Source: an archaeon
Lineage (GTDB): Archaea > Thermoproteota > Nitrososphaeria > Nitrososphaerales > Gagatemarchaeaceae
Direction of reading: 5' to 3'
NCBI GenBank assembly: GCA_016432545.1
Contig: CP066694.1
Coordinates: 1,054,001 to 1,118,000, forward strand
Length of the DNA stretch: 64,000 bases
Positions 1 to 64,000 of the stretch are shown here, piece after piece. The notes beneath the pieces are model-generated. The model had not been told where the DNA came from. It saw only the letters and a program-made list of their open reading frames with translations, and made no database searches. The position numbers and the translations under genes were made by a program. The first letter of the stretch is position 1. Each line of letters starts with the position of its first letter.

Positions 1-290
1 TCGATGAATTCGTGCAACGCTTCTACGCTATTTCTGAGCCGGATTGCAGTGTAGAATCCAAGGCCGACGTCCACAACTGAGATCAAACTCAGCTGGGCGA
101 TGTCAGTTAGAAGCTCTCCCAGCCCGATTGGGATGAAGAAAACCGTAAGAGAACCAAGGGCAGCCGTGGGCACTAGCGCCAAGACGAGAGCACCAACCCA
201 TAGAGGCAGGCCGACGCGCCTGGTGAATAGCTCAAACCACAGCTCGTTAGTAGGCGTCTTGACCCCGCAGCGACCTCCTCTGCTTGCCTT
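1..290 (-). CDS. Membrane protein, partial (C-terminus beyond window)
   Basis: The minus strand is open from about position 290 to the window edge and encodes two hydrophobic stretches (for example ALVLALVPTAALGSL and LISVVDVGLGF) separated by a short polar link. No ATG lies in frame. The frame opens after a TAA at 291-293; CTG at 242, TTG at 182 and GTG at 173 are the available starts, so the true start is unresolved. A TATA-like stretch (GTTAAAAGG) sits near 285-293. After excision of the neighbouring element this gene would lie directly downstream of tRNA-Pro. No family recognised. Confidence 0.45.
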
Positions 291-363
291 TTAACGATGA
301 GACGACTTAGGTAGACTTGAACACCAAAATCGGTTCAAGCATTCGGGCTGGAAGTGAGGGTTA

Positions 364-383
364 GTGGGGTCGGCCGGATTTGA
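364..383 (-). repeat. Distal attachment-site copy (tRNA-Pro 3' end)
   Basis: Twenty bases are identical to 18777-18796, which contains the 3' end of tRNA-Pro on the minus strand. Similarity continues a few bases further with one indel (cctagc here, accagc there). No other part of the tRNA is present, so this is the displaced 3' fragment left at the far end of the integrated element. Confidence 0.75.
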
Positions 384-430
384 CCTAGCAGTTTTGATGG
401 GGTTGGACTAAATCGGAATATCGATAGGGT

Positions 431-455
431 ATGGGTTCAAATCCTGGCGACCGCA
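431..455 (+). pseudogene. tRNA 3'-end fragment (T-arm plus acceptor strand)
   Basis: The bases read as a T-stem/loop with TTCAAAT at 436-442, followed by CGACCGC and a discriminator A. No matching 5' acceptor strand (GCGGTCG) exists upstream, and the T-stem is weak (only two Watson-Crick pairs). It lies just inside the element, opposite in orientation to the tRNA-Pro fragment. It may be a scar of an earlier integration or a degenerate tRNA. Confidence 0.3.
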
Positions 456-591
456 GATTTTCAGCCTCTCTCTCTTCTGTAGGCTGAGCCTGTTTCTGTG
501 AGTTTGTGAGAGATTAACTGCCGCAGAATATCTCAGAAAAAAATAATAGCGGTTAGGTCAGGCTGTCGTCTACCCCAATAATCACTACCCT

Positions 592-1347
592 TCAAACAAC
601 GGCGTGAATCAAGAAAAGAAAGGTGATTCCTAACGCACCGAACATCATCTCCTGGTAGTTGAAGTAGACAAAAGTTCGGAAAACATAGCGGGCGGGCTTG
701 CCTACGAGGCGAGCCCAACCAAACCTCTCTATTCCCCACCGGACCAGCATCCCTGTTTCTATTAACGCAATCACAATCGCGACGCCTAATAGAGCAAGAT
801 CAAACTCGATAGCATAGGAGATTGCAATGCTTGGGGGAAAAACCGGGGCAAACGGAATCGTGAAGGCTATACCAACCAGCCCTATGAGAAACAGGGTCAA
901 AATAGCGGGCACTGTGAACCTTCTATCCTCAGGAGGGACCCGTACCAAGTTGATGAAATACCCAATTACTGGTATCCAGAGTTCAATTGGGACAATCGCC
1001 TTGCTCCATATCTCAACTTCGTTCTCTACTCTGCTGAGGCGATAACCAACCTTGCGCCAAAAGACTTCTGACTCAGGCCCTACATCCCAGGCCTCTATCC
1101 TCGATACCCCTTGAGCATGCACTAATTGTGCCAATGCGAATACGAAATACCTGCCATATCCTTTGCGCTCACCATCTGGTCTTGTCTGCATCATTCTAAT
1201 CGACAAGATGCCTTTTGTTGCATAAGCCAAGGCGTGGACCACAGGCTCCCCACCCACATCAAGCACGTGCGTTGCATCTGGACATCGGCTGAACCTTTGG
1301 TCGTCCTGGTCCGTGTCTCTTGCTAGTCTAAGGTCGTAACTTTTCAA
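592..1347 (-). CDS. GNAT-like domain fused to membrane domain
   Basis: The first half resembles a GNAT acyltransferase core: hydrophobic strands, then KGYGRYFVFALAQLVHAQG where the acetyl-CoA loop and helix would lie, then a strand and FWRKVGY, a typical GNAT C-terminal motif. The second half has three or four hydrophobic segments, probably membrane helices, which is unusual for a GNAT protein. The frame is open up to 1509, but that extension would overlap the oppositely oriented gene at 1443, so the TTG at 1347 was chosen; the start is uncertain. First gene inside the far end of the element. Substrate unknown. Confidence 0.6.
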   Translation of the reverse strand: MKSYDLRLARDTDQDDQRFSRCPDATHVLDVGGEPVVHALAYATKGILSIRMMQTRPDGERKGYGRYFVFALAQLVHAQGVSRIEAWDVGPESEVFWRKVGYRLSRVENEVEIWSKAIVPIELWIPVIGYFINLVRVPPEDRRFTVPAILTLFLIGLVGIAFTIPFAPVFPPSIAISYAIEFDLALLGVAIVIALIETGMLVRWGIERFGWARLVGKPARYVFRTFVYFNYQEMMFGALGITFLFLIHAVV

Positions 1348-1442
1348 TCGTGTCGCACCCTGGAAGCTTTGTAATGAAACAATCGTCGTCTGTCTGAATA
1401 CACCAATAGTGCTTAAAGGACTCGCCTTTGTTCGTTCCCATA

Positions 1443-1685
1443 ATGGCGCCAGAAGATGACGAGATCCGCATTGGAGAAGTAACAGACATTCACCACATTC
1501 CACTACCAAGGAACCAGCGCTTCAAGCCAAGCGAGCTCTCCATGAGGGTAGTCAGAGGAGAATGGACAGCTGGGCCTAAGCCGGGCCGCAACGGTCTCAA
1601 GGTCCAGTCCAAAATCAATCTGATCCGGCGCAAAATTAGAGAACTCGACAGGTTGCTCACCTTGGCAAAAACTACCGAGGACTAG
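1443..1685 (+). CDS. Small hypothetical protein, 80 aa
   Basis: Begins MAPEDDEIRIGEV and ends in a charged helix rich in arginine, lysine and leucine (IRRKIRELDRLL). The start is chosen because a TATA-like GCTTAAAGG at 1409-1417 lies the right distance upstream for a leaderless ATG; a TTG five codons earlier is the alternative. Divergent from the GNAT-like gene. No family recognised. Confidence 0.5.
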   Translation: MAPEDDEIRIGEVTDIHHIPLPRNQRFKPSELSMRVVRGEWTAGPKPGRNGLKVQSKINLIRRKIRELDRLLTLAKTTED

Positions 1686-1728
1686 GCGTGAACGGCTGTG
1701 TCCTGCGAACCGGGGAGAGCTAATGCAG

Positions 1729-1848
1729 CTATGGCTCGTATTGCTTCAGCCTGGCTCGCAGTCTTTCAACCTCTTTCTGGCACTCAGCCAGTTGCTGTTG
1801 AATGCTGCTCGCTCTCGCCTCGGCTTCACCCCTTTGCTTTCTGGCCAT
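1729..1848 (-). CDS. Possible 39-aa coiled-coil protein
   Basis: Starts MARKQRGEAEARASSIQQ and continues as one long charged helix with leucines at heptad-like spacing (LAECQKEVERLRARLKQ). It is short, with no clear promoter, but composition and ATG start are better than the overlapping plus-strand frame. Confidence 0.35.
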   Translation of the reverse strand: MARKQRGEAEARASSIQQQLAECQKEVERLRARLKQYEP

Positions 1849-1988
1849 GATACCCGGCCAAGGATTATCGTATCCCATGTGGACGAAGGTTGGGATGGTC
1901 CTCTAATAGTCTTGGAGATTGTGTCTGCTGGTGTACGTCGAAAGAAGTGCCGAATGTTTAATAGAAAACTTCTACCAGCCGTCCAAGG

Positions 1989-2588
1989 TTGGTCTCAAAG
2001 TTCCCGTACACCGTCAAGCAAGGTTCTCTGAAGGATTTCCTTCAGAAAATCCCAACCAACAACGTCCCCCCTAGGGTGGTTCAGGAGACATTGGAGGCAC
2101 TAGGCTACAAGAGCAAGAATGACAGAGCCATCATTCCGATTCTCAAGTTCATCGGGTTCATTGACCCCAATGGCACACCGACGGAGAAGTATAGACAATT
2201 CAGAAACAAGGCTGCGGCAGGTGCTGTAATGGCTTCTACCATCAAGACCGCTTACAGCGATCTATATGCGCTGTATCCAGATGCTCACAATAAGGACACG
2301 GAGGCGCTGAGGAATTTCTTCAGCACGCAAGTTAGCGCCGGAGAAGACGTACTTCAACTGACAGTTAGCACCTTCAAGACTCTGTGCGAGTCTGCTAATT
2401 TCGAAGCAGAACTTCCAGCTGGTGTGGTACAAGCAGTAGTAACTGAGGGGAAGGCTGTGGTCATACCACAGGCGCCTGCCTCACCAAGTCTAGTGGTCAA
2501 TCTCAACATTCAGCTGCAATTGCCGTCTACTGAGGATGCCACCGTCTACGACAAGATATTCGAATCGCTCAAGAAGCATCTGCTTTAG
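1989..2588 (+). CDS. DUF5343 domain protein
   Basis: The first about 110 residues match DUF5343: an FPYT start, KDFLQKIPTNNVPPRVV, then a stretch ending in IIPILKFIGFIDPNGTPTEKY. The C-terminal third is less conserved. The TTG start is supported by GTTTAATAG at 1957-1965, giving a leaderless transcript. The next gene, a HEPN protein, starts 2 nt after this stop, so the two are almost certainly co-expressed. DUF5343 proteins are often seen beside restriction or toxin-like genes; no biochemical role is established from sequence. An antitoxin or regulatory role toward the HEPN partner is inference. Confidence 0.8.
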   Translation: MVSKFPYTVKQGSLKDFLQKIPTNNVPPRVVQETLEALGYKSKNDRAIIPILKFIGFIDPNGTPTEKYRQFRNKAAAGAVMASTIKTAYSDLYALYPDAHNKDTEALRNFFSTQVSAGEDVLQLTVSTFKTLCESANFEAELPAGVVQAVVTEGKAVVIPQAPASPSLVVNLNIQLQLPSTEDATVYDKIFESLKKHLL

Positions 2589-2590
2589 CG

Positions 2591-3136
2591 ATGAGTAGCG
2601 AGACTGCACTAAAGGACATCATAACCAGAGCCAGGGCCTTCGAGAAGGAGGCAGACAGGATGCTCTCGAAAGAGGAGGCCGCTCCCGAACGTGTGATCAG
2701 CATTAAGGAGACTTACAAGCTGCTAACTGGGCTCAGTCTAAAGCAGGATGAACTCATCCGACAGTCCCTAAGGTGCATCGAGAACGAACTGTTCAGGGCC
2801 GCTCATGTGCTTTCATGGGCTGCACTCATGGACTTCATAGAAGCGAGACTTAGTAGGAACAAGTTTGGCAGACTAAACCGGATTCGACCAAGCTGGAAGG
2901 TGAAGTCCCTTGACGACCTCCGAGAGGTGGGGTCAGACTATCAAATCATAGAGGTTCTGAGGGACCTGAAGCTTTGTAGTAAGATTGAAGACAAGGCATT
3001 GAAGGGTCTACTCAATAAGCGGAATGAATGTGCCCATCCGACAGACTACTTTCCGGACCTGAATCAATCGTTAGGTTACGTTTCTGAGGTTCTCCAGCGT
3101 CTAAAGACGTTTCAAACCAGATGGAAGAGAGTTTGA
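2591..3136 (+). CDS. HEPN-domain protein
   Basis: An all-helical protein of 181 aa. Residues 144-149 read RNECAH, matching the R-x4-H motif of HEPN ribonucleases. The preceding helices (LSWAALMDFIEARL) fit the four-helix HEPN layout. HEPN proteins with this motif commonly act as RNases in toxin-antitoxin, abortive-infection or restriction-associated systems. The gene follows the DUF5343 gene by 2 nt and precedes a type IIG restriction enzyme by about 50 nt. That it is an active RNase is inferred from the motif alone. Confidence 0.7.
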   Translation: MSSETALKDIITRARAFEKEADRMLSKEEAAPERVISIKETYKLLTGLSLKQDELIRQSLRCIENELFRAAHVLSWAALMDFIEARLSRNKFGRLNRIRPSWKVKSLDDLREVGSDYQIIEVLRDLKLCSKIEDKALKGLLNKRNECAHPTDYFPDLNQSLGYVSEVLQRLKTFQTRWKRV

Positions 3137-3187
3137 TGAGAACGCGAGGGTTCTAACTAAAATAAACCTGTTCCGTTGGCCCAAACG

Positions 3188-6100
3188 ATGGCTGACGCTT
3201 CAGCGAGTCTGTTCAATCCTCGTACGATTTCACGAATGAGTTCTGCCATCAAAATAACTCCAAAGCAGGTTTTCAGTGCTAAGGAATGGGTCAAACTGTT
3301 GGAGTCAGGGGTATTGGAAGACGAGAAGAAGAATTATTTCAGATTCGCTTCGCTTGTTTTGGAGGGTGTGTTGGGGTATTCTATCTCGGAAGAGCTTGAT
3401 TTTGAAACCGGGAATGTTGAATTCAGCTTTCGAGACTCGTCGGGAAAAGGAGGTGTCTGCATTGAAGTGAAAGGAACCAAGACTAAAGACCTCTTTGCGG
3501 ATCAGCATAGGGAGAAACCAGAGCACCAGACCCCCATCAAACAAACCTGGGATTATATCGGGAGAGGGAGTTTCGAGTATGGTATTGCGACCAACTACAG
3601 GGACTTCGTTCTGATAGATCGGCTGAAGGGTTACTCTAGGTATTATCTATTCGACTTCATGGAGATTCAAGGAAACGAACAGAAGCTGAAAGAGTTCGTG
3701 GCAGTCTTCTCACGAGACGCTATCATAGTTAAGAAGCTAATTCCTCAGCTGTACTATCAATCCTCTATAGAAGAGAGATTATTCACTGCCGAGTTCTACA
3801 AACTGTATCATGAGACTCGTTTGATGATCCTGCGCGAATTCGAGACAAGGGGGAAGGCGAACCGCGAACAGGCTCTACACAGTACCCAAGTCCTTCTCAA
3901 CCGACTTGTCTTCATGTTCTTCGCTCAAGGCACAGGGAAGCTTAGGAGACGAATGTTCGCCGAGTCAATTCTGGAAAGCTTGAATCCGAATCTTGTTTCG
4001 GAATACTCACACTATGCTTACGATACCATCGTGAATCTCTTTGAAAGGCTTGACAAGGGTTCGAAATCTCCTGTCGAAGTGTTCGGTTTCAATGGAGGCT
4101 TATTCAGCGAGAGGCTTTCTTCCGACTTGTTCTTCCTTGATATCCGCAGAGAGTCGTTCTTCAAGGATATTGTGCTCAATTCAAATCTAAAAGGAATGGT
4201 TGAGCTTGATGAGCCTTCCAAGGCGGTTGTAGGTCGGTTTCGGAGTAATCTGAACCCAATCATTCGCAATCTTCTGATTCTATCTTCATTTGATTTCCAG
4301 TCAGAAGTGAGTGTCAACATTCTCGGTCACATCTTTGAACAGTCTATCATGGACTTGGAGGAGCTTCAAGGGATAAGTGGACCGTCCAAGAGGAAGAAGG
4401 AGGCTATTTACTACACACCCACCTTCGTTACAGAGCATATCTGCAGAAATACGATAATCCCTTTGCTTTCGAAGTCTGGGAAGAGTGATGTTCAGAGTCT
4501 ACTGAAAGAGTATTCCTCTAACATCGACGAGCTGGAGAAGAGGTTCAAGAGCCTCAAGATTCTTGACATGGCTTGTGGGAGCGGTGCCTTCCTTCTTGCA
4601 GCAGTTGATCTTCTGCTCGAAATCCATAAGCAAATCAGGATTTCAAAGGAAGTTGCAGGAGGCTACACCACCAAACTGAAAGGCGGGAGAGTAGAGGAAG
4701 ATTCTGATTTCTGGACGATAACAAGATGGAACGACGAAGAGGAGGCACGAAAGATAATTGAACAGAATATCTTCGGAGTAGATAAGAACGAGGAATCCGT
4801 TGAGATTACAAAGCTCAGTCTATTCCTGAAGATGGCTTCAACGAACCGTAAGTTGATCGACCTTTCCAGTAACATCAAGCGAGGGAACAGTGTCATCTCA
4901 GATAATGTGATAGCCGATGGGGTAGGTTTTGATTGGCAGAAGGAGTTCAAGGAGACGAAGGAAGGGTTCGACCTTGTCATTGGAAACCCGCCTTACATTC
5001 CGTTGGAGAACATGACTGATGCAGAGGCAGAATACTATGCCAGTCACTATGATGGCATCTTCAGAAAGTACGATACGTCAGTTATCTTTGTCGAGGGAGG
5101 GCTTGACCTTGTCCGACCCGAAGGAATGCTTGGATTCATAATGCCGTTGACTTGGCAGACGGGAGACAATTACCTGACGTTTCGGAAAATGCTCTTTGTG
5201 GACGATAGCGTTTCTCTAACAAACCTTGTCAATCTCCCATTTGATGTGTTTCCAGATGCGTATGTGGACACAGGTATCGCTATTTTCAAGAAGAGTCCAA
5301 ATGTTCCTAGTTTTGCCGCATTTCAGTACGGGAAGAACGACAAAATCTCTGCCATTGAACCTTCTCAATTTGATGCGGTAGGGAGGAGTCTTATTTTGTC
5401 TGAACAGGACCTGAAGATATTTCCAAACAAAGCTACCTACGAAATCCTCCAGAAGGTGAAGAAGAGAAGTGTAATGCTTGGAGCTATCACAGGTTCTGCC
5501 CAAGGCATCGTAACCAGCAAGTTTCCGGTTGAGAAAACAAAGAAGTCTGACAATTACTCTCCATTTCTGTTGGAGGCAGATGGAAACAGATACCGATTCA
5601 TCGTAGAGCGCTCTGCTTTTATCGACTTCAGAAAGGCTGCCAGTATTCATCATCTCTACTCTCAAGACAAGTTGATGATAAGGAGAATCGTCAATCGTCA
5701 GAACCGGCTTATGGCATTCTATGACAGTTCGGGGATCATTACGAATAAGGACTACAATCCGTTTGTGGTTCTAGATGAATTCAAGGATCGGTATGATATG
5801 TTCTATCTGCTAGCACTGTTGAATTCTAAGCTGTTCTCGTTTCTTTACACCAGCAAGTCCTCTCTTGCTTTGAAAGATGACTTTAGGCAAACAACTTTGG
5901 CTGAGGTGAGGAAGTTGCCAGTGAAGGAAATCTCGAAAGCTGAGCAACAGAGTCTTGCCGCGGCAGCTCGACGGCTTAGTGAGTTGCATACAAAGTACTT
6001 CGAGCTAAAACGGAAATTGCTCAGAAGGATATCAGAGAACTTCAGGGTCCGGATAACCCAGAAGCTAGAACAGTTAGTAGGTCTCTCTTTCTCTGAATTC

Positions 6101-6319
6101 GAACTCGAAATCGAGAGGCTTGCCGGGAGAAGGCTAAAGCTAGCTGAACAGGATGAATGGGAGACCTACTTCAGCCAGAATGTAAGGGACCTGAAAGCAA
6201 TTAGGGACGAGATTACCGCACTTGAGGGGAAATTGGACAATTTGGTCTGTGAACTGTACGAAATCAACGAGGATGAGAGGGCGTTGGTAGAGGTGAGCGT
6301 ACTGGATTCTCCTCTTTGA
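3188..6319 (+). CDS. Type IIG restriction-modification enzyme
   Basis: A single polypeptide of 1043 aa with the order expected for type IIG (Eco57I-like) enzymes. The N-terminal nuclease region has an E-x-K centre (CIEVKG, E93/K95) and a downstream KQTWDYIGRG. A gamma-class N6-adenine methyltransferase follows, with motif I LDMACGSGAF near residues 459-468 and catalytic NPPY at 600-603. The C-terminal half is a target-recognition region with repeated strands and a helical tail. ATG at 3188 is chosen over TTG at 3176 because an AAAATAAAC box near 3160 fits a leaderless start there. No frameshift; appears intact. Recognition sequence unknown. Confidence 0.9.
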   Translation: MADASASLFNPRTISRMSSAIKITPKQVFSAKEWVKLLESGVLEDEKKNYFRFASLVLEGVLGYSISEELDFETGNVEFSFRDSSGKGGVCIEVKGTKTKDLFADQHREKPEHQTPIKQTWDYIGRGSFEYGIATNYRDFVLIDRLKGYSRYYLFDFMEIQGNEQKLKEFVAVFSRDAIIVKKLIPQLYYQSSIEERLFTAEFYKLYHETRLMILREFETRGKANREQALHSTQVLLNRLVFMFFAQGTGKLRRRMFAESILESLNPNLVSEYSHYAYDTIVNLFERLDKGSKSPVEVFGFNGGLFSERLSSDLFFLDIRRESFFKDIVLNSNLKGMVELDEPSKAVVGRFRSNLNPIIRNLLILSSFDFQSEVSVNILGHIFEQSIMDLEELQGISGPSKRKKEAIYYTPTFVTEHICRNTIIPLLSKSGKSDVQSLLKEYSSNIDELEKRFKSLKILDMACGSGAFLLAAVDLLLEIHKQIRISKEVAGGYTTKLKGGRVEEDSDFWTITRWNDEEEARKIIEQNIFGVDKNEESVEITKLSLFLKMASTNRKLIDLSSNIKRGNSVISDNVIADGVGFDWQKEFKETKEGFDLVIGNPPYIPLENMTDAEAEYYASHYDGIFRKYDTSVIFVEGGLDLVRPEGMLGFIMPLTWQTGDNYLTFRKMLFVDDSVSLTNLVNLPFDVFPDAYVDTGIAIFKKSPNVPSFAAFQYGKNDKISAIEPSQFDAVGRSLILSEQDLKIFPNKATYEILQKVKKRSVMLGAITGSAQGIVTSKFPVEKTKKSDNYSPFLLEADGNRYRFIVERSAFIDFRKAASIHHLYSQDKLMIRRIVNRQNRLMAFYDSSGIITNKDYNPFVVLDEFKDRYDMFYLLALLNSKLFSFLYTSKSSLALKDDFRQTTLAEVRKLPVKEISKAEQQSLAAAARRLSELHTKYFELKRKLLRRISENFRVRITQKLEQLVGLSFSEFELEIERLAGRRLKLAEQDEWETYFSQNVRDLKAIRDEITALEGKLDNLVCELYEINEDERALVEVSVLDSPL

Positions 6320-6356
6320 AAGCTCGAACAAGAGAGAGTGCGGGAGAGGATAGGGT

Positions 6357-7283
6357 CTATTTGCTTAGGTATACTGTTTCGACAAAAGGAATAGCCCTAG
6401 AGATATCTTCTTCGTTTCTGATGTCTGAGCGGTAGTCCCCAATCCCCCAGTGTCCCTTTCTCGTGAAATCCTGAATGAACTCCGATTTGGGAAGGAGCTC
6501 TGGGTTAGTCGTAGAGTAAGTCAGTATCATCTTTTTCTTTTGGACTTCGACGGTACAAATGGATGATCCATCGTCTGTTGAGTAGAACCCGACGTAGTGC
6601 TTCTTCTGTTTGACTTCTAGTTTGCCAAACTTCTCAAGAAGTGCGGTTCGAAGTTTCTGGTAGAGTATTCTGGTTTCTGATGTACGTCTGATGTGGTCGT
6701 ACTTCCCGTTAAGGTAGTCTTCCTCGGAATACTCCTGGGCCACTATTCTTGGTTTAGCAAGCGATTTCTTCGCATGTGCTGTAGCGGCAGGTTTACTCTC
6801 GATTCTGTCCAATGTGACAAATCCTCCATCGTATTTTCTAATCTCGTACAATTCCATCGGCAGGACGACGTATTGGCTGGCTCTTCTCTGGTAGGGAGTG
6901 AACTTTGGAGAGATGAAGATTACTCGAGTTTCATCCCACTTGATGTCTTTTACATCGTATAGTTTCCGTTTTTCCTTTTGATAAAGTAGTATGAACGCTT
7001 CCTTGCTCTCCAATAACAAATTGTAGTAGGTAAGCCCTTGGTCAGTCAAGGCTGCGTTCTTTATGTTCTTGTATTCGATGATGACAAATGACTTCCTGTC
7101 GGTGTCGAAGGCAATTGTGTCAGCTCTAAAATCCTCAATTTGGAACTCGCTCTTTACAAACTCAAGGCTAGGAAAGATGTCCGGAAGATTGTGTTCCAGT
7201 AGATTCTGTATTACTTTCTCGTAGTCGAAATCGCCCTCCTTTAACTCGGTTACCCTGCTAGAATCGGTGCGAAATAGTTTCAA
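6357..7283 (-). CDS. DUF5655 protein with PD-(D/E)xK-like nuclease domain
   Basis: The N-terminal half contains RADTIAFD then FVIIEYKN, with D55, E70 and K72 at the spacing of a PD-(D/E)xK nuclease core. The C-terminal about 110 residues (TRILYQKLRTAL to AIPFVETVYLSK) resemble the DUF5655 domain. 308 aa, TTG start. Convergent with the type IIG gene (38 bp between stops), so they share a locus but not a transcript. Family members often sit near restriction systems. Role as restriction accessory or independent nuclease is inference. Confidence 0.7.
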   Translation of the reverse strand: MKLFRTDSSRVTELKEGDFDYEKVIQNLLEHNLPDIFPSLEFVKSEFQIEDFRADTIAFDTDRKSFVIIEYKNIKNAALTDQGLTYYNLLLESKEAFILLYQKEKRKLYDVKDIKWDETRVIFISPKFTPYQRRASQYVVLPMELYEIRKYDGGFVTLDRIESKPAATAHAKKSLAKPRIVAQEYSEEDYLNGKYDHIRRTSETRILYQKLRTALLEKFGKLEVKQKKHYVGFYSTDDGSSICTVEVQKKKMILTYSTTNPELLPKSEFIQDFTRKGHWGIGDYRSDIRNEEDISRAIPFVETVYLSK

Positions 7284-7364
7284 GGATAGACTACCGCCAC
7301 CGCATCTTCCAATGTTCGCCCTTTAGCCCTTCCCACGAGAGGCTGCGAGTCTTCGCGGAATAAT

Positions 7365-7508
7365 ATGGATAGGCAAGTACTTGTCCGCAACGCAATCAAA
7401 GAAAGAACTGTGGAGGAAAACCCAGACTGTGCGGCTGGACTGCAGGCCCTCATAGAGCGACGCATCTCAGACCGAGTCTCTGTAAGTTCGCAGCAGCCTA
7501 AATCCTAG
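7365..7508 (+). CDS. Possible 47-aa protein
   Basis: ATG-started frame reading MDRQVLVRNAIKERTVEE and ending SSQQPKS, mostly charged and helical. It lies in the gap between the DUF5655 gene and the metallopeptidase-like operon. No promoter was recognised. Positions 7509-7768 beyond it hold nothing I can support. Confidence 0.25.
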   Translation: MDRQVLVRNAIKERTVEENPDCAAGLQALIERRISDRVSVSSQQPKS

Positions 7509-7768
7509 GTCACTATCAAATGGGAACGAACTGCGGCGTTTCCCATAGACTGGATGCCTGACCTCGCCTAACCTTTCCTCGACAGTCTAGGTCTTACCAT
7601 AGTACTCAAAAGTAGGTAATTTCCTTACTATTTGGAACTCTCCCCGGTCATGATATTCTAGCCCGGATTGAGTAGACAGCCCGGTATGGAGCCTCTGCCT
7701 TTACACCTTGGACAGATTCTCGCCCCAGAGTTGGAGGTTGTCTTTTGCTCGCATGGGGTTCGGCTTCC

Positions 7769-8305
7769 CTAGCAGCCATTTCCGCACAATAGGTTGATAC
7801 GCGCTTCGTCGAGAGCGTTATCCCAATCATCCTTGGAAGCTTGCTCGAGGTTGATTCCCTTGCGTCTAAGAATCTCGGCTGATTCTTTGCCAATAGCGTC
7901 CGCATCATATGAAGCCTTTTGCCAAACCGCCCTTAGGGACTCTATCCACTCAGGGCTCAAGACGTTTGCTTCCCTGAGTGACTCCATTGCTAGGTTTGAG
8001 GCAAGTTCGTGATCATCTGCACCGTCAGCGTGAGCTAGTTCGTGAAGGAATACGAAAGCTAAGCATGCATCGTCTTTTATCCTCTCGACTGTAGGAACTT
8101 CGACATTAATGCTGTTGTCATCAGGGTCCCACCAGGCCAACTCAAGACTCTCAGCTTTCCTACGCTCTTCCCGCTGGTACTGGTACAGCGTGATATCGAA
8201 CTTCTGGATGTCTATCTTCCCAAACGTCAGGACGGCACTCGCGATCTTCTCCACGAGCGCATCATCGAGGGGCGTCTTTGACTGGGAAAAGGATCCGGAG
8301 TACAC
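7769..8305 (-). CDS. HExxH zinc-metallopeptidase-like protein
   Basis: 178 aa with HELAH at residues 88-92 followed by ADGADDHE, giving candidate third zinc ligands. The sequence before it (CLAFVFLHELAH) is a helix with the small hydrophobic residues typical of gluzincin active sites. No signal peptide, so it is probably cytoplasmic. GTG start. Last gene of a tightly packed four-gene operon (9322 to 7769). The ImmA/IrrE family is a possible relative because such proteins combine HExxH with mobile elements, but no wider similarity was confirmed. Confidence 0.6.
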   Translation of the reverse strand: MYSGSFSQSKTPLDDALVEKIASAVLTFGKIDIQKFDITLYQYQREERRKAESLELAWWDPDDNSINVEVPTVERIKDDACLAFVFLHELAHADGADDHELASNLAMESLREANVLSPEWIESLRAVWQKASYDADAIGKESAEILRRKGINLEQASKDDWDNALDEARINLLCGNGC

Positions 8306-8320
8306 CAGTCTAGCCTCCTA

Positions 8321-8569
8321 TTAGTTGATCGTGCGAGCCTGAATCGTTTTGACTTGTTCTTGGGCACTCTGCTGCAGTATTTGCTGAAAGTCCTTGCCTA
8401 TGTATTCCAGTCTGACTTCGCCATGGAAACTGTGGGCGTAATACCAGTACAGGTACTCTCTTCCTTGGCAGTTCCTGACCTTCTTCTGATACAGACCAAA
8501 TCCCTTACCACCGCATCTCGGACAATTCTCCATAGGGACCGGGGCGGACCTAGGATGTTCCAGACACAA
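8321..8569 (-). CDS. Small zinc-ribbon protein
   Basis: 82 aa from TTG at 8569, which lies 2 nt after the upstream stop and behind a GGGAGAGG stretch; ATG at 8533 is the alternative. CPRCGGKG begins a treble-clef or zinc-ribbon-like motif, with another cysteine at NCQGREYLYWYYAH. The rest is a short helical tail. Translationally coupled within the operon. Nucleic-acid binding is plausible but not shown. Confidence 0.55.
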   Translation of the reverse strand: MCLEHPRSAPVPMENCPRCGGKGFGLYQKKVRNCQGREYLYWYYAHSFHGEVRLEYIGKDFQQILQQSAQEQVKTIQARTIN

Positions 8570-8570
8570 C

Positions 8571-8810
8571 TCAGACCCTCTCCCTCATAGTGACGCCGCA
8601 TTCACAGGTGCTAGCGACCGCTGTAATCTCTCCGAATGTGTAAACGGGAAACTGGGTGAAGAAATGAGCGTGGGGGGCACTTGGAGTACCCCCAATCTGC
8701 TTCGCTAACGATGCGAAAGTCTCGAGGTCGATGGGAGGCGTGAAGTCGAGGACTACCTGTGTCACACGCCTGCCGTGAATCTCGGGGGTCATCCTCATGC
8801 CCGTCATCAT
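8571..8810 (-). CDS. Small hypothetical protein, 79 aa
   Basis: The start is fixed at 8810 because its ATG overlaps the stop of the upstream gene (ATGA). Contains a beta-rich stretch (RRVTQVVLDFTPPIDLETF) and a C-terminal CECGV that may bind metal with partners elsewhere in the operon. Not recognised as a family. Second gene of the metallopeptidase-like operon. Confidence 0.55.
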   Translation of the reverse strand: MMTGMRMTPEIHGRRVTQVVLDFTPPIDLETFASLAKQIGGTPSAPHAHFFTQFPVYTFGEITAVASTCECGVTMRERV

Positions 8811-9322
8811 GGTCCTCGCTCCTTCAGCCACTTCTTGATTAGGGGGGCATACCGTTCCTTGATCCTGTAGAAGGTGTCCCATTCATTCCCCTCGCGTCTT
8901 TCTTCCTTGATGTATGGGCTCTCATAGCCCCAGGTACGTGAGCGGATGGAGAGTCCCGCGAGGAGACCGCCCAAGTCCCAGCCGCGGAATCCCGGGTTCT
9001 TCAATAGTTTCTTCATCTCGTTCAGGAATTCTTCGCGAGTCACCTCGCCCTTGTCACTCAGCACCTTGAGGGCCACAATCTGGTCTTCACGGGTTTCCTT
9101 GCTGAGAAACTGAGTGAGGTCCTGCTCGTTCCACTCCGTCTTGATTCCCTCGTCGGCGGAGCCCAGCGACGTCAAGTCGAAGAACTTCGAAAAATTCTCG
9201 ACGGCGCTTATGAGCTCCTGAAGGCTGTCCAAGCTCACTGTCTGCTTCAGCTTGAGGGTGGTATTACCAACCTCCACAGAAGTGATGTCTGTTCCTTCTA
9301 TTACTGGCTTTATTGCAGTCAT
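8807..9322 (-). CDS. Hypothetical protein, first gene of HExxH operon
   Basis: 171 aa, soluble and mixed alpha/beta. Residues about 77-135 (ETREDQIVALKVLSDKGEVTR and following) look like a winged-helix fold, which would suit a regulator or adaptor. The ATG lies 33 nt downstream of the centre of a TATA-like TACTTAAATA (9351-9360), so the leader is very short. Overlaps the next gene by 4 nt. Confidence 0.6.
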   Translation of the reverse strand: MTAIKPVIEGTDITSVEVGNTTLKLKQTVSLDSLQELISAVENFSKFFDLTSLGSADEGIKTEWNEQDLTQFLSKETREDQIVALKVLSDKGEVTREEFLNEMKKLLKNPGFRGWDLGGLLAGLSIRSRTWGYESPYIKEERREGNEWDTFYRIKERYAPLIKKWLKERGP

Positions 9323-9350
9323 ATGTGACTACTAGTAGAATATTGATAAC

Positions 9351-9360
9351 TATTTAAGTA
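9351..9360 (-). promoter_or_regulatory. TATA box of HExxH operon
   Basis: TACTTAAATA on the minus strand, about 33 nt before the ATG at 9322, in an AT-rich pocket. The stretch 9361-9516 beyond it contains no gene I can support. Confidence 0.5.
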
Positions 9361-9516
9361 GTATCTCCGCAGAGCGATGTACCTGGCTACACTGAACCCT
9401 ACTCCTCTGCTGGGGTACCTGTCTAAGACCTTCGGCGTCTGAGCAATTGCGAACTGAATGAATGTCTGTGGACATGCGTCGAACCCTTGGCGCAGCGAAG
9501 CGCTTTCACGATAGTA

Positions 9517-10029
9517 CTATGGGAAGAACGATGCGATTACCAAGGGAACTCCCACCACCAATACACTCGACCCGATATCATAGAATCTGGGAAAGGTCGG
9601 CTTTCTCGTCTTGGATGTAAGACTTAGTGAAAGAGACGTGGGGGCAGATTGACCGTTCTTCACCCATACGCCGTAGACGCCCTTGGGAAGTTTCTTTTCG
9701 AAACTCTGATGAATCTGAGACCGATCCTCAAGATGAACGGGGAACCACCAATCTGTAGTCCGTGACGAGACTTCGGGGACCACCGGCAGTTCCACAAGCG
9801 AGTAATCGAAGACCCCCGAATAGCTCTTGAACGATCCATCTAAGGTCGAATCATCGTCGATGATGAATGTGAATATCTTTTCAGCCTTGTCCGGATAGGG
9901 CGCCAGATTAGCACCTTGATTGTCGTAGATTATCCGTACTGCAATGCTTCTTCTTAGCCCAAGAACCATCAAGGCCATACCGGCAATCACAATTGTGATG
10001 CCTGTCTCTAACAGGGTGGCCTGTACCAT
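9517..10029 (-). CDS. Membrane-anchored protein, 170 aa
   Basis: Two hydrophobic helices, one near the N-terminus (ETGITIVIAGMALMVLGL) and one at the C-terminus (IGSSVLVVGVPLVIASFF), enclose a beta-rich domain of about 110 residues. ATG at 10029 is chosen because it lies about 27 nt from an AATTAAAC box shared with the divergent endonuclease-like gene. No family recognised. Confidence 0.55.
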   Translation of the reverse strand: MVQATLLETGITIVIAGMALMVLGLRRSIAVRIIYDNQGANLAPYPDKAEKIFTFIIDDDSTLDGSFKSYSGVFDYSLVELPVVPEVSSRTTDWWFPVHLEDRSQIHQSFEKKLPKGVYGVWVKNGQSAPTSLSLSLTSKTRKPTFPRFYDIGSSVLVVGVPLVIASFFP

Positions 10030-10053
10030 AGGCTCAGCTGACTCCGGCCAGAG

Positions 10054-10060
10054 TTTAATT
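10054..10060. promoter_or_regulatory. Shared divergent TATA element
   Basis: TTTAATT reads as a TATA-like box on both strands. It is about 27 nt from ATG 10029 (minus) and ATG 10084 (plus), so both genes appear leaderless and driven from one bidirectional core promoter. Confidence 0.45.
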
Positions 10061-10083
10061 CTTCGCAAGCCAAGCAGCCTGCG

Positions 10084-10503
10084 ATGACTATTCTCGAATC
10101 AGTCCTAGGAATCGGTCTTATCATAGCATTGGTCGTAATCGTCGTCTTGGCTCGGTACGCACAGCTAGAACATCGGCGCAGGCTGAAGAAGGCCACTGAT
10201 GCCTTCCGGCTGGGAGGCAGCCAGAAGATTGGTGACATCTCCCAGCTGCTGGGGACATTCGATGTCTTGACCAAGTATGACGAGATATCGCTACTGTCAT
10301 CAACCTCGGCGCAATCGAGCATGGATCTTCTTGGGAGGAAGGGGAACCAGCTTGACTTCATCGAATTCAAGAAGGCAGGGACGCCGCTCACGAAGTCCGA
10401 ACGCCAGCTCAAGGGCTACATCGATTCGGGACAGCTCAAGGTCGCCTACAGGATCATAGATGTCAGTTGGCCCGAAGACATCAAGGTCGTTGACCGTCAA
10501 TAA
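10084..10503 (+). CDS. Membrane-anchored Holliday-resolvase-related endonuclease
   Basis: 139 aa. Residues 5-25 form a strong transmembrane helix. The soluble part contains DLLGRKGNQLDFIEFKKAG, then LTKSERQLKGYIDSGQ and a final strand YRIIDV, matching the family of endonucleases related to archaeal Holliday junction resolvases; the D and E-x-K core residues are present. Full length for that small family. Membrane anchoring of a nuclease on an integrated element is notable. Substrate unknown. Confidence 0.7.
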   Translation: MTILESVLGIGLIIALVVIVVLARYAQLEHRRRLKKATDAFRLGGSQKIGDISQLLGTFDVLTKYDEISLLSSTSAQSSMDLLGRKGNQLDFIEFKKAGTPLTKSERQLKGYIDSGQLKVAYRIIDVSWPEDIKVVDRQ

Positions 10504-10525
10504 GACAGCCAAGTAGGGAGCAGTA

Positions 10526-10996
10526 TCAGAGTCTCACCCATTCGTGAACGGAGATAGCCAGGCAGAGGAGGATGAAGCCATTGAACACGAAATACCAATG
10601 ACCTGACACCGAAGGAGGGATCACGAAGTCGAAAGTTAAGAGGAAGAAGAGAAGCACTCCCGTCGTCTCAGCCCCATCGTTCCGCCTCGTAGATCTCCAC
10701 GCGTCGTCCTCTCTCTTTGCCTCTCGTCTGACAGCCTCCTTGTTCAGCCTGTAGAGCAGGACCTCTCGCGGGTCGTCATACTTGTCGGGGCCGAGCGCAT
10801 CATATAGGGTTCTCTTATCGGAGTTGGAAAGGACGGAGTAGGCCTCCGAGACCTCTTTGAATCTCTCCTCAGCCTCTGGGGATCTGTTCCTATCCGGGTG
10901 GTACTGGGCGGCCAGCCTCCTGTACGCCTCCTTGATTTCGTCGACGAGTGCAGTCTTCGCGACGCCAAGGACTGCATAGAAGTCTCTGCCCGTCAT
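10526..10996 (-). CDS. DnaJ-domain membrane protein
   Basis: A J-domain covers the first about 65 residues with the HPD signature at residues 33-35 (YHPDRN), followed by a charged linker and two C-terminal hydrophobic helices ([14 protein letters not shown] and [16 protein letters not shown]). ATG at 10996 is chosen over the upstream ORF start because a CTATATAC box lies at about 11031-11038. J-domains recruit DnaK/Hsp70; here it would act at the membrane. It lacks the G/F and zinc regions of full DnaJ. Confidence 0.8.
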
Positions 10997-11096
10997 TCGG
11001 TCATGTGCACGGTTGTGTATACTTACGTATGTATATAGCGCCCTACGCATACAACAAACCCATGTATTATAATACGAACCTACCAACGAACATCCT

Positions 11097-11255
11097 ATGA
11101 CCGCCCAAGCCAAGGTGAAGATCTACTCGTCGAGGGGGAGGCACAGCATCAACCTCCCGACCGAGTTCGTCAGGGACAGCGCCTTTCCGTTCAAGCCGAT
11201 GGAGGAGTTGGTCGCTAGGATAGACGGCAAGCGGATAGTGATAGAGAAGCCATAA
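11097..11255 (+). CDS. AbrB/SpoVT-like small DNA-binding protein
   Basis: 52 aa: [21 protein letters not shown] then a short helix and [16 protein letters not shown]. The alternating strands with a central [15 protein letters not shown] resemble a swapped-hairpin AbrB domain, as in antitoxins and transition regulators. A TATA-like ATTATAATA lies about 27 nt before the ATG, divergent from the dnaJ-like promoter. No toxin follows directly. Confidence 0.55.
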
Positions 11256-11370
11256 CGCGCTAGCCATGCCAGTAGCCGCCTGTCCTCAGATGGTGATAGT
11301 GGGAAGCGCGCTCCTCTTTTGAAGGGAAGTGGAGCTGCCTTAAGTGAGCGCAGCGGATGCCACATCAGAA

Positions 11371-11511
11371 ATGACGGCACAAGACGATCTGACTTGGCTT
11401 CTATTGAGGATTTACGTGAGGGCTCATCACCGGAACAGGCGAAGGCGACAACGACTTGACGAAGGAATGCGCCAAAATCGAAGTGCTGCGGAGATCAGAA
11501 TAGCAGAATAG
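11371..11511 (+). CDS. Possible 45-aa protein
   Basis: ATG-started frame (MTAQDDLTWLLLRIYVRAHH, then an arginine-rich helix). Its first three residues match those of the AbrB-like gene, probably by chance. No promoter identified; it may be spurious. The remaining gap 11256-11673 shows nothing else I can support. Confidence 0.2.
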   Translation: MTAQDDLTWLLLRIYVRAHHRNRRRRQRLDEGMRQNRSAAEIRIAE

Positions 11512-11673
11512 ATTACCCTGATGTTGAACTGCACGGGTTGTCGCGAAGCTGGCGGAAGCCTAAAGGGAGGTCTGCTTAACAATAAAGAAGGGTGCGTCGC
11601 CGGAAGGAACAGAGCACCGTCGCACACCTGTGGTTGTCGTGACAACGCCGTGACAATAGCGGATGTTCCCCCT

Positions 11674-12927
11674 TCAAAGCAGTTGGAGGGCCATCTCCAT
11701 CGTCTCCCTGCACACTCTCTCTGAACGGGGTTCGTTCTCTACAAGATCCAGCGGCGTGGTCAATCCGTTGAACTCCCTCAGCTCTCCCACCGGCATAACC
11801 TTGGCCCAAATCCTCCCATTCGTGAGGTTCTGAACGAAAAGGATCATGGGGACGGCATACCTCTGCGCTAGTCTCAACTCTGCGAGCACCTTCCTCCTCG
11901 GTATCCATCTCTGCCGGGTCCCATCCTCCTTCAGCGTCAAAGCCTTGAATGCGCCGACCCCCCTCGCAGTGCGCGTGCCAGGCGCATAGAAGACGAAGTC
12001 CGGCGTCCCTTCCTTCAGGCTGTTGTCATGCAGCTTCCCCGCGCCGTGAAGTGTCTCTTCGGAGAACTTGAGTTGGGCCTTGTTGCCTTTGTCCCGGTTC
12101 GCAATCCCAGCTTCCTTCGTTAGTTTGCCACTCGAAGGAGAGGGCGGAGCCCCACCTTGGGGCATCTGACTCTGGGTAACTTGATTGGTGTTAAGTTCCT
12201 TAGGACTGGAGCCTGCTTGCGATTCGCTTCCTCCTCTCCCAAATGAATCGGAGAGTTCGTCTAGTTGGTCCGAGAACATGCCGAACCTCTCCAACATGTC
12301 CTGGGCTCTGTCGATCAGAAGATCGAAGCTCTTGATTGCTTCATCGCGTTGTTTGTGCCATTTGTAGTACTGGGTGATTACCTCGCTGTACTGCGCTTCC
12401 CTCTGATCGGCTCTTTTGTTTACGGCCTCCATCGCCCTCGTCTGCGCCTGTATGGAGTCGGCAAGGCTATCGTCATACGGCGCCAACTCATCCATCTCCT
12501 GGCTCAGCGCGGCGAACTTCGTGGTGAGCTCTGAAAGAGTGGTCTGCATCCCGTTGACCGCGCCGGTCAGAGGCTCCAAACGAGCTTGCAGCTCCTTGTC
12601 GATGTGTTCGACCACGCTCAGTTTCACCTGCTCCTCGCTCCTTGTGTTGGTTCGGACTTCATGATAGAGAGTCCACGAGAGGCAGACGAGGAAGATGAGC
12701 GTGAACACCCACACCCCGGAGAGGATGGGCCCATCGAGAGCCGGGACTTGTGAATAGATGATGGAAACAGACGCCGCCGAGAAGAAGCTCATGACAAACA
12801 CGGTCGATATGCGTCGCTTCGCCTCCTGCGAATCTTCGGCCCTCCAACCTACGGATGCGCCGATGTCGGCTGCAAGGTAGGCCAGGAGTATGAACGCGGT
12901 CAATGGGGAAAGGAAGGGTTCAGTCAA
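11674..12927 (-). CDS. Membrane protein with coiled coil and RmuC-like layout
   Basis: 417 aa. Two or three transmembrane helices occupy about the first 100 residues. A long charged coiled coil follows (VEHIDKELQARLEPL through FDLLIDRAQDMLERF), then a low-complexity Ser/Pro/Gln linker and a C-terminal domain of about 150 residues (TPDFVFYAPGTRTAR to the end). The order membrane anchor, coiled coil, alpha/beta domain recalls RmuC nucleases, but no intact D-ExK set is visible, so nuclease activity is doubtful. The TTG start lies 2 nt after the upstream stop, behind a GGAGGTGG ribosome-binding site. Third gene of an operon from 13792. Confidence 0.55.
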   Translation of the reverse strand: MTEPFLSPLTAFILLAYLAADIGASVGWRAEDSQEAKRRISTVFVMSFFSAASVSIIYSQVPALDGPILSGVWVFTLIFLVCLSWTLYHEVRTNTRSEEQVKLSVVEHIDKELQARLEPLTGAVNGMQTTLSELTTKFAALSQEMDELAPYDDSLADSIQAQTRAMEAVNKRADQREAQYSEVITQYYKWHKQRDEAIKSFDLLIDRAQDMLERFGMFSDQLDELSDSFGRGGSESQAGSSPKELNTNQVTQSQMPQGGAPPSPSSGKLTKEAGIANRDKGNKAQLKFSEETLHGAGKLHDNSLKEGTPDFVFYAPGTRTARGVGAFKALTLKEDGTRQRWIPRRKVLAELRLAQRYAVPMILFVQNLTNGRIWAKVMPVGELREFNGLTTPLDLVENEPRSERVCRETMEMALQLL

Positions 12928-12929
12928 GT

Positions 12930-13136
12930 TCAGCCGTCCACCTCCTCCCTGAGGATGGACAACCACGTCCCCAGCTTAGCCGCGAGGTCGGTGATGGAAA
13001 CTAGGTCGGGCTCGGACAGTATCACCCTCCTCAGAACCGAATCAGGTCTGCACTTGGTAGCCACGAATTCCTTGAGCGGGCGGATGTCGACCTCGACCTC
13101 TGGCATAGGTGAGGGGGACGTGAGCGGCCCTTTCAC
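12930..13136 (-). CDS. Small hypothetical protein, 68 aa
   Basis: GTG start; a soluble, mixed-charge protein (PEVEVDIRPLKEFVATKC...). It ends 2 nt before the next start and begins 20 nt after the upstream stop, so it is the middle gene of a three-gene operon. Its 3' end carries the strong Shine-Dalgarno sequence for the following gene. No family recognised. Confidence 0.5.
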   Translation of the reverse strand: MKGPLTSPSPMPEVEVDIRPLKEFVATKCRPDSVLRRVILSEPDLVSITDLAAKLGTWLSILREEVDG

Positions 13137-13156
13137 CCCATAATCGGAGAAAACCT

Positions 13157-13792
13157 CTAGGACTTGGGGTCGGATTTCTCAGATTCAGAGTCCTTGGCTC
13201 TGTCTCTGTCAATCACACTCTGAATCAATGAGACGACGTGTGCCTGGTGCCTCTCCCTTGCCTCCGTCGTCATCACCAGCATCAGACTAACGACAACAGT
13301 CACTGCAATCAGGTCTAGGGCAACAAGAAGCCCACTGTATGAAGTATCGGCGCTCCACATGGCATAGCTTGGTCCCAGAGCGAGGCCGAGTACCATGGTC
13401 ATCGTCGAAATGATTAGGACTTCATTCAGGCTGAAGGTTGCCAAGAATGGTCTTAGGGCTCGCCTTCCAAGTGAGGTGACCACGAACTCCTGCGGGTCCA
13501 GAATCTCTGATGGAGAGATGACGGGAACATTCGGAGCGGGGGCGATATACTTGTGCTCAAGGAGCCAGCCGAAGCTCTTCCTGATCGTGTCGTATCCCCC
13601 GATTCCGACTTCGTCTTTCAGTTTGTCGATCGAAGTGACTCGCTCGTGTCTCTTGCGCGATTCCAGATAGAGTAGGATTTTGAGAGGACTGAGTCTAATC
13701 TTCTTCGCTTTCTCTCGTCCAGACACTCTGTCAACAAATCTGACTAATAGTGATTCCTTACTGTTGGGGATCTCTCCATCCACCTGTACCAC
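13157..13792 (-). CDS. Winged-helix protein with two transmembrane helices
   Basis: 211 aa. Residues about 30-115 form a winged-helix-like domain (SPLKILLYLESRKRHERVTSIDKL ... GWLLEHKYIAP ... VVTSLGRRAL). Two hydrophobic helices follow (LIISTMTMVLGLALG and LLVALDLIAVTVVVSLMLV), then a charged helical tail. First gene of the operon leading to the RmuC-like protein. It may be a membrane-bound regulator or sensor; this is inference. Confidence 0.55.
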   Translation of the reverse strand: MVQVDGEIPNSKESLLVRFVDRVSGREKAKKIRLSPLKILLYLESRKRHERVTSIDKLKDEVGIGGYDTIRKSFGWLLEHKYIAPAPNVPVISPSEILDPQEFVVTSLGRRALRPFLATFSLNEVLIISTMTMVLGLALGPSYAMWSADTSYSGLLVALDLIAVTVVVSLMLVMTTEARERHQAHVVSLIQSVIDRDRAKDSESEKSDPKS

Positions 13793-13829
13793 ACGGGACG
13801 GTTTTTGGCACCATTGGTGATTTTAGGTG

Positions 13830-13847
13830 GATGCCGCCTGTGGCATC
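13830..13847. repeat. Short inverted repeat (possible hairpin)
   Basis: GATGCC and GGCATC separated by six bases, in the 330-bp gap (13793-14122) between the winged-helix operon and the fic gene. It could be a regulatory site or chance. Confidence 0.25.
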
Positions 13848-14032
13848 TCATTGAGGAGAGGGCAAGTCGAAAGTGTAACCGCTTCACCGTCAATTTGGAC
13901 TTGGCTCTCTTGAGGAAAGAGGCCCCTGAGACTGAAAGAAATCGTATTACTCATTCGTGAACGATCATTCCACGGATAGGAATCAGGGTTCTGGTAGGCT
14001 TTCGCTGTAACTGGTCATTCTGTCAATTCCTG

Positions 14033-14052
14033 TAGCCTAGCGGTCTAGGCTA
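14033..14052. promoter_or_regulatory. Perfect 8-bp inverted repeat upstream of fic
   Basis: TAGCCTAG and CTAGGCTA flank a 4-nt spacer, about 70 nt before the fic start. A second symmetric pair (GTATAC twice, 14096-14101 and 14108-14113) lies between the TATA-like ATACTTATAA (about 14081-14092) and the ATG. These are plausible operator sites, perhaps autoregulatory through the C-terminal HTH of Fic. Confidence 0.4.
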
Positions 14053-14122
14053 TCATATCATTGTTTATGTATGTTAGCGCAATACTTATAACATCGTATA
14101 CTCTGCGGTATACTGTTAGTCT

Positions 14123-15055
14123 ATGGGAACACTGACCAGACCAAGGCTGAATGAAGCTATTCTCAACAAGTGGGCCATAGTCGATGCCAAGAGGCCTCTC
14201 TCATCGACTGTCGTGAACAAACTGAAGGAGAGTTTCAGGGCAGAGTACGTCTACAACACCAACGCCATCGAGGGGAATACCCTGACGCTCAGGGAGACGC
14301 AGCTCCTCATCGAGGAAGGGATAACGGTCCATGGGAAGAGTTTGAGAGAGCTAGACGAAGCACGAAACCATCCCGAGGCGCTAGACTACATAGAGAACCT
14401 GGCCACGGAGGGCAAGAGCATCACAGAGTTCGACATCACCACTCTCCACCAAATCCTGATGAAAGGGACAATCGAAGAGAGGTTCGTCGGGCGATACAGG
14501 ACTGGCCAGATAGGAATCAGGGGCTCAAGGCACGTCCCCCCTCCCGCATACGAAGTCCCCCGCCTCATGGAGGAGTTCGTGAAGATGGTCAACGACAATC
14601 CGAGGGAACTCACCACCGTCGAGCTGGCAGCCGTGGCTCTGCATCGTCTTGTCTTCATCCATCCTTTCGAGGACGGGAACGGAAGAATGTCTAGGTTGCT
14701 GGCGAACCTTGTCCTTCTAAGGAAGCGCTACCCCCCGGTCATCATCCTCAACGCGGACAGGAAGAGATACCTGAACTATCTGGCGAAGGCTGACGAGGGC
14801 AACTACGCACCGCTGGTGAACTTCTTCGCCCAGTACGTGATCAAGCACCTGGACATGATCCTCAGGGCACTGGAACAGAAACCGGAAGACGACCTTCTCA
14901 CCCTGGTCGAAGCCGAGAGGCTTTCGTCGTTTTCTGCCGCTTATCTACGAGTCCTCGCCAACCGCGGTCTGATTTCGGCGTCGAAGGAAGGCCGTGAGTG
15001 GAGAATTTCGAAGCGCGAGCTCCTCGACTACGTTCGGACCCACAAGAAGGCTTGA
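14123..15055 (+). CDS. Fic-domain protein with C-terminal HTH
   Basis: 310 aa. The Fic motif HPFEDGNGR is at residues 180-188, complete for AMP-transfer chemistry. An N-terminal inhibitory motif T-x3-E-G (TNAIEG, 46-51) marks a class II, self-inhibited Fic protein. Residues about 250-310 form a helix-turn-helix (AERLSSFSAAYLRVLANRGLI), so the protein may bind DNA and control its own promoter. Stand-alone gene with a leaderless-type promoter. Its target protein cannot be inferred. Confidence 0.9.
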   Translation: MGTLTRPRLNEAILNKWAIVDAKRPLSSTVVNKLKESFRAEYVYNTNAIEGNTLTLRETQLLIEEGITVHGKSLRELDEARNHPEALDYIENLATEGKSITEFDITTLHQILMKGTIEERFVGRYRTGQIGIRGSRHVPPPAYEVPRLMEEFVKMVNDNPRELTTVELAAVALHRLVFIHPFEDGNGRMSRLLANLVLLRKRYPPVIILNADRKRYLNYLAKADEGNYAPLVNFFAQYVIKHLDMILRALEQKPEDDLLTLVEAERLSSFSAAYLRVLANRGLISASKEGREWRISKRELLDYVRTHKKA

Positions 15056-15139
15056 GCGGACGCTCGGTAGTCAATTTCTAGCTCGAAAAACCCACGTTTC
15101 TGGGCAAAACCTACTCTGGAAGGAAGGCCGCCACTTCTG

Positions 15140-16312
15140 TCAGTTGGGGAGCCTCAGAATGGTCTTCTCATTTGATAAGGAAGCTACGAACTCCCACCCC
15201 TTGGTAATGTAGCTCTCCACTTCGCTGACGGGCACTACCTTCTGATGGCTGCCGTTGTCCGCCATTTCTCCGAGGAGCCGCTCTCGCACCAGCTTCTGAA
15301 TCTCCTTGTCTTCCATACCAGCGAGGTCGAGTTTGCCCACCTCTTCCTTGCTATACCCGCCCACCTTCAGCAGAATCTCTCGCTTGAATTCGGTCTTCAA
15401 ATCAGGCCCCTCCCTTGTCCCGAAGACGCTGAGGTGCGGCATCAGTCTCAGGTAGTCAGAGGCCCTCTCTTCCTCGCTCTTCTGATAATAAGTGTCCATG
15501 TAGAAGCCGTGCCCGCAGAGGGCGTGGGCCGCATGCTCCCCTATGACGTCGCTCCCCTTGGTCAGAAAGTACTTGCGGAAGATGTGGAAGTGGATCTTGT
15601 GGATCCTGTGGTTGTCGAGCCTCTCACCGAGCCCTGCCCGTGACACCACCCTCCTGAAGTTCACGGTCGCAATCTTGGTCCTCGACCAGATGTCCCCGGA
15701 GTAATCGAAAATGAACCCACCGGATGAAACACTGTTGATGATCTCGTTCATCGCCTGCTTCGCCTCGTCGCTCATGTACGCCACCCTCGCCCTCTTCCCC
15801 TTGGTCATCTCAGCACGAAGAGAGGCCCGGGCTGGCTCGGCCTTCAGGTCCAAGTCGTTGATTGTAAGACTCAACGCCTCCGTGAGCCTCATACCGCTGC
15901 TCAAGAGAAGCAAGATCAGGGCCCTCATCCTGGCGTTGGGCTTCCCCGTAGTCAGCAACCGCCTGACCTGATCCATCTTCAGCGGCTCCTCGGCTATCTT
16001 CATGACCCTGGGGGTGGAGACCTTGTTCCTGAACTTCTTGTCGTCTATCTCGAACCCGCAGAAGACCAGGAACCGCTTGACGGCGCTGAGGTAGTCGACG
16101 ATGGTCTTGGGCTTCAGTCCCTTCGAGTCAAGCCAGCCAACGAACGCGTCCATCGTCTCGTAGAGGTTCGCTTGGTTGGCGTCGATTCTCTTTTCATCCG
16201 CGAACTGTCTGAACTTCTTGATACCGAATGAGTAGAAGTGCTTCGAGTGGACGGAATGGCTCTTTCTGTAGACACCTTCGATGAACCTATCAACTTGGTT
16301 CCAATCAATCAT
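15140..16312 (-). CDS. Tyrosine recombinase (integrase)
   Basis: 390 aa, complete. An N-terminal SAM-like core-binding region (about 1-100) precedes the catalytic domain with R142 (SSGMRLTEALSL), HxxR at 243-246 (HIFRKYF), H268 (CGHGF) and the tyrosine nucleophile at 275/276 (MDTYYQK). A C-terminal extension ending KGWEFVASLSNEKTILRLPN is typical of archaeal integrases. A CTAAATATC box lies about 25 nt upstream of the ATG. It is the obvious enzyme for integration of the surrounding element at tRNA-Pro. The gene does not overlap the attachment site, so it is not the split SSV type. Confidence 0.9.
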   Translation of the reverse strand: MIDWNQVDRFIEGVYRKSHSVHSKHFYSFGIKKFRQFADEKRIDANQANLYETMDAFVGWLDSKGLKPKTIVDYLSAVKRFLVFCGFEIDDKKFRNKVSTPRVMKIAEEPLKMDQVRRLLTTGKPNARMRALILLLLSSGMRLTEALSLTINDLDLKAEPARASLRAEMTKGKRARVAYMSDEAKQAMNEIINSVSSGGFIFDYSGDIWSRTKIATVNFRRVVSRAGLGERLDNHRIHKIHFHIFRKYFLTKGSDVIGEHAAHALCGHGFYMDTYYQKSEEERASDYLRLMPHLSVFGTREGPDLKTEFKREILLKVGGYSKEEVGKLDLAGMEDKEIQKLVRERLLGEMADNGSHQKVVPVSEVESYITKGWEFVASLSNEKTILRLPN

Positions 16313-16462
16313 GACTGACTAATTGCAGATGATATTTAGCGTCCAATACAACACAAATGCTAGAAGAAATGTCCTAAATGTCCTCTGTGTTATGGTCTTG
16401 ATGGGGGTTGGATTACATTCAAAGGCGGTCGAATTAGCGTTTAATAGCTGATGCGGAGTTAA

Positions 16463-16491
16463 TGACACGTCTGGCAGCGGCCGAACGCGTC
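16463..16491. repeat. Operator-like repeat downstream of winged-helix gene
   Basis: TGACACGT, two bases, GGCAGC, followed by GGCCGAACGCGTC. The same words recur at 17946-17978 on the other side of the 16543-17910 gene, and nowhere else that I saw. Binding site for that gene's product or an element replication/partition site; inference. Confidence 0.4.
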
Positions 16492-16542
16492 GGGTCAATC
16501 CGGCTTGGATTCCACCAGAATGAGCGGGATTGACTGCTGGGC

Positions 16543-17910
16543 TCACGCGCTCGGACCGCTCTTGCCCAAATCTTCCTCAAGGCTGTCGAGGTTGCCCAGG
16601 AACCCATCCATGAACTTCCTGCTCTCTTCCCTGACACGCTCTCGACCAGCAACGAACCCCTTCGTGAATTCGGCCCAATTCGCCCCGACATACTTCACGA
16701 ACCAAGGTTTTCTCCGCAAGGGACGCAGTCCGTCAAGGTCGAACCCGTGGAGTTGCGCGACCGAGTCACCGGCATCTCTCGCGAACTTGGGAGTTGCAAT
16801 TTCAACCCCCTTCTCCTTGTAGCGGGCGGCAGATTCGACTGCCCAGTGCACCAGCCTCTCCACATCCGCGAACTGGCTGCTTGTCCACGGATGCGCACTC
16901 ATGACAAGGCCAAGCTCGTTAATCTCCTTCAGGCCCTTCGACTTGAACGCCTCCCCGACCTTGTATGCCAACGCCCGCTGGATTTCGTGCTGGGGACCAG
17001 AGATTTCAGGCGGTATTCTGAAGAAGAGATCCTTGAAGCCCGCAGGCTTCTTGCGGGTTGCTCTCCGCATTGTAACGTATTCAGTCTCCCTACGACGAGA
17101 CGCTTCGAGTTCGCCCAGGAGTTGGGATACGGACATCTCCAAGTACCTCGAGGTCGAGTCTGCGGTCTTCTGGATGTAGTCGTCGATGGTACCCTCGGAG
17201 AGGAAGAAGTCGCTCGTGAGTTCCACGTCGGCCATCTTCCTTCGCAGGGCAAGGTTGTCCCGAACGAACGCCGCAGTCGTGGGAGGTAGCATGTTCGGGC
17301 CGAGTGCCTTCAGCAAGGCCTCAGGGTCATCCTTGGAAGCCCGGGAAACGTTCTGTGCCACGCCTTCCGCGATGGAAGTCAGCAAGGCCATCTCGTTGAT
17401 GCCGACTTCAATCCCCATCCTCCTCATCACCGTCGCATTTCGTATGAGGGACAGAGCATGGAAGATGAATCCGAGCCTTGCAGTCAAGAGCCTAATCAGC
17501 TCCTTCTCATCGGGGCGAAGTTCCTCGTCTCTGTAGGCTGGGAACCCGACGATCCGCCCGAAGCCTATCTCAGAGAACATCCCACCGACTTCGAACTCGT
17601 AGGCCATTCCAGGGGTTAGTCTGGCGTCGAGCTCGGCAAGGTAGCTGACCGCTATGAATTCCTTCGGTGCCTCCAGCTTCCGATAATAGGAAGCAGATCT
17701 ATCCCGCCTCCTCTCAAGCACCCCTCTCTTCTCAAGCCTAGCCAGGACTCGCTCAATGGTTCTTGGCTTGACGTCCTTCAGCCTGCGAATGATGTCGCCA
17801 TGCCGCAGCCAATCGTTCTTCTGGTCCCACAGTGCCATGACCATCCGTTCGCCCTCCGACGCGAGGGCGTCGACCCTGCCGGATCGGAACCTAGGTTTCT
17901 TCGGAGCCAT
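16543..17910 (-). CDS. Winged-helix protein of unknown function, 455 aa
   Basis: Residues about 20-80 form a winged helix (ERMVMALWDQKNDWLRHGDIIRRL ... RVLARLEKRGVLERRRDR). The remaining about 370 residues are mostly helical with no recognised domain and no membrane segment. Matching sequence words flank the gene on both sides (16463-16491 and 17946-17978), the upstream one a perfect 9-bp palindrome near the promoter, suggesting autoregulation. A replication- or partition-related role for the element is possible but unproven. Confidence 0.55.
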   Translation of the reverse strand: MAPKKPRFRSGRVDALASEGERMVMALWDQKNDWLRHGDIIRRLKDVKPRTIERVLARLEKRGVLERRRDRSASYYRKLEAPKEFIAVSYLAELDARLTPGMAYEFEVGGMFSEIGFGRIVGFPAYRDEELRPDEKELIRLLTARLGFIFHALSLIRNATVMRRMGIEVGINEMALLTSIAEGVAQNVSRASKDDPEALLKALGPNMLPPTTAAFVRDNLALRRKMADVELTSDFFLSEGTIDDYIQKTADSTSRYLEMSVSQLLGELEASRRRETEYVTMRRATRKKPAGFKDLFFRIPPEISGPQHEIQRALAYKVGEAFKSKGLKEINELGLVMSAHPWTSSQFADVERLVHWAVESAARYKEKGVEIATPKFARDAGDSVAQLHGFDLDGLRPLRRKPWFVKYVGANWAEFTKGFVAGRERVREESRKFMDGFLGNLDSLEEDLGKSGPSA

Positions 17911-17949
17911 AACTGCGGTTGATGATGGGTCACGTCTTAAAGGGGGCCG

Positions 17950-17971
17950 AACGTGTCACTACTGACACGTT
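17950..17971. promoter_or_regulatory. Perfect 9-bp palindrome upstream of winged-helix gene
   Basis: AACGTGTCA and TGACACGTT flank four bases. The right arm continues into GGCAGC as at 16463. Located 40-60 nt upstream of the gene start at 17910, the position of an operator for a dimeric winged-helix protein. Confidence 0.5.
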
Positions 17972-17989
17972 GGGCAGCACTCCTCTGAG

Positions 17990-18649
17990 CTAGACGAGCG
18001 ACGTCCAGCTGCCAGTCCTGATGCGTTCCTTCTTCTTGTATAGGGTGTGCACATCATAGCAGACTTCTAGATACTTGGGTGGTATCCTCACCTCCACCGA
18101 GCGGATGCTCATTATCCTCCCATCATATCTCCCGTCAAAGAAGACTGGTCGGCCGTCAAGCAGTTCCCGAGGAAACCTCAAGGGTGTTTCGTCATCTGGG
18201 TTTGTGTTGGGAGGGAGCCTACCACGAAGGTAAGAGAGGCCGTCGTCTTCACTTGCATACAGATAGAGCCTGCGTTCAGGCTCAAGTGGGACCGACTCGC
18301 CATACTGCGCCAGCCTCCACTTTGGCTCGATTGTGGAACGCAGGCCGAACCTTCTGATTGAATCGAGTCTCTTGGTCCGAGTGTTGTGATAGAAGTATCG
18401 GTCAACAGGAAGGTCGTGGGAATTGAGGGGTTTTCCCGCATCCTCGGAGGACCACAGTCTGTACTCTCGGCCGTTCCTCGCTACTCCGAAGAGACGGTGC
18501 GGTTCTTCCACCCGGACCTTCGTAATCTCTCCATCCCCGCTCTTATCGGAGAAAGCATCCGCTTCGGCCTTGGTCTTGAAGAACCCCCGGTTCCCCTGAC
18601 ATTCCGCTACGTACCTGAACTGGTTAGGCCTCTTGGTTAATTGCTGCAC
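17990..18649 (-). CDS. Possible ADP-ribosyltransferase-fold protein, 219 aa
   Basis: Residues about 84-105 read YFYHNTRTKRLDSIRRFGL, resembling the YHGT...SI...GL motif at the NAD-binding site of ART/Tpt1-like folds. RLYLYASEDDGLSYL then resembles the following strand-helix. A charged N-terminal region of about 80 residues precedes it. Soluble. Last gene before the tRNA-Pro attachment site, a common place for toxin or defence cargo. The glycine of YHGT is replaced by asparagine here, so activity is uncertain. The assignment rests on motif resemblance only. Confidence 0.4.
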   Translation of the reverse strand: MQQLTKRPNQFRYVAECQGNRGFFKTKAEADAFSDKSGDGEITKVRVEEPHRLFGVARNGREYRLWSSEDAGKPLNSHDLPVDRYFYHNTRTKRLDSIRRFGLRSTIEPKWRLAQYGESVPLEPERRLYLYASEDDGLSYLRGRLPPNTNPDDETPLRFPRELLDGRPVFFDGRYDGRIMSIRSVEVRIPPKYLEVCYDVHTLYKKKERIRTGSWTSLV

Positions 18650-18776
18650 ACTTCCCTGGGCCCTTCTTGCAAGTCCGATCCTCAGTTTTGCCGTGATTTG
18701 ACCGTGAGTTAACTGCCAAGGTCAGTCGTCTCTGACCTCTGGTGTCTGCTCCGGTCTGTCCAATACAACAGAATTG

Positions 18777-18796
18777 GTGGGGTCGGCCGGATTTGA
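18777..18796 (-). repeat. Proximal attachment-site copy (within tRNA-Pro)
   Basis: Identical over 20 bases to 364-383. It covers the acceptor 3' strand, the discriminator and part of the T-arm of the intact tRNA-Pro, plus one base beyond it. Integration therefore preserved the tRNA gene. Confidence 0.75.
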
Positions 18797-18890
18797 ACCA
18801 GCGATCTTCAGCGCCCGAGGCTGAAAGCCTAGACCAGACTTGCCCCTTCGGGCCAGGAGTTCCGGGCCCCAAGGTCTAGCCGACGACCCC
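18778..18890 (-). tRNA. tRNA-Pro(CGG) with D-loop intron
   Basis: 113 nt on the minus strand. Acceptor GGGGTCG pairs with CGACCCC, discriminator A. Anticodon stem TCAGC/GCTGA is perfect with loop CTCGGGC, anticodon CGG. T-arm GCTGG, TTCAAAT, CCGGC. The D-stem GGCT/GGCT forms if about 36 nt (near 18837-18872) are removed from the D-loop, giving a 77-nt mature tRNA. An anticodon-loop intron is absent. The exact splice sites were not resolved. Its 3' end is the integration target of the adjoining element. Confidence 0.8.
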
Positions 18891-18949
18891 TTGGCCCGCG
18901 GCCCGGTGAGGTTCGTTTTATATCCTATCTGAGAAGCTGGCAACTCTGT

Positions 18950-19684
18950 TTGCTTCTCGGTTCTGGAAAGGGAATCACGCAGCAGACCAGTGCGGCGGTT
19001 CTCATCATGGCCATCGTGGTCGTCGGAGGAGCAGCCTACATCTTCTATGGTCAGATCACGGGTGGGGGTCCGACAAGTACGAGTTCGACCACACACTCAT
19101 CCGCGAAGTCCGTGATTCTCTATGTGAACCAAGGAAACGGCAAGGTCAACGACACGAATTTCGCTTCGATGGTCGACTTCGCCATTGGGAAGGGCTTCAA
19201 CACGGTCTTCTTCCAAGTCTACCGGGGAGGGGAACTCCTCTTCACCCAAGGCCAGCTCGGAAGCTTCGTGCTGACCTCGCATCAGTCAGGGCTGAAGATC
19301 TACTTCTCGCTGTACATCACCGCCCCGTCGCAGCCCCTCCCTTCCTTGATCTACGGCATTGGGGAGGACGGCATCAGCCTTGACATGTCAGGCCTCACAA
19401 CAGCGTCCCAGGAGTCCTTTCTCAACGCTCTGAAGGGCAGCTATTCGGGCTCGACCGCCGTGACCACCACCAACATGACCTCCAGCCTACACCCAGACCT
19501 GCTCGTCTTGGAGACCTACCAGTCGTCGCTCCAGTCATTCATCGCGCCTGGGAGCGTCGGAAGTGTGGGGGTCTTCGCGACGACGAGCAAGCAGGACTAC
19601 CAAGCCAGGTTCATGTACGCTTACACTCACAGTGACGGCGTGATGGTCTTCGACTACGCGGGGCTCGTGAAGTCGGGGTATTAG
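18950..19684 (+). CDS. Membrane-anchored extracellular protein, 244 aa
   Basis: An N-terminal hydrophobic helix (SAAVLIMAIVVVGGAAYIFYG) acts as signal anchor, followed by a Ser/Thr-rich linker and a soluble domain of about 190 residues. The domain starts SVILYVNQGNGKVNDTNFASM and has a TIM-barrel feel (FNTVFFQVYRGG, LKIYFSLYI, GISLDMSG, GVMVFDYAGL). A carbohydrate-active role is possible but no catalytic motif was identified. GTTTTATATCC at 18913-18923 supports the leaderless TTG start. First backbone gene beyond the element. Confidence 0.6.
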   Translation: MLLGSGKGITQQTSAAVLIMAIVVVGGAAYIFYGQITGGGPTSTSSTTHSSAKSVILYVNQGNGKVNDTNFASMVDFAIGKGFNTVFFQVYRGGELLFTQGQLGSFVLTSHQSGLKIYFSLYITAPSQPLPSLIYGIGEDGISLDMSGLTTASQESFLNALKGSYSGSTAVTTTNMTSSLHPDLLVLETYQSSLQSFIAPGSVGSVGVFATTSKQDYQARFMYAYTHSDGVMVFDYAGLVKSGY

Positions 19685-19718
19685 GTCGACCCCGGTCAAT
19701 AAATACGAGGCCTGCTCA

Positions 19719-19973
19719 TTGAAGCATGCGATGATTTCAGCCTCATGCTGTGTGGCCTGTCCCGAATGCAACGATGACTACCTGCAGCTCACAGACAGGG
19801 AGATGAGGATCTGTGAGACGGTCTGCTCCAGCAGCGCTCCCATAGGCTTCTCGGCTGTGAAGAGGGCCGTGGGACTTCACCAGGAAGTCGTCTCCAGGAC
19901 CTTGAAGCGACTGGTCAACTACGGGGCCCTAGAAAGGGTCAGCGGGAAGTATCGCCGGAAGACCGGTCAATAA
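19719..19973 (+). CDS. Small winged-helix transcriptional regulator
   Basis: 84 aa. CCVACPECNDDY near the N-terminus may be a metal knuckle. Residues about 25-80 form a compact winged helix (LTDREMRICETV ... VGLHQEVVSRTLKRLVNYGALERVSGKYRR). CAATAAATACG at 19698-19708 is the likely TATA region, compatible with TTG 19719 or ATG 19731 as start. Confidence 0.65.
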   Translation: MKHAMISASCCVACPECNDDYLQLTDREMRICETVCSSSAPIGFSAVKRAVGLHQEVVSRTLKRLVNYGALERVSGKYRRKTGQ

Positions 19974-20072
19974 CTACCTGCAGTCCCCATACACCTGACG
20001 GGGTGAATCGATTGGCGTGTTGCTGTTGCTGCTGTTGTTGCGACGAAGTCGAATCGAAGCCGAAGTAGCAGC

Positions 20073-20750
20073 TTAGGGGCTCGCGATGATTGTGACGTTG
20101 ATCATCATCGCTTCGCTCGGGTTCACCGGTTGTTCTGGATAAGGGTCGGTGGACCCATAGACCTGTAGGGCCGCAAGTGCATCGACCACGCTCATCCCAG
20201 AGATGACCCGGCCGAAGACCGCGTAGCGCCCGTCCAGGTTCCTGTTGTCCCCAGTGTTGACATAAAATTGGCAACTCCCGCTGTTGTTGTCGTTTCCCCT
20301 CGCGAGTCCCAGGTAGCTTCGGTCGTTGTGTAGGCTCGCGTTCGAGACCTCGAGCGGTACCGTTGGAGTAGAACTGCCACCCCCCCATGTGCTTCGGTCG
20401 CCTGCGGCATTCCTTGTGCTCGGGTCGCCTGTCTGAATGACAGAAACATCGGGGGCCGCGGCTATTCTGTGCCAGACCAGATTGTCGTAGAAGCCCGTCT
20501 GGGCTAGGTGAACAAAGTTGGCAACGGTCTGCGGGGCCGAGGAGGGGTACAGCTCGACCTCAAACGAACCAAGGCTCGTGTAGATCCTTGCATACTTGCC
20601 GGTACCGGGGAGAGTCGAAGCCCCAGAGTTGTAGTAATACCATCCGGCGGCTACCACCAGGACGGCCACGACGACCCCGATGAGAAGGTAAGTGGTTCTC
20701 CGACTAGTGGGCTTCCTCCTGCCCGGCTTGTTAACCACTTCGGAGCCCAC
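20073..20750 (-). CDS. Cyclophilin-type peptidyl-prolyl isomerase, membrane-anchored
   Basis: 225 aa. A hydrophobic helix at about 20-40 (TTYLLIGVVVAVLVVAAGWYYY) anchors the protein, with the catalytic domain presumably outside. The cyclophilin domain follows: ARIYTSLGSFEVELYPSSAPQ, TVANFVHLAQTGFYDNLVWHRI, then STPTVPLEVSN, FYVNTGDNRNLDGRYAVFGRVISGM. The active-site arginine of FHR/WHR is present (WHRI). It catalyses proline cis-trans isomerisation in exported proteins. Divergent from alba. Confidence 0.9.
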   Translation of the reverse strand: MGSEVVNKPGRRKPTSRRTTYLLIGVVVAVLVVAAGWYYYNSGASTLPGTGKYARIYTSLGSFEVELYPSSAPQTVANFVHLAQTGFYDNLVWHRIAAAPDVSVIQTGDPSTRNAAGDRSTWGGGSSTPTVPLEVSNASLHNDRSYLGLARGNDNNSGSCQFYVNTGDNRNLDGRYAVFGRVISGMSVVDALAALQVYGSTDPYPEQPVNPSEAMMINVTIIASP

Positions 20751-20784
20751 TCCAAACGGCCCGCTGAAATAGGATTCGGTCTTC

Positions 20785-20801
20785 CTCTCATGCCATGAGA
20801 G
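20785..20801. promoter_or_regulatory. 7-bp inverted repeat between cyclophilin and alba genes
   Basis: CTCTCAT and ATGAGAG with three bases between, directly upstream of the alba TATA-like ACTTTATAG (20802-20810). In the position of an operator or BRE-overlapping site controlling one or both divergent genes. Confidence 0.35.
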
Positions 20802-20834
20802 ACTTTATAGCCCAAGTCGAACCTAGACGCTTCA

Positions 20835-21122
20835 TTGGCTTCCGAAGAGAGAAAGACGGTCATCGTTGGCCAATCCAAGCCCATCCTGAACTACGTGACC
20901 GCCTGCATAACCATGTTCAACGGGGGCGCCCACCAGGTCGTTCTCAGGGCGCGCGGTGAGGCGATCAACATGTCCGTGGAGGTCGCTCAGATGCTGAAGA
21001 AGCGCTTCATGAGCAATGTGGAGATCTCCAACATCAAGATCGACGGTGAGAGCGTCACTTCGAGGGATGGAAGGCAGCTCAACCTGCCGGTCATTGAGAT
21101 AGAGCTCTCGATACCCCAGTAA
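20835..21122 (+). CDS. albA: DNA/RNA-binding protein Alba
   Basis: 95 aa, full length for Alba. VIVGQSKPILNYVTACITMFNGGAHQVVLRARGEAINMSVEVAQML contains the GxKP-type loop (here GQSKP with the conserved lysine) and the central helix typical of the fold. Alba dimers coat DNA and RNA in archaeal chromatin. The TTG start is positioned leaderless behind ACTTTATAG. Confidence 0.95.
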   Translation: MASEERKTVIVGQSKPILNYVTACITMFNGGAHQVVLRARGEAINMSVEVAQMLKKRFMSNVEISNIKIDGESVTSRDGRQLNLPVIEIELSIPQ

Positions 21123-21160
21123 GTATTTTAGCCCGAAATCCTCGGCGCTTCACGATTTCT

Positions 21161-22513
21161 ATGGGAGCACGCAAGTTCGCCAAGGTCGGCGGGAAGCTCC
21201 CCGGACCCAAGGCCGCGGCCGTCGTCAAGAAGACTGAGAAGTTCCTCTCACCTTCGATTTCACGCTTCTATCCGCTCGTGGTGGAGTCTGCCCACGGCTC
21301 GCTTGTGAAGGACGTCGACGGGAACCAGTTCCTGGACTTCGCCGCTGGGATCGCGGTCCTCAGCACCGGGTCGACGCACCCCAAAGTGGTCGATGCCATC
21401 CAGAGGCAGGCTGAGAAGTTCATCCACTTCTCTTACACCGACTTCTACTACGACAATCTCGTCGAGCTGACTGAGAGCCTTGTCTCCAAGATCCCGGGCG
21501 ACTTCCCGAAGATGGCCTACTACGGCAACAGCGGCGCAGAGGCGATCGAAGCGGCGATGAAGCTATCCCGAAACTACACCAGGAGGCCGATCTACCTCGC
21601 CCATGGCGGCGCCTTCCATGGGCGGACGATGGGCTCTCTGAGCCTTACGGCGAGCAAGCCTATCCAGAGGAAGGGTTCGCTTCCCCTCGTCCCCGACGTC
21701 GTCCACTTCCCTTTTCCCTACTGCTTCAGATGTCCGTGGAAGCAGACCTTCCCGGAGTGCGACTACTACTGCGTCGACTACTTCAAGGAACAGTACCTTG
21801 AGAAGTTTGTCCCGATAGACGAGATAGCAGCGTACTTCTTCGAGCCGATTCAGGGCGAGGGTGGCTACGTCGTCCCACCGCCTGAATACTTCAAGAAGAT
21901 GGAGTTCCTCAGGAAAGAGGGGGTTCTCTTCGTCTCGGACGAGATACAGACCGGAGTAGGGAGGACAGGGAAGTTCTTGGGAATCGAGAATTTCGGGGTC
22001 GTACCTGACATAGTGACGATCGCAAAGGGCATCGCGTCGGGGCTCCCTCTGGGGATTATGGTCGCCAAGTCCGAGGTCATGAACAGCTGGAAGCCTGGGC
22101 AGCACGCGTCCACCTTCGGGGCCAACCCCATCGCGGTCGAGGCCGCTCTGGCGACCCTGGAGGTCATGAAGACTGAACGGCTGATGGAGAACGCCAAGAG
22201 AGTAGGAGGGAAAGCGATGAAGAGGCTCCTCGAAATAAAGGAGAAGTTCGAGATCGTCGGCGACGTGAGAGGCCTGGGCTTGTTCATCGGTGTGGAGATC
22301 GTCAAGGACAAGAAGACCAAGACACGCGGCGAAGAGGAGGCCAAGGACATCATGGACTACTGCTTCAAGCACGGGCTCCTGGTGATAATGGCGGGAAGGA
22401 ACACCATCAGGGTGATCCCACCCCTGAACATCTCCGAAGAAGAGATGACCGAGGGCCTTGACATCCTTGAGGAAGGGATCGCTCTGGTCAATTCGAAGAC
22501 CGTGAAAGGTTAG
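21161..22513 (+). CDS. Class III PLP aminotransferase (GABA/ornithine-type)
   Basis: 450 aa, full length. PLP features: NSGAEAIEAAMKLSR, FHGRTMGSLSLTASK, FEPIQGEGGY, VLFVSDEIQTGVGRTGKF, and the Schiff-base lysine in TIAKGIASGLPLG; GNTIR-like NTIRVIPPLNISEEE near the end. An unusual Cys-rich insertion (YCFRCPWKQTFPECDYYC) lies after the HGRT region, as in several archaeal GabT-like enzymes. The substrate (4-aminobutyrate, ornithine, lysine or another omega-amine) cannot be fixed by sequence alone. TATTTTAG at 21123-21131 gives a leaderless ATG. The RPA-like gene follows by 3 nt. Confidence 0.85.
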   Translation: MGARKFAKVGGKLPGPKAAAVVKKTEKFLSPSISRFYPLVVESAHGSLVKDVDGNQFLDFAAGIAVLSTGSTHPKVVDAIQRQAEKFIHFSYTDFYYDNLVELTESLVSKIPGDFPKMAYYGNSGAEAIEAAMKLSRNYTRRPIYLAHGGAFHGRTMGSLSLTASKPIQRKGSLPLVPDVVHFPFPYCFRCPWKQTFPECDYYCVDYFKEQYLEKFVPIDEIAAYFFEPIQGEGGYVVPPPEYFKKMEFLRKEGVLFVSDEIQTGVGRTGKFLGIENFGVVPDIVTIAKGIASGLPLGIMVAKSEVMNSWKPGQHASTFGANPIAVEAALATLEVMKTERLMENAKRVGGKAMKRLLEIKEKFEIVGDVRGLGLFIGVEIVKDKKTKTRGEEEAKDIMDYCFKHGLLVIMAGRNTIRVIPPLNISEEEMTEGLDILEEGIALVNSKTVKG

Positions 22514-22516
22514 GCC

Positions 22517-23911
22517 ATGTATGACTTCGACTCGTTAGTAGGCGACCTGCTTTCGCAGAGGCCTGAGCTCTCGAGAGAGGAACTCTCGAGGAGGATTGAA
22601 GAGAAGAAGAAGACCGTGGGTGCAGGCTACCTGACCGACCAGGGGGCCCTCTTTCTGGTCGCGGGGGAGATGGGGATATCTCTGCGTAAGGACGAGACCG
22701 GCGCCGACCTCAGGATAAAGGACCTCTACATCGGAGCCAACGACGTAACCGTGGTCGCCAGGGTGCTGGCGGTCTATCCCATTTCTTCGTTCAACAAGAA
22801 GGAAGGCGGGGAAGGGAAGTACAAGCGACTTGTCCTCTTCGACGGGAGTCAGACCGCTCGGATGACTATCTGGGAGGAGGGGATCGAGGAGGTAGAGAAA
22901 CTGAATCTTCAGACTGACATGCCAGTCAGGGTGATGAGCGGCTACGTCAAGCAGGGGCTGGACGGGAAGCCGAACCTCAACCTTGGGAAGAGGGGGAAGG
23001 TCGAAGTGGTCGAGGACCAGAAGGTCCTCGCGAGGATCCCGGAGCTCTCTTCTTCCATGGAGAAGACGCCGAAGCTCGACAAGGAGGAACACTTCGTCGC
23101 TCTGCAGTTCGTGGTCAGCTCTGAACCGAGGTACAGCGAGTTCACCAGGGCAGACGGGTCGGGAGGGTCTCTCTTCCAGTTCGGAGTCGAGGGAGGCAGA
23201 GGCGAGGTGAGGGTCGTGGTCTGGAGCCCGAGTGCGAGGCCCGAGCTAAAGCGCGGTGACAGGGTGGTGGTGACCAACGTCAGAGCGAGGCGCTCCTCCA
23301 GCGGGGAGTACGAGGTCCACGGCGACGCGGGCAGTGCGATAATCATCGGTCAGAAGGCGGAGCGGATGAAGCTCAGGGTCGCGGCCGCGACAAGCGGGAC
23401 GTCCAGGCAGCTGCTGTGTCTCGACGCCGGTGGGAAGGTGACGGTGGTGGAGTTGGGTGAAAAGGCCAGGTCTGCGGCGATGGGCGACGTAGTCGCGCTT
23501 GCCCCGGACAGGGAGTCAGGAGGGCGGCTCTACTGCGACTCGCCCGAGTCGTTGAACCTGGTGAACGACGAGTCGCTCCCCAAGCTCGAGGGACTCGTCA
23601 CGAAGCTCAAGGACGCGAGGCAGGAGGGCAAGCCGATCATGGTAGAGGTGATAGCACTCTCAGCCGGGTCGGTGGATGATGTCCGCCTGACTGACGGATC
23701 TTCGGCGCGGAAGGGTGAGCTCTTGCTAGGAGACGACACGGGTGAGGTCAAGCTCGTAGCCTGGAGGGACGCCTCGGGGAAGGTCTCGGCGGTCCAGCCC
23801 GGGGAGAAGCTGAGGATAGTCGGCGTTTCGGCCAAGCTGACAAAGATGGGAGCGTGGCTCCTGGAGGCTACGCAGACTACGGTTTTGGAAAGGGTTCGGG
23901 TCCGGAACTAA
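22517..23911 (+). CDS. RPA-like single-stranded DNA-binding protein
   Basis: 464 aa with at least three OB folds: about 60-165 (IGANDVTVVARVLAVYPI ... MTIWEEG), about 185-275 (FVALQFVVSSEPRYSEF ... VRVVVWSPSARPELKRGDRVVVTNV) and about 370-455 (VRLTDGSSARKGELLLGDDTGEVKLVAWRD). The W-x3/GDxV spacing is that of archaeal RPA1/RPA70. It should coat single-stranded DNA in replication and repair. Its cotranscription with an aminotransferase is not obviously meaningful. Confidence 0.85.
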   Translation: MYDFDSLVGDLLSQRPELSREELSRRIEEKKKTVGAGYLTDQGALFLVAGEMGISLRKDETGADLRIKDLYIGANDVTVVARVLAVYPISSFNKKEGGEGKYKRLVLFDGSQTARMTIWEEGIEEVEKLNLQTDMPVRVMSGYVKQGLDGKPNLNLGKRGKVEVVEDQKVLARIPELSSSMEKTPKLDKEEHFVALQFVVSSEPRYSEFTRADGSGGSLFQFGVEGGRGEVRVVVWSPSARPELKRGDRVVVTNVRARRSSSGEYEVHGDAGSAIIIGQKAERMKLRVAAATSGTSRQLLCLDAGGKVTVVELGEKARSAAMGDVVALAPDRESGGRLYCDSPESLNLVNDESLPKLEGLVTKLKDARQEGKPIMVEVIALSAGSVDDVRLTDGSSARKGELLLGDDTGEVKLVAWRDASGKVSAVQPGEKLRIVGVSAKLTKMGAWLLEATQTTVLERVRVRN

Positions 23912-24039
23912 GCCTTCGTCCTGCGGAGGGCTTCGTACTCGTAGACGAAGATTATCACGAGGCCGACCACGAACAGCACTATCATCGTAGTGCTGAGGAA
24001 GTTGTAGTAGCCCGCCACGTCAAGGAGAGGGAGCCGCAA
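23908..24039 (-). CDS. Small single-pass membrane protein, 43 aa
   Basis: One hydrophobic helix (STTMIVLFVVGLVIIFVYEYEAL) with short polar ends. The TTG at 24039 is chosen because CTTATTAT (about 24066-24073) lies one TATA distance upstream. The stop overlaps the end of the RPA-like gene by 3 bp on the opposite strand. No family recognised. Confidence 0.5.
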   Translation of the reverse strand: MRLPLLDVAGYYNFLSTTMIVLFVVGLVIIFVYEYEALRRTKA

Positions 24040-24095
24040 ACCTTCGACTCAGGCTTCGAACTCCGATAATAAGCGTTGCTGGGTTCCGTGGGCCA

Positions 24096-24644
24096 TTAGG
24101 GAGTCGCGTTGGCCCTTTCGAATTCTTCTCTCAGTACGCCCATGCTGACGCCGTCATGGTACTTTCCGTCGAAGTACAAGCCCTCCCTGTGGGTCCCCTC
24201 CACCTTGAACCCGTTCTTTTCGGCGGCGTGCATCATCGCCTCGTTGTCGTAACGCGTGAAGAGCTCGACTTTGTGCATGTTGTACTGTTCGAAGGCCGTC
24301 CTGGTCAAGAGTCGGAGGACCTCGGTACCAAAGCCCTTGCCCCGGAAATCCTTGTCCATCGCGATACCAAAGTCGGCGGTGGTGTGGAAGGCCCTCCACC
24401 ACCTGAGCGAGCACCACCCGGCTACCTTCCCCGAGGTCTTCTCGAGTATGATGAAGGTCCTGCGAAGGTCGCTGTCGCCCGCTAATTCCTTCTCGTACTC
24501 CTTCTGGAGGGACTCCATGCTCGCAAAGTGATCGGGGCGGAACCTGGCCCAGCCCATCACTTCTTCGTCGTTCTGGAGCCGATGAAGCATCGGCAGGTCC
24601 TCTTTCTCCAGTGCCCTGAGGTCGACTAGGCGTCCGCGAATCAA
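24096..24644 (-). CDS. GNAT acetyltransferase, RimJ/RimL-like
   Basis: 182 aa. LIRGRLVDLRALEKEDLPMLHRLQNDEEVMGW, then GIAMDKDFRGKGFGTEVLRLLTRTAFEQ (the R-G-x-G-x-G/A acetyl-CoA loop) and VELFTRYDNEAMMHAAEKNGFKVEG, all standard for ribosomal-protein or peptide N-acetyltransferases of the GNAT family. The frame extends to 24794, but that part overlaps tRNA-Met, and the TTG at 24644 sits at TATA distance from TTAATATC. Substrate unknown. Confidence 0.85.
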   Translation of the reverse strand: MIRGRLVDLRALEKEDLPMLHRLQNDEEVMGWARFRPDHFASMESLQKEYEKELAGDSDLRRTFIILEKTSGKVAGWCSLRWWRAFHTTADFGIAMDKDFRGKGFGTEVLRLLTRTAFEQYNMHKVELFTRYDNEAMMHAAEKNGFKVEGTHREGLYFDGKYHDGVSMGVLREEFERANATP

Positions 24645-24719
24645 GGGATGCGGAGCGGGATTGTTGGCGATATTAATCCTCGGCTGACGGTTGGGGATTC
24701 TAGAAAGCCTGCGAAGAGA

Positions 24720-24863
24720 TGCCGGGGGCGGGACTCTCGTTTCCAATTCGAGCCCGCGATCTCCGAGGACCACGGCCCTCTTCGGATCTCGCATCTTGAC
24801 CGATTATGAGTTTCGCCGCACTGGCGTGCCCCGACGCAGTAGGCCAAGCTGTGCTACCCCGGC
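24720..24863 (-). tRNA. tRNA-Met(CAU) (or Ile2) with three introns
   Basis: 144 nt on the minus strand. Acceptor GCCGGGG/CCCCGGC, discriminator A. D-arm GCAC, AGCTTGGCCTA, CTGC (one mismatch). Anticodon stem TCGGG/CTCGG (with wobbles), loop CTCATAA. T-arm GCGGG, CTCGAAT, CCCGC. This fold needs removal of three segments: 19 nt before position 32, 36 nt after position 37 and 13 nt in the T-loop, leaving exactly 76 nt. In the T-loop intron the 4-bp helix CTCG/CGAG with 3-nt bulges on each side is a bulge-helix-bulge splice signal. Elongator Met versus Ile(CAU) cannot be told from this. Confidence 0.75.
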
Positions 24864-24964
24864 GAGGCAGACGCCGCCTGATTGAGATTAAAAGACTCGC
24901 GGAGCCTTTGAGATGAGAGTTTTCCTTCAACGATTAAAAACCGCACTCGGGCGGTCTCCGAAGG

Positions 24965-25057
24965 GCCGCGGTAGCTCAGCTGGTTAGAGCGTTGCCTTGG
25001 TAAGGCAAAGGTCGTGAGTCCGAACCAAAGTGTGCGGAAGTCCCACCCGCGGCTCCA
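24965..25057 (+). tRNA. tRNA-Thr(GGT) with T-loop intron, CCA encoded
   Basis: Acceptor GCCGCGG/CCGCGGC, discriminator U and an encoded CCA (25055-25057). Anticodon arm TTGCC, TTGGTAA, GGCAA gives GGT. The T-arm becomes GTGAG, TCCGAAT, CCCAC when 16 nt (25025-25040) are removed. The helix TCCG/CGGA with flanking 3-nt bulges AAC and AGT forms a bulge-helix-bulge, like the T-loop intron of the tRNA-Met on the opposite strand 100 bp away. Confidence 0.85.
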
Positions 25058-25097
25058 TCGAACAACCTTTTTCCTGCCCCGAGGGAGCGGAGGCTCG

Positions 25098-25484
25098 ATG
25101 CCCGGGCCCACTGCGCGGCAGCTGAAGTTCTTGAGGGACCACGAGCTCTGCAGGTTCGCGACTGCCTCCAAGGAAGCAAGGCCCCACGTGGTGCCGGTCA
25201 TCTACGCGATGGACAGGGAATACATCGTGATTGTTGTCGACTATGGGACCAGGAAGCTGAAGAACCTCAGGGAGAACCAAAAGGTCGCGCTCGTGGTCGA
25301 CGAGTACAGGCCCAACAGGGGCCTCATGGTGGAGGGCGACTGCGAGATCCTTGAGAGAGGGAAGGAGTACCTGCGCCTCCTCCAGGTGCTCTTCGACAAG
25401 TTCGCCTATTACAGGAACAACCCCTGGGGCGAAGGCGAGTCTCCGATCCTCAAGATCAGGCCGACGAAGTGCGTGATGTGGTAG
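25098..25484 (+). CDS. Pyridoxamine 5'-phosphate oxidase-family flavin/F420 protein
   Basis: 128 aa split-barrel protein: FLRDHELCRFATASKEARPHVVPVIYAMDREYIVIVVDYGTRKLKNLRENQKVALVVDEY is the standard PNPOx-like core, ending ILKIRPTKCVMW. Such proteins bind FMN, F420 or haem and act as oxidoreductases or detoxification enzymes. ATG at 25098 is chosen because upstream codons fall inside tRNA-Thr and a GGAGG lies just before it. Confidence 0.8.
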   Translation: MPGPTARQLKFLRDHELCRFATASKEARPHVVPVIYAMDREYIVIVVDYGTRKLKNLRENQKVALVVDEYRPNRGLMVEGDCEILERGKEYLRLLQVLFDKFAYYRNNPWGEGESPILKIRPTKCVMW

Positions 25485-25488
25485 CCCC

Positions 25489-27744
25489 TTACTGCAGGCC
25501 GGGGCTCCGGCGCCTCTCGTAGAGCGAGAGCAGGCCGCCGGTCGTCCTCCTCGGGTCGAAGGGCTCGAGGACTGAGGCGCAGGTCGCCGCGAGGAGCTCG
25601 ATGTAGCGGCGGGCGTCGTACTTCGTCTCGTCCTTGATTACGTCGACCGGCGTGGCCCGCTTCGAGTCGTGGCCCCTGTAGTCTGTGATCACGTACCGTA
25701 TCCCTTCGCCTGCGTGCAGCTGGGCCCCAGCCCCGACCAGCTGGTCGACGGCCGCACGCTGGACCGTCATGCTGCTGTACTCCTCGGGAGCCTTGGAGAG
25801 GTTGGTGGTGAATGCGAGCTCTGAAGCTGGGATCTCGTGGCGCTCGAGCGCTCCTGCTGTCCTCAGGAAGACCTCTGCGCACTCAGGAACCTTGGCCTGC
25901 GCTGCCTGGACCGAGTCGGCCTCGGCCAGGACCCTGAGGATCTCCATCTGGCAGCGCGCGAAGGCGAGCGGGGTGTCGTGCCGCCGCGCCTCGATGCCCC
26001 TGACCTTCAGCTCTCCGTCTTCGTAGGCCCCGAAGTACCTGTTGAGGACCGGGATGGCGCTGTCGACCTTGGAAGGGAGGAAGGTGACCCACTTGTAGAT
26101 GCCTTCGAAGGACATCGCGAACCCTGTCTCCGACTCGATCTCGGCCTTCAGGTCGAGGTAGTCGTCCCGGTCGGCCCTCTCTCTCTTGACCCAGAGGGAG
26201 TCCACGATTCCGTGGATGACCTCGAAGCCACGCCTCTCTGCGACCCGGGCCGCGTCGAGGAGGACCCTCCTGTCCCAGGCGCAGACTGCGATGTGGGCGT
26301 CTATGCGCCCGAACTTCGCGTTGTTGAATCCGAGGTACCCGAAGGTCGTGACCCCGAGCCACTTCAGGGCCGCCTGCCTGGCGTCGTACCTCTCGTAGGC
26401 CTGGCCCTGGGCCGACTTCTTGAGCTCCTTGTACCTGAGGCGCTTCTGCACTATAATCTCGATAGCGAGGGGGACGATTCCCTTCCTCCGCTCGCAGACG
26501 TTCCAGTCGAGCTCAGGGACCCTGTTCTTCGAGTCGGGGCAGCAGGAGCACCTCACCGTCTCGGCCGAGAGGTTCTTCCTGAGCATTATGTTCGGATAGA
26601 GGCCGGAGAAGTCCAGCTCCCCGACGTCTTCGTGGACGCCCATCCTCGGCTCGTAGATGAAGCCGCCCCGGTCGGCCAGGAGGAGCTCGTTCCGGTCCTT
26701 GAAGTGCTCCACCAAGGTCGGCTTCCAGGGGACGAGGAGGTCGATCTTCGTGGCGTGGTAGAACTGGAGGCTTGAGAGGGCCTTCCCGATGCTCGCCCTG
26801 CTCGAAGTCTGGAGGGGCATCCTGCAGATTCTGCTCAGCTCGAAGAGTCCCTCGAAGCCCGCTTCGGAGTAGGCGAACGAGGTGTTGACGTCGATGTGGA
26901 TGCGGCCCTTGAGCTTTATCGAGGAGGGCTTGTAGTGGATCTTGCCGTAGCTGAAGTAGGAGGTCCCGCTCTTAGAGGGGACCTTCATGAGGCCCCCGTC
27001 CCTGTCGAGGGAGAGCCTCTCAGCCACTCCTGCCGCCTCGGCCCGCCTGATGAGGTACGTAAGCAGGAAGGAGTCCCCGTCCCTCGTCGTGATGAAGTCC
27101 GGGTCGGCAGAGCGGACGGTCTTGACCAGCTCCAGAATCATCTCGGCCTCGTCGGAGCTCTGGATGACGACCTCCCCTGAATCGCTCCTGAGCTTAATCG
27201 CCTCGACCCTGTCGGAAGGCCTCGCCAGCTTCCCCTCCTTCGCTATCTCGACGTCCAACTCCACCTTCCTCAGGTTCGGGATATCGTATTCGTAGGCCCA
27301 GACGTCGTCGCGGAGGTCCCACTGGAGCCTGCCCCCCGAGGACGAGACTTCGCAGTAGGCGAGGGGGAAGAGGTCGCGCTCGTAGAGGTACGTCTGGTTG
27401 GGCGGCACGTCGGCGTTGTAGAGCCTGTAGGCGCCGAAGGGTCCGAGGCGCTCTATCCTCCCGGCCACCTGCTGGGCCCTGCGCGCGTCCTTCAGCTTCG
27501 CCTCGACGACCTCCGAGCGGGCCCTGTCCGTGACCTTCTCGTACTTCATCACAGTGTTGGTCCAGGCCAGTTCGTGGCCGACCACTCGGAGCGGGACCGC
27601 GAGGTCTGTGCCGCGGTCTGCGCCTATGAAGATCGAAGGCGACCAGGAGTCGACGAGCCTGGCGACCGAGCCGTCGTCCAGCTTGAGCCAGACGACCATC
27701 TCCCCTGGCTCGCCAGGGCAGAGGTCAAGTATCCAGCCCCGCAT
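25489..27744 (-). CDS. B-family DNA polymerase with degenerate motif C (PolB2-like)
   Basis: 751 aa. Exo I-like LDVEI is present, but the usual Exo II NxxxFD reads GDSFLLTYL. Motif A is DFSGLYPNIM (D378) and a motif B region follows (KWLGVTTFGYLGF). Motif C, normally YGDTDS, is HGIVDS (511-516), so the first catalytic aspartate is isoleucine and only D515 remains. The pattern recalls archaeal PolB2 (Dpo2), a divergent, damage-linked polymerase in Sulfolobales. The N-terminal about 130 residues fit the uracil-recognition region of archaeal PolB only loosely. Last gene of a four-gene operon and overlapping the previous gene by 20 nt. Whether it polymerises is open. Confidence 0.8.
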   Translation of the reverse strand: MRGWILDLCPGEPGEMVVWLKLDDGSVARLVDSWSPSIFIGADRGTDLAVPLRVVGHELAWTNTVMKYEKVTDRARSEVVEAKLKDARRAQQVAGRIERLGPFGAYRLYNADVPPNQTYLYERDLFPLAYCEVSSSGGRLQWDLRDDVWAYEYDIPNLRKVELDVEIAKEGKLARPSDRVEAIKLRSDSGEVVIQSSDEAEMILELVKTVRSADPDFITTRDGDSFLLTYLIRRAEAAGVAERLSLDRDGGLMKVPSKSGTSYFSYGKIHYKPSSIKLKGRIHIDVNTSFAYSEAGFEGLFELSRICRMPLQTSSRASIGKALSSLQFYHATKIDLLVPWKPTLVEHFKDRNELLLADRGGFIYEPRMGVHEDVGELDFSGLYPNIMLRKNLSAETVRCSCCPDSKNRVPELDWNVCERRKGIVPLAIEIIVQKRLRYKELKKSAQGQAYERYDARQAALKWLGVTTFGYLGFNNAKFGRIDAHIAVCAWDRRVLLDAARVAERRGFEVIHGIVDSLWVKRERADRDDYLDLKAEIESETGFAMSFEGIYKWVTFLPSKVDSAIPVLNRYFGAYEDGELKVRGIEARRHDTPLAFARCQMEILRVLAEADSVQAAQAKVPECAEVFLRTAGALERHEIPASELAFTTNLSKAPEEYSSMTVQRAAVDQLVGAGAQLHAGEGIRYVITDYRGHDSKRATPVDVIKDETKYDARRYIELLAATCASVLEPFDPRRTTGGLLSLYERRRSPGLQ

Positions 27745-27991
27745 TCCTCTCGGCCTTGATCCTCTCTACTTCGGAGGCAAGCCAGACGATGGTCTTGTGC
27801 TGCACCAGGAGGAGGCTCATGAAGAGGGCCTCGCTGGGGAAGGGGGATTCCCTGGCCTGCATCGCTGGGAAGTATTCGTAGCAGAGCCTGAGCATCTCCC
27901 TGAAGAGGTCCCTGTCCTCTGCGCGGAGGACGTCCGCGAACCGGGCCCAGGAGTCGAGCTCCTCGATGATCTCGACGTCGGTGAGCGTCAT
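27725..27991 (-). CDS. Small helical protein of PolB operon, paralog A
   Basis: 88 aa, all helical. An ungapped alignment with the preceding gene product matches W, F, L, DR, F, ML, Y and A at the same spacings (SWARFADVLRAEDRDLF here, EWRPFRRALSKGDRAVF there), so the two are tandem paralogs. Starts with a 4-nt ATGA overlap and runs 20 nt into the polymerase gene. Probably a subunit or adaptor of the polymerase complex; inference from operon structure. Confidence 0.65.
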   Translation of the reverse strand: MTLTDVEIIEELDSWARFADVLRAEDRDLFREMLRLCYEYFPAMQARESPFPSEALFMSLLLVQHKTIVWLASEVERIKAERNAGLDT

Positions 27992-28254
27992 CTGCCTTCC
28001 TCCCGGGCCGTCTCAGAGAGCGCCCCCGCGGCGCGGGCGATCAGCCTGTAGTGGTGGAAGATGACGGCCATGGCCATCCCCTCGAACCTAGACGACCTTA
28101 CCGCGGCCGACGAGGCGGAAGTGTAGAGCCGAGCCGAGGTGAGCATCTGGTCGAAGACGGCCCTGTCCCCCTTCGAGAGGGCCCTCCTGAAGGGCCTCCA
28201 CTCCGAGGCCTCCTGCGCCTCTGCTATCCTGAACGATGGGATCGTCCGGCCCAT
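27988..28254 (-). CDS. Small helical protein of PolB operon, paralog B
   Basis: 88 aa. Its ATG overlaps the stop of the RecA-like gene (TGATG), which fixes the start; the longer upstream frame is a shadow of that gene. Residues 19-55 align with the following gene product. Helical and positively charged in the middle (SSRFEGMAMAVIFHHYRLIARAAG). Part of the four-gene polymerase operon. Confidence 0.65.
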   Translation of the reverse strand: MGRTIPSFRIAEAQEASEWRPFRRALSKGDRAVFDQMLTSARLYTSASSAAVRSSRFEGMAMAVIFHHYRLIARAAGALSETAREEGR

Positions 28255-29195
28255 CAGCGCACCGGCCTCCGGTCCAGCCTGAGAAGCTGGCTCATCTTGA
28301 ACGTGCACTCGATGGGAGGCCTGGTCCTGTGCTTCACGAGCTCGGCCCTTACCCGCCCCCTCGATGCGGAGAAGCTGACCATCGTGTCGGCCCACGAGGC
28401 GACCAGCTCGTCGTATTTGTTGGGCGAGCCGAGAGTCGCCAGGACGAGCGAGTTCTTCTTCGTCTTCGCGATCCCCTCGTCGACTGCCGCGAGGATCCTC
28501 CTGGCCTCCCTCTCTTCGAGCTCCGGCTCGTTGAAGGTCCCGAGGACGTCGGAGAGGACCACGAGCCCCGCGGCGTAATCGTCGGCGGCCCTGAGGAGGT
28601 GCTTGGAGACCAGGTCGGCGAGCTGGTAGAATGTGAAGATGCGGCAGCTGGCCACCCGCCTCATCGCGGTCGCAGGCTTGAGGCGCCGCTGCCTCGCGAA
28701 GGAGGAGAAGAGGTACGGGTCGGAGTTGTTGCCCCCGTCGATGAAGAGGACTGGCGAGTCGAGGCCTCCCTGCTCGAAGGGAAGCTGGGCCCTGAAAGCC
28801 GCCAGCTCCGCGACCGCCGAGGCTGGCGCGCCGTCGAGGACGACGAGGCTCCCGGAAGAGAGAGGCCTGAGCATCGAGTCCAGGCGCGGGAAGCCGAGAG
28901 AGAAGTGGGGCAGCGAGGAGGCAGGGCGGAAGTTCTCCTGCCTCCTCCGGACGGGAACCTGAGCGCTCAGATAGATGTCGGACCAGTCGTCGGGAATCGG
29001 GGCGAGCCTGCACTCTATGTTCCCCTCGAGGGGTCGCCCGCAGCCGAGGCAGCGGCCCTCCAGCGAATCGATCGTCTCGCTCGCCAGTCCCAGCTCGCGC
29101 CTGACCCTGAGGACGCAGCTGCAGCTCGCGCAATAGTAGACGAAGCGCTCACTGCCGGTTCCTTGCTGTTCGTAGAGATAGTGAAGTCTCGACAT
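28254..29195 (-). CDS. RecA/RadA-like protein with zinc motif, degenerate Walker A
   Basis: 313 aa. An N-terminal zinc module (YYCASCSCVL ... RCLGCGRPL, two CxxC) precedes a RecA-like core: FSLGFPRLDSMLRPLSSGSLVVLDGAPASAVAELAAF occupies the Walker A position but lacks the GK[ST]; SPVLFIDGGNNSDPYLFSSF and GLVVLSDVLGTFNE (Walker B region) follow. ATP binding is therefore doubtful. First gene of the operon with two small paralogs and a divergent PolB. A GTTAAATCC box at about 29219-29228 makes the ATG leaderless. The arrangement parallels bacterial ImuA-type RecA-like partners of error-prone polymerases. Confidence 0.7.
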   Translation of the reverse strand: MSRLHYLYEQQGTGSERFVYYCASCSCVLRVRRELGLASETIDSLEGRCLGCGRPLEGNIECRLAPIPDDWSDIYLSAQVPVRRRQENFRPASSLPHFSLGFPRLDSMLRPLSSGSLVVLDGAPASAVAELAAFRAQLPFEQGGLDSPVLFIDGGNNSDPYLFSSFARQRRLKPATAMRRVASCRIFTFYQLADLVSKHLLRAADDYAAGLVVLSDVLGTFNEPELEEREARRILAAVDEGIAKTKKNSLVLATLGSPNKYDELVASWADTMVSFSASRGRVRAELVKHRTRPPIECTFKMSQLLRLDRRPVR

Positions 29196-29328
29196 CGCGA
29201 TGATTGGCTTGCTCCGGGGATTTAACGCGGGAGACAGGCGCGCGGCGTCTGGGCCGGAGGGAGACGCCCGAAAGTGATGAAAACCTCTTGCAAGATTATT
29301 AATCGAAGGAATGGCTCGCCGAGGCTGT

Positions 29329-29413
29329 GCGGGGGTCGCCCAGCCTGGTCAACGGCGTGAGGCTCAGGACCTCATCCCTTAGGGGTTCGAGGGTTCGAAT
29401 CCCTCCCCCCGCA
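29329..29413 (+). tRNA. tRNA-Leu(CAG), intronless
   Basis: 85 nt. Acceptor GCGGGGG/CCCCCGC, discriminator A; anticodon arm TGAGG, CTCAGGA, CCTCA with anticodon CAG; type II variable arm; T-arm GAGGG, TTCGAAT, CCCTC. No encoded CCA. An ATTATTAA box lies at about 29296-29303. It is the only tRNA in the window without an intron. Confidence 0.95.
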
Positions 29414-29433
29414 CTACGAAGAGGATGAGACCT

Positions 29434-29949
29434 TCACTCATTCGACAGAGCGTAAAGCCTGTTGACGGTCCTCCAGTTCCTGGTCGTGGCATGAATCTTC
29501 AGTTTCCTTTCAAGGAAAGAGTTCGAGAGTTTAGACTTGCCATATCCGTTCGGGCAGAAGAGATAGACCTCCCTCTCTGAGATCGAGAACTTCTCGTCGG
29601 CACTCTTCGCCTCTTCAATCTCTCTCGTCGACATGCCGGGGGGCTTCGCAGAGAGGAACGTCACGTGCAGGCTCTTCTCATCCAGCCCAGCATACGGGTT
29701 GTTCTTGATCACTCTCAACATCTCTTTCTTGGTCCTGATGACCACCGATACCTCGAAGCCGAACCTGTCCGCGACCTTCTTCGTTATTTTCTCGACCAGG
29801 CCCTGGATGTTCGACCCGTCGTAGTCGAATACGACGTTCCCGCTCTGGATGTAGGTCCTGACTCTCCCGAAGCCTAACGAGTCGTAGCAGTTTGCGAGCT
29901 CACTCATTGAAACCGACTTGTGCCCGCCGACGTTAATGCCGCGAAGCAT
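29434..29949 (-). CDS. DUF1697 family protein
   Basis: 171 aa. MLRGINVGGHKSVSMSELANCYDSLGFGRVRTYIQSGNVVFDY is the hallmark of DUF1697; the C-terminal WRTVNRLYALS also fits. The start is slightly shorter than in relatives (which begin with a strand before LRGINVGG), and an in-frame stop upstream prevents extension. Function unknown. Confidence 0.85.
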   Translation of the reverse strand: MLRGINVGGHKSVSMSELANCYDSLGFGRVRTYIQSGNVVFDYDGSNIQGLVEKITKKVADRFGFEVSVVIRTKKEMLRVIKNNPYAGLDEKSLHVTFLSAKPPGMSTREIEEAKSADEKFSISEREVYLFCPNGYGKSKLSNSFLERKLKIHATTRNWRTVNRLYALSNE

Positions 29950-30030
29950 CGAGATTAGTGTCTACATACCTTCACTGCTGTTCGTCTACCTTGGCGCGCT
30001 TAAGTGATTCGAGGCATAGGGCGAGCCGGA

Positions 30031-31944
30031 GTGACTCTGCGCCTGAAGCGCGATGAGTATGCTTGGATGGAGGACCTCACCGACCCTCGGGTCGCGTCCT
30101 GGGCTAGGAGTCAAGACAAGGTCGCACGGGCTTCGGTAAGAAAGGACTCGGCCGTCCTCTACAAGCGGATGAGGGAGTACTACAAGCTCCCCATCGCAAG
30201 GTCGATCGAGGCGACGAAGGACGGCTACGTATTCTTCTATTCCGACGAGCGGTCCTACAAGGTAGTCCTGATCCGGCGCGACGGGTCGAGGACCAAGCTG
30301 GCGGATTCGGCCGGGATGGGCAAGGACACTGTGATACAGGGCCTCCAGGCGCGGGGTGAAGGTGGAGTCTACGCTCTCCACACTTCCGTAGGGGGCAGCG
30401 ACGAGGGCGTCGTCGACTTCATCGACTACAAGGCCGAGGAGAAACTCGACTCGCTAAGGGGGCACATCGGATCTGTCGTGTGGCTCAAGGGCTCGGCAAT
30501 CTATTACGTGCGCTCGTACAGGAAGGGGAAGACCCCGGACGGGGTCAAGCCGCCAGCGGACAGGGTCTTTCTCAGAAAGAACGGAAGAGAAGAGATGGTA
30601 TTCGGAAAGGGGTTGAAGACAGACACCTTCATCGGTTTGAAGAAGTCGGGAGACGGCACAAGAGCGCTCGTGGACCTTGCCTTCGGATGGACCAGAAGCA
30701 CACCAGTGGCTGGAAGGGTAGGGGAGCCTGACCATTGGGCCCCGCTGCTTGAGAAGAATGCCTCGATCGTCACGCACATCGGCTACAAGGGCGGCAAGCA
30801 CTACCTCCTTTCCTTCAGGGAGAGCAACGGCTCAGTAGTGACTGCGACATCTGGCTCAGCGAGAAGTGTCGTGGCAGAGGGCAAGGCCCCACTGCAGGAC
30901 GCCACTCTCGTGGGTGACGAATTACTTTGCACGTACCTGGAGGACGCGTCGATTCGCATGAGGCTTTTCAACCTCGACGGCAGAGCGGGGAAGAAGCTCG
31001 AGTTCGAGACGCCCGGCTCTTTGGCGGCCTTCGGCACTCCCAGCTCCTACGGGTCGGAGGCGGTCTTCGTCTTCACGTCGTTTGCCCTTCCCTACAGGAT
31101 CTACAGGCTCTCCAAGGGACGGATGGACGTCATCGCCTCGGAGGAACTCAAAGGCAGATTCAAGGTAGAAAACCGGTCCGCGAAGTCGAAGGACGGCACC
31201 AGGGTCCACTACTTCATGGCCACCAAGGACCGGAGGCCTACCAAAGGAGTACTCCTCTTCGGCTACGGGGGGTTCAGGGTCTCGTTGATGCCGACGTTCA
31301 ACCCGAGCTACATACCCCTGCTCGAGGACGGCATCGCGTATGGGGTGGCCAATCTGAGGGGTGGCCTCGAGGATGGGGAAGGATGGCACAAGGCAGGTAT
31401 GAGGGAGAAGAAGCATCACGTCTTCGAGGATTACATCGCAGTCCTGGAGTCGCTCAAGCAGAGGGGGGACCGGGTGGTCGGCTTCGGGAGGAGCAACGGA
31501 GGCCTGCTGATGGGGACCACGATGAACTGGCGCCCTGACCTCTTCGCCGGAGTCATAATCGGCTATCCCGTCCTTGACATGCTAGCCTTCCACAGGCTCC
31601 TTGCTGGGAAGGCCTGGGTGCCTGAATATGGGGACCCAGACGACCCCAAGGACGCGAGGTTCCTCGCTTCATACTCGCCCTACCAGAACCTCGACGAGAA
31701 GAAACACTACCCTCCGGTCTTCATCTACACCGGTCTGAAGGACGACCGCGTCCACCCAGGACATGCCTTCAAGTTCCAGGCCAGGTTGAAAGACATGGGA
31801 GTCGATTCTACGATGCGGGTAGAGGTCCAGTCCGGGCACATCGGCACCACGCCGGAGGCGAGGATCAGGGAGGAGGCGGACAAGCTCGCCTTCGCGTACA
31901 AGGCCCTGGGAATCCGGGCGTCCAAGAAAGCAGTCTCCAGATAG
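30031..31944 (+). CDS. Prolyl oligopeptidase-family serine peptidase
   Basis: About 637 aa. A propeller-like N-terminal region (DEYAWMEDLTDPRVASWARSQ at its start) is followed by an alpha/beta hydrolase domain with GFGRSNGGLL (nucleophile serine), DDRVHPGHAF (aspartate) and SGHIGT (histidine). The family cleaves peptides after proline; this member has no signal peptide, so it is cytoplasmic. GTG at 30031 is chosen because CTTAAG near 30000 is at TATA distance; the frame opens at 30004. Confidence 0.85.
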   Translation: MTLRLKRDEYAWMEDLTDPRVASWARSQDKVARASVRKDSAVLYKRMREYYKLPIARSIEATKDGYVFFYSDERSYKVVLIRRDGSRTKLADSAGMGKDTVIQGLQARGEGGVYALHTSVGGSDEGVVDFIDYKAEEKLDSLRGHIGSVVWLKGSAIYYVRSYRKGKTPDGVKPPADRVFLRKNGREEMVFGKGLKTDTFIGLKKSGDGTRALVDLAFGWTRSTPVAGRVGEPDHWAPLLEKNASIVTHIGYKGGKHYLLSFRESNGSVVTATSGSARSVVAEGKAPLQDATLVGDELLCTYLEDASIRMRLFNLDGRAGKKLEFETPGSLAAFGTPSSYGSEAVFVFTSFALPYRIYRLSKGRMDVIASEELKGRFKVENRSAKSKDGTRVHYFMATKDRRPTKGVLLFGYGGFRVSLMPTFNPSYIPLLEDGIAYGVANLRGGLEDGEGWHKAGMREKKHHVFEDYIAVLESLKQRGDRVVGFGRSNGGLLMGTTMNWRPDLFAGVIIGYPVLDMLAFHRLLAGKAWVPEYGDPDDPKDARFLASYSPYQNLDEKKHYPPVFIYTGLKDDRVHPGHAFKFQARLKDMGVDSTMRVEVQSGHIGTTPEARIREEADKLAFAYKALGIRASKKAVSR

Positions 31945-32010
31945 TCATCGATCTCTCAATTAGTTAATAACCGAGAACGTCGAGCGGCCCTCTCTTCGGG
32001 TAAACTTCGC

Positions 32011-32964
32011 TTGGAAAACGCTGTCGAAACCACCGACCTGACAAAGTCCTACGGCAACGTGAAGGCCTTGGACGGCCTCAACCTCAACGTGAGGCGAGGG
32101 GAGATTCTGGTCATCCTCGGGCCCAACGGGTCCGGAAAGACCACCCTATTGCACCTGCTCTCGACTGTCCTCAAGCCTTCGGCCGGGACGGCGAAGGTGA
32201 TGGGCTATGACATCATCAAACAGCCTCTCAAGGTGAGAGAGGTGATTGGCATCTCCTTCCAGGAGCCACGCGGCTTCTGGCGGCACAAGCCTTACCACAT
32301 CCTTTCGTTTCATGCGTCGATCTACGGTCTCAAAGGCGAAGAGAGGGAACGGATAGTGGACGAGACGCTCCGTCAGTTCGACCTCTGGTCCTCGCGTAAC
32401 AAGAGATTCATGGAGCTGTCGGGCGGTCAGGGGAAGAGGCTCGAGGTAGCGAAGCTCTTCGTCCACAGGCCGGGCGTCGCGGTCTTCGACGAGCCCACCG
32501 CGATGGTGGACTTGGAAGGGAAGAGGATGATCTGGGACAGGATCAGGGCTCTCCGCGAAGCAGGCTCCACTATCATAGTCGCGACCAACGAAGTCAGGGA
32601 AGCGGAGTACCTTGCTGACCGGATCAGCATCATGAAGAGTGGGAAGCAGCTCGTGATTGAAAACCTGAGGACGCTCAAGGACAGCATAACCGGAGGCGAC
32701 GTCGTCGAGGTCGGGCTCTCGGCGGCGATAACTGAGCAGACGGTCAAGGTCATCTCTGAGGTCCCCGGGACCGTCAGGGTGCTTCAGGAGTCAGAGAACG
32801 TACTGAAGGCTTTCGTCAACAGGTCAGAGGACTGGCTCCCGCAGATGATGCCGTCGGTGCAGTCGCTCGGAGCCAAGGTCACCTCGATCAGGGTCTCGGA
32901 GCCTTCGCTGGACGACGTTTTCCTGCACTACACAGGAAAGCAGGTGGTCGAACAGAATGCGTGA
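32011..32964 (+). CDS. ABC transporter ATP-binding protein
   Basis: 317 aa. Walker A GPNGSGKTT, signature LSGGQGKRLEVAK, Walker B VAVFDEPTAMVD and H-loop replaced by ATNEV. The C-terminal about 90 residues resemble the regulatory tail of multidrug and polyketide exporters (DrrA-like). TTG start. Overlaps the first permease by 8 nt. With the two permeases below it forms an ABC-2 type exporter; the substrate cannot be predicted. Confidence 0.9.
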   Translation: MENAVETTDLTKSYGNVKALDGLNLNVRRGEILVILGPNGSGKTTLLHLLSTVLKPSAGTAKVMGYDIIKQPLKVREVIGISFQEPRGFWRHKPYHILSFHASIYGLKGEERERIVDETLRQFDLWSSRNKRFMELSGGQGKRLEVAKLFVHRPGVAVFDEPTAMVDLEGKRMIWDRIRALREAGSTIIVATNEVREAEYLADRISIMKSGKQLVIENLRTLKDSITGGDVVEVGLSAAITEQTVKVISEVPGTVRVLQESENVLKAFVNRSEDWLPQMMPSVQSLGAKVTSIRVSEPSLDDVFLHYTGKQVVEQNA

Positions 32965-33715
32965 GCTCTTCTCCCTTCTGAGGTTCGACATGAAGGAGAA
33001 CTTCGACTCCATCCCGTGGACGGTCTACTTCTGGCTCTTCTTCGCCTTCCAATACTTCATCTACGGACAGCTCGTATCCAGGCTGGTCGTCTCGCTCAAC
33101 GACTACTACCTGTACTACGGAACGGGCCTGCTCATCATCATGACATTCAACGTGGCCACATGGGCGGGAAGGAGGTTCGTCGAGAGTGCGCACGAGGGAA
33201 GGCTGAGGTACATACTCTCTCTGCCCATCAGACGTGGAGAGCTCTTCCTTGAGCAGCTCTTGCTGGGCCTTGTGTCCAACCTCGTCAGGATAGGGCCTCC
33301 CCTCGTACTGATACTGGTGGTCAACGGGATGCCCTGGTGGGTCCTGCTCTCCTCAATCGCGGTCCTCCTCGCGATGAGTGTCGGGATAATGGGGATAATG
33401 ATCTCCCTCTCCTTCATCGCCTTCAAGTCCTTCGACATCTACAGCGCGATCATCGCGGGCCTCAGCGCCCTGCTGATTCGGTTCAGCACCATCCTGTATC
33501 CCCTCACCTTCATGCCGAGGGCCTACGCAGGGCCTTCGCTGGCCAACCCCCTCACCTATGGCGCAGACCTGCTCCGGAGCGCCATGAGCATCGATGTTGG
33601 TTCGCTCCTCAACCCTGGAGTCTCCACCTTCGTGGTCGTAGCAGTGGGCGTCTGCACCCTCACCCTGGGGATGGTCCTGGTCCCTCGGACCCTTGAAGGG
33701 GTAAAGTCTTCATGA
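32957..33715 (+). CDS. ABC-2 type permease, first
   Basis: 252 aa with six hydrophobic segments (for example TVYFWLFFAFQYFIYGQLV and VLLSSIAVLLAMSVGIMGIMISL) and a LTYGADLLR motif near the C-terminus, typical of ABC-2 permeases. Overlaps the ATPase by 8 nt and the next permease by 4 nt. Confidence 0.85.
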   Translation: MRELFSLLRFDMKENFDSIPWTVYFWLFFAFQYFIYGQLVSRLVVSLNDYYLYYGTGLLIIMTFNVATWAGRRFVESAHEGRLRYILSLPIRRGELFLEQLLLGLVSNLVRIGPPLVLILVVNGMPWWVLLSSIAVLLAMSVGIMGIMISLSFIAFKSFDIYSAIIAGLSALLIRFSTILYPLTFMPRAYAGPSLANPLTYGADLLRSAMSIDVGSLLNPGVSTFVVVAVGVCTLTLGMVLVPRTLEGVKSS

Positions 33716-34485
33716 GCCAGACGCGCCGAGCCCTGGAGATCGCCAGGGTCGACCTCTCCTACTTCTTCAGGACCAAGTGGCTTCTCGCGACTTTGATCGC
33801 CCTCAACGTCACCGACATGCTGGTGGTCGGCATAGTCTACAGAGGGATGATGAGCTTCGACTACTTCGCCTTCTTCGTCCCCGGCGTCGTGATCTCCGGG
33901 CTGTTCTTCGCGTCCTTCGACGTGGGACGCAGGGTCCATCTCGGGCTGACCGAGGGCGTCTCCCAGTACTACCTGACGCTTCCAGTGAGTCTCAACGGCC
34001 TGGTCTGGGCCCACCTCCTCTCTGCGGGCCTGGGCGGGGCGATCTACGCGGGAATCCTGATGCTCGTGGCCTCGGTCTTCCTGCCGCAGCTCGTCTCGAT
34101 CTACGCACTGGCCCTGATCCCTGTCATGTTCATCCTTTCCATGGGGCTCGCCGGAATCGCGGCCGTCCTCAACCTCTTCTCCAAGGCGGGCGAAAGATAC
34201 TTCGTCTTCGCAGAGGGAATCCAGACCGCGATGGTGAGCCTCTCCACGATTGCCTACCCGATAGCCTTCGTCGCGCCCTTCTTCCCCAGCTACTTCCTCC
34301 CGGTCGTCGAGCTGAACCCCCTGACCCAGGGCGCGGAGGCGCTCAGGTCGGTCGTCTCTGGGTCGTCGGCGAGCGGCGTCTTCAACCTCGGATATCTGCT
34401 CGCCACGTCTCTAGCACTGCTGGTGGTGGGAGTGGTCTCCTACAGGCACGTCTTCACGCGCCTGAGAGAAGTCGGGAAGATCTGA
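33712..34485 (+). CDS. ABC-2 type permease, second
   Basis: 257 aa, six hydrophobic segments and the ABC-2 signature LNPLTQGAEALR. ATG overlaps the previous stop (ATGA). The two different permeases probably pair as a heterodimer with the ATPase encoded at 32011. Confidence 0.85.
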   Translation: MSQTRRALEIARVDLSYFFRTKWLLATLIALNVTDMLVVGIVYRGMMSFDYFAFFVPGVVISGLFFASFDVGRRVHLGLTEGVSQYYLTLPVSLNGLVWAHLLSAGLGGAIYAGILMLVASVFLPQLVSIYALALIPVMFILSMGLAGIAAVLNLFSKAGERYFVFAEGIQTAMVSLSTIAYPIAFVAPFFPSYFLPVVELNPLTQGAEALRSVVSGSSASGVFNLGYLLATSLALLVVGVVSYRHVFTRLREVGKI

Positions 34486-34535
34486 CCCGAGACCCTCGAA
34501 TAATCTTATAGGGCTCGCGCGGGATTTCTTCCGAG

Positions 34536-35330
34536 TTGACGCCCGAGAGCCCTCCCAAGGAATTCATGAGGTATCACTTCAACCCGAGGAAGAAGACCTG
34601 TGTGGGGTCTGTCACCCTGAACAACGTCCCGGGGGCCCTCGCCCAGGTCGCCAACACGCTCGCCTCCAGGAAGGTCAACCTTGTCTCCTCTGAGTCTGCA
34701 AATTCGAAAGGCTCGGACACGAGTGTATGGGGGTTCTTCGCTGAGATAGAGGACCCTTCGGTCGAAGTTTCGCAGCTCAAGAGTTTGGTTGCCGGGCTCC
34801 CCAACGTGGTCGGAGTCGAGATCTCCGAGGGGATCGACGGCATCGTCGTCGACAAGTATCACTACCCGCTCTACTTCAACTCCGGCGAAAAAGCGATGGT
34901 GATAAGCCGCAGGAACCTCGTCGACATGTTCTCGAGGGTAAAGAAGATCTTCGGGTCGGGGGCCGAGGTGATAATCTACGAGATGGGTGCCGCGACCGGG
35001 GAAGACGACGCGAAGGAACTCGCCAGGGGACTCGGGAAGGACATCCTAGCGAGGAACATGACCGAGATGGTCTTCCTCTACGCCGCGCAGGGTTGGGGAA
35101 TGCCGGAGCTGGTCGACCTGACCCTGGAGCCTCTAACCACGATCCTTCGCATCCACGACAACTTCGAATGTGCGTACGTAAGGTCTGGAGCGCCCAACAG
35201 CCAGTACATCCGGGGGCACCTCGTCGGGCTCGCGGGCGGGGTCCTGGGGAAGAAGGTGATGATCAGGGAAACGAAGTGCATGGCCATGGGCGACAAGTAC
35301 TGCGAGTTCCACGGCGAGGAAGTAATCTAA
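34536..35330 (+). CDS. ACT domain plus V4R domain protein
   Basis: 264 aa. Residues about 20-95 form an ACT-like domain (VGSVTLNNVPGALAQVANTLASRKVNLVS). Residues about 105-264 are a V4R (4-vinyl reductase) domain ending TKCMAMGDKYCEFHGEE, with the conserved cysteine pair. ACT usually binds a small ligand such as an amino acid and V4R a hydrophobic or metal ligand, so a ligand-controlled regulator is likely. TCTTATAGG at 34503-34511 supports the TTG start. Confidence 0.8.
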   Translation: MTPESPPKEFMRYHFNPRKKTCVGSVTLNNVPGALAQVANTLASRKVNLVSSESANSKGSDTSVWGFFAEIEDPSVEVSQLKSLVAGLPNVVGVEISEGIDGIVVDKYHYPLYFNSGEKAMVISRRNLVDMFSRVKKIFGSGAEVIIYEMGAATGEDDAKELARGLGKDILARNMTEMVFLYAAQGWGMPELVDLTLEPLTTILRIHDNFECAYVRSGAPNSQYIRGHLVGLAGGVLGKKVMIRETKCMAMGDKYCEFHGEEVI

Positions 35331-35722
35331 GCAACCTTGGGGGGAGCGGCCGCTGGAGGGGACGGAGGCGGCACCGGGCGCGACTGCGGAGGCTGACCCG
35401 TAATCGTCGAGAGCGCGCTCCTTCCTAGGTCGGTCAGCAGGTACTTCGCGGGACCCCCGAACAAGGCCACTGAGAACTCGATGAACCCCAGCGAAGTCAG
35501 CTGCCTGACGACCCAGAGCGTCATCCAGTTGGAATTGTCCGCGGTCACGTCGTCGAGCTCAGAATTGCTCAGGCCCGCCTTGCTCTTGGAGACGGCGGTC
35601 AAAGCTGCAATCAGGTGAGGCGACGCGCTGACCTTCCGGAGCATCCTCATCTGGGCCTTCTGGTCGGGCGGCCAGACCCAGAGCCCGGACTTCATGGACT
35701 GTTCACGAAGTCGACGGTTCAT
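35327..35722 (-). CDS. Winged-helix protein with Pro/Ala-rich tail
   Basis: About 131 aa. The central region (ASPHLIAALTAVSKSKAGLSNSELDDV ... WVVRQLTSLGFIEF ... YLLTDLGRSAL) is a winged helix. The last about 20 residues are a proline/alanine-rich tail. The frame runs to 35827; ATG at 35722 or 35695 is more likely the start. The stop overlaps that of the ACT-V4R gene. Predicted transcription regulator. Confidence 0.6.
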   Translation of the reverse strand: MNRRLREQSMKSGLWVWPPDQKAQMRMLRKVSASPHLIAALTAVSKSKAGLSNSELDDVTADNSNWMTLWVVRQLTSLGFIEFSVALFGGPAKYLLTDLGRSALSTITGQPPQSRPVPPPSPPAAAPPKVA

Positions 35723-35829
35723 AAACGCTGCGAGGAGCCGACCTCCGTAGCGTGAAGTTGAGCGCGTTATCAATTGTTTTTTGTCAGGTATGACAAGTAA
35801 AGCCCCGGGCCGTTGTAACCTCGACAACC

Positions 35830-36096
35830 ATGGAAGTGGTCACTGAATACGCTGACCAAAGGACAGAACTCGAGGAGAAGATCAGGTCGCTAGAAGCCGA
35901 CAAGGCTTCCCTCCTCGCTGGCATCGCCTCGTTGAAGGAAAAAGTAGCCGGATACGAGCTGGAGAGGGCAGTCACTACGCTGGAAAGCGAAGTGGAAGCG
36001 CTCCGGACCGAGAAGGCGGTGTTGGACGAGAAGGCAGCGGCCTACGAAGCCGAAGCGGGATACAGCCTCCCGCCCCCCGGCACTGAAGGTACCTAA
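35830..36096 (+). CDS. Small coiled-coil protein, 88 aa
   Basis: Almost the whole chain is a heptad-patterned coiled coil (RTELEEKIRSLEADKASLLAGIASLKEKVAGYELE...) with a short Pro/Gly-rich tail. ATG start; ends 4 nt before the stop of the convergent zinc-ribbon gene. Function unknown. Confidence 0.6.
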   Translation: MEVVTEYADQRTELEEKIRSLEADKASLLAGIASLKEKVAGYELERAVTTLESEVEALRTEKAVLDEKAAAYEAEAGYSLPPPGTEGT

Positions 36097-36100
36097 GACC

Positions 36101-36526
36101 CTAGCGGATCTTGGAAGCCTTCTGCTCGAGTTCGCCCTTTTCTTTTCTCAGATAGGCGACGAACTCTTCCAGGTCGGCCACCTTGGCCTTCAAGCGCTTG
36201 ACTTCGTTCTCTTTCGCAGTCCGCTCCATGGTGTTCTCCATCACCCTCTGCTGCTCGGCCATCCCCTTGACTCGAGTGCCAAGCTCCTCGTTGCCCTTGC
36301 GGACTGAGGACAGCTCCTCCTGAATTGATTTCAACTGCTCCTCAGCCACTATCAGGTACCTTTGCTTGTGGATCACCGTCGGGAACTTGGTTCCGCAGTT
36401 TCCGCACGTGTACATCCCGACGCGCCGCTCGGTCATGCCCCTCTCGCCCTTCGCGGGTTCGACTATGACTGAGAAGGTCCTTGTGGGAAGGGTTTCTTTG
36501 TTCCCGCATTTCGGGCAGTTAGGCAA
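36101..36526 (-). CDS. Zinc-ribbon/coiled-coil protein, 141 aa
   Basis: N-terminal zinc ribbon with CPKCGNKE and YTCGNCGTKFPT, then a coiled coil of about 85 residues (EEQLKSIQEELSSVRKGNEEL...). The TTG start is leaderless behind GGTTTAACAC (about 36551-36560). Possibly a nucleic-acid-binding or structural protein; not further recognised. Confidence 0.7.
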   Translation of the reverse strand: MPNCPKCGNKETLPTRTFSVIVEPAKGERGMTERRVGMYTCGNCGTKFPTVIHKQRYLIVAEEQLKSIQEELSSVRKGNEELGTRVKGMAEQQRVMENTMERTAKENEVKRLKAKVADLEEFVAYLRKEKGELEQKASKIR

Positions 36527-36560
36527 TCGCGAGTCTCTGCGTCGTGAATGTGTTAAACCT

Positions 36561-36845
36561 TTACTGCTCGCGTATCGATTCCAATTCCGAGACGGCTGAC
36601 CAAAGCGTGACCCTCGCGAAGGAGGGCATGTTCGGGTCCTGTGCCACCTCGTCGAGGAGGCTGATTGCGTTGGCGGCCCTTACCGCCACGCTCTGCTTCG
36701 CATCCTGGAGCATCAGTATCGAGTCCTTGACGATCTTCCTGATGTTCCTGGGCGTGATGTTAGAATCGGCTATCTGGTTGAGGCTCACGGTGGCCTTGGC
36801 CATCTTTGCGTCGTTCTCCTGCTGCTTCTTCAACTTGGCGCTCAT
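36561..36845 (-). CDS. UPF0147 family protein
   Basis: 94 aa; NITPRNIRKIVKDSILMLQDAKQSVAVRAANAISLLDEVAQDPNMPSFARVTLW is the conserved UPF0147 core, a helical archaeal family of unknown function. ATG start. Same direction as, and 35 nt upstream of, the zinc-ribbon gene, which nevertheless has its own TATA-like box. Confidence 0.9.
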   Translation of the reverse strand: MSAKLKKQQENDAKMAKATVSLNQIADSNITPRNIRKIVKDSILMLQDAKQSVAVRAANAISLLDEVAQDPNMPSFARVTLWSAVSELESIREQ

Positions 36846-36938
36846 GTGAGATGTTCCTCGTGAACCGATGCACCCAACGGTGGGATTAAGTGCTTTTCGT
36901 CAGGTTTCGTTTTTTTATAGAGGAGCCCGGGGCTCGGA

Positions 36939-37280
36939 GTGAGATTGGCCTCGACTAACAAGGACAAGACGAGAGTCGCAGCGCTACTGGTCAGGAAGGG
37001 CGCGACGATCCTGGGCCAGGCCTGCCCGCAGTGCGGAGGCATTCAGGTCAGGTACAAGGGGAAGGTCTACTGCACGAGCCACGAGGACCTGTCGCAGGTC
37101 GCGAAGACAGAGAGCGTCTCCTTCGACACCGTAGCGGCTGGGATGAAGGAAGTTCTGCTCACCAAGCTTGCCGAGGCCTCAGCCGCGCTCGGTTCAGAGG
37201 GCGACGTGGCGAAGCAGGAGCAGCTGGTCTCTCTCATGGCGAAGTACTTCGAGCTCCTCTCGAGACTTCCCAAGAACTAA
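36939..37280 (+). CDS. Autoantigen p27 (Sjogren/scleroderma) family zinc protein
   Basis: 113 aa. VAALLVRKGATILGQACPQCGGIQVRYKGKVYCTSH matches the family's zinc motif; the last cysteine pair is reduced to CTSH. TTTTTATAG at 36911-36919 supports a leaderless start at GTG 36939 or TTG 36945 (giving MASTNKDK). Function in archaea unknown. Confidence 0.8.
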   Translation: MRLASTNKDKTRVAALLVRKGATILGQACPQCGGIQVRYKGKVYCTSHEDLSQVAKTESVSFDTVAAGMKEVLLTKLAEASAALGSEGDVAKQEQLVSLMAKYFELLSRLPKN

Positions 37281-37317
37281 GCGAGGCCTTAAATCGCGAC
37301 GGGGTCAGTTTCCACCG

Positions 37318-37797
37318 TTGGCGCTGAGGATAGGACAGAAGGTCCCAGACTTCGCGCTCCCCGACAGTGATGGGAAGGCGCTATCCTTGGATGAACTGAC
37401 GGAGCAAGGCAGCCTCTTGATTGCGTTCTTTCCATTCGCCTTCTCTGGCACCTGCGACAAAGAAATGTGCACGTTCCGGGATGGCTTCGGGACGCTTGAA
37501 AGCTCAGGCTCCAGACTGGTCGGGATCAGCGTCGACAGTGTCTACTCCCTGAGGGCCTTCTCCCAGACGTACGGCCTGCAGTTCCCTCTGCTCAGCGACT
37601 TCAACAAGAAGGTCACGAAGCTCTACGGAGTCCTCCAGGACCCCTGGGTGGGGCTCTCGTACAAAGGGGTCGCGAAGAGGTCGGTCTTCCTGGTCGACAA
37701 GAAGGGCATCCTGCGGTACAGGTGGGTCACAGACGTCCCCTCGGAGGAGCCGCCCTACCCGGAGGTCATGAGAGCGGTCCAGAAACTGTCACCGTAG
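37318..37797 (+). CDS. Peroxiredoxin (BCP/AhpE type)
   Basis: 159 aa. Thioredoxin-fold peroxidase with PFAFSGTCDKEMCTFRD holding the peroxidatic cysteine (GTC) and a possible resolving cysteine five residues on. VGISVDSVYSLRAFSQTYGLQFPLLSD and FLVDKKGILRYRWV are family standards. Reduces hydroperoxides. The TTG start (37318) follows GCCTTAAAT by a TATA distance. Confidence 0.9.
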   Translation: MALRIGQKVPDFALPDSDGKALSLDELTEQGSLLIAFFPFAFSGTCDKEMCTFRDGFGTLESSGSRLVGISVDSVYSLRAFSQTYGLQFPLLSDFNKKVTKLYGVLQDPWVGLSYKGVAKRSVFLVDKKGILRYRWVTDVPSEEPPYPEVMRAVQKLSP

Positions 37798-37838
37798 GCC
37801 ACTAATTTTTATACGAGGATGCACGGTCGACAGATTAC

Positions 37839-38195
37839 TTGACTCAAGAGACTGCCGTCAAGCCGATAGTCGAGCTGACCGAGAAGGCTGCAGAGGAACT
37901 GAAGCTCTACCTCGGGAGGCAGGGCAAGCCGGAGGCAGCACTGCGAATCTTCGTGACCGCCGGAGGCTGTTCGGGGCTCTCTTACGGGATGGTCGTGGAC
38001 GACAAGCTCACTGACGACGACTTTGTGATCAACTTCAACGGCGCCAGGGTCGCGGTGGACAGGTCGAGCGCACCGTTCATTTCAGGTTCGACCATCGACT
38101 ACAAGTCCGAGAAGCTGATGGGTGGCGGGTTCGTCGTGACCAACCCAAACGCTGTCTCGACCTGCGGTTGCGGCGAATCGTTCAAGACCGCATAA
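37839..38195 (+). CDS. Iron-sulfur cluster assembly protein, IscA/HesB type
   Basis: 118 aa. The three conserved cysteines are present: GGCSGLSYGM and CGCGESF at the C-terminus. A-type carriers deliver Fe-S clusters to apo-proteins; XPD in this window would be a possible client. ATTTTTATACG at about 37803-37813 makes the TTG start leaderless. Confidence 0.9.
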   Translation: MTQETAVKPIVELTEKAAEELKLYLGRQGKPEAALRIFVTAGGCSGLSYGMVVDDKLTDDDFVINFNGARVAVDRSSAPFISGSTIDYKSEKLMGGGFVVTNPNAVSTCGCGESFKTA

Positions 38196-38226
38196 CCATA
38201 AAGACTCGGTCTTCCAGTGCGAGCGG

Positions 38227-38772
38227 CTATCCCGATTTCGCCTTGCTGGTACGGTAGTATGCGATTGACAGGGCAGTGAAGGCCAAGAAAGCGAGGCCCG
38301 AGATTGAATTAAGGAGACTGACAGCCAAAGTCAAGAGAGAGGGCAAGAATGCTGACCCGAAGTAGAAACCTCCCCCTGGCCAAAAGTACAACAACACGAA
38401 CCCGAAGATAGTCCCGACCAGGCAGCCACTCAGGAGCCCACCGAGCAACTCGAGCTTGTCCTCGAAGAACCCTTCTCGGAGAGAGAGCCCAATCCAATAG
38501 AAGACGACGAAAGACAAGACTGGTCGGATTCCGAAGAAAGCTACCTGTGAGGTCAAATTGATAAATTCCAAGCCAACGCGAGGCAAGCCGCCGGGGTTCC
38601 TCAGCCAATAGGTGATTGCGAGGGAGGTGCCCCATGAAAGGATGTAAAGGAAGAACGCCGCGAGGGCGGTGAAAGTCGTCAGTTGAGCCCGGGTGCTAAT
38701 ACGCTTCTGGCGAGCGTCGATGGCGGGCCCCGTATCCTTGGCGGCCTCGGGAGTCTCGGTCGAACGAAGCAG
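38227..38772 (-). CDS. Membrane protein, start uncertain
   Basis: Four hydrophobic segments (FTALAAFFLYILSWGTSLAITYW, VAFFGIRPVLSFVVFYWIGLSL, GGLLSGCLVGTIFGFVLLYFW and a C-terminal one). The open frame runs back through tRNA-Ser to 38895, but no ATG, GTG or TTG exists between the tRNA and the first helix; CTG codons at 38772 and 38682 are the nearest candidates. The coordinates mark the open region outside the tRNA. No family recognised. Confidence 0.5.
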   Translation of the reverse strand: MLRSTETPEAAKDTGPAIDARQKRISTRAQLTTFTALAAFFLYILSWGTSLAITYWLRNPGGLPRVGLEFINLTSQVAFFGIRPVLSFVVFYWIGLSLREGFFEDKLELLGGLLSGCLVGTIFGFVLLYFWPGGGFYFGSAFLPSLLTLAVSLLNSISGLAFLAFTALSIAYYRTSKAKSG

Positions 38773-38773
38773 G

Positions 38774-38901
38774 CGCCGGGGGTAGGATTCGAACCCACGA
38801 GACCCAAAGGTCACGGGCTGACTGGTCGTACGATCTCGAGTTGCGGATCCGCTTTGTCGCCTGGCGGACTGCCCGCGCATTAACCACTCTGCCACCCCGG
38901 C
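38774..38901 (-). tRNA. tRNA-Ser(CGA) with two introns flanking the anticodon
   Basis: 128 nt on the minus strand. Acceptor GCCGGGG/CCCCGGC, discriminator G; D-arm GCAG...ATGC; type II variable arm with GACC/GGTC stem; T-arm GTGGG, TTCGAAT, CCTAC. The anticodon stem CGGGC/GCCCG encloses 52 nt. No single intron leaves a loop with U33. Removing 30 nt before position 32 and 15 nt after position 37 leaves loop CTCGAGA, anticodon CGA, total 83 nt. The same two sites are occupied in the tRNA-Met gene of this window. Confidence 0.8.
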
Positions 38902-39016
38902 CCGAACCGGTCCGCGTGGCGACCTCTATTATTCCTTTGATGTCCCACGGCCCCGCTTTTTGACCTTAGCCGAGTCCTGGACGATGTAGCTCCACGTGAT
39001 GAAGCAGTCGATGATT

Positions 39017-39784
39017 TCAGTGTCTTCCGAGCGTTCTCTCAAGGAACCACCTCGTCAGGTCCCACGACTCGACGGCCGCCCGCCTGTCGAAGACCGCCTT
39101 CCTCGTGTCGTTGAAGAAGCCATGCTTCGTCTTCGGGTAGGTCTTCAGGGTCAGGTCCTTCCCTGCCCCGAGCATCGCCTCCACGAACGCGGGGGCCTTC
39201 GAATTGATTATCTCGTCGGTCGCCGCGTAGAGCGCCAAGACCGGGACTGTAATCCTGCTCACGTCCTCCGAGGCGGGCGGCTCCCCGTAGAAGCCCACTG
39301 CCGAAGTCAGGTGCCTGCTCTTGGTGGCCGACTTGAGGGCAAGGCCTCCGCCCATGCAGAACCCCAGGGTCGAGACCCTGTCGTACTCCTTGCTCGCTTC
39401 CTCGACCGCGGCGACAGCCTTCGCCAGGAGGCGGTCCCTGAACCGCTTGTCATAGAGCACAGCCGCCACCTCCTTGATTTCTGCAGCCACTCCCTTCTCC
39501 TCGAGGACTTTTGCGACCTTCACCCTATCCCGCCTCTCCTCCAGAGTCAGCTCCCAGACCCCTTCCATGGTCTTCTGGATCTTGTCGGGCGTGAGGATGT
39601 CGTCGTGCTCGCTGTACATGTTCGGCGCCCTAGCTGCAAACCCAAGTTTGCCTAAGCGTTTACAGACGTCCTGAGTGTGGGAGACGAGCCCCCAGACCTC
39701 GTGGAACACGACCACACATGAGGAGGCACCCTTTGGAGAGAATGAATAGTCAGGTTTGGCCCGGGTCGGCGAATTCCTCGCCAA
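39017..39784 (-). CDS. Dienelactone hydrolase-family protein
   Basis: 255 aa alpha/beta hydrolase with HEVWGL near the N-terminus, nucleophile elbow GFCMGGG (cysteine, as in dienelactone hydrolase), ATDEI (aspartate) and KHGFFND (histidine). The family hydrolyses ester or lactone bonds; the natural substrate is unknown. TTG start, leaderless from the TTTAAAT element shared with the divergent thyX-like gene. Confidence 0.85.
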   Translation of the reverse strand: MARNSPTRAKPDYSFSPKGASSCVVVFHEVWGLVSHTQDVCKRLGKLGFAARAPNMYSEHDDILTPDKIQKTMEGVWELTLEERRDRVKVAKVLEEKGVAAEIKEVAAVLYDKRFRDRLLAKAVAAVEEASKEYDRVSTLGFCMGGGLALKSATKSRHLTSAVGFYGEPPASEDVSRITVPVLALYAATDEIINSKAPAFVEAMLGAGKDLTLKTYPKTKHGFFNDTRKAVFDRRAAVESWDLTRWFLERTLGRH

Positions 39785-39808
39785 TGCGCAGAGGTCCGCG
39801 GCCCATGG

Positions 39809-39815
39809 TTTAAAT
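39809..39815. promoter_or_regulatory. Shared divergent TATA element
   Basis: TTTAAAT, symmetric enough to serve both strands; about 28 nt from TTG 39784 on the minus strand and about 32 nt from TTG 39844 on the plus strand. Confidence 0.45.
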
Positions 39816-39843
39816 CAAATCCGCGTCTGGGTTGATACCACCC

Positions 39844-40287
39844 TTGAAGGTCTCTCTCGTCTGGTCTTCCCCCAAGCCGGAGAGGACGATAGCGACAGCG
39901 ATGAGACGATGCTACAGCGCCAAGACGATCGAAGATATTGAAACCGAGCTGGATCAAAAGGGTCCCACCTACTGGAGGTTTCTCCTCACCAAGGCCCTGC
40001 AGGACAAGTCCCTGGACGTCCTCGAGCATTACACGATGACCATGCTGGTCGAAGGAGCCGACGAGACCGAAGTGGGGGCCCTCGTCCGCAGCTACCCCTA
40101 TCTCCGAACCACGCGCCTCAAAGGGTCGGACTGGCTGGTGTCGCTCAATGCCAGGACCTTGGTGGAGGTATGGAAGGACGGGCACGCCAAGCCCTTCGCG
40201 GAGGCCTTCGTCGCGGAGCTGGACGCGAAGGGTACCTCTCCTCTGTTCAACGAGCTTGCGTTCGGTGAGAAGATCCATGCGAGTTAA
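39844..40287 (+). CDS. ThyX-like protein lacking the catalytic signature
   Basis: 147 aa. The start MKVSLVWSSPKPERTIATAMRRCYSAK and then KSLDVLEHYTMTMLVEGADETEVGALV ... WLVSLNARTLVE ... AKPFAEAFVAELDAKGTSPLF follow the layout of flavin-dependent thymidylate synthase, but the RHRxxS...S.R segment that binds FAD/dUMP and the region after it are missing. It overlaps by 11 nt a second ThyX-like gene that has exactly that segment. A non-catalytic partner subunit is the simplest reading. TTG 39844 is preferred because it gives the family-like N-terminus. Confidence 0.65.
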   Translation: MKVSLVWSSPKPERTIATAMRRCYSAKTIEDIETELDQKGPTYWRFLLTKALQDKSLDVLEHYTMTMLVEGADETEVGALVRSYPYLRTTRLKGSDWLVSLNARTLVEVWKDGHAKPFAEAFVAELDAKGTSPLFNELAFGEKIHAS

Positions 40288-40807
40288 GCTGCTCTACCAC
40301 ACCGACCTCGGGGCCCTGAAGGCAGTCCTCTCCTCCAAGGGTATTCCCTTCGAGCCTGAGGCTCTGATGGACCACGTAGTGTACATGTTCGAGATCGAGG
40401 ACTGCAGCAGGATTACGACCCACCAGCTGGTCCGCCACAGAGTCGCGTCCTACGACCAGGAGTCGCAGAGATTCTCCGCGGCGACCAGGGAGGGAGTCGT
40501 GACCCCCAAGAGCATCGAGTCGAACGAGGCGGCCTACAAGGCCTTCGACGAGGCCCTCAAGGCTGTCTATGCCTCCTACGAGAAGATGGCCGCGGCCGGG
40601 GTCCCGAAGGAGGACGCGAGGTACATCCTCCCAGGGGGGATCAAGACCAAGCTCGTGATGACCCTGAGCGCCCGGAGCCTGATGCATATGGTCTGGCAGC
40701 GGACGGCGCTTCAAGCCCAGTGGGAGATCAGGGAGCTCGCGGAGACTCTCCTCAGCCAGGCCCGCGAAGCCACGCCAGACCTCTGGACCAAGATCATAGA
40801 GAGATAG
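40277..40807 (+). CDS. thyX: Flavin-dependent thymidylate synthase ThyX
   Basis: 176 aa. Contains the ThyX signature RHRVASYDQESQRFS and downstream EDARYILPGGIKTKLVMTLSARSLMHMVWQR...AQWEIRELAETLL. It makes dTMP from dUMP using methylene-THF and reduced FAD. The usual N-terminal helix with AARxCYS is absent and the protein is shorter than the typical 215-250 aa; the overlapping upstream gene carries that part. Thymidylate kinase (58119) and SHMT (54588) of the same pathway are also in the window. Confidence 0.85.
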   Translation: MRVKLLYHTDLGALKAVLSSKGIPFEPEALMDHVVYMFEIEDCSRITTHQLVRHRVASYDQESQRFSAATREGVVTPKSIESNEAAYKAFDEALKAVYASYEKMAAAGVPKEDARYILPGGIKTKLVMTLSARSLMHMVWQRTALQAQWEIRELAETLLSQAREATPDLWTKIIER

Positions 40808-40809
40808 CT

Positions 40810-42141
40810 TTGCCCAAGGCCTTCGGGACGGCCGGAGTCAGGGGAGTCTTCAACAAGACCCAGACGCCCGAGCAGGTCTACAGGCTCGCCGAGAACGTCG
40901 TCTTCGCGATAGGCAGAGGGAGGTACGGAGTCGGATGGGATGGGCGCAAGTCTTCCGCTTTGTTGGCGAGGACGGTGGCTTCCGCGGTCAGCGCGATGGG
41001 AAGCGAACCGCTCCTGTTCGGCCTCGCTCCCACCCCGGTGATAGCTTTCGGGACGAGGTCTCGCTCCTGCCTCGCGGGGTTCGCAGTCACGGCCTCGCAC
41101 AACCCCGCCGAATTCTCGGGCGTCAAGATCTTCAACGCCAAGGGCATGGAGCTCCCAAAGTCCGACGAGGAGAGGATAGAGAGGGCGATGGGCGTGGACG
41201 TCATGAAGCCCTCGGGCTCGTTCGGCCAGATGACGCCCGACGACGGAGTTCTGGATGCATATGTTGAAGCCCTAGTGGCCAGATACCCGAGAGCGACCGA
41301 ACCGCTGCGAATCGCGGTCGATTGCGCCAGCGGCCCCGGAGGCCTCGTTACCCCCCGGGTCCTGGGCCTGCTCGGACACCACGCAGTCCCGGTCAACGCT
41401 CAGGTCTCTTGGATGTTCCCGGCCCGCCCTCCCGAGCCGACCCCCGCCAACCTGGCTGAGTTCGCCCTGATGGTGCCCGAGCTCGGAGTCGACTTCGCCT
41501 TCGCCCACGATGGGGACGCAGACCGCCTCGTCATGGTGGACCCCCTGGGGAATGTCGTCCCCGACTCGGTCCTCTCGGTGCTCGCGCTCCGGGCGATGGA
41601 CCTCTCAGGCGGCAAGGTCGTTCTGTCGGAGAACACTTCCAACGCCGTCGCAGAGGAGGCCCAGCGGCTTGGCTTGAGGGTCGTCCGGAGCAGGGTCGGC
41701 AAGACCTTCGCGGTCCTCGAGTCCGAGGGCGGAGCCTTCGCCTCTGAGCCGAGCAAGATAGTCGACCCTGGATGGGGCCTCTGGGAGGACGGGATCAACG
41801 CCTCGGCGCTGGTCTCCACCCTCCTCTCCCACGAGCGAGCCCTCCTGAGCAGGGTCCTAGAGGAAGTCCACTGGAAGTATAGGCAGGTCAACCTCGAGGT
41901 CGGGGTCGACATGAAGGTTCTTGCTGAAAGAGCGAAAGAGATCTTCAGGAAGTCCAAGGTGATTGAGGAAAGGACCTTGGATGGCCTGAAGCTGGTCTTT
42001 AGCGACGCCTCGTGGATAATGGTCCGGCCCTCCGGCACCGAGCCCAAGACCAGACTCTACGCAGAGGCGAGAGACACCCAAGCCCTCGAGGCGCTCGTCC
42101 AACAGGGCCTCCACTGTATCGAATCCTCTAATACGAAGTAA
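40810..42141 (+). CDS. Phosphohexomutase (phosphoglucosamine/phosphomannomutase family)
   Basis: 443 aa, full length. Active-site serine in TASHNPAEFSGVK, metal loop HDGDADRL, sugar-binding loop SEPSKI and phosphate-binding RPSGTEPK, in the standard four-domain order. Interconverts hexose 1- and 6-phosphates; the EPSK loop does not settle GlcN versus Man/Glc. TTG starts 2 nt after the thyX stop, so they are cotranscribed. Confidence 0.85.
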   Translation: MPKAFGTAGVRGVFNKTQTPEQVYRLAENVVFAIGRGRYGVGWDGRKSSALLARTVASAVSAMGSEPLLFGLAPTPVIAFGTRSRSCLAGFAVTASHNPAEFSGVKIFNAKGMELPKSDEERIERAMGVDVMKPSGSFGQMTPDDGVLDAYVEALVARYPRATEPLRIAVDCASGPGGLVTPRVLGLLGHHAVPVNAQVSWMFPARPPEPTPANLAEFALMVPELGVDFAFAHDGDADRLVMVDPLGNVVPDSVLSVLALRAMDLSGGKVVLSENTSNAVAEEAQRLGLRVVRSRVGKTFAVLESEGGAFASEPSKIVDPGWGLWEDGINASALVSTLLSHERALLSRVLEEVHWKYRQVNLEVGVDMKVLAERAKEIFRKSKVIEERTLDGLKLVFSDASWIMVRPSGTEPKTRLYAEARDTQALEALVQQGLHCIESSNTK

Positions 42142-42159
42142 TCGGGCTCGGACCCGCCG

Positions 42160-43629
42160 ATGTCTGAATCGAAGATTGTCGCAAGAGTCCTCGCATCGGG
42201 CTACATGCTGGACGCCAAGGCCTTCGAGATGATCAGCGGGCTTCCCTCGGAGGTCGATGCCGAAGTCCTGGTGGAGAAGCTCCTCGAGCAGAAGGCGGCG
42301 GACAAGCGAGAGGCGAAGGTCATCACCGAAGAGGACGTCGCGAGCATCATTCCACGGCAAGAGCCTCCCCCGGCGCCCGAAGAGCAGGCCTTGCCTGACG
42401 ACGAGAGTCGACTCGAAGTGATCAGCGACCCCACCCAGTCGATAGCCCCGTCAGAGGGGTACGAGGGGTTCGGCAAGCTCTTCCTCGACAGGTACGAGCG
42501 CCTCTACTCGATCATCAAGGCCAGGCTCGACACCAAGGGCACTGCGAGCGTGAGTGCGGCCAAGGGCCTCCAGCAGGGAAAGAAGGCCAAGGTCGCGGGC
42601 CTCCTCGCAGACAGGTCCAGCAGGCGCGGAGTCGTGGAGCTGAAGATTGACGACCCGACAGGGACCCTCAAGGTCGTCTGCCAGGACCCACTCGCAGAGA
42701 AGGCGGCCCTCGAGGCGCCCCTCGACAGCATGGTCGTCGTCGAAGTGACAAGGGCCAAGTCCGGCCAGCTCCTCGCCGGCTCCCTCGTGCTCCCGGACAT
42801 CGCCAGCAGGCGTCCCGTCTCGTCTTCTCATAGGGCCTACGCTGTCCTGCTCTCCGACCTCCACATCGGGAGTAGAAAGTTCCTCGCGGACGACTTCAAC
42901 CGCTTCATCCTCTGGCTGAAGGGAGGCCTGGGGGACGCCGACCTAGTCAACCGCATCAAGTACCTGGTGATCGCCGGCGACCTAGTCGACGGAGTCGGGG
43001 TCTATCCCGGCCAGGAGTTCCAGCTCGCTGAGAAGGACCCGAAGAATCAGTACGAGATGGCCGCTGAGCTCCTCAAGCAGGTCCCCCCTCACATCCAGAT
43101 CATACTCTCGCCTGGGAACCACGACGCAGTCCGTCAGGCCCTGCCCCAGCCTGCGGTCTCTGTCGACCTGGCCGAATCGCTCTACGCGATGGACAACGTG
43201 CGCTGGGTCGGGGACCCTTCCTACGTCAAGCTCAACGGCGTCATGTTCCTGGTGTACCATGGGAAGAGCCTCGACGACGTCATCGCCACAACGCCCGACT
43301 TGACTTACGACAAGCCGACAGAGGCGATGAAGTTACTCCTGCGTTCGCGGCACCTGTCACCTACGTACGGGAAGAGGACCGCCCTCTCCCCCGAGTCCAG
43401 AGACTTCATGGTGGTGGACCCGGTCCCCGATGTACTCCACGTGGGTCACGTCCACACGTATGGGGAGCTGAACTACAGGGGGACGCTACTCGTGAATTCA
43501 GGGACCTGGCAGGCGCAGACCAGCTTCCAGTCGAACATGGGCCTTGAGCCTACGCCCTCTATCGTGCCGATACTCGACCTTTCGACTATGAAGACCGTCA
43601 GGCGGAACTTCGGGGCCGCTGGATTCTAG
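42160..43629 (+). CDS. polB: DNA polymerase D small subunit DP1
   Basis: 489 aa. An N-terminal helical region and acidic linker, an OB fold (about 120-220) and a calcineurin-like phosphoesterase domain with DLHIGSR, GDLVDG, PGNHD, YHGKS and GHVHTYG. In DP1 this domain is the 3'-5' exonuclease of archaeal replicative PolD, and the motifs look intact. The gene starts 18 nt after the phosphohexomutase and converges on orc1/cdc6. The large subunit is at 51143. Confidence 0.95.
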   Translation: MSESKIVARVLASGYMLDAKAFEMISGLPSEVDAEVLVEKLLEQKAADKREAKVITEEDVASIIPRQEPPPAPEEQALPDDESRLEVISDPTQSIAPSEGYEGFGKLFLDRYERLYSIIKARLDTKGTASVSAAKGLQQGKKAKVAGLLADRSSRRGVVELKIDDPTGTLKVVCQDPLAEKAALEAPLDSMVVVEVTRAKSGQLLAGSLVLPDIASRRPVSSSHRAYAVLLSDLHIGSRKFLADDFNRFILWLKGGLGDADLVNRIKYLVIAGDLVDGVGVYPGQEFQLAEKDPKNQYEMAAELLKQVPPHIQIILSPGNHDAVRQALPQPAVSVDLAESLYAMDNVRWVGDPSYVKLNGVMFLVYHGKSLDDVIATTPDLTYDKPTEAMKLLLRSRHLSPTYGKRTALSPESRDFMVVDPVPDVLHVGHVHTYGELNYRGTLLVNSGTWQAQTSFQSNMGLEPTPSIVPILDLSTMKTVRRNFGAAGF

Positions 43630-43639
43630 GCCTTCTGGA

Positions 43640-44821
43640 CTAGACGGTCCTGCCGAAGGTCGTGTCCTCGGAGAGTGTCTTCTCCAAGGTCTCGCTCGGG
43701 ATCAGCAGCTGGATCCGCTTCGTCCTCCCCCTGCGCCCCTTGCTGACGACCGACGCCTCAATCAGGCCCAGGAGGTCCAGCTCCGCCAGTATCCCGCTGA
43801 CTCTCCTCTGGGTCAGGACCTCCATCCCCGCCTTCCTGCATAGGTCGTTGTATGCGATGTAGAGGTTCCCGGTGTTGGTCCCTCCTTTGAACCTCGAGAC
43901 CGCCATGAGTATCACCTTGTTGTGGACGGGCAGGGACCGGATCGCCTCCTCAACCCTGTCGTGCTCCATCTTGTCGGAGGCCCTGCGTATGCACGAGTCG
44001 TCGATCTCCCTCAGGCCCTCTCTCTCTGCGACCTCGCCAGCGATCCTCAGGAGGTCTATGGCCCGCCTCGCGTCTCCGTGCTCAGACCCCGCCATCGCAG
44101 CGCAGATGTTAATCGCCGCCGGCGAAGCCACTGAAGGCCTGAACGCGACCCTGGCCCTCTCCGTGAGAATTTCCCTCAGCTCCTCCACAGTGTAGGGCGG
44201 GAAGACGAGCTCCTCTTCGCTAAGGCTGCTCAGGACCCGTGGGTCCAGGCCTTCCTTGAACTTCAGGTCGTTGGATATGCCCACGAGGGACAGGAACCCA
44301 GGCGCGAGCCTCTCGCTGGACCTCGTGAACTCGTAGAGTATCCCGTCGCCGAATGTCTTGACCAAATAGTCGATCTCGTCGAGAACCAGGACCGTGTGAA
44401 TGCCCCTCGCTTTGATTTCCCTGAAGATCCTCGACACGACTTCCCCGATTGACAAGCCCGTGAAGGGTATCTGGACCCCGGTGGCTTGGCCGAGCTCCGC
44501 CAAGGCCCTGTATTCGGTGTTGGCAAGCCGGGTGTTGACATAGGCCACGATGAGGTTCTTCCGATCGGCCTCCTTCTCGAGTTTGGAGAGAACGTACCTT
44601 GCGACAGCGGTCTTACCTGTGCCGGTCTTTCCGTAAAGCAACAAGTTAGAGGGCTTTGATCCGTGAAGAACTGGAGCCAGGACCTCTGCGACCTCGCTGG
44701 TCTGTGAGTCACGAAAGGGCAACCTGTCTGGGACGTAATCCGGACTCAAGGCGTTGCGGTCAGCGAATAGGGCCTTTCCTTCCTTCGCTCTTCGGAAAAT
44801 CTCCTCAATCCCGGCAGGCAA
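43640..44821 (-). CDS. cdc6: Replication initiator Orc1/Cdc6
   Basis: 393 aa. AAA+ domain with Walker A YGKTGTGKT (K70), Walker B LVLDEIDYL, sensor I ISND and sensor II region EHGDARRAIDLLR. The C-terminal about 90 residues form the winged helix that binds ORB repeats. TTG start. It reads away from a 520-bp intergenic region with ORB motifs, the usual place of an archaeal origin. Confidence 0.95.
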   Translation of the reverse strand: MPAGIEEIFRRAKEGKALFADRNALSPDYVPDRLPFRDSQTSEVAEVLAPVLHGSKPSNLLLYGKTGTGKTAVARYVLSKLEKEADRKNLIVAYVNTRLANTEYRALAELGQATGVQIPFTGLSIGEVVSRIFREIKARGIHTVLVLDEIDYLVKTFGDGILYEFTRSSERLAPGFLSLVGISNDLKFKEGLDPRVLSSLSEEELVFPPYTVEELREILTERARVAFRPSVASPAAINICAAMAGSEHGDARRAIDLLRIAGEVAEREGLREIDDSCIRRASDKMEHDRVEEAIRSLPVHNKVILMAVSRFKGGTNTGNLYIAYNDLCRKAGMEVLTQRRVSGILAELDLLGLIEASVVSKGRRGRTKRIQLLIPSETLEKTLSEDTTFGRTV

Positions 44822-44828
44822 GTCTGAA

Positions 44829-44844
44829 TCAGTGGAAACACTGG
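44829..44844 (+). repeat. ORB-like half site in CAGTG palindrome
   Basis: TCAGTGGAAACACTGG: an ORB-core-like AGTGGAAAC inside a CAGTG/CACTG palindrome, 8 nt upstream of the cdc6 start codon. It may let Orc1/Cdc6 control its own gene. Confidence 0.45.
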
Positions 44845-45036
44845 TTAGTTAAGCCCTCCGCCCCAGGGCTTCTCTTGCTTCCACTCCAGAAACCGCCTTA
44901 GTCGAGTGTTCTTCTACGTAAGTAAAGAATCCCGCTCTAGATACGCGGTGCTTACTGGATATGCCTTGGGGTCTATGAAAGAGGTAGGCATGGGTGTGGA
45001 ATGGTCAACTGAGGGGTCTGTTTGTTCGGGGATCAG

Positions 45037-45056
45037 GTCCAGTGGAAAGACAGGGG
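45037..45056 (+). repeat. ORB repeat 1
   Basis: GTCCAGTGGAAAGACAGGGG: ORB core TCCAGTGGAAA followed by the G-rich tail that marks origin recognition boxes. Confidence 0.75.
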
Positions 45057-45112
45057 CCGGGGGCCCTGGTGTGAAGTGGAGTGAAACGAGGCGCCGTCGG
45101 GCAGGTTTGGGA

Positions 45113-45134
45113 CCCCCCAATTTCCACTGGAGCC
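45113..45134 (-). repeat. ORB repeat 2
   Basis: On the minus strand GGCTCCAGTGGAAA followed by TTGGGGGG; opposite in direction to ORB 1, facing it across about 56 bp. Confidence 0.75.
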
Positions 45135-45171
45135 ACTCCATCCTTAGACAGGCCGAAAACCCTGATTTCAG

Positions 45172-45193
45172 CCCCAGTGCTTCCACTGGAGCC
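45172..45193 (-). repeat. ORB repeat 3
   Basis: On the minus strand GGCTCCAGTGGAA followed by GCACTGGGG; same direction as ORB 2, with identical first 13 bases. Confidence 0.75.
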
Positions 45194-45343
45194 TGTGGAG
45201 GACGATTCACGCATTGATGCGAGTGAACCCCTGTGAACCCTCTGGACGCTATCAATGCATGGTCAAACTATGTTACGCCACCGTTCACAAGTTCACACTA
45301 CCAGGGGATAAAACGCTAACAAGGCCCCAGCGAAGGACGCGCC

Positions 45344-45742
45344 TTGCGCAAGCGAATCAAGATCGAGTTGGAGGACGAAGAGGGAACAAAGTACACGCTT
45401 GCGTTGGAAGGAAAGGTCTCGCGCGACAAACTGATGAAAGCCATGGACATGCTCGAGGTCATGGACGTCCCGCTCGACCACTCGTACAAGGCCCCGGACG
45501 AGGGAACCTTCTTCGGGAAGGTGACAGCCCTGCTGGACTCCGAGTTCGCTGCAGGCGAGTTCTCGTCCTCTGACGTGGCCCGGGCCTTCGAAGAGAAGCA
45601 CAACCAGCCGGTCAAGCTCAGCACGATCTCGACGTACCTGGCCAGGCTCGCGGAGAAGCAGTTCATCAAGAGAGAACGCTTCGGGAACTCCTGGGTCTAC
45701 AGAAGGGTGTACCTGAAGACCAACCAAGTGGCTGAAAGGTAA
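45344..45742 (+). CDS. Origin-adjacent winged-helix protein
   Basis: 132 aa. The first about 35 residues are a charged strand pair (KRIKIELEDEEGTKYTLAL). Residues 60-125 form a winged helix (FFGKVTALLDSEF ... FSSSDVARAFEEKHNQPVKLSTISTYLARLAEKQFIKRERFGNSW). GGGATAAAA at 45304-45312 gives the leaderless TTG start. Its position immediately beside the origin suggests a regulator of replication or of its own locus; inference. Confidence 0.65.
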   Translation: MRKRIKIELEDEEGTKYTLALEGKVSRDKLMKAMDMLEVMDVPLDHSYKAPDEGTFFGKVTALLDSEFAAGEFSSSDVARAFEEKHNQPVKLSTISTYLARLAEKQFIKRERFGNSWVYRRVYLKTNQVAER

Positions 45743-45744
45743 CC

Positions 45745-46158
45745 CTAGTCAAAATTCGCTGTAATTACGCCGTTTCCCTTTGCCGAAGCGGTCGTACGGG
45801 AACTGTACGGATTCGAGATTTCAATCAACTCAGTATTGGCGACCCAGTTCCTGAACGGATGAGGGTCCTTCTGAATGGCCTCAAGGGATATCACTTCCCC
45901 GACCTTGTATAACCCAGCCCCATAGGGAACTGTCTTGAAGGGACCATTCTGCATCACCGTGACTTTGACCAAACCCTGCCGCCCAAGCTCAACCCTGTGA
46001 AGTTCGCTCTCAGACTTCCAGTAATTCCACGAAACCACTCTGAAGGCGAATATTGATGCTATGAAGATGCCCGTGAGCAAGTAACTCCTCGCGAGTCCCG
46101 AAGCGACGGCGAGGGCCAACAGCATGATCTGGACGATGCGATAATCTGTTTTTCGCAC
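45745..46158 (-). CDS. Two-helix membrane protein, 137 aa
   Basis: Two hydrophobic segments (IVQIMLLALAVASGLARSYLL and GIFIASIFAFRVVSW) are followed by a soluble beta-rich domain of about 85 residues. GTG start. Convergent with the winged-helix gene. No family recognised. Confidence 0.55.
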   Translation of the reverse strand: MRKTDYRIVQIMLLALAVASGLARSYLLTGIFIASIFAFRVVSWNYWKSESELHRVELGRQGLVKVTVMQNGPFKTVPYGAGLYKVGEVISLEAIQKDPHPFRNWVANTELIEISNPYSSRTTASAKGNGVITANFD

Positions 46159-46266
46159 GACAGGGCATTACATTCATCGACTGAAAAGCTCTGGCCCGAT
46201 TAATGGCAGTGCGGGACGGGAGTTTTCTCAAGCCATCCTGGCTTCAAATCCTCGTCGGTGACAAGC

Positions 46267-46278
46267 CTTATATTTTAC
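46267..46278 (+). promoter_or_regulatory. vapBC promoter region
   Basis: CTTATATTTTAC is a strong TATA element about 26 nt before the vapB ATG. The AT-rich stretch from here to the start carries repeated CAT/ATG half sites, a likely operator for the VapBC complex. Confidence 0.5.
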
Positions 46279-46297
46279 ATCATACATTCTATATCAT

Positions 46298-46501
46298 ATG
46301 CCCACAGTCGCAGTGACCGAGACAACCCTGGACAAGCTCAAGCGAGCCATGAAGCAGCAAGGGACCCCGACGATGGACGCAACCATCAACTCCCTGCTCG
46401 AGAAGGCCGGCAAGGTCCCCCACAGCATGTTCGGGATCGACTCCAAGCGCGGCCTGAGGCTCTCCGTCAAGGAGCACGAAGAATTTCAAAGGTCCCGCTG
46501 A
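46298..46501 (+). CDS. vapB: VapB-type antitoxin
   Basis: 67 aa: an N-terminal DNA-binding part (VAVTETTLDKLKRAMKQQG, ribbon-helix-helix-like) and a disordered basic tail that would wrap the toxin. Precedes the PIN toxin by 3 nt. Confidence 0.75.
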   Translation: MPTVAVTETTLDKLKRAMKQQGTPTMDATINSLLEKAGKVPHSMFGIDSKRGLRLSVKEHEEFQRSR

Positions 46502-46504
46502 GGC

Positions 46505-46888
46505 ATGCCCAGGCCCTACGTAATCGACACCTTCGCCTGGATTGAGTACTTCGCTGGCTCGGTCCAAGGCCAGAAGGCTCAGCCTTACATCGAGGGGCCC
46601 GAGCTGATCACGCCGTCCATAGTCGTCGCGGAGTTCACCGACAAGTACACCAGAGAGGGTCTGGACCCCTCGGCGAAGCTCGCCTTCATCAGGACGAGGT
46701 CAATGATCTCAGGGCTGGACGACCAGGTGGCGGAGGAGGCAGGGAGGCTCAGCGCGTCGAGGAGGAAGAAGGTCCCAGGGTGGGGCCTTGTCGACTCGGT
46801 GGTCCTGGCAACCGCAAGGTCACTAGGGTCGAAGGTGGTGACGGGCGACGCACACTTCGCAGGCCTTGATGAGACAGTGATGATCTAG
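46505..46888 (+). CDS. vapC: VapC PIN-domain ribonuclease toxin
   Basis: 127 aa PIN domain. Acidic residues line up: D8 (VIDTFAWIEYF), E in VVAEF, D in GLVDSVVLATAR and D in TGDAHF. VapC toxins cleave tRNA or rRNA and are held inactive by VapB. The pair lies in backbone, close to the origin, rather than in the integrated element. Confidence 0.85.
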   Translation: MPRPYVIDTFAWIEYFAGSVQGQKAQPYIEGPELITPSIVVAEFTDKYTREGLDPSAKLAFIRTRSMISGLDDQVAEEAGRLSASRRKKVPGWGLVDSVVLATARSLGSKVVTGDAHFAGLDETVMI

Positions 46889-46900
46889 AGCCCAGCCAGC

Positions 46901-47482
46901 CTAGCCGAAATACTTCTTTCCTTCTTCGCTCAGGCTGTAGACGAAAGGCTTCTCCGTGTCATCACGGGTCACAAGGCCTCGGTCGAAGAGCTCCTTCAGG
47001 ACTCGGGCATTGTGTTCCCGGGTATTGCCCAGGGCTTCCTTGACGTCAATCGTACTCTTGGCTCCCTTCGCAAGGAACTCTAAGACCTGCCGCTGGTACT
47101 TGTCAAGGCGGAGCTTCGGTTCGATTCTTTCCGGTGCCGGCGAAGAGGTCGCCACTTGGGGGGCGGCGGGGGTAGGCTTGTCATGTTCCATCTGTGGCAT
47201 TTGCTGGGTAGCTCGAGATGGGATAATGGACCTCATCTCCTTCGGGGTCGGGGACTGATTGATGACCCTGACTTGGACGACTTCAAGTCTGGCCATCAGA
47301 TCTACAATTCGCTCATCCTGTCGTTTGAGTCGCTGCTCAAGGGATGACCAAAGGTCACGACCCAGATTTGTCGAAGTCGAGATGCGCCGTGAGGCCTCAC
47401 GATACCTACCTAGAAGAGCCACGGACAGCGCAACAAAGAAGCCCGAAGAGACGATTAGGGCGGCTGTGATGAGGTCGTCCAT
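46901..47482 (-). CDS. Membrane-anchored winged-helix protein, 193 aa
   Basis: N-terminal transmembrane helix (ALIVSSGFFVALSVALLG), a coiled coil (DLWSSLEQRLKRQDERIVDLMARLEVV), a Pro/Ala-rich linker and a C-terminal winged helix (LDKYQRQVLEFLAKGAKSTIDVKEAL ... RVLKELFDRGLV). Possibly a membrane-tethered transcription regulator. GTG at 47485 is an alternative start. Confidence 0.65.
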   Translation of the reverse strand: MDDLITAALIVSSGFFVALSVALLGRYREASRRISTSTNLGRDLWSSLEQRLKRQDERIVDLMARLEVVQVRVINQSPTPKEMRSIIPSRATQQMPQMEHDKPTPAAPQVATSSPAPERIEPKLRLDKYQRQVLEFLAKGAKSTIDVKEALGNTREHNARVLKELFDRGLVTRDDTEKPFVYSLSEEGKKYFG

Positions 47483-47524
47483 CACCTGACCTCAGAGGAG
47501 TCACATCATAAGCTTAGCGGGTCA

Positions 47525-47881
47525 TCACAGGATAATCTTCTCCAGAAGGGCGTCCAAGGCCTCTCCAACCCTCTGAAGGTCCGATTCCGAGAGCTCGCCA
47601 AGTGGTTTCCCTGCCAAATCGAACAGTCTGCGTACTTCCTCAGGCTTGATCAGACCTTCCCAAAGCGCAATCATCAAGGTTACGAGAGATGCCCTGATGT
47701 TTTTCCTTCCTTGTTTGACAGTCCTGTAGTAGGATCCTATCGTCACGCTCTTTCCCGACCTTGAAGCAGCCGCCTCTCTGAGACGAATCTGACCGCTCGA
47801 CACCATTCTGAAACTCTTGAGAGATTCTAGCATCTTCGGAGTCAACAAGGACTCTCCCACGAACAAGTCTGATAGTTCCAC
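47525..47881 (-). CDS. Conserved-looking helical protein, 118 aa
   Basis: Helical throughout (LKSFRMVSSGQIRLREAAASRSGKSVTIGSYYRTVKQGRKNIRASLVTLMIALW...), basic in the middle. GTG start, leaderless from TTTATAC at about 47905-47911. A helix-turn-helix in the first half is possible. No family recognised. Confidence 0.5.
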   Translation of the reverse strand: MELSDLFVGESLLTPKMLESLKSFRMVSSGQIRLREAAASRSGKSVTIGSYYRTVKQGRKNIRASLVTLMIALWEGLIKPEEVRRLFDLAGKPLGELSESDLQRVGEALDALLEKIIL

Positions 47882-48081
47882 GCGTCAACTCTTTAGCCTC
47901 AAGAGTATAAATCCACCGAGCCACGTACAAGCATGATTTTCGCGGGAAGCTCAAGATTACTCAATATAATGCATTATTTGCGCCTCCTTCTCAAAATTCA
48001 TGGAGGGAGGCTCGCCGAAGTACCAACTGACCTCGAAACTATCTTAATTAGTTCAGAATCAAGACTTGCGGGTGAGCAAGG

Positions 48082-48342
48082 TTGGGTCGACGGCGTAGGA
48101 AAACACTCAGAGTAATCAGGCGAACCCTGCCAAAGGTCTTCGCGTGCCCCAACTGTGGGATGACAACGATCAGAATCACATCTGACGAAGAAGAAGAGTC
48201 ACATGACACTGTCTTTAAGGTCACATGCGGAAATCCTTCTTGTGTCCTCCACAGCGGCCGGGAAATGCGTTATCAGACCAAGCGCGCAGACATCGATGTC
48301 TACAACAGCTTCGTAGACGATTTCGCACGCGCCGGTGCCTAG
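48082..48342 (+). CDS. Transcription elongation factor Elf1-like
   Basis: 86 aa. GRRRRKTLRVIRRTLPKVFACPNCGMTTIRI and a second cysteine pair (CGNPSC), ending DVYNSFVDDF, is the Elf1 layout: basic N-terminus, four-cysteine zinc ribbon, acidic tail. It should associate with RNA polymerase during elongation. TTG start, leaderless from CTTAATTAG at 48044-48052. Overlaps the GGGP synthase gene by 8 nt. Confidence 0.8.
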   Translation: MGRRRRKTLRVIRRTLPKVFACPNCGMTTIRITSDEEEESHDTVFKVTCGNPSCVLHSGREMRYQTKRADIDVYNSFVDDFARAGA

Positions 48343-49120
48343 GTTGATCGAGCCAGGAAAGGTCGAAACCACTCTCATCAAACAGACTGGCAAGTCGACC
48401 ATCTGCGCCGCACTAATCGATCCAGAAGACTTCTCTCCAAAGGAGGCAGCTAAGGTAGTCGAGAAAGCCATCGGAGCAGGCGTTAAAGTCATCTTGGTGG
48501 GCGGGTCCACCCTCGCGAACCAGGCGAAGCTCGATTCTGTCCTCAGAGCCATCACAAGTGTCACGAGCAGAGTCACGAGGTCACAGAGCACATCACGCGT
48601 CCCTGTCGTACTATTCCCGGGCAACGTCAGTGGGGTTTCCCGGTACGCTGACGCGATTCTGTTCAGCAGTCTCCTCAATTCGACTAATACCTACTTCATC
48701 GTCGGGGCCCAGGCTCTGGGTTCTATGGAGGTCCTGAAGTCGGGAATCGAGAGTATCCCAATGGGGTACCTTGTCTTTGGGAGCTCGAGCGCGACAAGCT
48801 TCATCGGTCAAGTCAACACCCTGCCAGCATCGAAGCCCCAGTTAGCTGTGATCTACGCGCTGGCTGCGAAGTACATGGGAATGAGGAGCCTGTACCTAGA
48901 GGCAGGGAGCGGAAGCGACGAACCGATTCAGGCAGAGACCATCCGGGCCGTGAGGAAATTCTACGAGGGTTTGCTAATCGTGGGAGGGGGGATTACTAGC
49001 GCTGAAGCAGCGCGCAAAGCTGCTAGAGCAGGTGCCGACATCGTCGTTGTGGGAAACCTTCTCCAAACAAGAGGCTTCGAAGGGACGCTAGCCAAAATCG
49101 TCGCCGCAGCGTCAAAATAG
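48335..49120 (+). CDS. Geranylgeranylglyceryl phosphate synthase
   Basis: 261 aa TIM barrel with ALIDPEDFSP, VKVILVGGSTLANQAKLDSV, VPVVLFPGNVSGVSRYADAILFSSLLNS and IVGGGITSAEAARKAARAGADIVVVGNLL, all hallmarks of GGGPS. It forms the first ether bond between sn-glycerol-1-phosphate and geranylgeranyl diphosphate in archaeal lipids. GTG start. Cotranscribed with the Elf1-like gene. Confidence 0.95.
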   Translation: MPRLIEPGKVETTLIKQTGKSTICAALIDPEDFSPKEAAKVVEKAIGAGVKVILVGGSTLANQAKLDSVLRAITSVTSRVTRSQSTSRVPVVLFPGNVSGVSRYADAILFSSLLNSTNTYFIVGAQALGSMEVLKSGIESIPMGYLVFGSSSATSFIGQVNTLPASKPQLAVIYALAAKYMGMRSLYLEAGSGSDEPIQAETIRAVRKFYEGLLIVGGGITSAEAARKAARAGADIVVVGNLLQTRGFEGTLAKIVAAASK

Positions 49121-49136
49121 ATGAGCTGCCGCTCAA

Positions 49137-49478
49137 ATGACCCCTAGGGTGAGTAATGACAATGACGACGACAGGGAAAGCCTCATCAATCTTCTTGGGA
49201 AAAAGACTACTCCGGCACAGAAAGAAGCTAGGAAGCGATTTCTTGCAAGAATCACAGACGAGAAACCTTCACCTCAAGAAGCCCACGATTTGGTGCGCTA
49301 CATCAACGCTCTCGAAACAACGATTGGATACTATGTCACCCAGGCCAGGTTAGTTCCGCGGAGACAAATCCAAGATGTAAACAAATACAATAGCGAAGAC
49401 GCTGAACGTGCTTACTTCAAACTAGTGGGGATTGCGGCGGCTAGACCAAAGGAAGCCGAGGACGAATCATCAGGCTAG
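49137..49478 (+). CDS. Hypothetical protein, 113 aa
   Basis: Soluble, strongly charged and helical (SLINLLGKKTTPAQKEARKRFLARITDEKPSPQEAHDLVRYI...). Starts 16 nt after the GGGP synthase stop, so it belongs to the same transcript. No family recognised. Confidence 0.6.
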   Translation: MTPRVSNDNDDDRESLINLLGKKTTPAQKEARKRFLARITDEKPSPQEAHDLVRYINALETTIGYYVTQARLVPRRQIQDVNKYNSEDAERAYFKLVGIAAARPKEAEDESSG

Positions 49479-49499
49479 GGACCAGTTAGGCCCCGATAC

Positions 49500-50099
49500 C
49501 TACCATCTGTGCAGGTATTCCCATACGCGCGGCCTGGTGAGGTAGCCCATCAAGAGAACCGTAGAAATCATGCTTGCAACCAACGATTGGGCTAGCGCAG
49601 GGCTCCGCAAGTCGCTGGTAATCTGGGTAGAGTAAATCAGTTGGACATACGCACAGTTGATTAGGAGATTGAGAATCGCAATCCCACGGCTAGTCGAGTA
49701 AGACCAAGACAAACCCTTCAGGATGCCATAGACCGTCACAAACTGCACAAAGGAGGTGAGGAAAAGCAAGATCGTCAGCATGGCAAAAGTGGTTGCTTCG
49801 GGAAAGGCTACGAGTCTCTGTGAATATGTGAGAATGAGGAAAGACAGTCCGAGATGCCTTGCTGAAGCTAGCAGGCCCAGCGAACTCTGAACAATCCACC
49901 ATAGTGAGATTAGAACGAGTCCAGGTGGGCGCGTCCATTCCTTCTTGACATTTGGATTGCTTGAGAGTTTCTGCGCAATCTTGGATTGGAACGTTATTGC
50001 AAAAAGGAACGAAAGGACTGCGACCAGAACTCCAAGGTAGACGGCATCGATTACGATTTGGTCAGGCGCGTTCGGGGTCATGGTCGTACTGAGACTCAT
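49500..50099 (-). CDS. Membrane protein, about 199 aa
   Basis: Five hydrophobic segments (AVYLGVLVAVLSFLFAITF, LVLISLWWIVQSSLGLLA, FAMLTILLFLTSFVQFVTVYGIL, IAILNLLINCAYVQLIYS, SLVASMISTVLLMGYL). ATG at 50099 or 50081. Starts about 18 nt after the stop of the membrane/zinc-ribbon gene at 50118, so probably one operon. No family recognised. Confidence 0.6.
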   Translation of the reverse strand: MSLSTTMTPNAPDQIVIDAVYLGVLVAVLSFLFAITFQSKIAQKLSSNPNVKKEWTRPPGLVLISLWWIVQSSLGLLASARHLGLSFLILTYSQRLVAFPEATTFAMLTILLFLTSFVQFVTVYGILKGLSWSYSTSRGIAILNLLINCAYVQLIYSTQITSDLRSPALAQSLVASMISTVLLMGYLTRPRVWEYLHRW

Positions 50100-50117
50100 C
50101 AAAGTAGCTGGGAGGTT

Positions 50118-51059
50118 CTACACTACTCCTGATGAAGTCGAACTCCGAATCTCCGTTCCACACTTCACGCAGAATCTGTCGGCTAATCCGGCCGGGGTCC
50201 CGCAGTTAGTGCAGAACTTCGCTGTACTCACGGGGACTCCCGGGGACATAACAGCCGGCGGCAGGGGAGGTGAAAGCCTTCCCACGTTTGAGTAATAGTA
50301 CAGCGTCGTCACAATCGGGCTCAGGGGAAGCACAAGTCCATTGAGGAGCTCTGTCACGAAGGTCTCCCCAGGACCGAAGAGCCTGGCGACGGCGCTGAAG
50401 GCGATCCCGAAGGCCCCCAGGATCAGCCCCACGAGGAGCAGAAGCCCGAGGGTCTTCAGCCAGCGCCCCGCGACCAGGCGCCGACTCCTCCCGAGCGCAT
50501 CCAAAGGCCCAGCCCCTTCGATGACTATGGCTTCGTTCACCAGGGAGAACATGGCGACGACTACGAACCCGGGCACTATCAGAGCGATGAAGCCAAGGAG
50601 CTCCAGGATTCCTGCAATCAAACCGGCGAGCCAGATCCAGACTATCCTGGAAGCGGTGAACCTCAGAGCCGAAAACGGCGACGCGTCCTTGCCTTGAAGG
50701 GCTTCGGACGTCATCCTGACTCCTGACCCGGTCAGGACGGAACCGACGAGCCATGAGATGATCAAGGTGTAGAAGAGGAGCGTTATGATGGAGCTGAAGA
50801 ATCCGGGAAACCACAGCTGGAAGTCCGCCGGGGTCGGGTTCATCGGAAGGGTCGGCAGCGGGATGTAGTATCTGAGCAGCGAATTGAGGATGCCGAGTAC
50901 CGCGCTTATCGGCAGAAAGAGCGTCAGGAACCTCGTGAAGTTCTCTCGATAGAGGCCGACTCCACGGCTGAGGATTACGTCCCAGCTCAGCTCTTGCGCG
51001 ATCGTCCCGCTCTTGACGAGGCTTAGGTCGGGCCCTTTCTGTTGTTCGTCTCCTGACAA
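50118..51059 (-). CDS. Multi-pass membrane protein with C-terminal zinc ribbon
   Basis: 313 aa. About five or six membrane segments in an arrangement like the glycerophosphoryl-diester-phosphodiesterase-type membrane domain (LLGFIALIVPGFVVVAMFSLVNEAIVIEGAGPLDALGRS is characteristic), followed by a cytosolic double zinc ribbon (KFCTNCGTPAGLADRFCVKCGTEI). The frame extends to 51167, but TTG 51059 sits at TATA distance from GTTTATAG (about 51084-51092) and avoids overlap with DP2. Function unknown. Confidence 0.7.
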   Translation of the reverse strand: MSGDEQQKGPDLSLVKSGTIAQELSWDVILSRGVGLYRENFTRFLTLFLPISAVLGILNSLLRYYIPLPTLPMNPTPADFQLWFPGFFSSIITLLFYTLIISWLVGSVLTGSGVRMTSEALQGKDASPFSALRFTASRIVWIWLAGLIAGILELLGFIALIVPGFVVVAMFSLVNEAIVIEGAGPLDALGRSRRLVAGRWLKTLGLLLLVGLILGAFGIAFSAVARLFGPGETFVTELLNGLVLPLSPIVTTLYYYSNVGRLSPPLPPAVMSPGVPVSTAKFCTNCGTPAGLADRFCVKCGTEIRSSTSSGVV

Positions 51060-51142
51060 TCCGACGCCGAGGACGCAAGGCCTCTTTCTATAAACATGGG
51101 CCACGGCAGAACTTAAGACCCGCAAGCGCTCCGGCGCGACGA

Positions 51143-54100
51143 TTGTCCTTCTCTGCTGACCTCGCATGGGAGCGCGCTCGCAAGCTCGCCCCGTTCCCAG
51201 CCCGCCTCGATTCTTACTACAAGGACATCCTTTCGCAATACGAGTCCGCCCACAAGGTCGCCTCCGACGCGCGGGCCATGGGCCTCGACCCCGTGGAGAG
51301 CGTAGAAAGCAAGACGGTCTTCGACCTGGCGGATCGTGTCAACCAAATGCTCCGGCTGGACCAGTTCGAGGGCCTCGTCGACAGGCTCAGGGAGCTGCTA
51401 AAGTCGACCTCCAAGGAGCGGGCCGCGCTCACCATTTCTCAGGAGATAGCGCTCGGCAAGTTCGGAGCTCTCCAGCGCCAGGAGGCCCTGAGCTACGGGG
51501 TCCGTGCGGGCCTGGCGGTCATGACCGACGGGGTCACGGTCGCACCGCTCGAGGGGATCTCCGGGGTCACGATCAAGCAGAACGACGACAACAGCGACTA
51601 CTGCTCTGTCTCCTACGCGGGACCGATGCGCTCGGCGGGGGGAACCGAGGCTGCCTTCTCACTCGTCATCGCGGACGTGACCGCGAAGAAGCTGGGCCTC
51701 TCCAACTACAGGGCCAGGCAGGAGGAGGTGGACAGGTTCGCGGAGGAGCTCAGGATCTACGAGCGCGATGTGGGGAACTTCCAGTACAAGGTGACTGACG
51801 ACGACATCAGGCAGGCAATCTCTAACCTCCCGGTGGAGATCGACGGGATCGAGACTGACGCCATCGAGGTGGTCGTCCACAGGGGCCTCAAGCGGGTCTC
51901 GACGGACAGGCTGAGGGGCGGCGCGCTCAGGGTCCTCAACGACGGAGTGATCGGACGGGGCCACAAGCTGGAGAAGAAGCTCGCGAGCCTGAGCATCTCA
52001 GGGTGGGAGTGGCTCGGGCAGGTCAAGGGCGGGACGCAGCAGACGACCAACGAGACGGAGCAGGCGGGGGCCCACTTCGAGGAGGTCATCTCAGGCAGGG
52101 CGGTCCTCTCCATGCCGAGGAGCAGGGGCGGCTTCAGGCTGAGGTACGGGAGGTCGATGAACACGGGGCTCTCGACCATCGGGATCCATCCTGCCGTCGC
52201 GATACTGCTCGACTACCCGGTGGTCACTGGGACACAGGTCAAGGTGGACATGCCTGGCAAGGCTGCGACGATCGCATTCGTGGACTCACTCGAGGGGCCG
52301 GTGGTCCTCCTGAAGGACGGGAGCGTGAGGCGGGTCTCGACGTCTGAGGAAGCGGAGAAGCTCAGGGAGAACCTGGTCAAGATTCTGGACCTCGGGGACG
52401 CGCTGGTCAGCTACGGGGACTTCCTCGAGAACAACAAGGCCCTCCCTCCGTCGGCCTACGTGACGGAGTGGTGGGTCCAGGACCTTAGGTCCGCCCTCCA
52501 GATCCCCGGTGCGCTCGAGGGGCTCGCTGGTGCAGGGCTCAGCAGGGAGAGAGTAGCCGAGGTCCTCGCTGGAGCCGCGCCGTCCGGGGCCGAGGCCCTG
52601 GCGATTTCAAAGGCCCTCGGCATCCCGCTGCATCCGAGCCACACTCCGAGGCTCGAGAGATTGACGGTCGCGTCGATATCGGAGCTGAGGAAGGCGTTCA
52701 GTCAGGTCGACGGGGGGAGGCTGACCTTCGAGGGAGGCGGCTCGGAGGCGGCCCTGAGGGCGGCGCTCGTCGAGCACACGATTGAGGGAGAGCGCCCGGT
52801 CGTCTCTGGGGAGGCGGCCGTGGTCCTAGGGAAGCTCCTCAACCTCGGCGACGGGTCTGAGCCTCCGGGGGCCGCTGGCCCGGCCGAATTCGTGCACAGC
52901 CTCTCGGGGATCACGATCAGGAAGCAGGTCGCGACCACCATCGGGGTCAGGGTCGGGAGGCCGGAGAAGGCGATGGTCAGGAAGCTCAAGCCGCCGGTGC
53001 ACACGCTCTTCCCCGTGGGCTTCGCGGGCGGACAGAACAGGGACGTAGTCGCGGCCTCGAAGCAGGGCCCCATCACCATCGAGGTGGCCAACCTCTTCTG
53101 CCCCGAGTGCGGGCAGAGGCGCCTGAGCAGCAGGTGCGAGGTCTGCGGCTCCGCCACCGTCCCCTTCAAGTCCTGCCCGAGGTGCGGGACGACCACGGCA
53201 GAGGACGTCTGCCCCAACTGCAAGGCCAAGACTGCGGGGCACTCGGAGATGTCGTACGACCTCCACGCCAAGCTCGCGAAGATCGCACGGAGGATGCCGT
53301 TCAACCCGAACAAGCCGGTCAAGGGGGTCAAGGGCCTCAGCAGCGCCGCGAAGACCCCGGAGCCATTGGAGAAGGGGGTCATCAGGAGCAAGCACGACGT
53401 CTTCGTCTACAAGGACGGGACCCTCAGGATCGACGTGACCAACGCGCCACTGACCCACTTCCGGCCCAGGGACGTGAAGAGCGGGGTGGAGGCCTTGAAG
53501 GCCCTCGGCTATGAAACCGACCGCGAGGGGAAGGCCCTGGAGACCGAGGACCAGATCCTGGAGCTGAAGCCCCAGGACATCATAGTGCCTGCGGAAATAG
53601 CGGGCGAGCTGCTGAAGATGGCTGAGTTCGTGGACGACGAACTACAGAGCGTCTACGGGCTCTCGCCGTACTACGGGGTGCGGACCACATCCGACCTCCT
53701 GGGGAAAATCGTGATCGGGCTCGCGCCCCACACCTCGGTGGGGGTCGCAGGAAGGATCGCAGGCTTCTCCCAGACTCAGGTCTGCTTCGCCAACCCATAC
53801 TGGCACTCGGCGAAGAGGAGGGACTGCGACGGGGACGGCGACTCCCTGCTCTTGCTGGCGGACGTGCTGCTCAACTTCTCGCTCCAGTACATCCCGCAGA
53901 GGATAGGGGGCCTGATGGACACCCCGCTCCTGATCCAGCCCATCCTGATCCCCTCAGAGGTGGACGAGCAGTCGCACAACTTCGACATAGCCAGTTCCTA
54001 TCCGGCAGAGTTCTACGAGAAGACGCAGGAATCGCCCCCCGCGGCATCTGTCTCAGGCCTCATCGAGAGAATAGGCTCAAGGCTGGAGGACGAGAGGCAG

Positions 54101-54595
54101 TTCTACGGGTACGGGTTCACCCACGAGACCAGCGTCCTGACAGTAAGGCGCTCGAGGGGAGCCTACTCGACCCTGAGGACCCTCGCCGAGAAGATAGCAA
54201 AACAGATCGAGGTGGCATCGGAGATAGAAGCGGTCTCCACCAAGGAGGTCGTAGAGTCGATAATCCGGACGCACCTGATCAGGGACATAATGGGGAACGC
54301 CAAGAAGTACGCGACCCAGGCTTTCAAGTGCAAGAAGTGCGGCCTGACCATCCGCAGGCCCCCACTCTACTGGGCCTGCCCCAACTGCGCGGGCGAGATC
54401 AAGGGGACGCTCACGAGGGCCTCCGTAGAGAAGTACCTCTCGATAGCGCAAAGGCTCGCTCGGGACTACGACATCGAGCCGTACCTGAAGAACAGGCTCG
54501 AGACCCTGAGGCGGGAGCTGGACCAGCTCTTCCAGGGGCCGAGGGAGGCCGACCAGATGGAGTTGACCGACTTCTTGAAGGCCAGGCCTACTTGA
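51143..54595 (+). CDS. polC: DNA polymerase D large subunit DP2
   Basis: 1150 aa. The catalytic centre RDCDGDGDS (D894, D896, D898, D900) lies in NPYWHSAKRRDCDGDGDSLLLL, followed by further conserved blocks. Zinc modules at CPECGQRRLSSRCEVCG, CPRCG...CPNC and near the C-terminus CKKCG...CPNC. No intein interrupts the active site, where inteins are known in some archaea. It is the polymerising subunit of replicative PolD. TTG start, leaderless from ACTTAAG at 51112-51118. DP1 is at 42160, not adjacent. Confidence 0.97.
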   Translation: MSFSADLAWERARKLAPFPARLDSYYKDILSQYESAHKVASDARAMGLDPVESVESKTVFDLADRVNQMLRLDQFEGLVDRLRELLKSTSKERAALTISQEIALGKFGALQRQEALSYGVRAGLAVMTDGVTVAPLEGISGVTIKQNDDNSDYCSVSYAGPMRSAGGTEAAFSLVIADVTAKKLGLSNYRARQEEVDRFAEELRIYERDVGNFQYKVTDDDIRQAISNLPVEIDGIETDAIEVVVHRGLKRVSTDRLRGGALRVLNDGVIGRGHKLEKKLASLSISGWEWLGQVKGGTQQTTNETEQAGAHFEEVISGRAVLSMPRSRGGFRLRYGRSMNTGLSTIGIHPAVAILLDYPVVTGTQVKVDMPGKAATIAFVDSLEGPVVLLKDGSVRRVSTSEEAEKLRENLVKILDLGDALVSYGDFLENNKALPPSAYVTEWWVQDLRSALQIPGALEGLAGAGLSRERVAEVLAGAAPSGAEALAISKALGIPLHPSHTPRLERLTVASISELRKAFSQVDGGRLTFEGGGSEAALRAALVEHTIEGERPVVSGEAAVVLGKLLNLGDGSEPPGAAGPAEFVHSLSGITIRKQVATTIGVRVGRPEKAMVRKLKPPVHTLFPVGFAGGQNRDVVAASKQGPITIEVANLFCPECGQRRLSSRCEVCGSATVPFKSCPRCGTTTAEDVCPNCKAKTAGHSEMSYDLHAKLAKIARRMPFNPNKPVKGVKGLSSAAKTPEPLEKGVIRSKHDVFVYKDGTLRIDVTNAPLTHFRPRDVKSGVEALKALGYETDREGKALETEDQILELKPQDIIVPAEIAGELLKMAEFVDDELQSVYGLSPYYGVRTTSDLLGKIVIGLAPHTSVGVAGRIAGFSQTQVCFANPYWHSAKRRDCDGDGDSLLLLADVLLNFSLQYIPQRIGGLMDTPLLIQPILIPSEVDEQSHNFDIASSYPAEFYEKTQESPPAASVSGLIERIGSRLEDERQFYGYGFTHETSVLTVRRSRGAYSTLRTLAEKIAKQIEVASEIEAVSTKEVVESIIRTHLIRDIMGNAKKYATQAFKCKKCGLTIRRPPLYWACPNCAGEIKGTLTRASVEKYLSIAQRLARDYDIEPYLKNRLETLRRELDQLFQGPREADQMELTDFLKARPT

Positions 54596-55877
54596 AGAAG
54601 TAGGCGGGGGTCTCCGAGAAGGAGTACTTCACCTTCTGGAATCCACGCCTGAGCTCTTTGACCTTGGAGAGGGTCGCGCGCTTGCCCTTGCCGGCCATCG
54701 CCTGGTGGATGATCTTTGCCACCTCGACCATCTCGCCCCTGCCCATCCCCAGCCGTGTCAGCTCGGCGACCCCGAGCCTGATTCCACCGGGGTTGGTGTA
54801 GTGGCGCCCGGCGGCGAGGTCCCCGGGGATCAGCTGCCTGTTGACTATGATGTTCTGGGACTCGAGGAGCTTCTCGAGCGCGCCGCCGTCGGAGTACTTC
54901 GTCACGTCCACGGCGACCTGATGGGACATCGTGTACCCGTTCTTCTCCCCGAGGACCTTCTCTCCCAAGGAGGCGAGCTCCGTTGCCAGGGTCTGGGCGT
55001 TCCTGACGACGTCCCTCGCGTACCCGCGGCCGAACTGCAGGAACTCTGCGAAGACCATCGCCTTCCCGGCTACGCTGTGGAGGTGGTGGTTGCTGGTGGT
55101 GCCGGGGAAGACGGCCTTCTTGAGCTGGTCGGCGAACTCGGCCTTGGACGTGATGGCCCCGCCTTGGGGGCCGAAGAGCGTCTTGTGCGTGCTGAAGGTC
55201 ATTATCTCGGCGCCCTCGCGGATCGGGTCCTGGAAGCGTCCTCCGGCGATGAGCCCGGCCACGTGGGCGGCGTCGTAACAGACATTCCCGCCCGCGTCCC
55301 TGACGACTTCTGCGAGCTCACGGACGGGGTGGGGGAACAGGAAGAGGCTTCCGCCGAACATAGCGAGTCGCACGGACTTCTTTGCTCTGATCCGCTTCTT
55401 CGATTCGTCGATGTCGATGTTCATCTCGTCCTTGTCGAAGGCGAAGTATTCTATCTCCAGGGAGTGCACGAGCCCGGCCGACCCTGAGAAGTCCTTTTTG
55501 CCGTGAGAAATGTGGCCGCCGTTCGGTATCGAGAGGGCCATCATGGTGTCGCCGGGCCCGCTGAGGGCCGAGTAGACTGCGAGGTTGGCGACGACCCCGG
55601 AGGTGGGCCTCACGTCGATGAACTCGGCCTTGAAGAGCTTCTTCCCCAGTGCGATTGCCTGGAGTTCGATCTGGTCGATGTACCTGCAGCCGGCGTAGAC
55701 CCTCTCGCCTGGCCACCCCTCGGCATACCTGTGCCCAAGGTCGGAGGACATCGCCTCCCTGATGGGCCTGGACGCGACGTTCTCGCTGGCGATCATCGGA
55801 AGGCTCTCGGAGAACCACTTCTCGTGGGCCCTGACCTTCGAGACGACCGACCTGAACTCTGGCGCGTAGGAGGGCAC
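54588..55877 (-). CDS. glyA: Serine hydroxymethyltransferase
   Basis: 429 aa PLP enzyme with MIASENVAS, RYAEGWPGERVYAG, the Schiff-base lysine K232 in TFSTHKTLFGPQGG and IRLGVAELTRLGM. It converts serine to glycine, passing a one-carbon unit to a (methano)pterin or folate carrier, which could feed ThyX. GTG start, leaderless from AATTATCG. Overlaps the end of DP2 by 8 bp. Confidence 0.95.
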   Translation of the reverse strand: MPSYAPEFRSVVSKVRAHEKWFSESLPMIASENVASRPIREAMSSDLGHRYAEGWPGERVYAGCRYIDQIELQAIALGKKLFKAEFIDVRPTSGVVANLAVYSALSGPGDTMMALSIPNGGHISHGKKDFSGSAGLVHSLEIEYFAFDKDEMNIDIDESKKRIRAKKSVRLAMFGGSLFLFPHPVRELAEVVRDAGGNVCYDAAHVAGLIAGGRFQDPIREGAEIMTFSTHKTLFGPQGGAITSKAEFADQLKKAVFPGTTSNHHLHSVAGKAMVFAEFLQFGRGYARDVVRNAQTLATELASLGEKVLGEKNGYTMSHQVAVDVTKYSDGGALEKLLESQNIIVNRQLIPGDLAAGRHYTNPGGIRLGVAELTRLGMGRGEMVEVAKIIHQAMAGKGKRATLSKVKELRRGFQKVKYSFSETPAYFFK

Positions 55878-55911
55878 GAGGTCGCCGCGCCCGCCTCGAT
55901 AATTATGCGTT

Positions 55912-56097
55912 TCAGGGAGGCGGATGCGCGGAGGCGGGTGCGCGCCTGAGCTCCACTACCGCGCTCAGGAGGAGCCACGAAGTGACCGCGACCTGCACGA
56001 CGAGCCAAAGGACCTGCCCGGTCGTCCCGTACTGATACGAGGCGATCAGGAACAGGGCGGAGCCGAGGATCAGTCTTGTCGCGAAGGCCTTCTTCAT
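55912..56097 (-). CDS. Small two-helix membrane protein, 61 aa
   Basis: Two hydrophobic helices (RLILGSALFLIASYQYG and VLWLVVQVAVTSWLLLSAVV) with a short basic and proline-rich tail. ATG at 56097 is about 31 nt from the CTTAAG element shared with sec61-beta. No family recognised. Confidence 0.55.
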   Translation of the reverse strand: MKKAFATRLILGSALFLIASYQYGTTGQVLWLVVQVAVTSWLLLSAVVELRRAPASAHPPP

Positions 56098-56124
56098 GGG
56101 TCGGGCCGGGGATGAGGCGTTACC

Positions 56125-56130
56125 CTTAAG
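56125..56130. promoter_or_regulatory. Palindromic CTTAAG core promoter, bidirectional
   Basis: CTTAAG lies midway between ATG 56097 (minus) and ATG 56157 (plus), about 30 nt from each; the only AT-rich element in the gap, so probably a shared TATA site. Confidence 0.4.
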
Positions 56131-56156
56131 AACGGAGCGGGGTCGCAAAAGTTCCG

Positions 56157-56321
56157 ATGAGCGACAGCAAGAACAAGTCTCCGATGCCCGCCTCCAGCGC
56201 AGGCCTGCTCACATTCTTCAACGAAGAGACGCACGGAGTGAAGATCAGGCCCGAAATCGTCCTCGTTGGGTCGATCACTCTGATAGCCGTCTCAATTGCC
56301 ATCAACGCCCTCTTCCGCTGA
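56157..56321 (+). CDS. secG: Preprotein translocase subunit Sec61-beta
   Basis: 54 aa: PMPASSAGLLTFFNEETHGVKIRPEIV then one membrane helix (LVGSITLIAVSIAINALF). The PASSAGLLxFF...G(I/V)KIxPE motif is diagnostic for archaeal Sec61-beta. Tail-anchored third subunit of the SecYE protein-export channel. The last 26 bases are shared with the start of the DUF2070 gene. Confidence 0.9.
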   Translation: MSDSKNKSPMPASSAGLLTFFNEETHGVKIRPEIVLVGSITLIAVSIAINALFR

Positions 56322-58080
56322 GCAAGCTCAAGCGAAGCGCTCGGCGACCGAGGTCCTGGCGAGCAGGTACAGGCATCTCTTCGTCCTCCCGTCCTCCCTG
56401 GCCCTCGCCTTCTTTGGCGCAGTCTTCACGCTGCTCCTCAGCGTGGAGGTTGCGGGCGTGGAGGCGCCGGCGCTCTTCGCCGCCACCTTCGGGGTCTTCC
56501 TTGGCTCTACCTTCGCGATCTCCACAGTTCTGAGGGGGTTCGACAGGAGCAACATAGGGAACTTCAGGAGGACGAGCGCGGTCCTCCTGACAGGGGAAGT
56601 CCTCTGGCTCCTCTGCGCGACGCCGGGCGCCCTTTACGGATGGTCGATCGGGTCCTTCCATCCTCTGGCAAATGCCCTCTTCTTCGGCGCCCTCCTCTGC
56701 GCATCGGTCGAATTCCTGGTGATCAACGGCGTCTTCACGAAGAGCACGTCCGGGTCCTTGGCCCTCGCTTCTGTCCACCCTGCACTGTCGCTCCTCCTGG
56801 TCGACCTCGCATGGCCGGGAAGGCCCGAGCCCCTCCCCGCTGCGTTGGGGGCGGTCGGCTTCGTCATAGTGGTCGCCTTCGTCTTCCTGCTGAAGCGCAA
56901 AAGGACGAGCAAGGGATACTCCGCGCTGGGCCTCTTCCGGTCCTTCATGAAGACCTGGGCGGGAGGCGAGGCGGCGGACCTGGAGGCGATAATCGCGGAC
57001 CACTCCGAGGAGGCCGAGGTCGAGACCAAGGTCATGAGGTTCCAGACGGAGAAGGAGGGCGTCTTCCTCGTGCTGCCCGGGGTCCATCCTGGCCCCTTCC
57101 ATCCCATAGGGAGCTACGACCTGCCTGGCGTCATCTCGAGGAGTTTCGGGACCTTGGGGAGGGCGATGACCCTCCACCGGCCCGGGGGGCACGAGAGGAA
57201 CCTTTCCACAAGGGCCGAGACGGAAAAGTTTGCGGCCGAGGTGAGGAGGTTCGCGGAGAGCGTCAGAGCGGAGGCGGACGGCTCCCTCCGGGGACCCTTC
57301 AACGCCCAGATAGGGAAGGCGGCAGTCTCGTCCACAGCTTTCGGAAAGGACCTGATCTTGACGATATCATTCGCGCCCCTGGGGTCGGACGACCTGAGCG
57401 CGAGCGTCGAGGACGAGCTCGAGAGGAAGGTCGGAGGCACTGGGTTCGGGCTGAGCGTGGTGGACGCGCACAACTCGATCGACCACAGGCCGGTCTCCCC
57501 CGACACCGCTGAAGTGGGTTGGAAGCAGCTCTTCGAGCGGACGACGGAGGAGAAAGCCCGGGCCTTCAAGGTCGCCTACGCGCACTCGAGCGAGGTGGGG
57601 TTCCCTCCTGCGGAGGACCTGACTGAGAACGGGGTCGCACTCTTCATGGTCGAGGCGGAAGGCAGGAGGTCGGTCTTCGTGCTCGCGGACGCGAACAACG
57701 CCGTCCCCTCGATCAGGGAAGAGGCAGCGAAGGCCCTCGGCGCTGCCGGCACTCAGCTCATAGAATTCTGCACGTCGGACAGCCACAACTTGGCAGCGAG
57801 GGGGCTCACGGTCGCCAGGGGCTACAAGGCTCTGGGCGAAGCGACCTCGGTCAGCTCGATAGTCGGCCTCGTCGTGGAGCTCGCCAAGATCGCGGGCGAG
57901 CGCCTCGCTCCGGTCAAGTATGGTTCGGGGCAGTTCGTCAGCAGGGTCAGGGTCTTCGGCGCCAAGGCCCTCGAGGAGTTCGCTGAGATCACGCAGGCGA
58001 GTTCGAGGTTCGGACGGGCCTACCTCAGGCTCACCGTCTCCTCGGTCCTCCTGCTCCTGACTCTCTCCATCCTTCTCTGA
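56296..58080 (+). CDS. DUF2070 membrane protein
   Basis: 594 aa. About seven hydrophobic segments in the first 215 residues, then a large soluble domain with VFLVLPGVHPGPFHPIGSYDLPG, DAHNSIDH, CTSDSHNLAARG and a final membrane helix, all typical of DUF2070. The histidine/aspartate-rich motifs (HPGPFHP, DSHN) suggest metal-dependent hydrolase chemistry. The TTG start falls inside sec61-beta; no later start is available before the first helix. Function unknown. Confidence 0.9.
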   Translation: MPSTPSSAEQAQAKRSATEVLASRYRHLFVLPSSLALAFFGAVFTLLLSVEVAGVEAPALFAATFGVFLGSTFAISTVLRGFDRSNIGNFRRTSAVLLTGEVLWLLCATPGALYGWSIGSFHPLANALFFGALLCASVEFLVINGVFTKSTSGSLALASVHPALSLLLVDLAWPGRPEPLPAALGAVGFVIVVAFVFLLKRKRTSKGYSALGLFRSFMKTWAGGEAADLEAIIADHSEEAEVETKVMRFQTEKEGVFLVLPGVHPGPFHPIGSYDLPGVISRSFGTLGRAMTLHRPGGHERNLSTRAETEKFAAEVRRFAESVRAEADGSLRGPFNAQIGKAAVSSTAFGKDLILTISFAPLGSDDLSASVEDELERKVGGTGFGLSVVDAHNSIDHRPVSPDTAEVGWKQLFERTTEEKARAFKVAYAHSSEVGFPPAEDLTENGVALFMVEAEGRRSVFVLADANNAVPSIREEAAKALGAAGTQLIEFCTSDSHNLAARGLTVARGYKALGEATSVSSIVGLVVELAKIAGERLAPVKYGSGQFVSRVRVFGAKALEEFAEITQASSRFGRAYLRLTVSSVLLLLTLSILL

Positions 58081-58118
58081 GAAAGGGATTTAGGCGCTGG
58101 GAGTCCCGGAGGCCATCC

Positions 58119-58733
58119 TTGACTCCGAAGAAGGGCCTGCTGGTCGCAGTCGAGGGCATCGACGCGGTCGGGAAGAGGACCCAGAGTTCCATCCTCGAGG
58201 CTTGGCTCAGGTCCAGGGGCCTTGCCACTGGGGCGATGTCCTTCCCCGACTATGAGACTGCGATCGGGAGAGAGATCAGGAAGTTCCTGATGGGCGAGAG
58301 GGCCTATCCTCACGAAGTGAGGCACATCCTGTTCGCAGCCAACAGGTGGGAGAAGAAGGCGGCGCTGGAGGGGTTGCTCTCGAGCTGTGACATGGTGATC
58401 GTGAACAGGTACTCCGAGTCCAACCTCGCATACGGCACTGCCAACGGGCTGCCGATGGACTGGTTGGCGGGGCTCGAGAGTGGCCTCCCGAAATCAGACC
58501 TGGTCGTCGTCCTAGACGCACCGCCCAAAGACTTGTTCAGAAGGAGGGCGCTCAACAAGGACAGGAACGAGAGCAACAGGGGGCTACAGGAGGGCGCTCG
58601 TGAGGCGTACCTGAAGCTGGCCAAGGACCTAGGCTGGAAGGTCGTGGACGCCGGGCAAGGGATTGAGCCGACCGGCCAGGCCGTCTCATCGGCAGTCTCC
58701 CAACTCTTGGCCGCGTCCGGGCGAACCGTTTAA
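58119..58733 (+). CDS. tmk: Thymidylate kinase
   Basis: 204 aa. P-loop VEGIDAVGKRTQ (K19), DR(Y/H)-like motif VNRYSESN and lid region DLFRRRALNKDRNESN. The loop reads IDAVGKR instead of LDGxGKT but keeps the catalytic lysine. Phosphorylates dTMP to dTDP, following ThyX. TTG start, about 38 nt after DUF2070. Confidence 0.85.
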   Translation: MTPKKGLLVAVEGIDAVGKRTQSSILEAWLRSRGLATGAMSFPDYETAIGREIRKFLMGERAYPHEVRHILFAANRWEKKAALEGLLSSCDMVIVNRYSESNLAYGTANGLPMDWLAGLESGLPKSDLVVVLDAPPKDLFRRRALNKDRNESNRGLQEGAREAYLKLAKDLGWKVVDAGQGIEPTGQAVSSAVSQLLAASGRTV

Positions 58734-58761
58734 GACGACAGGGCGGAAGATTCTCACAGGA

Positions 58762-60057
58762 TTGATTCTGAGGCCCGTGGCCGAGATCAGGGACCCTGTC
58801 CACGGGTACGTCAAGCTGACCGAGGTCGAGCGCGAACTAGTCGACTCGCCGTTCGTCCAGAGGCTCAGGAGGATCCACCAGCTGGCCGGGTCTTACCTGG
58901 TCTATCCGGGGGCCGTCCACACGAGGTTCGAGCACGTGGTTGGCGCGATGCACGTCGCTGGGATGATCGCGGAGTCGCTCCACGGGTTCTCCGAGCTGAG
59001 CGTCGACCAGGTCCAGGAGGTCAGGATCGCGGCCCTCCTGCACGACATCGGGCACGGCCCCTTCTCGCACATGTACGAGGAGGTACTGGCCGAAGACTCC
59101 AAGCTGAGCCACGAGGACATCTCTCAGAGGATAGTCGCGAAGACGTCGGTGGGCGAAGTCCTCGGGAAGTACGGCTTCTCCGCCAAGAAGATGTCCGAGT
59201 TCGCGGTCGGGAGGCAGGCCAGCCGCCCTCCCTTCATGAACGAGATAATCTCGGGGGGCCTGAGCGCCGACATCATGGACTACCTTCCCAGGGACTCCTA
59301 CTTTACCGGGGTCGAGTACGGGAAGGTGGACGTCCAGAGGGTCGTCGACTCCCTGCGGGTCGCAGAGGGGCACCTCGCGATTGACGACGCGGCTCTCTAT
59401 GCCTTCGAAGCCCTGCTGCTCGCGAGGTACGAGATGTTCAAGGCGGTCTACTTCCACCGCACCGTGAGGGCCGCCGAGCTGATGCTCGTCCACTCGATGA
59501 AGCTCGCCGACGAGGCCCTGGGCCTGACGGACCTCTCGGACCTAGACGGCTACCTGGAGCTGACCGATGAGATTGTGATTCACAGGCTCGCGCACCTGGA
59601 CGAGTCGACGCCAGGCCTCAGGGAGGCACGGCGGCTTGCCCTGGACTTTCAGAGAAGGCGTCTGGTGAAGTGCGTCTTCGAGAGGCTGGTCCAGAGGAAG
59701 GACAGGATGGTGGGGCAGATCTTCGCGCGGGAGAGCATGAGACAGAAGGTGACTGCAGACCTGGCGAAGGCGGCAGGGGTCGAACCGATGCAAGTGTACC
59801 TTGACGTCCCGACGACCCCCTCGGTCCCCTACACCTCCTCAAGAGAGTCATTCACACAGGTCAGGATGATCAGGGGGGAAGGGAAGAGACGCCAGGCGAG
59901 GAAGGTCTCCCTCTCCGAGCTCCCTCCTCTCGGCTCGATAGTCGGGTTCATGGACATGCTGCGGGTCTACACGGCCTCTGGGAGCCGCGAGGCTGTGGCA
60001 CGCGCGACCTCCGCTCTCTTCAGGGACCAGAGCTTCGTGACAAGGGCCCCCAACTGA
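58762..60057 (+). CDS. HD-domain phosphohydrolase (SAMHD1/dGTPase-like)
   Basis: 431 aa. EIRDPVHGYVKL at the start, RLRRIHQLAGSYLVYPGAVHTRFEHVVGAMHVAG and ALLHDIGHGPFSHMYE supply the H...HD...D metal site of the family. Relatives hydrolyse dNTPs. Next to tmk it would fit nucleotide-pool control; specificity is inference. TTG 58762 is at TATA distance from GTTTAAG (58728-58734); GTG 58777 is the alternative. Confidence 0.85.
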   Translation: MILRPVAEIRDPVHGYVKLTEVERELVDSPFVQRLRRIHQLAGSYLVYPGAVHTRFEHVVGAMHVAGMIAESLHGFSELSVDQVQEVRIAALLHDIGHGPFSHMYEEVLAEDSKLSHEDISQRIVAKTSVGEVLGKYGFSAKKMSEFAVGRQASRPPFMNEIISGGLSADIMDYLPRDSYFTGVEYGKVDVQRVVDSLRVAEGHLAIDDAALYAFEALLLARYEMFKAVYFHRTVRAAELMLVHSMKLADEALGLTDLSDLDGYLELTDEIVIHRLAHLDESTPGLREARRLALDFQRRRLVKCVFERLVQRKDRMVGQIFARESMRQKVTADLAKAAGVEPMQVYLDVPTTPSVPYTSSRESFTQVRMIRGEGKRRQARKVSLSELPPLGSIVGFMDMLRVYTASGSREAVARATSALFRDQSFVTRAPN

Positions 60058-60089
60058 GGCTGTAAAATAACCGGGCAGCTTCCAGGCCC

Positions 60090-61949
60090 GTGGGGATCGA
60101 GGCCAGGTTCGCCTACGACGACTTCCGCCCTGGGCAGAGGGAGCTAGCTCAGCGCGTCTACGAGGCCTGCTCTGGAGGGGAGACGCTCGTCGCTGAGGCG
60201 ATGAGCGGGTTCGGGAAGACGGCCGCGGTCCTGTGCGGGACCCTGAGCGCGGCAGAGGAAGTGGGGGCTCGGGTCGTCTTCACCTGTAGGACGAAGCGGC
60301 AGATCAACAGGGTGATAGAAGAGGTTTCGCGGCTTCAGAGGAGGCACCCGTTCAAGGCGGCCTCAATGCTCTCGAAGTTCGACTACTGCCTTCTGCGGCG
60401 GGGCCGCCCGATTCCGCAGGGGTCCTTCGGCTGGTACTGCTCGTTCAACGTGAGCAACAACCTGTGCTCGTACTTCCTCAACGTGCCACTGCTGGGGGCA
60501 GACCTGGACGAGGTGGTCTCCGGGGCCTCGAGCTCCTCGCCCGCCCACTCCGAGCTGCTCCGGGCCTCGGAGAGGATTCACGTGTGCCCCTACGAGGTGA
60601 CCAGGCTCGCGATGGCCCAGGCCAGGGTCGCGGTCGTGCCGTACCACTATGTCTTCGACGCGAAGGGCGGCCCGGCATTCTTTCAGAGGGCCTCGATGGA
60701 GAAGAAAGGGACAATCCTGGTGGTGGACGAGGCGCACAACCTTCGCGACTTCATGCGCGGCCTCAAAACCGCCACTCTGACGATGGAAGAGGTGGACGGC
60801 GCGTCCAGGGAGGCGGAGGCCCTCCTCATGGAGGAGGCCGCGACTTCGATCAGGGTCCTGAAGCGGGTCCTTGAGCGGGCCCTCTCCTCGTCCTCCTCGT
60901 GGCTGGTTGACAGGCGCGCCCTCCTGGAGCAGTTCAGGTCAGAGCGCGGTGCCTCCTGGCTCCAGAACCTGGCTCACGAGCTGGAGGCCTGTTCCGCAGC
61001 AGCATGGGGGGCTGTGGTGTACGAGCGGAGGATGCCTTCGATGGTCCTGAGGGTCGGCGACTTCCTGGCGCGCCTCTCCTCGTCGGACGGGGCGCTCCTC
61101 GTCAAGTGGGAGAGCACCCTGGGGCTCATCGACCCTGACCCGGTGAAGGGCCTCGAGGAGTTCTTCAGCGGGTTCAGGTCCTCGATCCTGCTCTCAGCGA
61201 CCATCAACCCTTCGGCTCTGTTCAGCAGGTCCCTGGGTCTGGGCTCAGGCTCTTCCACATACGAGGTCAGGACCGAGGCCCTCGTCACGGTGAGGACTGC
61301 GATCGACACGGGGGTCTCAACGAGGTACAAGGCGAGGACTCCGGAGATGTTCGCAAGGATCGCGGACAAGGTTGCCGGGATCGTCTCAGGGACCGAGACG
61401 GGCGTCGGGGTCTTCGTCCCTTCCTACTCTATTCTGGGCGCAGTATCAGGGATGGTAGAGAAGAGGCTTGCAGGCAGGCCGGTCCTCCACGAGGTCTCTG
61501 GACTCTCCAGCCAGGACGCCGCAGACCTCTTCGACATGTTCAGGTCGGTGAAGGGCTCGGTCCTCTTCGCTGTCCAGGGTGGACGGTTCTCCGAGGGGGA
61601 GGACTTCGGAGAGGACATGATGGGTGCGGTCGTGGTCATCGGCCTCTGCCTGCCTCCGCCTTCCCCCCTGCTGTACGCAGAGTACGCGTGTCTGAAGAGG
61701 GCCGGGGAGACCGAGTCCTTCCTCATGCTTTCGCGCCTTCCGGCCCTCCGCAAGGCCTTCCAGGCCGCGGGGAGACACGTCAGAAGGCCCGGGAAGAGAG
61801 GCCTCGTCTTCTTCCTCGACGAGCGCTACAACTCCGACGCTGTTGCGGACCTGATGCCGTCGTGGCTCAAGAAGGACGTAGTGGTCGGGGACTTCAGTCC
61901 TGCCGCGCTGGAGGGTCTCTCTCGTGAGTTCTGGGGAGCCCCTGGTTGA
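60090..61949 (+). CDS. XPD/Rad3-family DNA helicase
   Basis: 619 aa SF2 helicase. Walker A MSGFGKTAA (K43), DEAH box VVDEAHNL and motif VI-like ...GRHVRRPGKRG. Four cysteines (C100, C117, C126, C166) form the iron-sulfur cluster domain of XPD, and VFVPSYS and GRFSEGEDF are helicase-domain-2 motifs. A 5'-3' helicase in repair. GTG start, leaderless from GTAAAATAA. Ends 56 bp inside the convergent RuvC-like gene. Confidence 0.9.
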   Translation: MGIEARFAYDDFRPGQRELAQRVYEACSGGETLVAEAMSGFGKTAAVLCGTLSAAEEVGARVVFTCRTKRQINRVIEEVSRLQRRHPFKAASMLSKFDYCLLRRGRPIPQGSFGWYCSFNVSNNLCSYFLNVPLLGADLDEVVSGASSSSPAHSELLRASERIHVCPYEVTRLAMAQARVAVVPYHYVFDAKGGPAFFQRASMEKKGTILVVDEAHNLRDFMRGLKTATLTMEEVDGASREAEALLMEEAATSIRVLKRVLERALSSSSSWLVDRRALLEQFRSERGASWLQNLAHELEACSAAAWGAVVYERRMPSMVLRVGDFLARLSSSDGALLVKWESTLGLIDPDPVKGLEEFFSGFRSSILLSATINPSALFSRSLGLGSGSSTYEVRTEALVTVRTAIDTGVSTRYKARTPEMFARIADKVAGIVSGTETGVGVFVPSYSILGAVSGMVEKRLAGRPVLHEVSGLSSQDAADLFDMFRSVKGSVLFAVQGGRFSEGEDFGEDMMGAVVVIGLCLPPPSPLLYAEYACLKRAGETESFLMLSRLPALRKAFQAAGRHVRRPGKRGLVFFLDERYNSDAVADLMPSWLKKDVVVGDFSPAALEGLSREFWGAPG

Positions 61950-62538
61950 CTATCACGCCTTTCCGGAACGCTATCTTGGCGGCGGCGCTCTGGTCCCTCT
62001 GGACGCCCTTGAACCGCGGGCTACTCGTGGAAGTCCCAGATTCATCGACGAGCTCCACGGCGGCGCCTGGGACCTCGATGGCGAGCACCTCGGCGATCCT
62101 CTGGGCGAGGCTGGGGTTCCCGCTCCCGACCCTCACCACGAACCTCTGCGCCTTGATCCCCTTCCAGAAGGCCTGAATCCTCGCGGAGACGCTCTTCACC
62201 GAGTTGTAGGTCCCGAAGGCCAGTGGCGTCTCGCCGTAGAAGACCGCCATCCCTGTGCGCGTCCCGGGGTCGACCCCCACGAGGACGGGGAGACCCGCGC
62301 CGTCCATGCTCGACAGGAGTTGGCCCTTGAAGACGCCGGGGTTCTCGTCGAGGTCCTCCAAGGAGAGGGCCTTGTCCCCGAAGCGCGAAGCTTCGGACGT
62401 CGTGGTGAGAATGAGGGAACAGGCCTTGTAGTCGGAGTCGGGCAGCATGCTCGTGAATGGAAGGCCCGCCCTCCTGAGCCGCGAGACCAGCGCGTAGTAC
62501 TCATGCCCCTTCTCGGTGACCACGCAGATCCGGTTCAT
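61894..62538 (-). CDS. RuvC/RNase H-fold protein, resolvase-like
   Basis: 214 aa. VLVGVDPGTRTGMAVFYGETPLAFGTYN is the first strand pair of a RuvC-like RNase H fold, including the catalytic-type aspartate; VELVDESGTS supplies a central acidic residue and RDQSAAAKIAFRKG the C-terminal aspartate helix. The first about 85 residues are a separate small alpha/beta domain. Probably a nuclease; Holliday-junction cleavage is possible. Divergent from the RecA-like gene at 62578, with which it may be functionally paired. Confidence 0.65.
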   Translation of the reverse strand: MNRICVVTEKGHEYYALVSRLRRAGLPFTSMLPDSDYKACSLILTTTSEASRFGDKALSLEDLDENPGVFKGQLLSSMDGAGLPVLVGVDPGTRTGMAVFYGETPLAFGTYNSVKSVSARIQAFWKGIKAQRFVVRVGSGNPSLAQRIAEVLAIEVPGAAVELVDESGTSTSSPRFKGVQRDQSAAAKIAFRKGVIVNQGLPRTHERDPPARQD

Positions 62539-62577
62539 TTTGAAATACTGTCAGACGAGAGACGGACTGGTGGACTA

Positions 62578-63180
62578 TTGAGCTTTGGCGCGGTGGAGGC
62601 CGACTCCTTCCTCGGACCGCTCAGGGGGAAGGCTACGACCCTTCTCGTGGAGGACCGCGGGTCGAACCTTGCCCTCGCTGCTGCAATACTGGCTGCTGCT
62701 TCCTACACGAGTCGCGGGTGCTCAGTCCTCGACCTTGACGCCCTCTACGCTTCGAACGCGGACCGAGTCACGGGCGGCCTCTCTCCGAGGGCCGCGAGGG
62801 CGACAAGGCTCCTCGTCCCCAATCCGGGAGCCAGGGTAGAGCGGGCGTTCGCCACTCTCTGCTCGGCGGAGTCGGACGTGCTCGTCGTGGACAGCCTGAA
62901 CAGTCTCTACCATCTTCTTTCGGCCGGCGAAGCGGGCTCGAGGACCAGGAGGATAGGATTCGCGGCCGAGGCTCTTTCCTTCGCCGCCAGGACCGGAGGC
63001 GCCGTCTCTCTGACCACGATGTACAGGCGCGAGGGTCCCCCGCGAGCGGGAGGGGGCAGGCCCATCTCCCATCTCGTGGAGGTGGTCGCTTCCGTCAGCG
63101 TCAGGGGCGGAAACCTAGAGCTGACCTGCGAAAAGGGCGACGCCTGGCCTGGCAGGAAGCTGACTGTCAGTATCCCTTGA
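62578..63180 (+). CDS. RecA/RadA-like protein lacking Walker A
   Basis: 200 aa. The RecA-like order is recognisable: FLGPLRGKATTLLVEDRGSNLALAAAILA at the Walker A position (no GK[ST]), a strand CSVLDLDALYASN, Walker B VLVVDSLNSLYHLL and GAVSLTTMYRR at the L1/L2 side, ending with strands VSVRGGNLELTCEKG as in RadB/RadA. It starts at TTG 62578, leaderless from TTGAAATAC; the longer upstream frame is the shadow of the RuvC-like gene. ATP use is unlikely without the P-loop lysine. Confidence 0.6.
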   Translation: MSFGAVEADSFLGPLRGKATTLLVEDRGSNLALAAAILAAASYTSRGCSVLDLDALYASNADRVTGGLSPRAARATRLLVPNPGARVERAFATLCSAESDVLVVDSLNSLYHLLSAGEAGSRTRRIGFAAEALSFAARTGGAVSLTTMYRREGPPRAGGGRPISHLVEVVASVSVRGGNLELTCEKGDAWPGRKLTVSIP

Positions 63181-63571
63181 TTATCGCTACTTGCAGGCCT
63201 GTCAGGATTGAAACGATGATTAGCAGCAGAGACAGTCCGAGGTACAAGTTGACTGTCCTGGTCCTTGTCGTCTGCTTTCCGCTCAGGTAGGCCAGGTATA
63301 TGCCCGCGCCGCCGACCACGATTACGAACGCGTTGATGATCGCCTCGGCCACACTCTGAGCGCCGCCGCTCGGGTAGATGATGAAACCCTGGCTGGGGAC
63401 CGGGAAGACGATCGCGTTGATGAAGCCCGCCATGAGGCCCACTATCACGAGGACGTAGAGGACTTGGAGGAGGCCCCCTCGCCCTGTGGAGGAGTCTACG
63501 AAGCCCCAGAGCCATCCTTTTGCCGCGCCTACCGTCTTGGCATACCCCGAAGCCAGCACGCGTCTAATCAA
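63167..63571 (-). CDS. Membrane protein, 134 aa
   Basis: Three hydrophobic segments (VLYVLVIVGLMAGFINAIVF, AIINAFVIVVGGAGIYLAYLSG, LYLGLSLLLIIVSILTGLQVAI). A distant likeness to the membrane part of OST3/OST6 oligosaccharyltransferase subunits is possible but weak. Overlaps the zinc-motif gene by 8 nt and the RecA-like gene by 14 bp (convergent). Confidence 0.6.
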   Translation of the reverse strand: MIRRVLASGYAKTVGAAKGWLWGFVDSSTGRGGLLQVLYVLVIVGLMAGFINAIVFPVPSQGFIIYPSGGAQSVAEAIINAFVIVVGGAGIYLAYLSGKQTTRTRTVNLYLGLSLLLIIVSILTGLQVAIIKGY

Positions 63572-63773
63572 CTGATTCCAACCTCTCAGCTACCTCTTTT
63601 ACCCACTGCCCCGTTTGTGCGCTGCGTTTAACGTTATCCAAATAATCTTTCCAACCCATCTTCCCATAGGCTTCGACCCACTCTTTGTAGGCAGCCTTGA
63701 GTCTCGACTTTGCCTCTTCGTGATACTGGCAGAGGTCGGACTCTGCCTCCCTGCTGCAGAGGGAGCACTTCAT
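63564..63773 (-). CDS. Small zinc-motif protein, 69 aa
   Basis: MKCSLCSREAESDLCQYHEEAK places CxxC and CxxH as a small zinc knuckle, followed by one long helix (RLKAAYKEWVEAYGKMGWKDYL...). ATG overlaps the topA stop (ATGA), fixing the start. Cotranscribed with topA; function unknown. Confidence 0.65.
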   Translation of the reverse strand: MKCSLCSREAESDLCQYHEEAKSRLKAAYKEWVEAYGKMGWKDYLDNVKRSAQTGQWVKEVAERLESVD

Positions 63774-64000
63774 TTCTTGGCCCTCTTCCGCCCTGGGCAA
63801 TCGATGTTGACGCAGAGCCTCCACGGGGTCCTTCCCCCTGAGACATAGACTTCAGGCCACGAGCAGTGCCTACAGGCCTTGCCGGCCCGCCTGATTGCGC
63901 CGCGCTGGGGCAGAGGCGAGGAGGCTATACATCCAGTCCTGTAGTTAGAGCATCCCACGAACCGCTTCTTCGTCTTGGCCGACCTGATGATCTTCAGTGT
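63770..64000 (-). CDS. topA: DNA topoisomerase I, C-terminal part (5' end beyond window)
   Basis: 76 residues in an open frame to the window edge: FVGCSNYRTGCIASSPLPQRG, then CRHCSWPEVYVSGGRTPWRLCVNIDCP. The F-x-GCS-x-Y/xxC motif and the CxxC...C...C pair are the C-terminal zinc modules of archaeal type IA topoisomerase I. The catalytic part lies outside the window. Confidence 0.85.
   Translation of the reverse strand, partial: TLKIIRSAKTKKRFVGCSNYRTGCIASSPLPQRGAIRRAGKACRHCSWPEVYVSGGRTPWRLCVNIDCPGRKRAKK

Follow-up and report, generated by a model that had tools for sequence, protein, structure and literature searches.

In a genome of the archaeal order Nitrososphaerales, four overlapping frames on the minus strand (29195-25489 of the window, i.e., of the whole stretch of 64,000 nucleotides analysed) encode a RadA-like protein, a pair of 88-aa paralogues and a polymerase of the B family, and the question arises to which system this cassette belongs and what it might do for the cell. 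A sequence-only reading had proposed four overlapping genes, all parts of which were recovered on this strand, and had seen in them a resemblance to archaeal PolB2 biology, which by tree and gene order amounts to membership. Judged from its sequences, the cassette is the PolB2 mutasome (PolB2, iRadA and PPB2), whose operon was described by Makarova 2014 (PMC4104785) and modelled by Timinskas 2025 (PMC11791011). With high though not full confidence, it is taken here to encode a damage-tolerance extender complex of this kind in a Nitrososphaerales archaeon of the group I.1c type.

Composition of the cassette

Read 5' to 3' on the minus strand, the genes follow in the order iRadA-PPB2a-PPB2b-PolB2, with overlaps of 1, 4 and 20 nt between successive frames (Table 1), and purifying selection acts on each of the four (pN/pS 0.13-0.38 in comparison with four relatives). 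The genes flanking the operon are ordinary, namely tRNA-Leu, DUF1697, prolyl oligopeptidase and PNPOx.

Table 1. Features of the PolB2 cassette and its upstream region, with positions in the window.
Feature	Position	Strand	Basis
iRadA, 313 aa, RadA/Rad51-like, ATPase site inactivated, zinc ribbon at N terminus	28254..29195	-	Pfam, PDB, alignment, fold
Zinc-ribbon segment of iRadA, C22xxC25 ... C49xxC52	29040..29132	-	four cysteines; zinc binding putative
Degenerate Walker A of iRadA, GAPASA	28815..28832	-	alignment
PPB2a, arm-bearing PPB2 copy (arCOG07300-type), 88 aa	27988..28254	-	MGRTxPSFRxA nearly invariant
MGRTIPSFRI arm of PPB2a	28225..28254	-	alignment; role from PMC11791011
PPB2b, armless PPB2 paralogue, 88 aa, three helices	27725..27991	-	alignment, profile comparison, model
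PolB2 DNA polymerase, 751 aa	25489..27744	-	profiles, alignment, tree
PolB2 motif C HGIVDS, residues 511-516, Ile in place of the first Asp of YxDTDS	26197..26214	-	HxxxD signature (PMC8764526)
PolB2 D358-R359, D(K/R) motif	26668..26673	-	conservation; PPB2-arm contact role from PMC11791011
PolB2 segment before D358, invariant LxPWKP	26674..26739	-	invariant columns; position corresponds to that of the Rad51-like motif proposed to bind iRadA (PMC11791011)
TATA-like GTTAAAT, 25-31 nt 5' of iRadA start codon	29220..29226	-	upstream-region comparison
Upstream box CACTTTCG, holding ACTTTC (ANTTTC), conserved in genus	29269..29276	-	upstream-region comparison

By sequence, the Rad51 homology of iRadA is weak (Pfam E 0.0017; PDB RadA E 5e-5), and its fold is clearly that of Rad51/RadA (AlphaFold pLDDT 86; Foldseek E 1.7e-15). 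In the alignment the Walker A of active RadA (GEGKT/S) has become GAPASA and Walker B has another residue for its Asp, in agreement with the initial description of a zinc-bearing RecA-like protein without P-loop lysine. The CxxC...CxxC pattern is likewise present, with C22, C25 and C49 nearly invariant among 34 relatives, and the four cysteines presumably bind zinc. The N-terminal helical domain of RadA is missing and the zinc ribbon stands in its place; this ribbon was absent in 21 of the 21 Bathyarchaeia checked. A canonical PIP box was not seen at the C terminus of iRadA, where a conserved FxLxQLL segment resembles part of the RadA core.

The two small proteins, already taken for tandem paralogues on first reading, are true paralogues in profile-profile comparison (probability 98.5, E 1.6e-15), and only PPB2a carries the MGRT arm, which PPB2b lacks in all relatives aligned. 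Neither was matched in Pfam or NCBIfam, nor did Foldseek return a significant match for the PPB2b model. Operons with duplicated PPB2 and the arm in one copy only have been published (PMC4104785, PMC11791011), and the arm was predicted to insert between PolB2 and iRadA (PMC11791011). Within the order the duplication is nearly universal among loci keeping the operon, and in one case PPB2a and PPB2b are fused in a single ORF (L148:2363-2944). Further PPB2 genes occur outside the operon, and PPB2-like genes also in regions resembling integrated elements.

Upstream of iRadA, the position of the TATA-like element suggests a leaderless transcript. ANTTTC, the damage hexamer of Sulfolobus, lies within the box CACTTTCG, which is conserved upstream of the operon in the genus; a pattern search for CACTTTCG-N30-48-TTAWAT found only two sites in the own genome, the second of which stands in front of a short ORF with zinc-finger-like features that diverges from a pilus-type ATPase. 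ANTTTC is absent upstream of both orc1 genes of this genome, and ACACTTTCG, found here before nre, is absent in nine relatives (those with the nre frame read correctly). The box was considered as a regulon marker and rejected, as it does not extend to other repair genes tested; no regulon is claimed.

Affiliation of the polymerase and conservation in the order

The polymerase matches the Pfam models DNA_pol_B (E 8e-26) and exonuclease domain (E 5e-12), and the best NCBIfam models, though below their own cut-offs, are type-B polymerases of 665-717 aa, well above the DNA-polymerase-I (PolB1-type) models; among the best PDB sequence hits none is named as PolB2. In a tree of 75 PolBs (IQ-TREE), it groups inside the PolB2 clade (99/92), apart from the replicative PolB1 (100/100) and PolB3 (100/99), the former anchored by the solved S. 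solfataricus PolB1 1s5j (E 7e-184) and the latter by 5mdn and the Pyrococcus/Thermococcus polymerases, while the PolB2 clade was identified by motif and operon, with no named-culture PolB2 among the rows.

The loss of the first aspartate of motif C, noticed from the beginning, is evident from HGIVDS, where PolB1 of the same genome has YGDTDS, and corresponds to the published PolB2 signature HxxxD (PMC8764526). In the PolB2 relatives of the order this motif reads HG[IV][IV]DS, with HAIVDS in a few members and HCIVDS in one. The proofreading site is lost (Exo II FD to FL); the Exo I DxE is kept in this PolB2 and not conserved among relatives. D358 is invariant and R359 present in at least 90% of 20 sequences, the LxPWKP before them is conserved, and the D(K/R) motif is said to contact the PPB2 arm (PMC11791011). 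To the eye, and by that alone, the C terminus TGGLLSLYERRRS looks like a clamp-binding PIP box that lacks the Gln.

About 40 orthologous loci with the same four genes in the same order were recovered in the Nitrososphaerales, which places the cassette far beyond chance. Both PPB2s were present in 41 of the 61 sampled loci and an iRadA-profile neighbour in 47, and the locus broadly tracks the phylogeny of the order. Several Nitrososphaeraceae possess PolB2 with no detectable PPB2 or iRadA adjoining, and an upstream search was also negative, so that the partners may sit elsewhere or be dispensable in some cases.

Proposed function and alternative readings

By analogy with S. islandicus Dpo2 (PMC7390963, PMC8764526), a role of the complex of this lineage in damage tolerance and translesion synthesis may be assumed, and polymerase activity and complex formation, the latter expected as a heteropentamer, would follow the Sulfolobus work and the published models. 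Devoid of working proofreading, PolB2 would extend mismatched or lesion-distorted primer ends, retaining enough catalytic metal ligands in the motif A Asp (D378) and the second motif C Asp (D515). iRadA, a RadA core unable to hydrolyse ATP, would dock on PolB2 where a filament neighbour would sit, and together with the PPB2 oligomer would keep the polymerase on damaged primer ends. PPB2a and PPB2b would form this small helical oligomer, a heteromer of presumed stoichiometry in which PPB2a, as the sole arm-bearing copy, would push its arm (MGRTxPSFR) in among PolB2, iRadA and DNA, and PPB2b would fill the armless positions; the asymmetry of single-PPB2 systems would therefore be fixed in the genes. 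The transcript would start a short way before iRadA, and DNA damage may raise its level.

A PolB2 devoid of catalysis, in a complex with a structural or regulatory part to play, e.g., occupying stalled forks or capping RadA filaments, is improbable. It is true that the first Asp of motif C, the Lys of Walker A and residues of the exonuclease site are gone, and PolB2 was long predicted to be inactive (PMC4104785); however, Dpo2 of S. islandicus, in which this Asp is likewise missing, is an active extender polymerase (PMC8764526), and motif A, motif B and the second motif C Asp are conserved across the clade. Moreover, the inteins in PolB2 of some relatives sit at motif A or motif B, and since inteins favour active sites, this suggests an active enzyme.

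Even less credit is given to a service of the operon in replication initiation or origin control instead of lesion bypass, which was suggested from arORC2 linkage and gene neighbourhoods in Euryarchaeota (Makarova 2014, PMC4104785) and which an orc1/cdc6 gene about 15 kb off in the same window (43706-44770) might recall; but no orc gene adjoins the operon, the genome carries its own replicative PolB1, and genetic work in S. islandicus speaks for tolerance of damage and for mutagenesis (PMC7390963). The idea of a defence island or an integrated mobile element, to which a single PADLOC match to PolB and the PPB2-like genes in regions resembling integrated elements could be related, was rejected as hardly conceivable, because the matched entry, a homing endonuclease of 1671 positions, is read as a model containing a host polymerase extein and the match covers polymerase sequence only (residues 467-717), the flanks are ordinary, and the locus broadly follows the phylogeny of the order.

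The damage-tolerance extender complex is hence preferred. PolB2 as the sole translesion polymerase was rejected, as the own genome holds two PF00817 (Y-family polymerase) matches. A bolder version, which is put forward tentatively and considered doubtful, would see in the Nitrososphaerales mutasome a machine that needs all four of its proteins: duplication would have supplied a PPB2 heteromer in which one chain, and no more, bears the arm, the zinc ribbon of iRadA would be a module binding DNA or a partner in place of the RadA oligomerisation domain, and control would lie with an ANTTTC-type box shared with the Sulfolobales damage response.

Comparison with known systems

The system itself has already been described, and some lineage-specific elaboration is added here. 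The PolB2 mutasome is placed firmly in mesophilic soil and groundwater Thaumarchaeota, in which a duplicated PPB2 comes close to marking the whole clade. With the arm on one paralogue and not on the other, the proposed asymmetry of one arm per complex becomes cleanly accessible to genetics, and zinc ribbon and promoter box are specific, testable additions to the published model. No literature report was found of the iRadA zinc ribbon, the near-fixed PPB2 duplication, the PPB2a-PPB2b fusion, the genus-conserved CACTTTCG box or extra PPB2 genes outside the operon.

With the published PolB2 mutasome (PMC11791011, PMC4104785) the cassette shares the families, the iRadA-PPB2-PolB2 order, HxxxD, the dead iRadA ATPase, the MGRT arm, the D(K/R) motif and an armless second PPB2, whereas it differs in the zinc ribbon on iRadA, unmentioned in the main text of PMC11791011, in the near-universal PPB2 duplication in this order and in the upstream box. 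The Dpo2 operon of Sulfolobus islandicus encodes a polymerase of the same group by motif and gene context, with the first motif C Asp replaced by Ile in both (IID there, IVD here), but belongs to a thermophile, has a single PPB2 as published, and damage induction was measured for Dpo2.

In the literature the PolB2 mutasome is compared with E. coli Pol V (UmuD'2C-RecA), by analogy of a polymerase, a small oligomeric subunit with inserted N-terminal arm and a RecA-family protein (PMC11791011); Pol V differs in its Y-family polymerase, an active RecA instead of a dead RadA and an unrelated small subunit. The parallel to bacterial ImuA-ImuB-DnaE2, drawn in the sequence-only reading, holds loosely, in that a RecA-like protein is encoded beside a mutagenic polymerase, and fails in that the polymerase here is B-family and no ImuB-like dead Y-family subunit is found in the cassette. 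DnaE2 is a C-family polymerase and ImuB a Y-family scaffold, for which the cassette presumably has no counterpart. Eukaryotic Pol zeta, finally, is likewise a B-family extender polymerase without working proofreading, but is equipped with the subunits Rev7, Pol31 and Pol32.

Gene layout and polymerase identity

Four minus-strand genes encode a RadA-like protein (iRadA), an arm-bearing and an armless PPB2 (PPB2a and PPB2b) and a B-family polymerase (PolB2). Their frames overlap head to tail by 1, 4 and 20 nt, so that their translation is very likely coupled. Frames and motifs were re-read, and the four-gene cassette of the sequence-only reading was correct wherever sequence alone can tell. The chromosome is complete, archaeal and 1.50 Mb in size; judged by its relatives, the host belongs to the Nitrososphaerales, in a family that includes Candidatus Gagatemarchaeum stordalenia (L103) and that we take to be group I.1c-type terrestrial Thaumarchaeota. 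The only further PolB of this genome is a PolB1 (closest solved structure S. solfataricus PolB1, 1s5j, E 7e-184), and two Y-family polymerase matches were found.

Features of the operon, its surroundings and the remaining genome (window positions unless stated)
Feature	Position	Strand	Basis
iRadA	29195-28254	minus	reading frame
PPB2a	28254-27988	minus	reading frame
PPB2b	27991-27725	minus	reading frame
PolB2	27744-25489	minus	reading frame
tRNA-Leu	29329-29414		
tRNA-like gene	24965-25056	+	Rfam
Extra PPB2 homologue	L205:8125-8418, own genome about 1471124-1471417	+	PPB2 similarity
Extra PPB2 homologue	L255:7632-7880, own genome about 1455647-1455855	-	PPB2 similarity

The window polymerase comprises a polymerase domain and a degraded exonuclease domain (Pfam), and its Exo II aspartate is missing (FL in place of FD). 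Its motif C, HGIVDS, fits the published PolB2 signature HxxxD (PMC8764526) and is nearly invariant across PolB2 of Nitrososphaerales, Bathyarchaeia and Methanomethylicota; the conserved D(K/R) motif, which Timinskas et al. (PMC11791011) placed against the PPB2 arm, is D358-R359. A 75-row tree resolved PolB2 (99/92), PolB1 (100/100), PolB3 (100/99) and a separate, mostly DxD group (100/100), and the window sequence fell into PolB2, apart from PolB1 and PolB3, as its suggested resemblance to PolB2 had implied.

The DxD clade, from the same order (L043, L044, L045, L046, L047, L048, L049), mostly retains an intact motif C (YADTDS, YGDVDS; one row KGHTDS) and adjoins one or two RadA-like genes at several loci. 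In close relatives, in-frame inteins of ~370-540 aa lie at active-site motifs of PolB2, after residue 466 in motif B (L041, L042, L088, L092) or residue 380 in motif A (L090); intein domains were verified in L041, L042 and L090.

The partner proteins

The resemblance of iRadA to RadA is weak at sequence level, and its predicted structure (pLDDT 86) matches Rad51 and RadA (E ~1e-15). In the alignment it has lost the lysine of Walker A and the aspartate of Walker B, while FIDGGN, CRxFTxYQL and FNEPE are strongly retained in close relatives. Two CxxC knuckles within its first 60 residues may, from their pattern, bind zinc; of 29 named Nitrososphaerota loci that have two PPB2 genes, 18 carry the pair (searched as CxxC-N10-40-CxxC), against 0 of 21 Bathyarchaeia, and the word 'zinc' is absent from the main text of PMC11791011.

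PPB2a and PPB2b are paralogues (profile-profile probability 98.5), each also finding the other in iterated searches. Among aligned relatives MGRTxPSFRxA is retained in PPB2a and never found in PPB2b, exactly as Timinskas et al. described for duplicated-PPB2 operons, where one copy only bears the arm; they propose that the arm of one trimer monomer inserts between PolB2 and iRadA (PMC11791011). PPB2b might supply the armless subunits of a mixed oligomer, a reading we hold loosely: mixed and pure trimers were modelled with similar confidence, and it is weakened because the most reliable published complexes contain a trimer solely of the arm-bearing copy (PMC11791011), models that, as we read them, favour a homotrimer of that copy alone. 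In Nitrososphaerales archaeon TH5894 both genes are fused in one open frame (L148:2363-2944), which may be a sequencing error; this fusion and the near-fixed PPB2 duplication described below are both relevant to the proposed single inserted arm.

Neither extra PPB2 homologue of the genome belongs to a PolB2 operon; one has pilus-type (T2SSE/T2SSF) genes as neighbours, the other integrated-element-like genes common to relatives L256, L258 and L261. Operon-free PPB2 copies are also kept by the relatives G059, G169 and G187 (the latter two incomplete), with a weak PolB match at most and no other PolB2 hit.

Upstream region and neighbouring tRNA and tRNA-like genes

Upstream of iRadA, CACTTTC is kept in 13 of 13 related loci and CACTTTCG in 12 of 13; in 200 shuffles no 8-mer was common to more than two sequences. 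Relative to the start codon the box sits near -80; a TATA-like TTAAAT (-25 to -30) follows it after about 43 nt. The divergent tRNA-Leu shares this region, and in the aligned upstream sequences L055 retains the box without a tRNA there. Within the box is ANTTTC, which Orc1-2 binds in Saccharolobus as the damage-response element (PMC9738581). A damage-response function is a lead only, because the element is absent upstream of both orc1 genes of this genome and what looks like a site ahead of nre has no conserved counterpart in relatives.

The tRNA-like gene beyond PolB2 scores 28.9 bits against an Rfam cut-off of 29 and was not called by ARAGORN; about 17-20 nt seem to split its T arm and may be an archaeal tRNA intron.

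Conservation and comparison with known systems

Among 61 loci with a PolB2-profile match, including one PolB1 control and several DxD-group loci, two PPB2 genes occurred in 41 and an iRadA-profile match in 47, counts which, the loci being picked from search matches, are not population frequencies. Most operon loci have the order iRadA-PPB2a-PPB2b-PolB2, so the gene order on which the sequence-only reading depended is conserved. The PPB2 duplication is near-fixed among Nitrososphaerales keeping the operon, and Bathyarchaeia have a single PPB2. A pN/pS of 0.13-0.38 across all four genes indicates purifying selection. At L159, L160, L171 and L174 the order differs: a GRT-type PPB2 copy comes first, followed by iRadA, PPB2b and PolB2 in turn. 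Several Nitrososphaeraceae PolB2 genes (L035, L037, L038, L052, L083 and others) have no recognisable iRadA or PPB2 within 3.5 kb upstream.

The S. islandicus enzyme Dpo2, an extender polymerase, is active and lacks proofreading (PMC8764526); it is damage-inducible and responsible for targeted mutagenesis (PMC7390963). The PolB2 complex and its arm contacts are predictions from computational modelling (PMC11791011). By analogy, the window system would have the same role as Dpo2, and we infer that its operon may likewise be induced by damage. The cassette is a genuine, well-conserved PolB2 mutasome of a kind already known; its putative zinc ribbon, near-fixed PPB2 duplication and promoter box are lineage-specific additions worth reporting within that system and constitute no new class.
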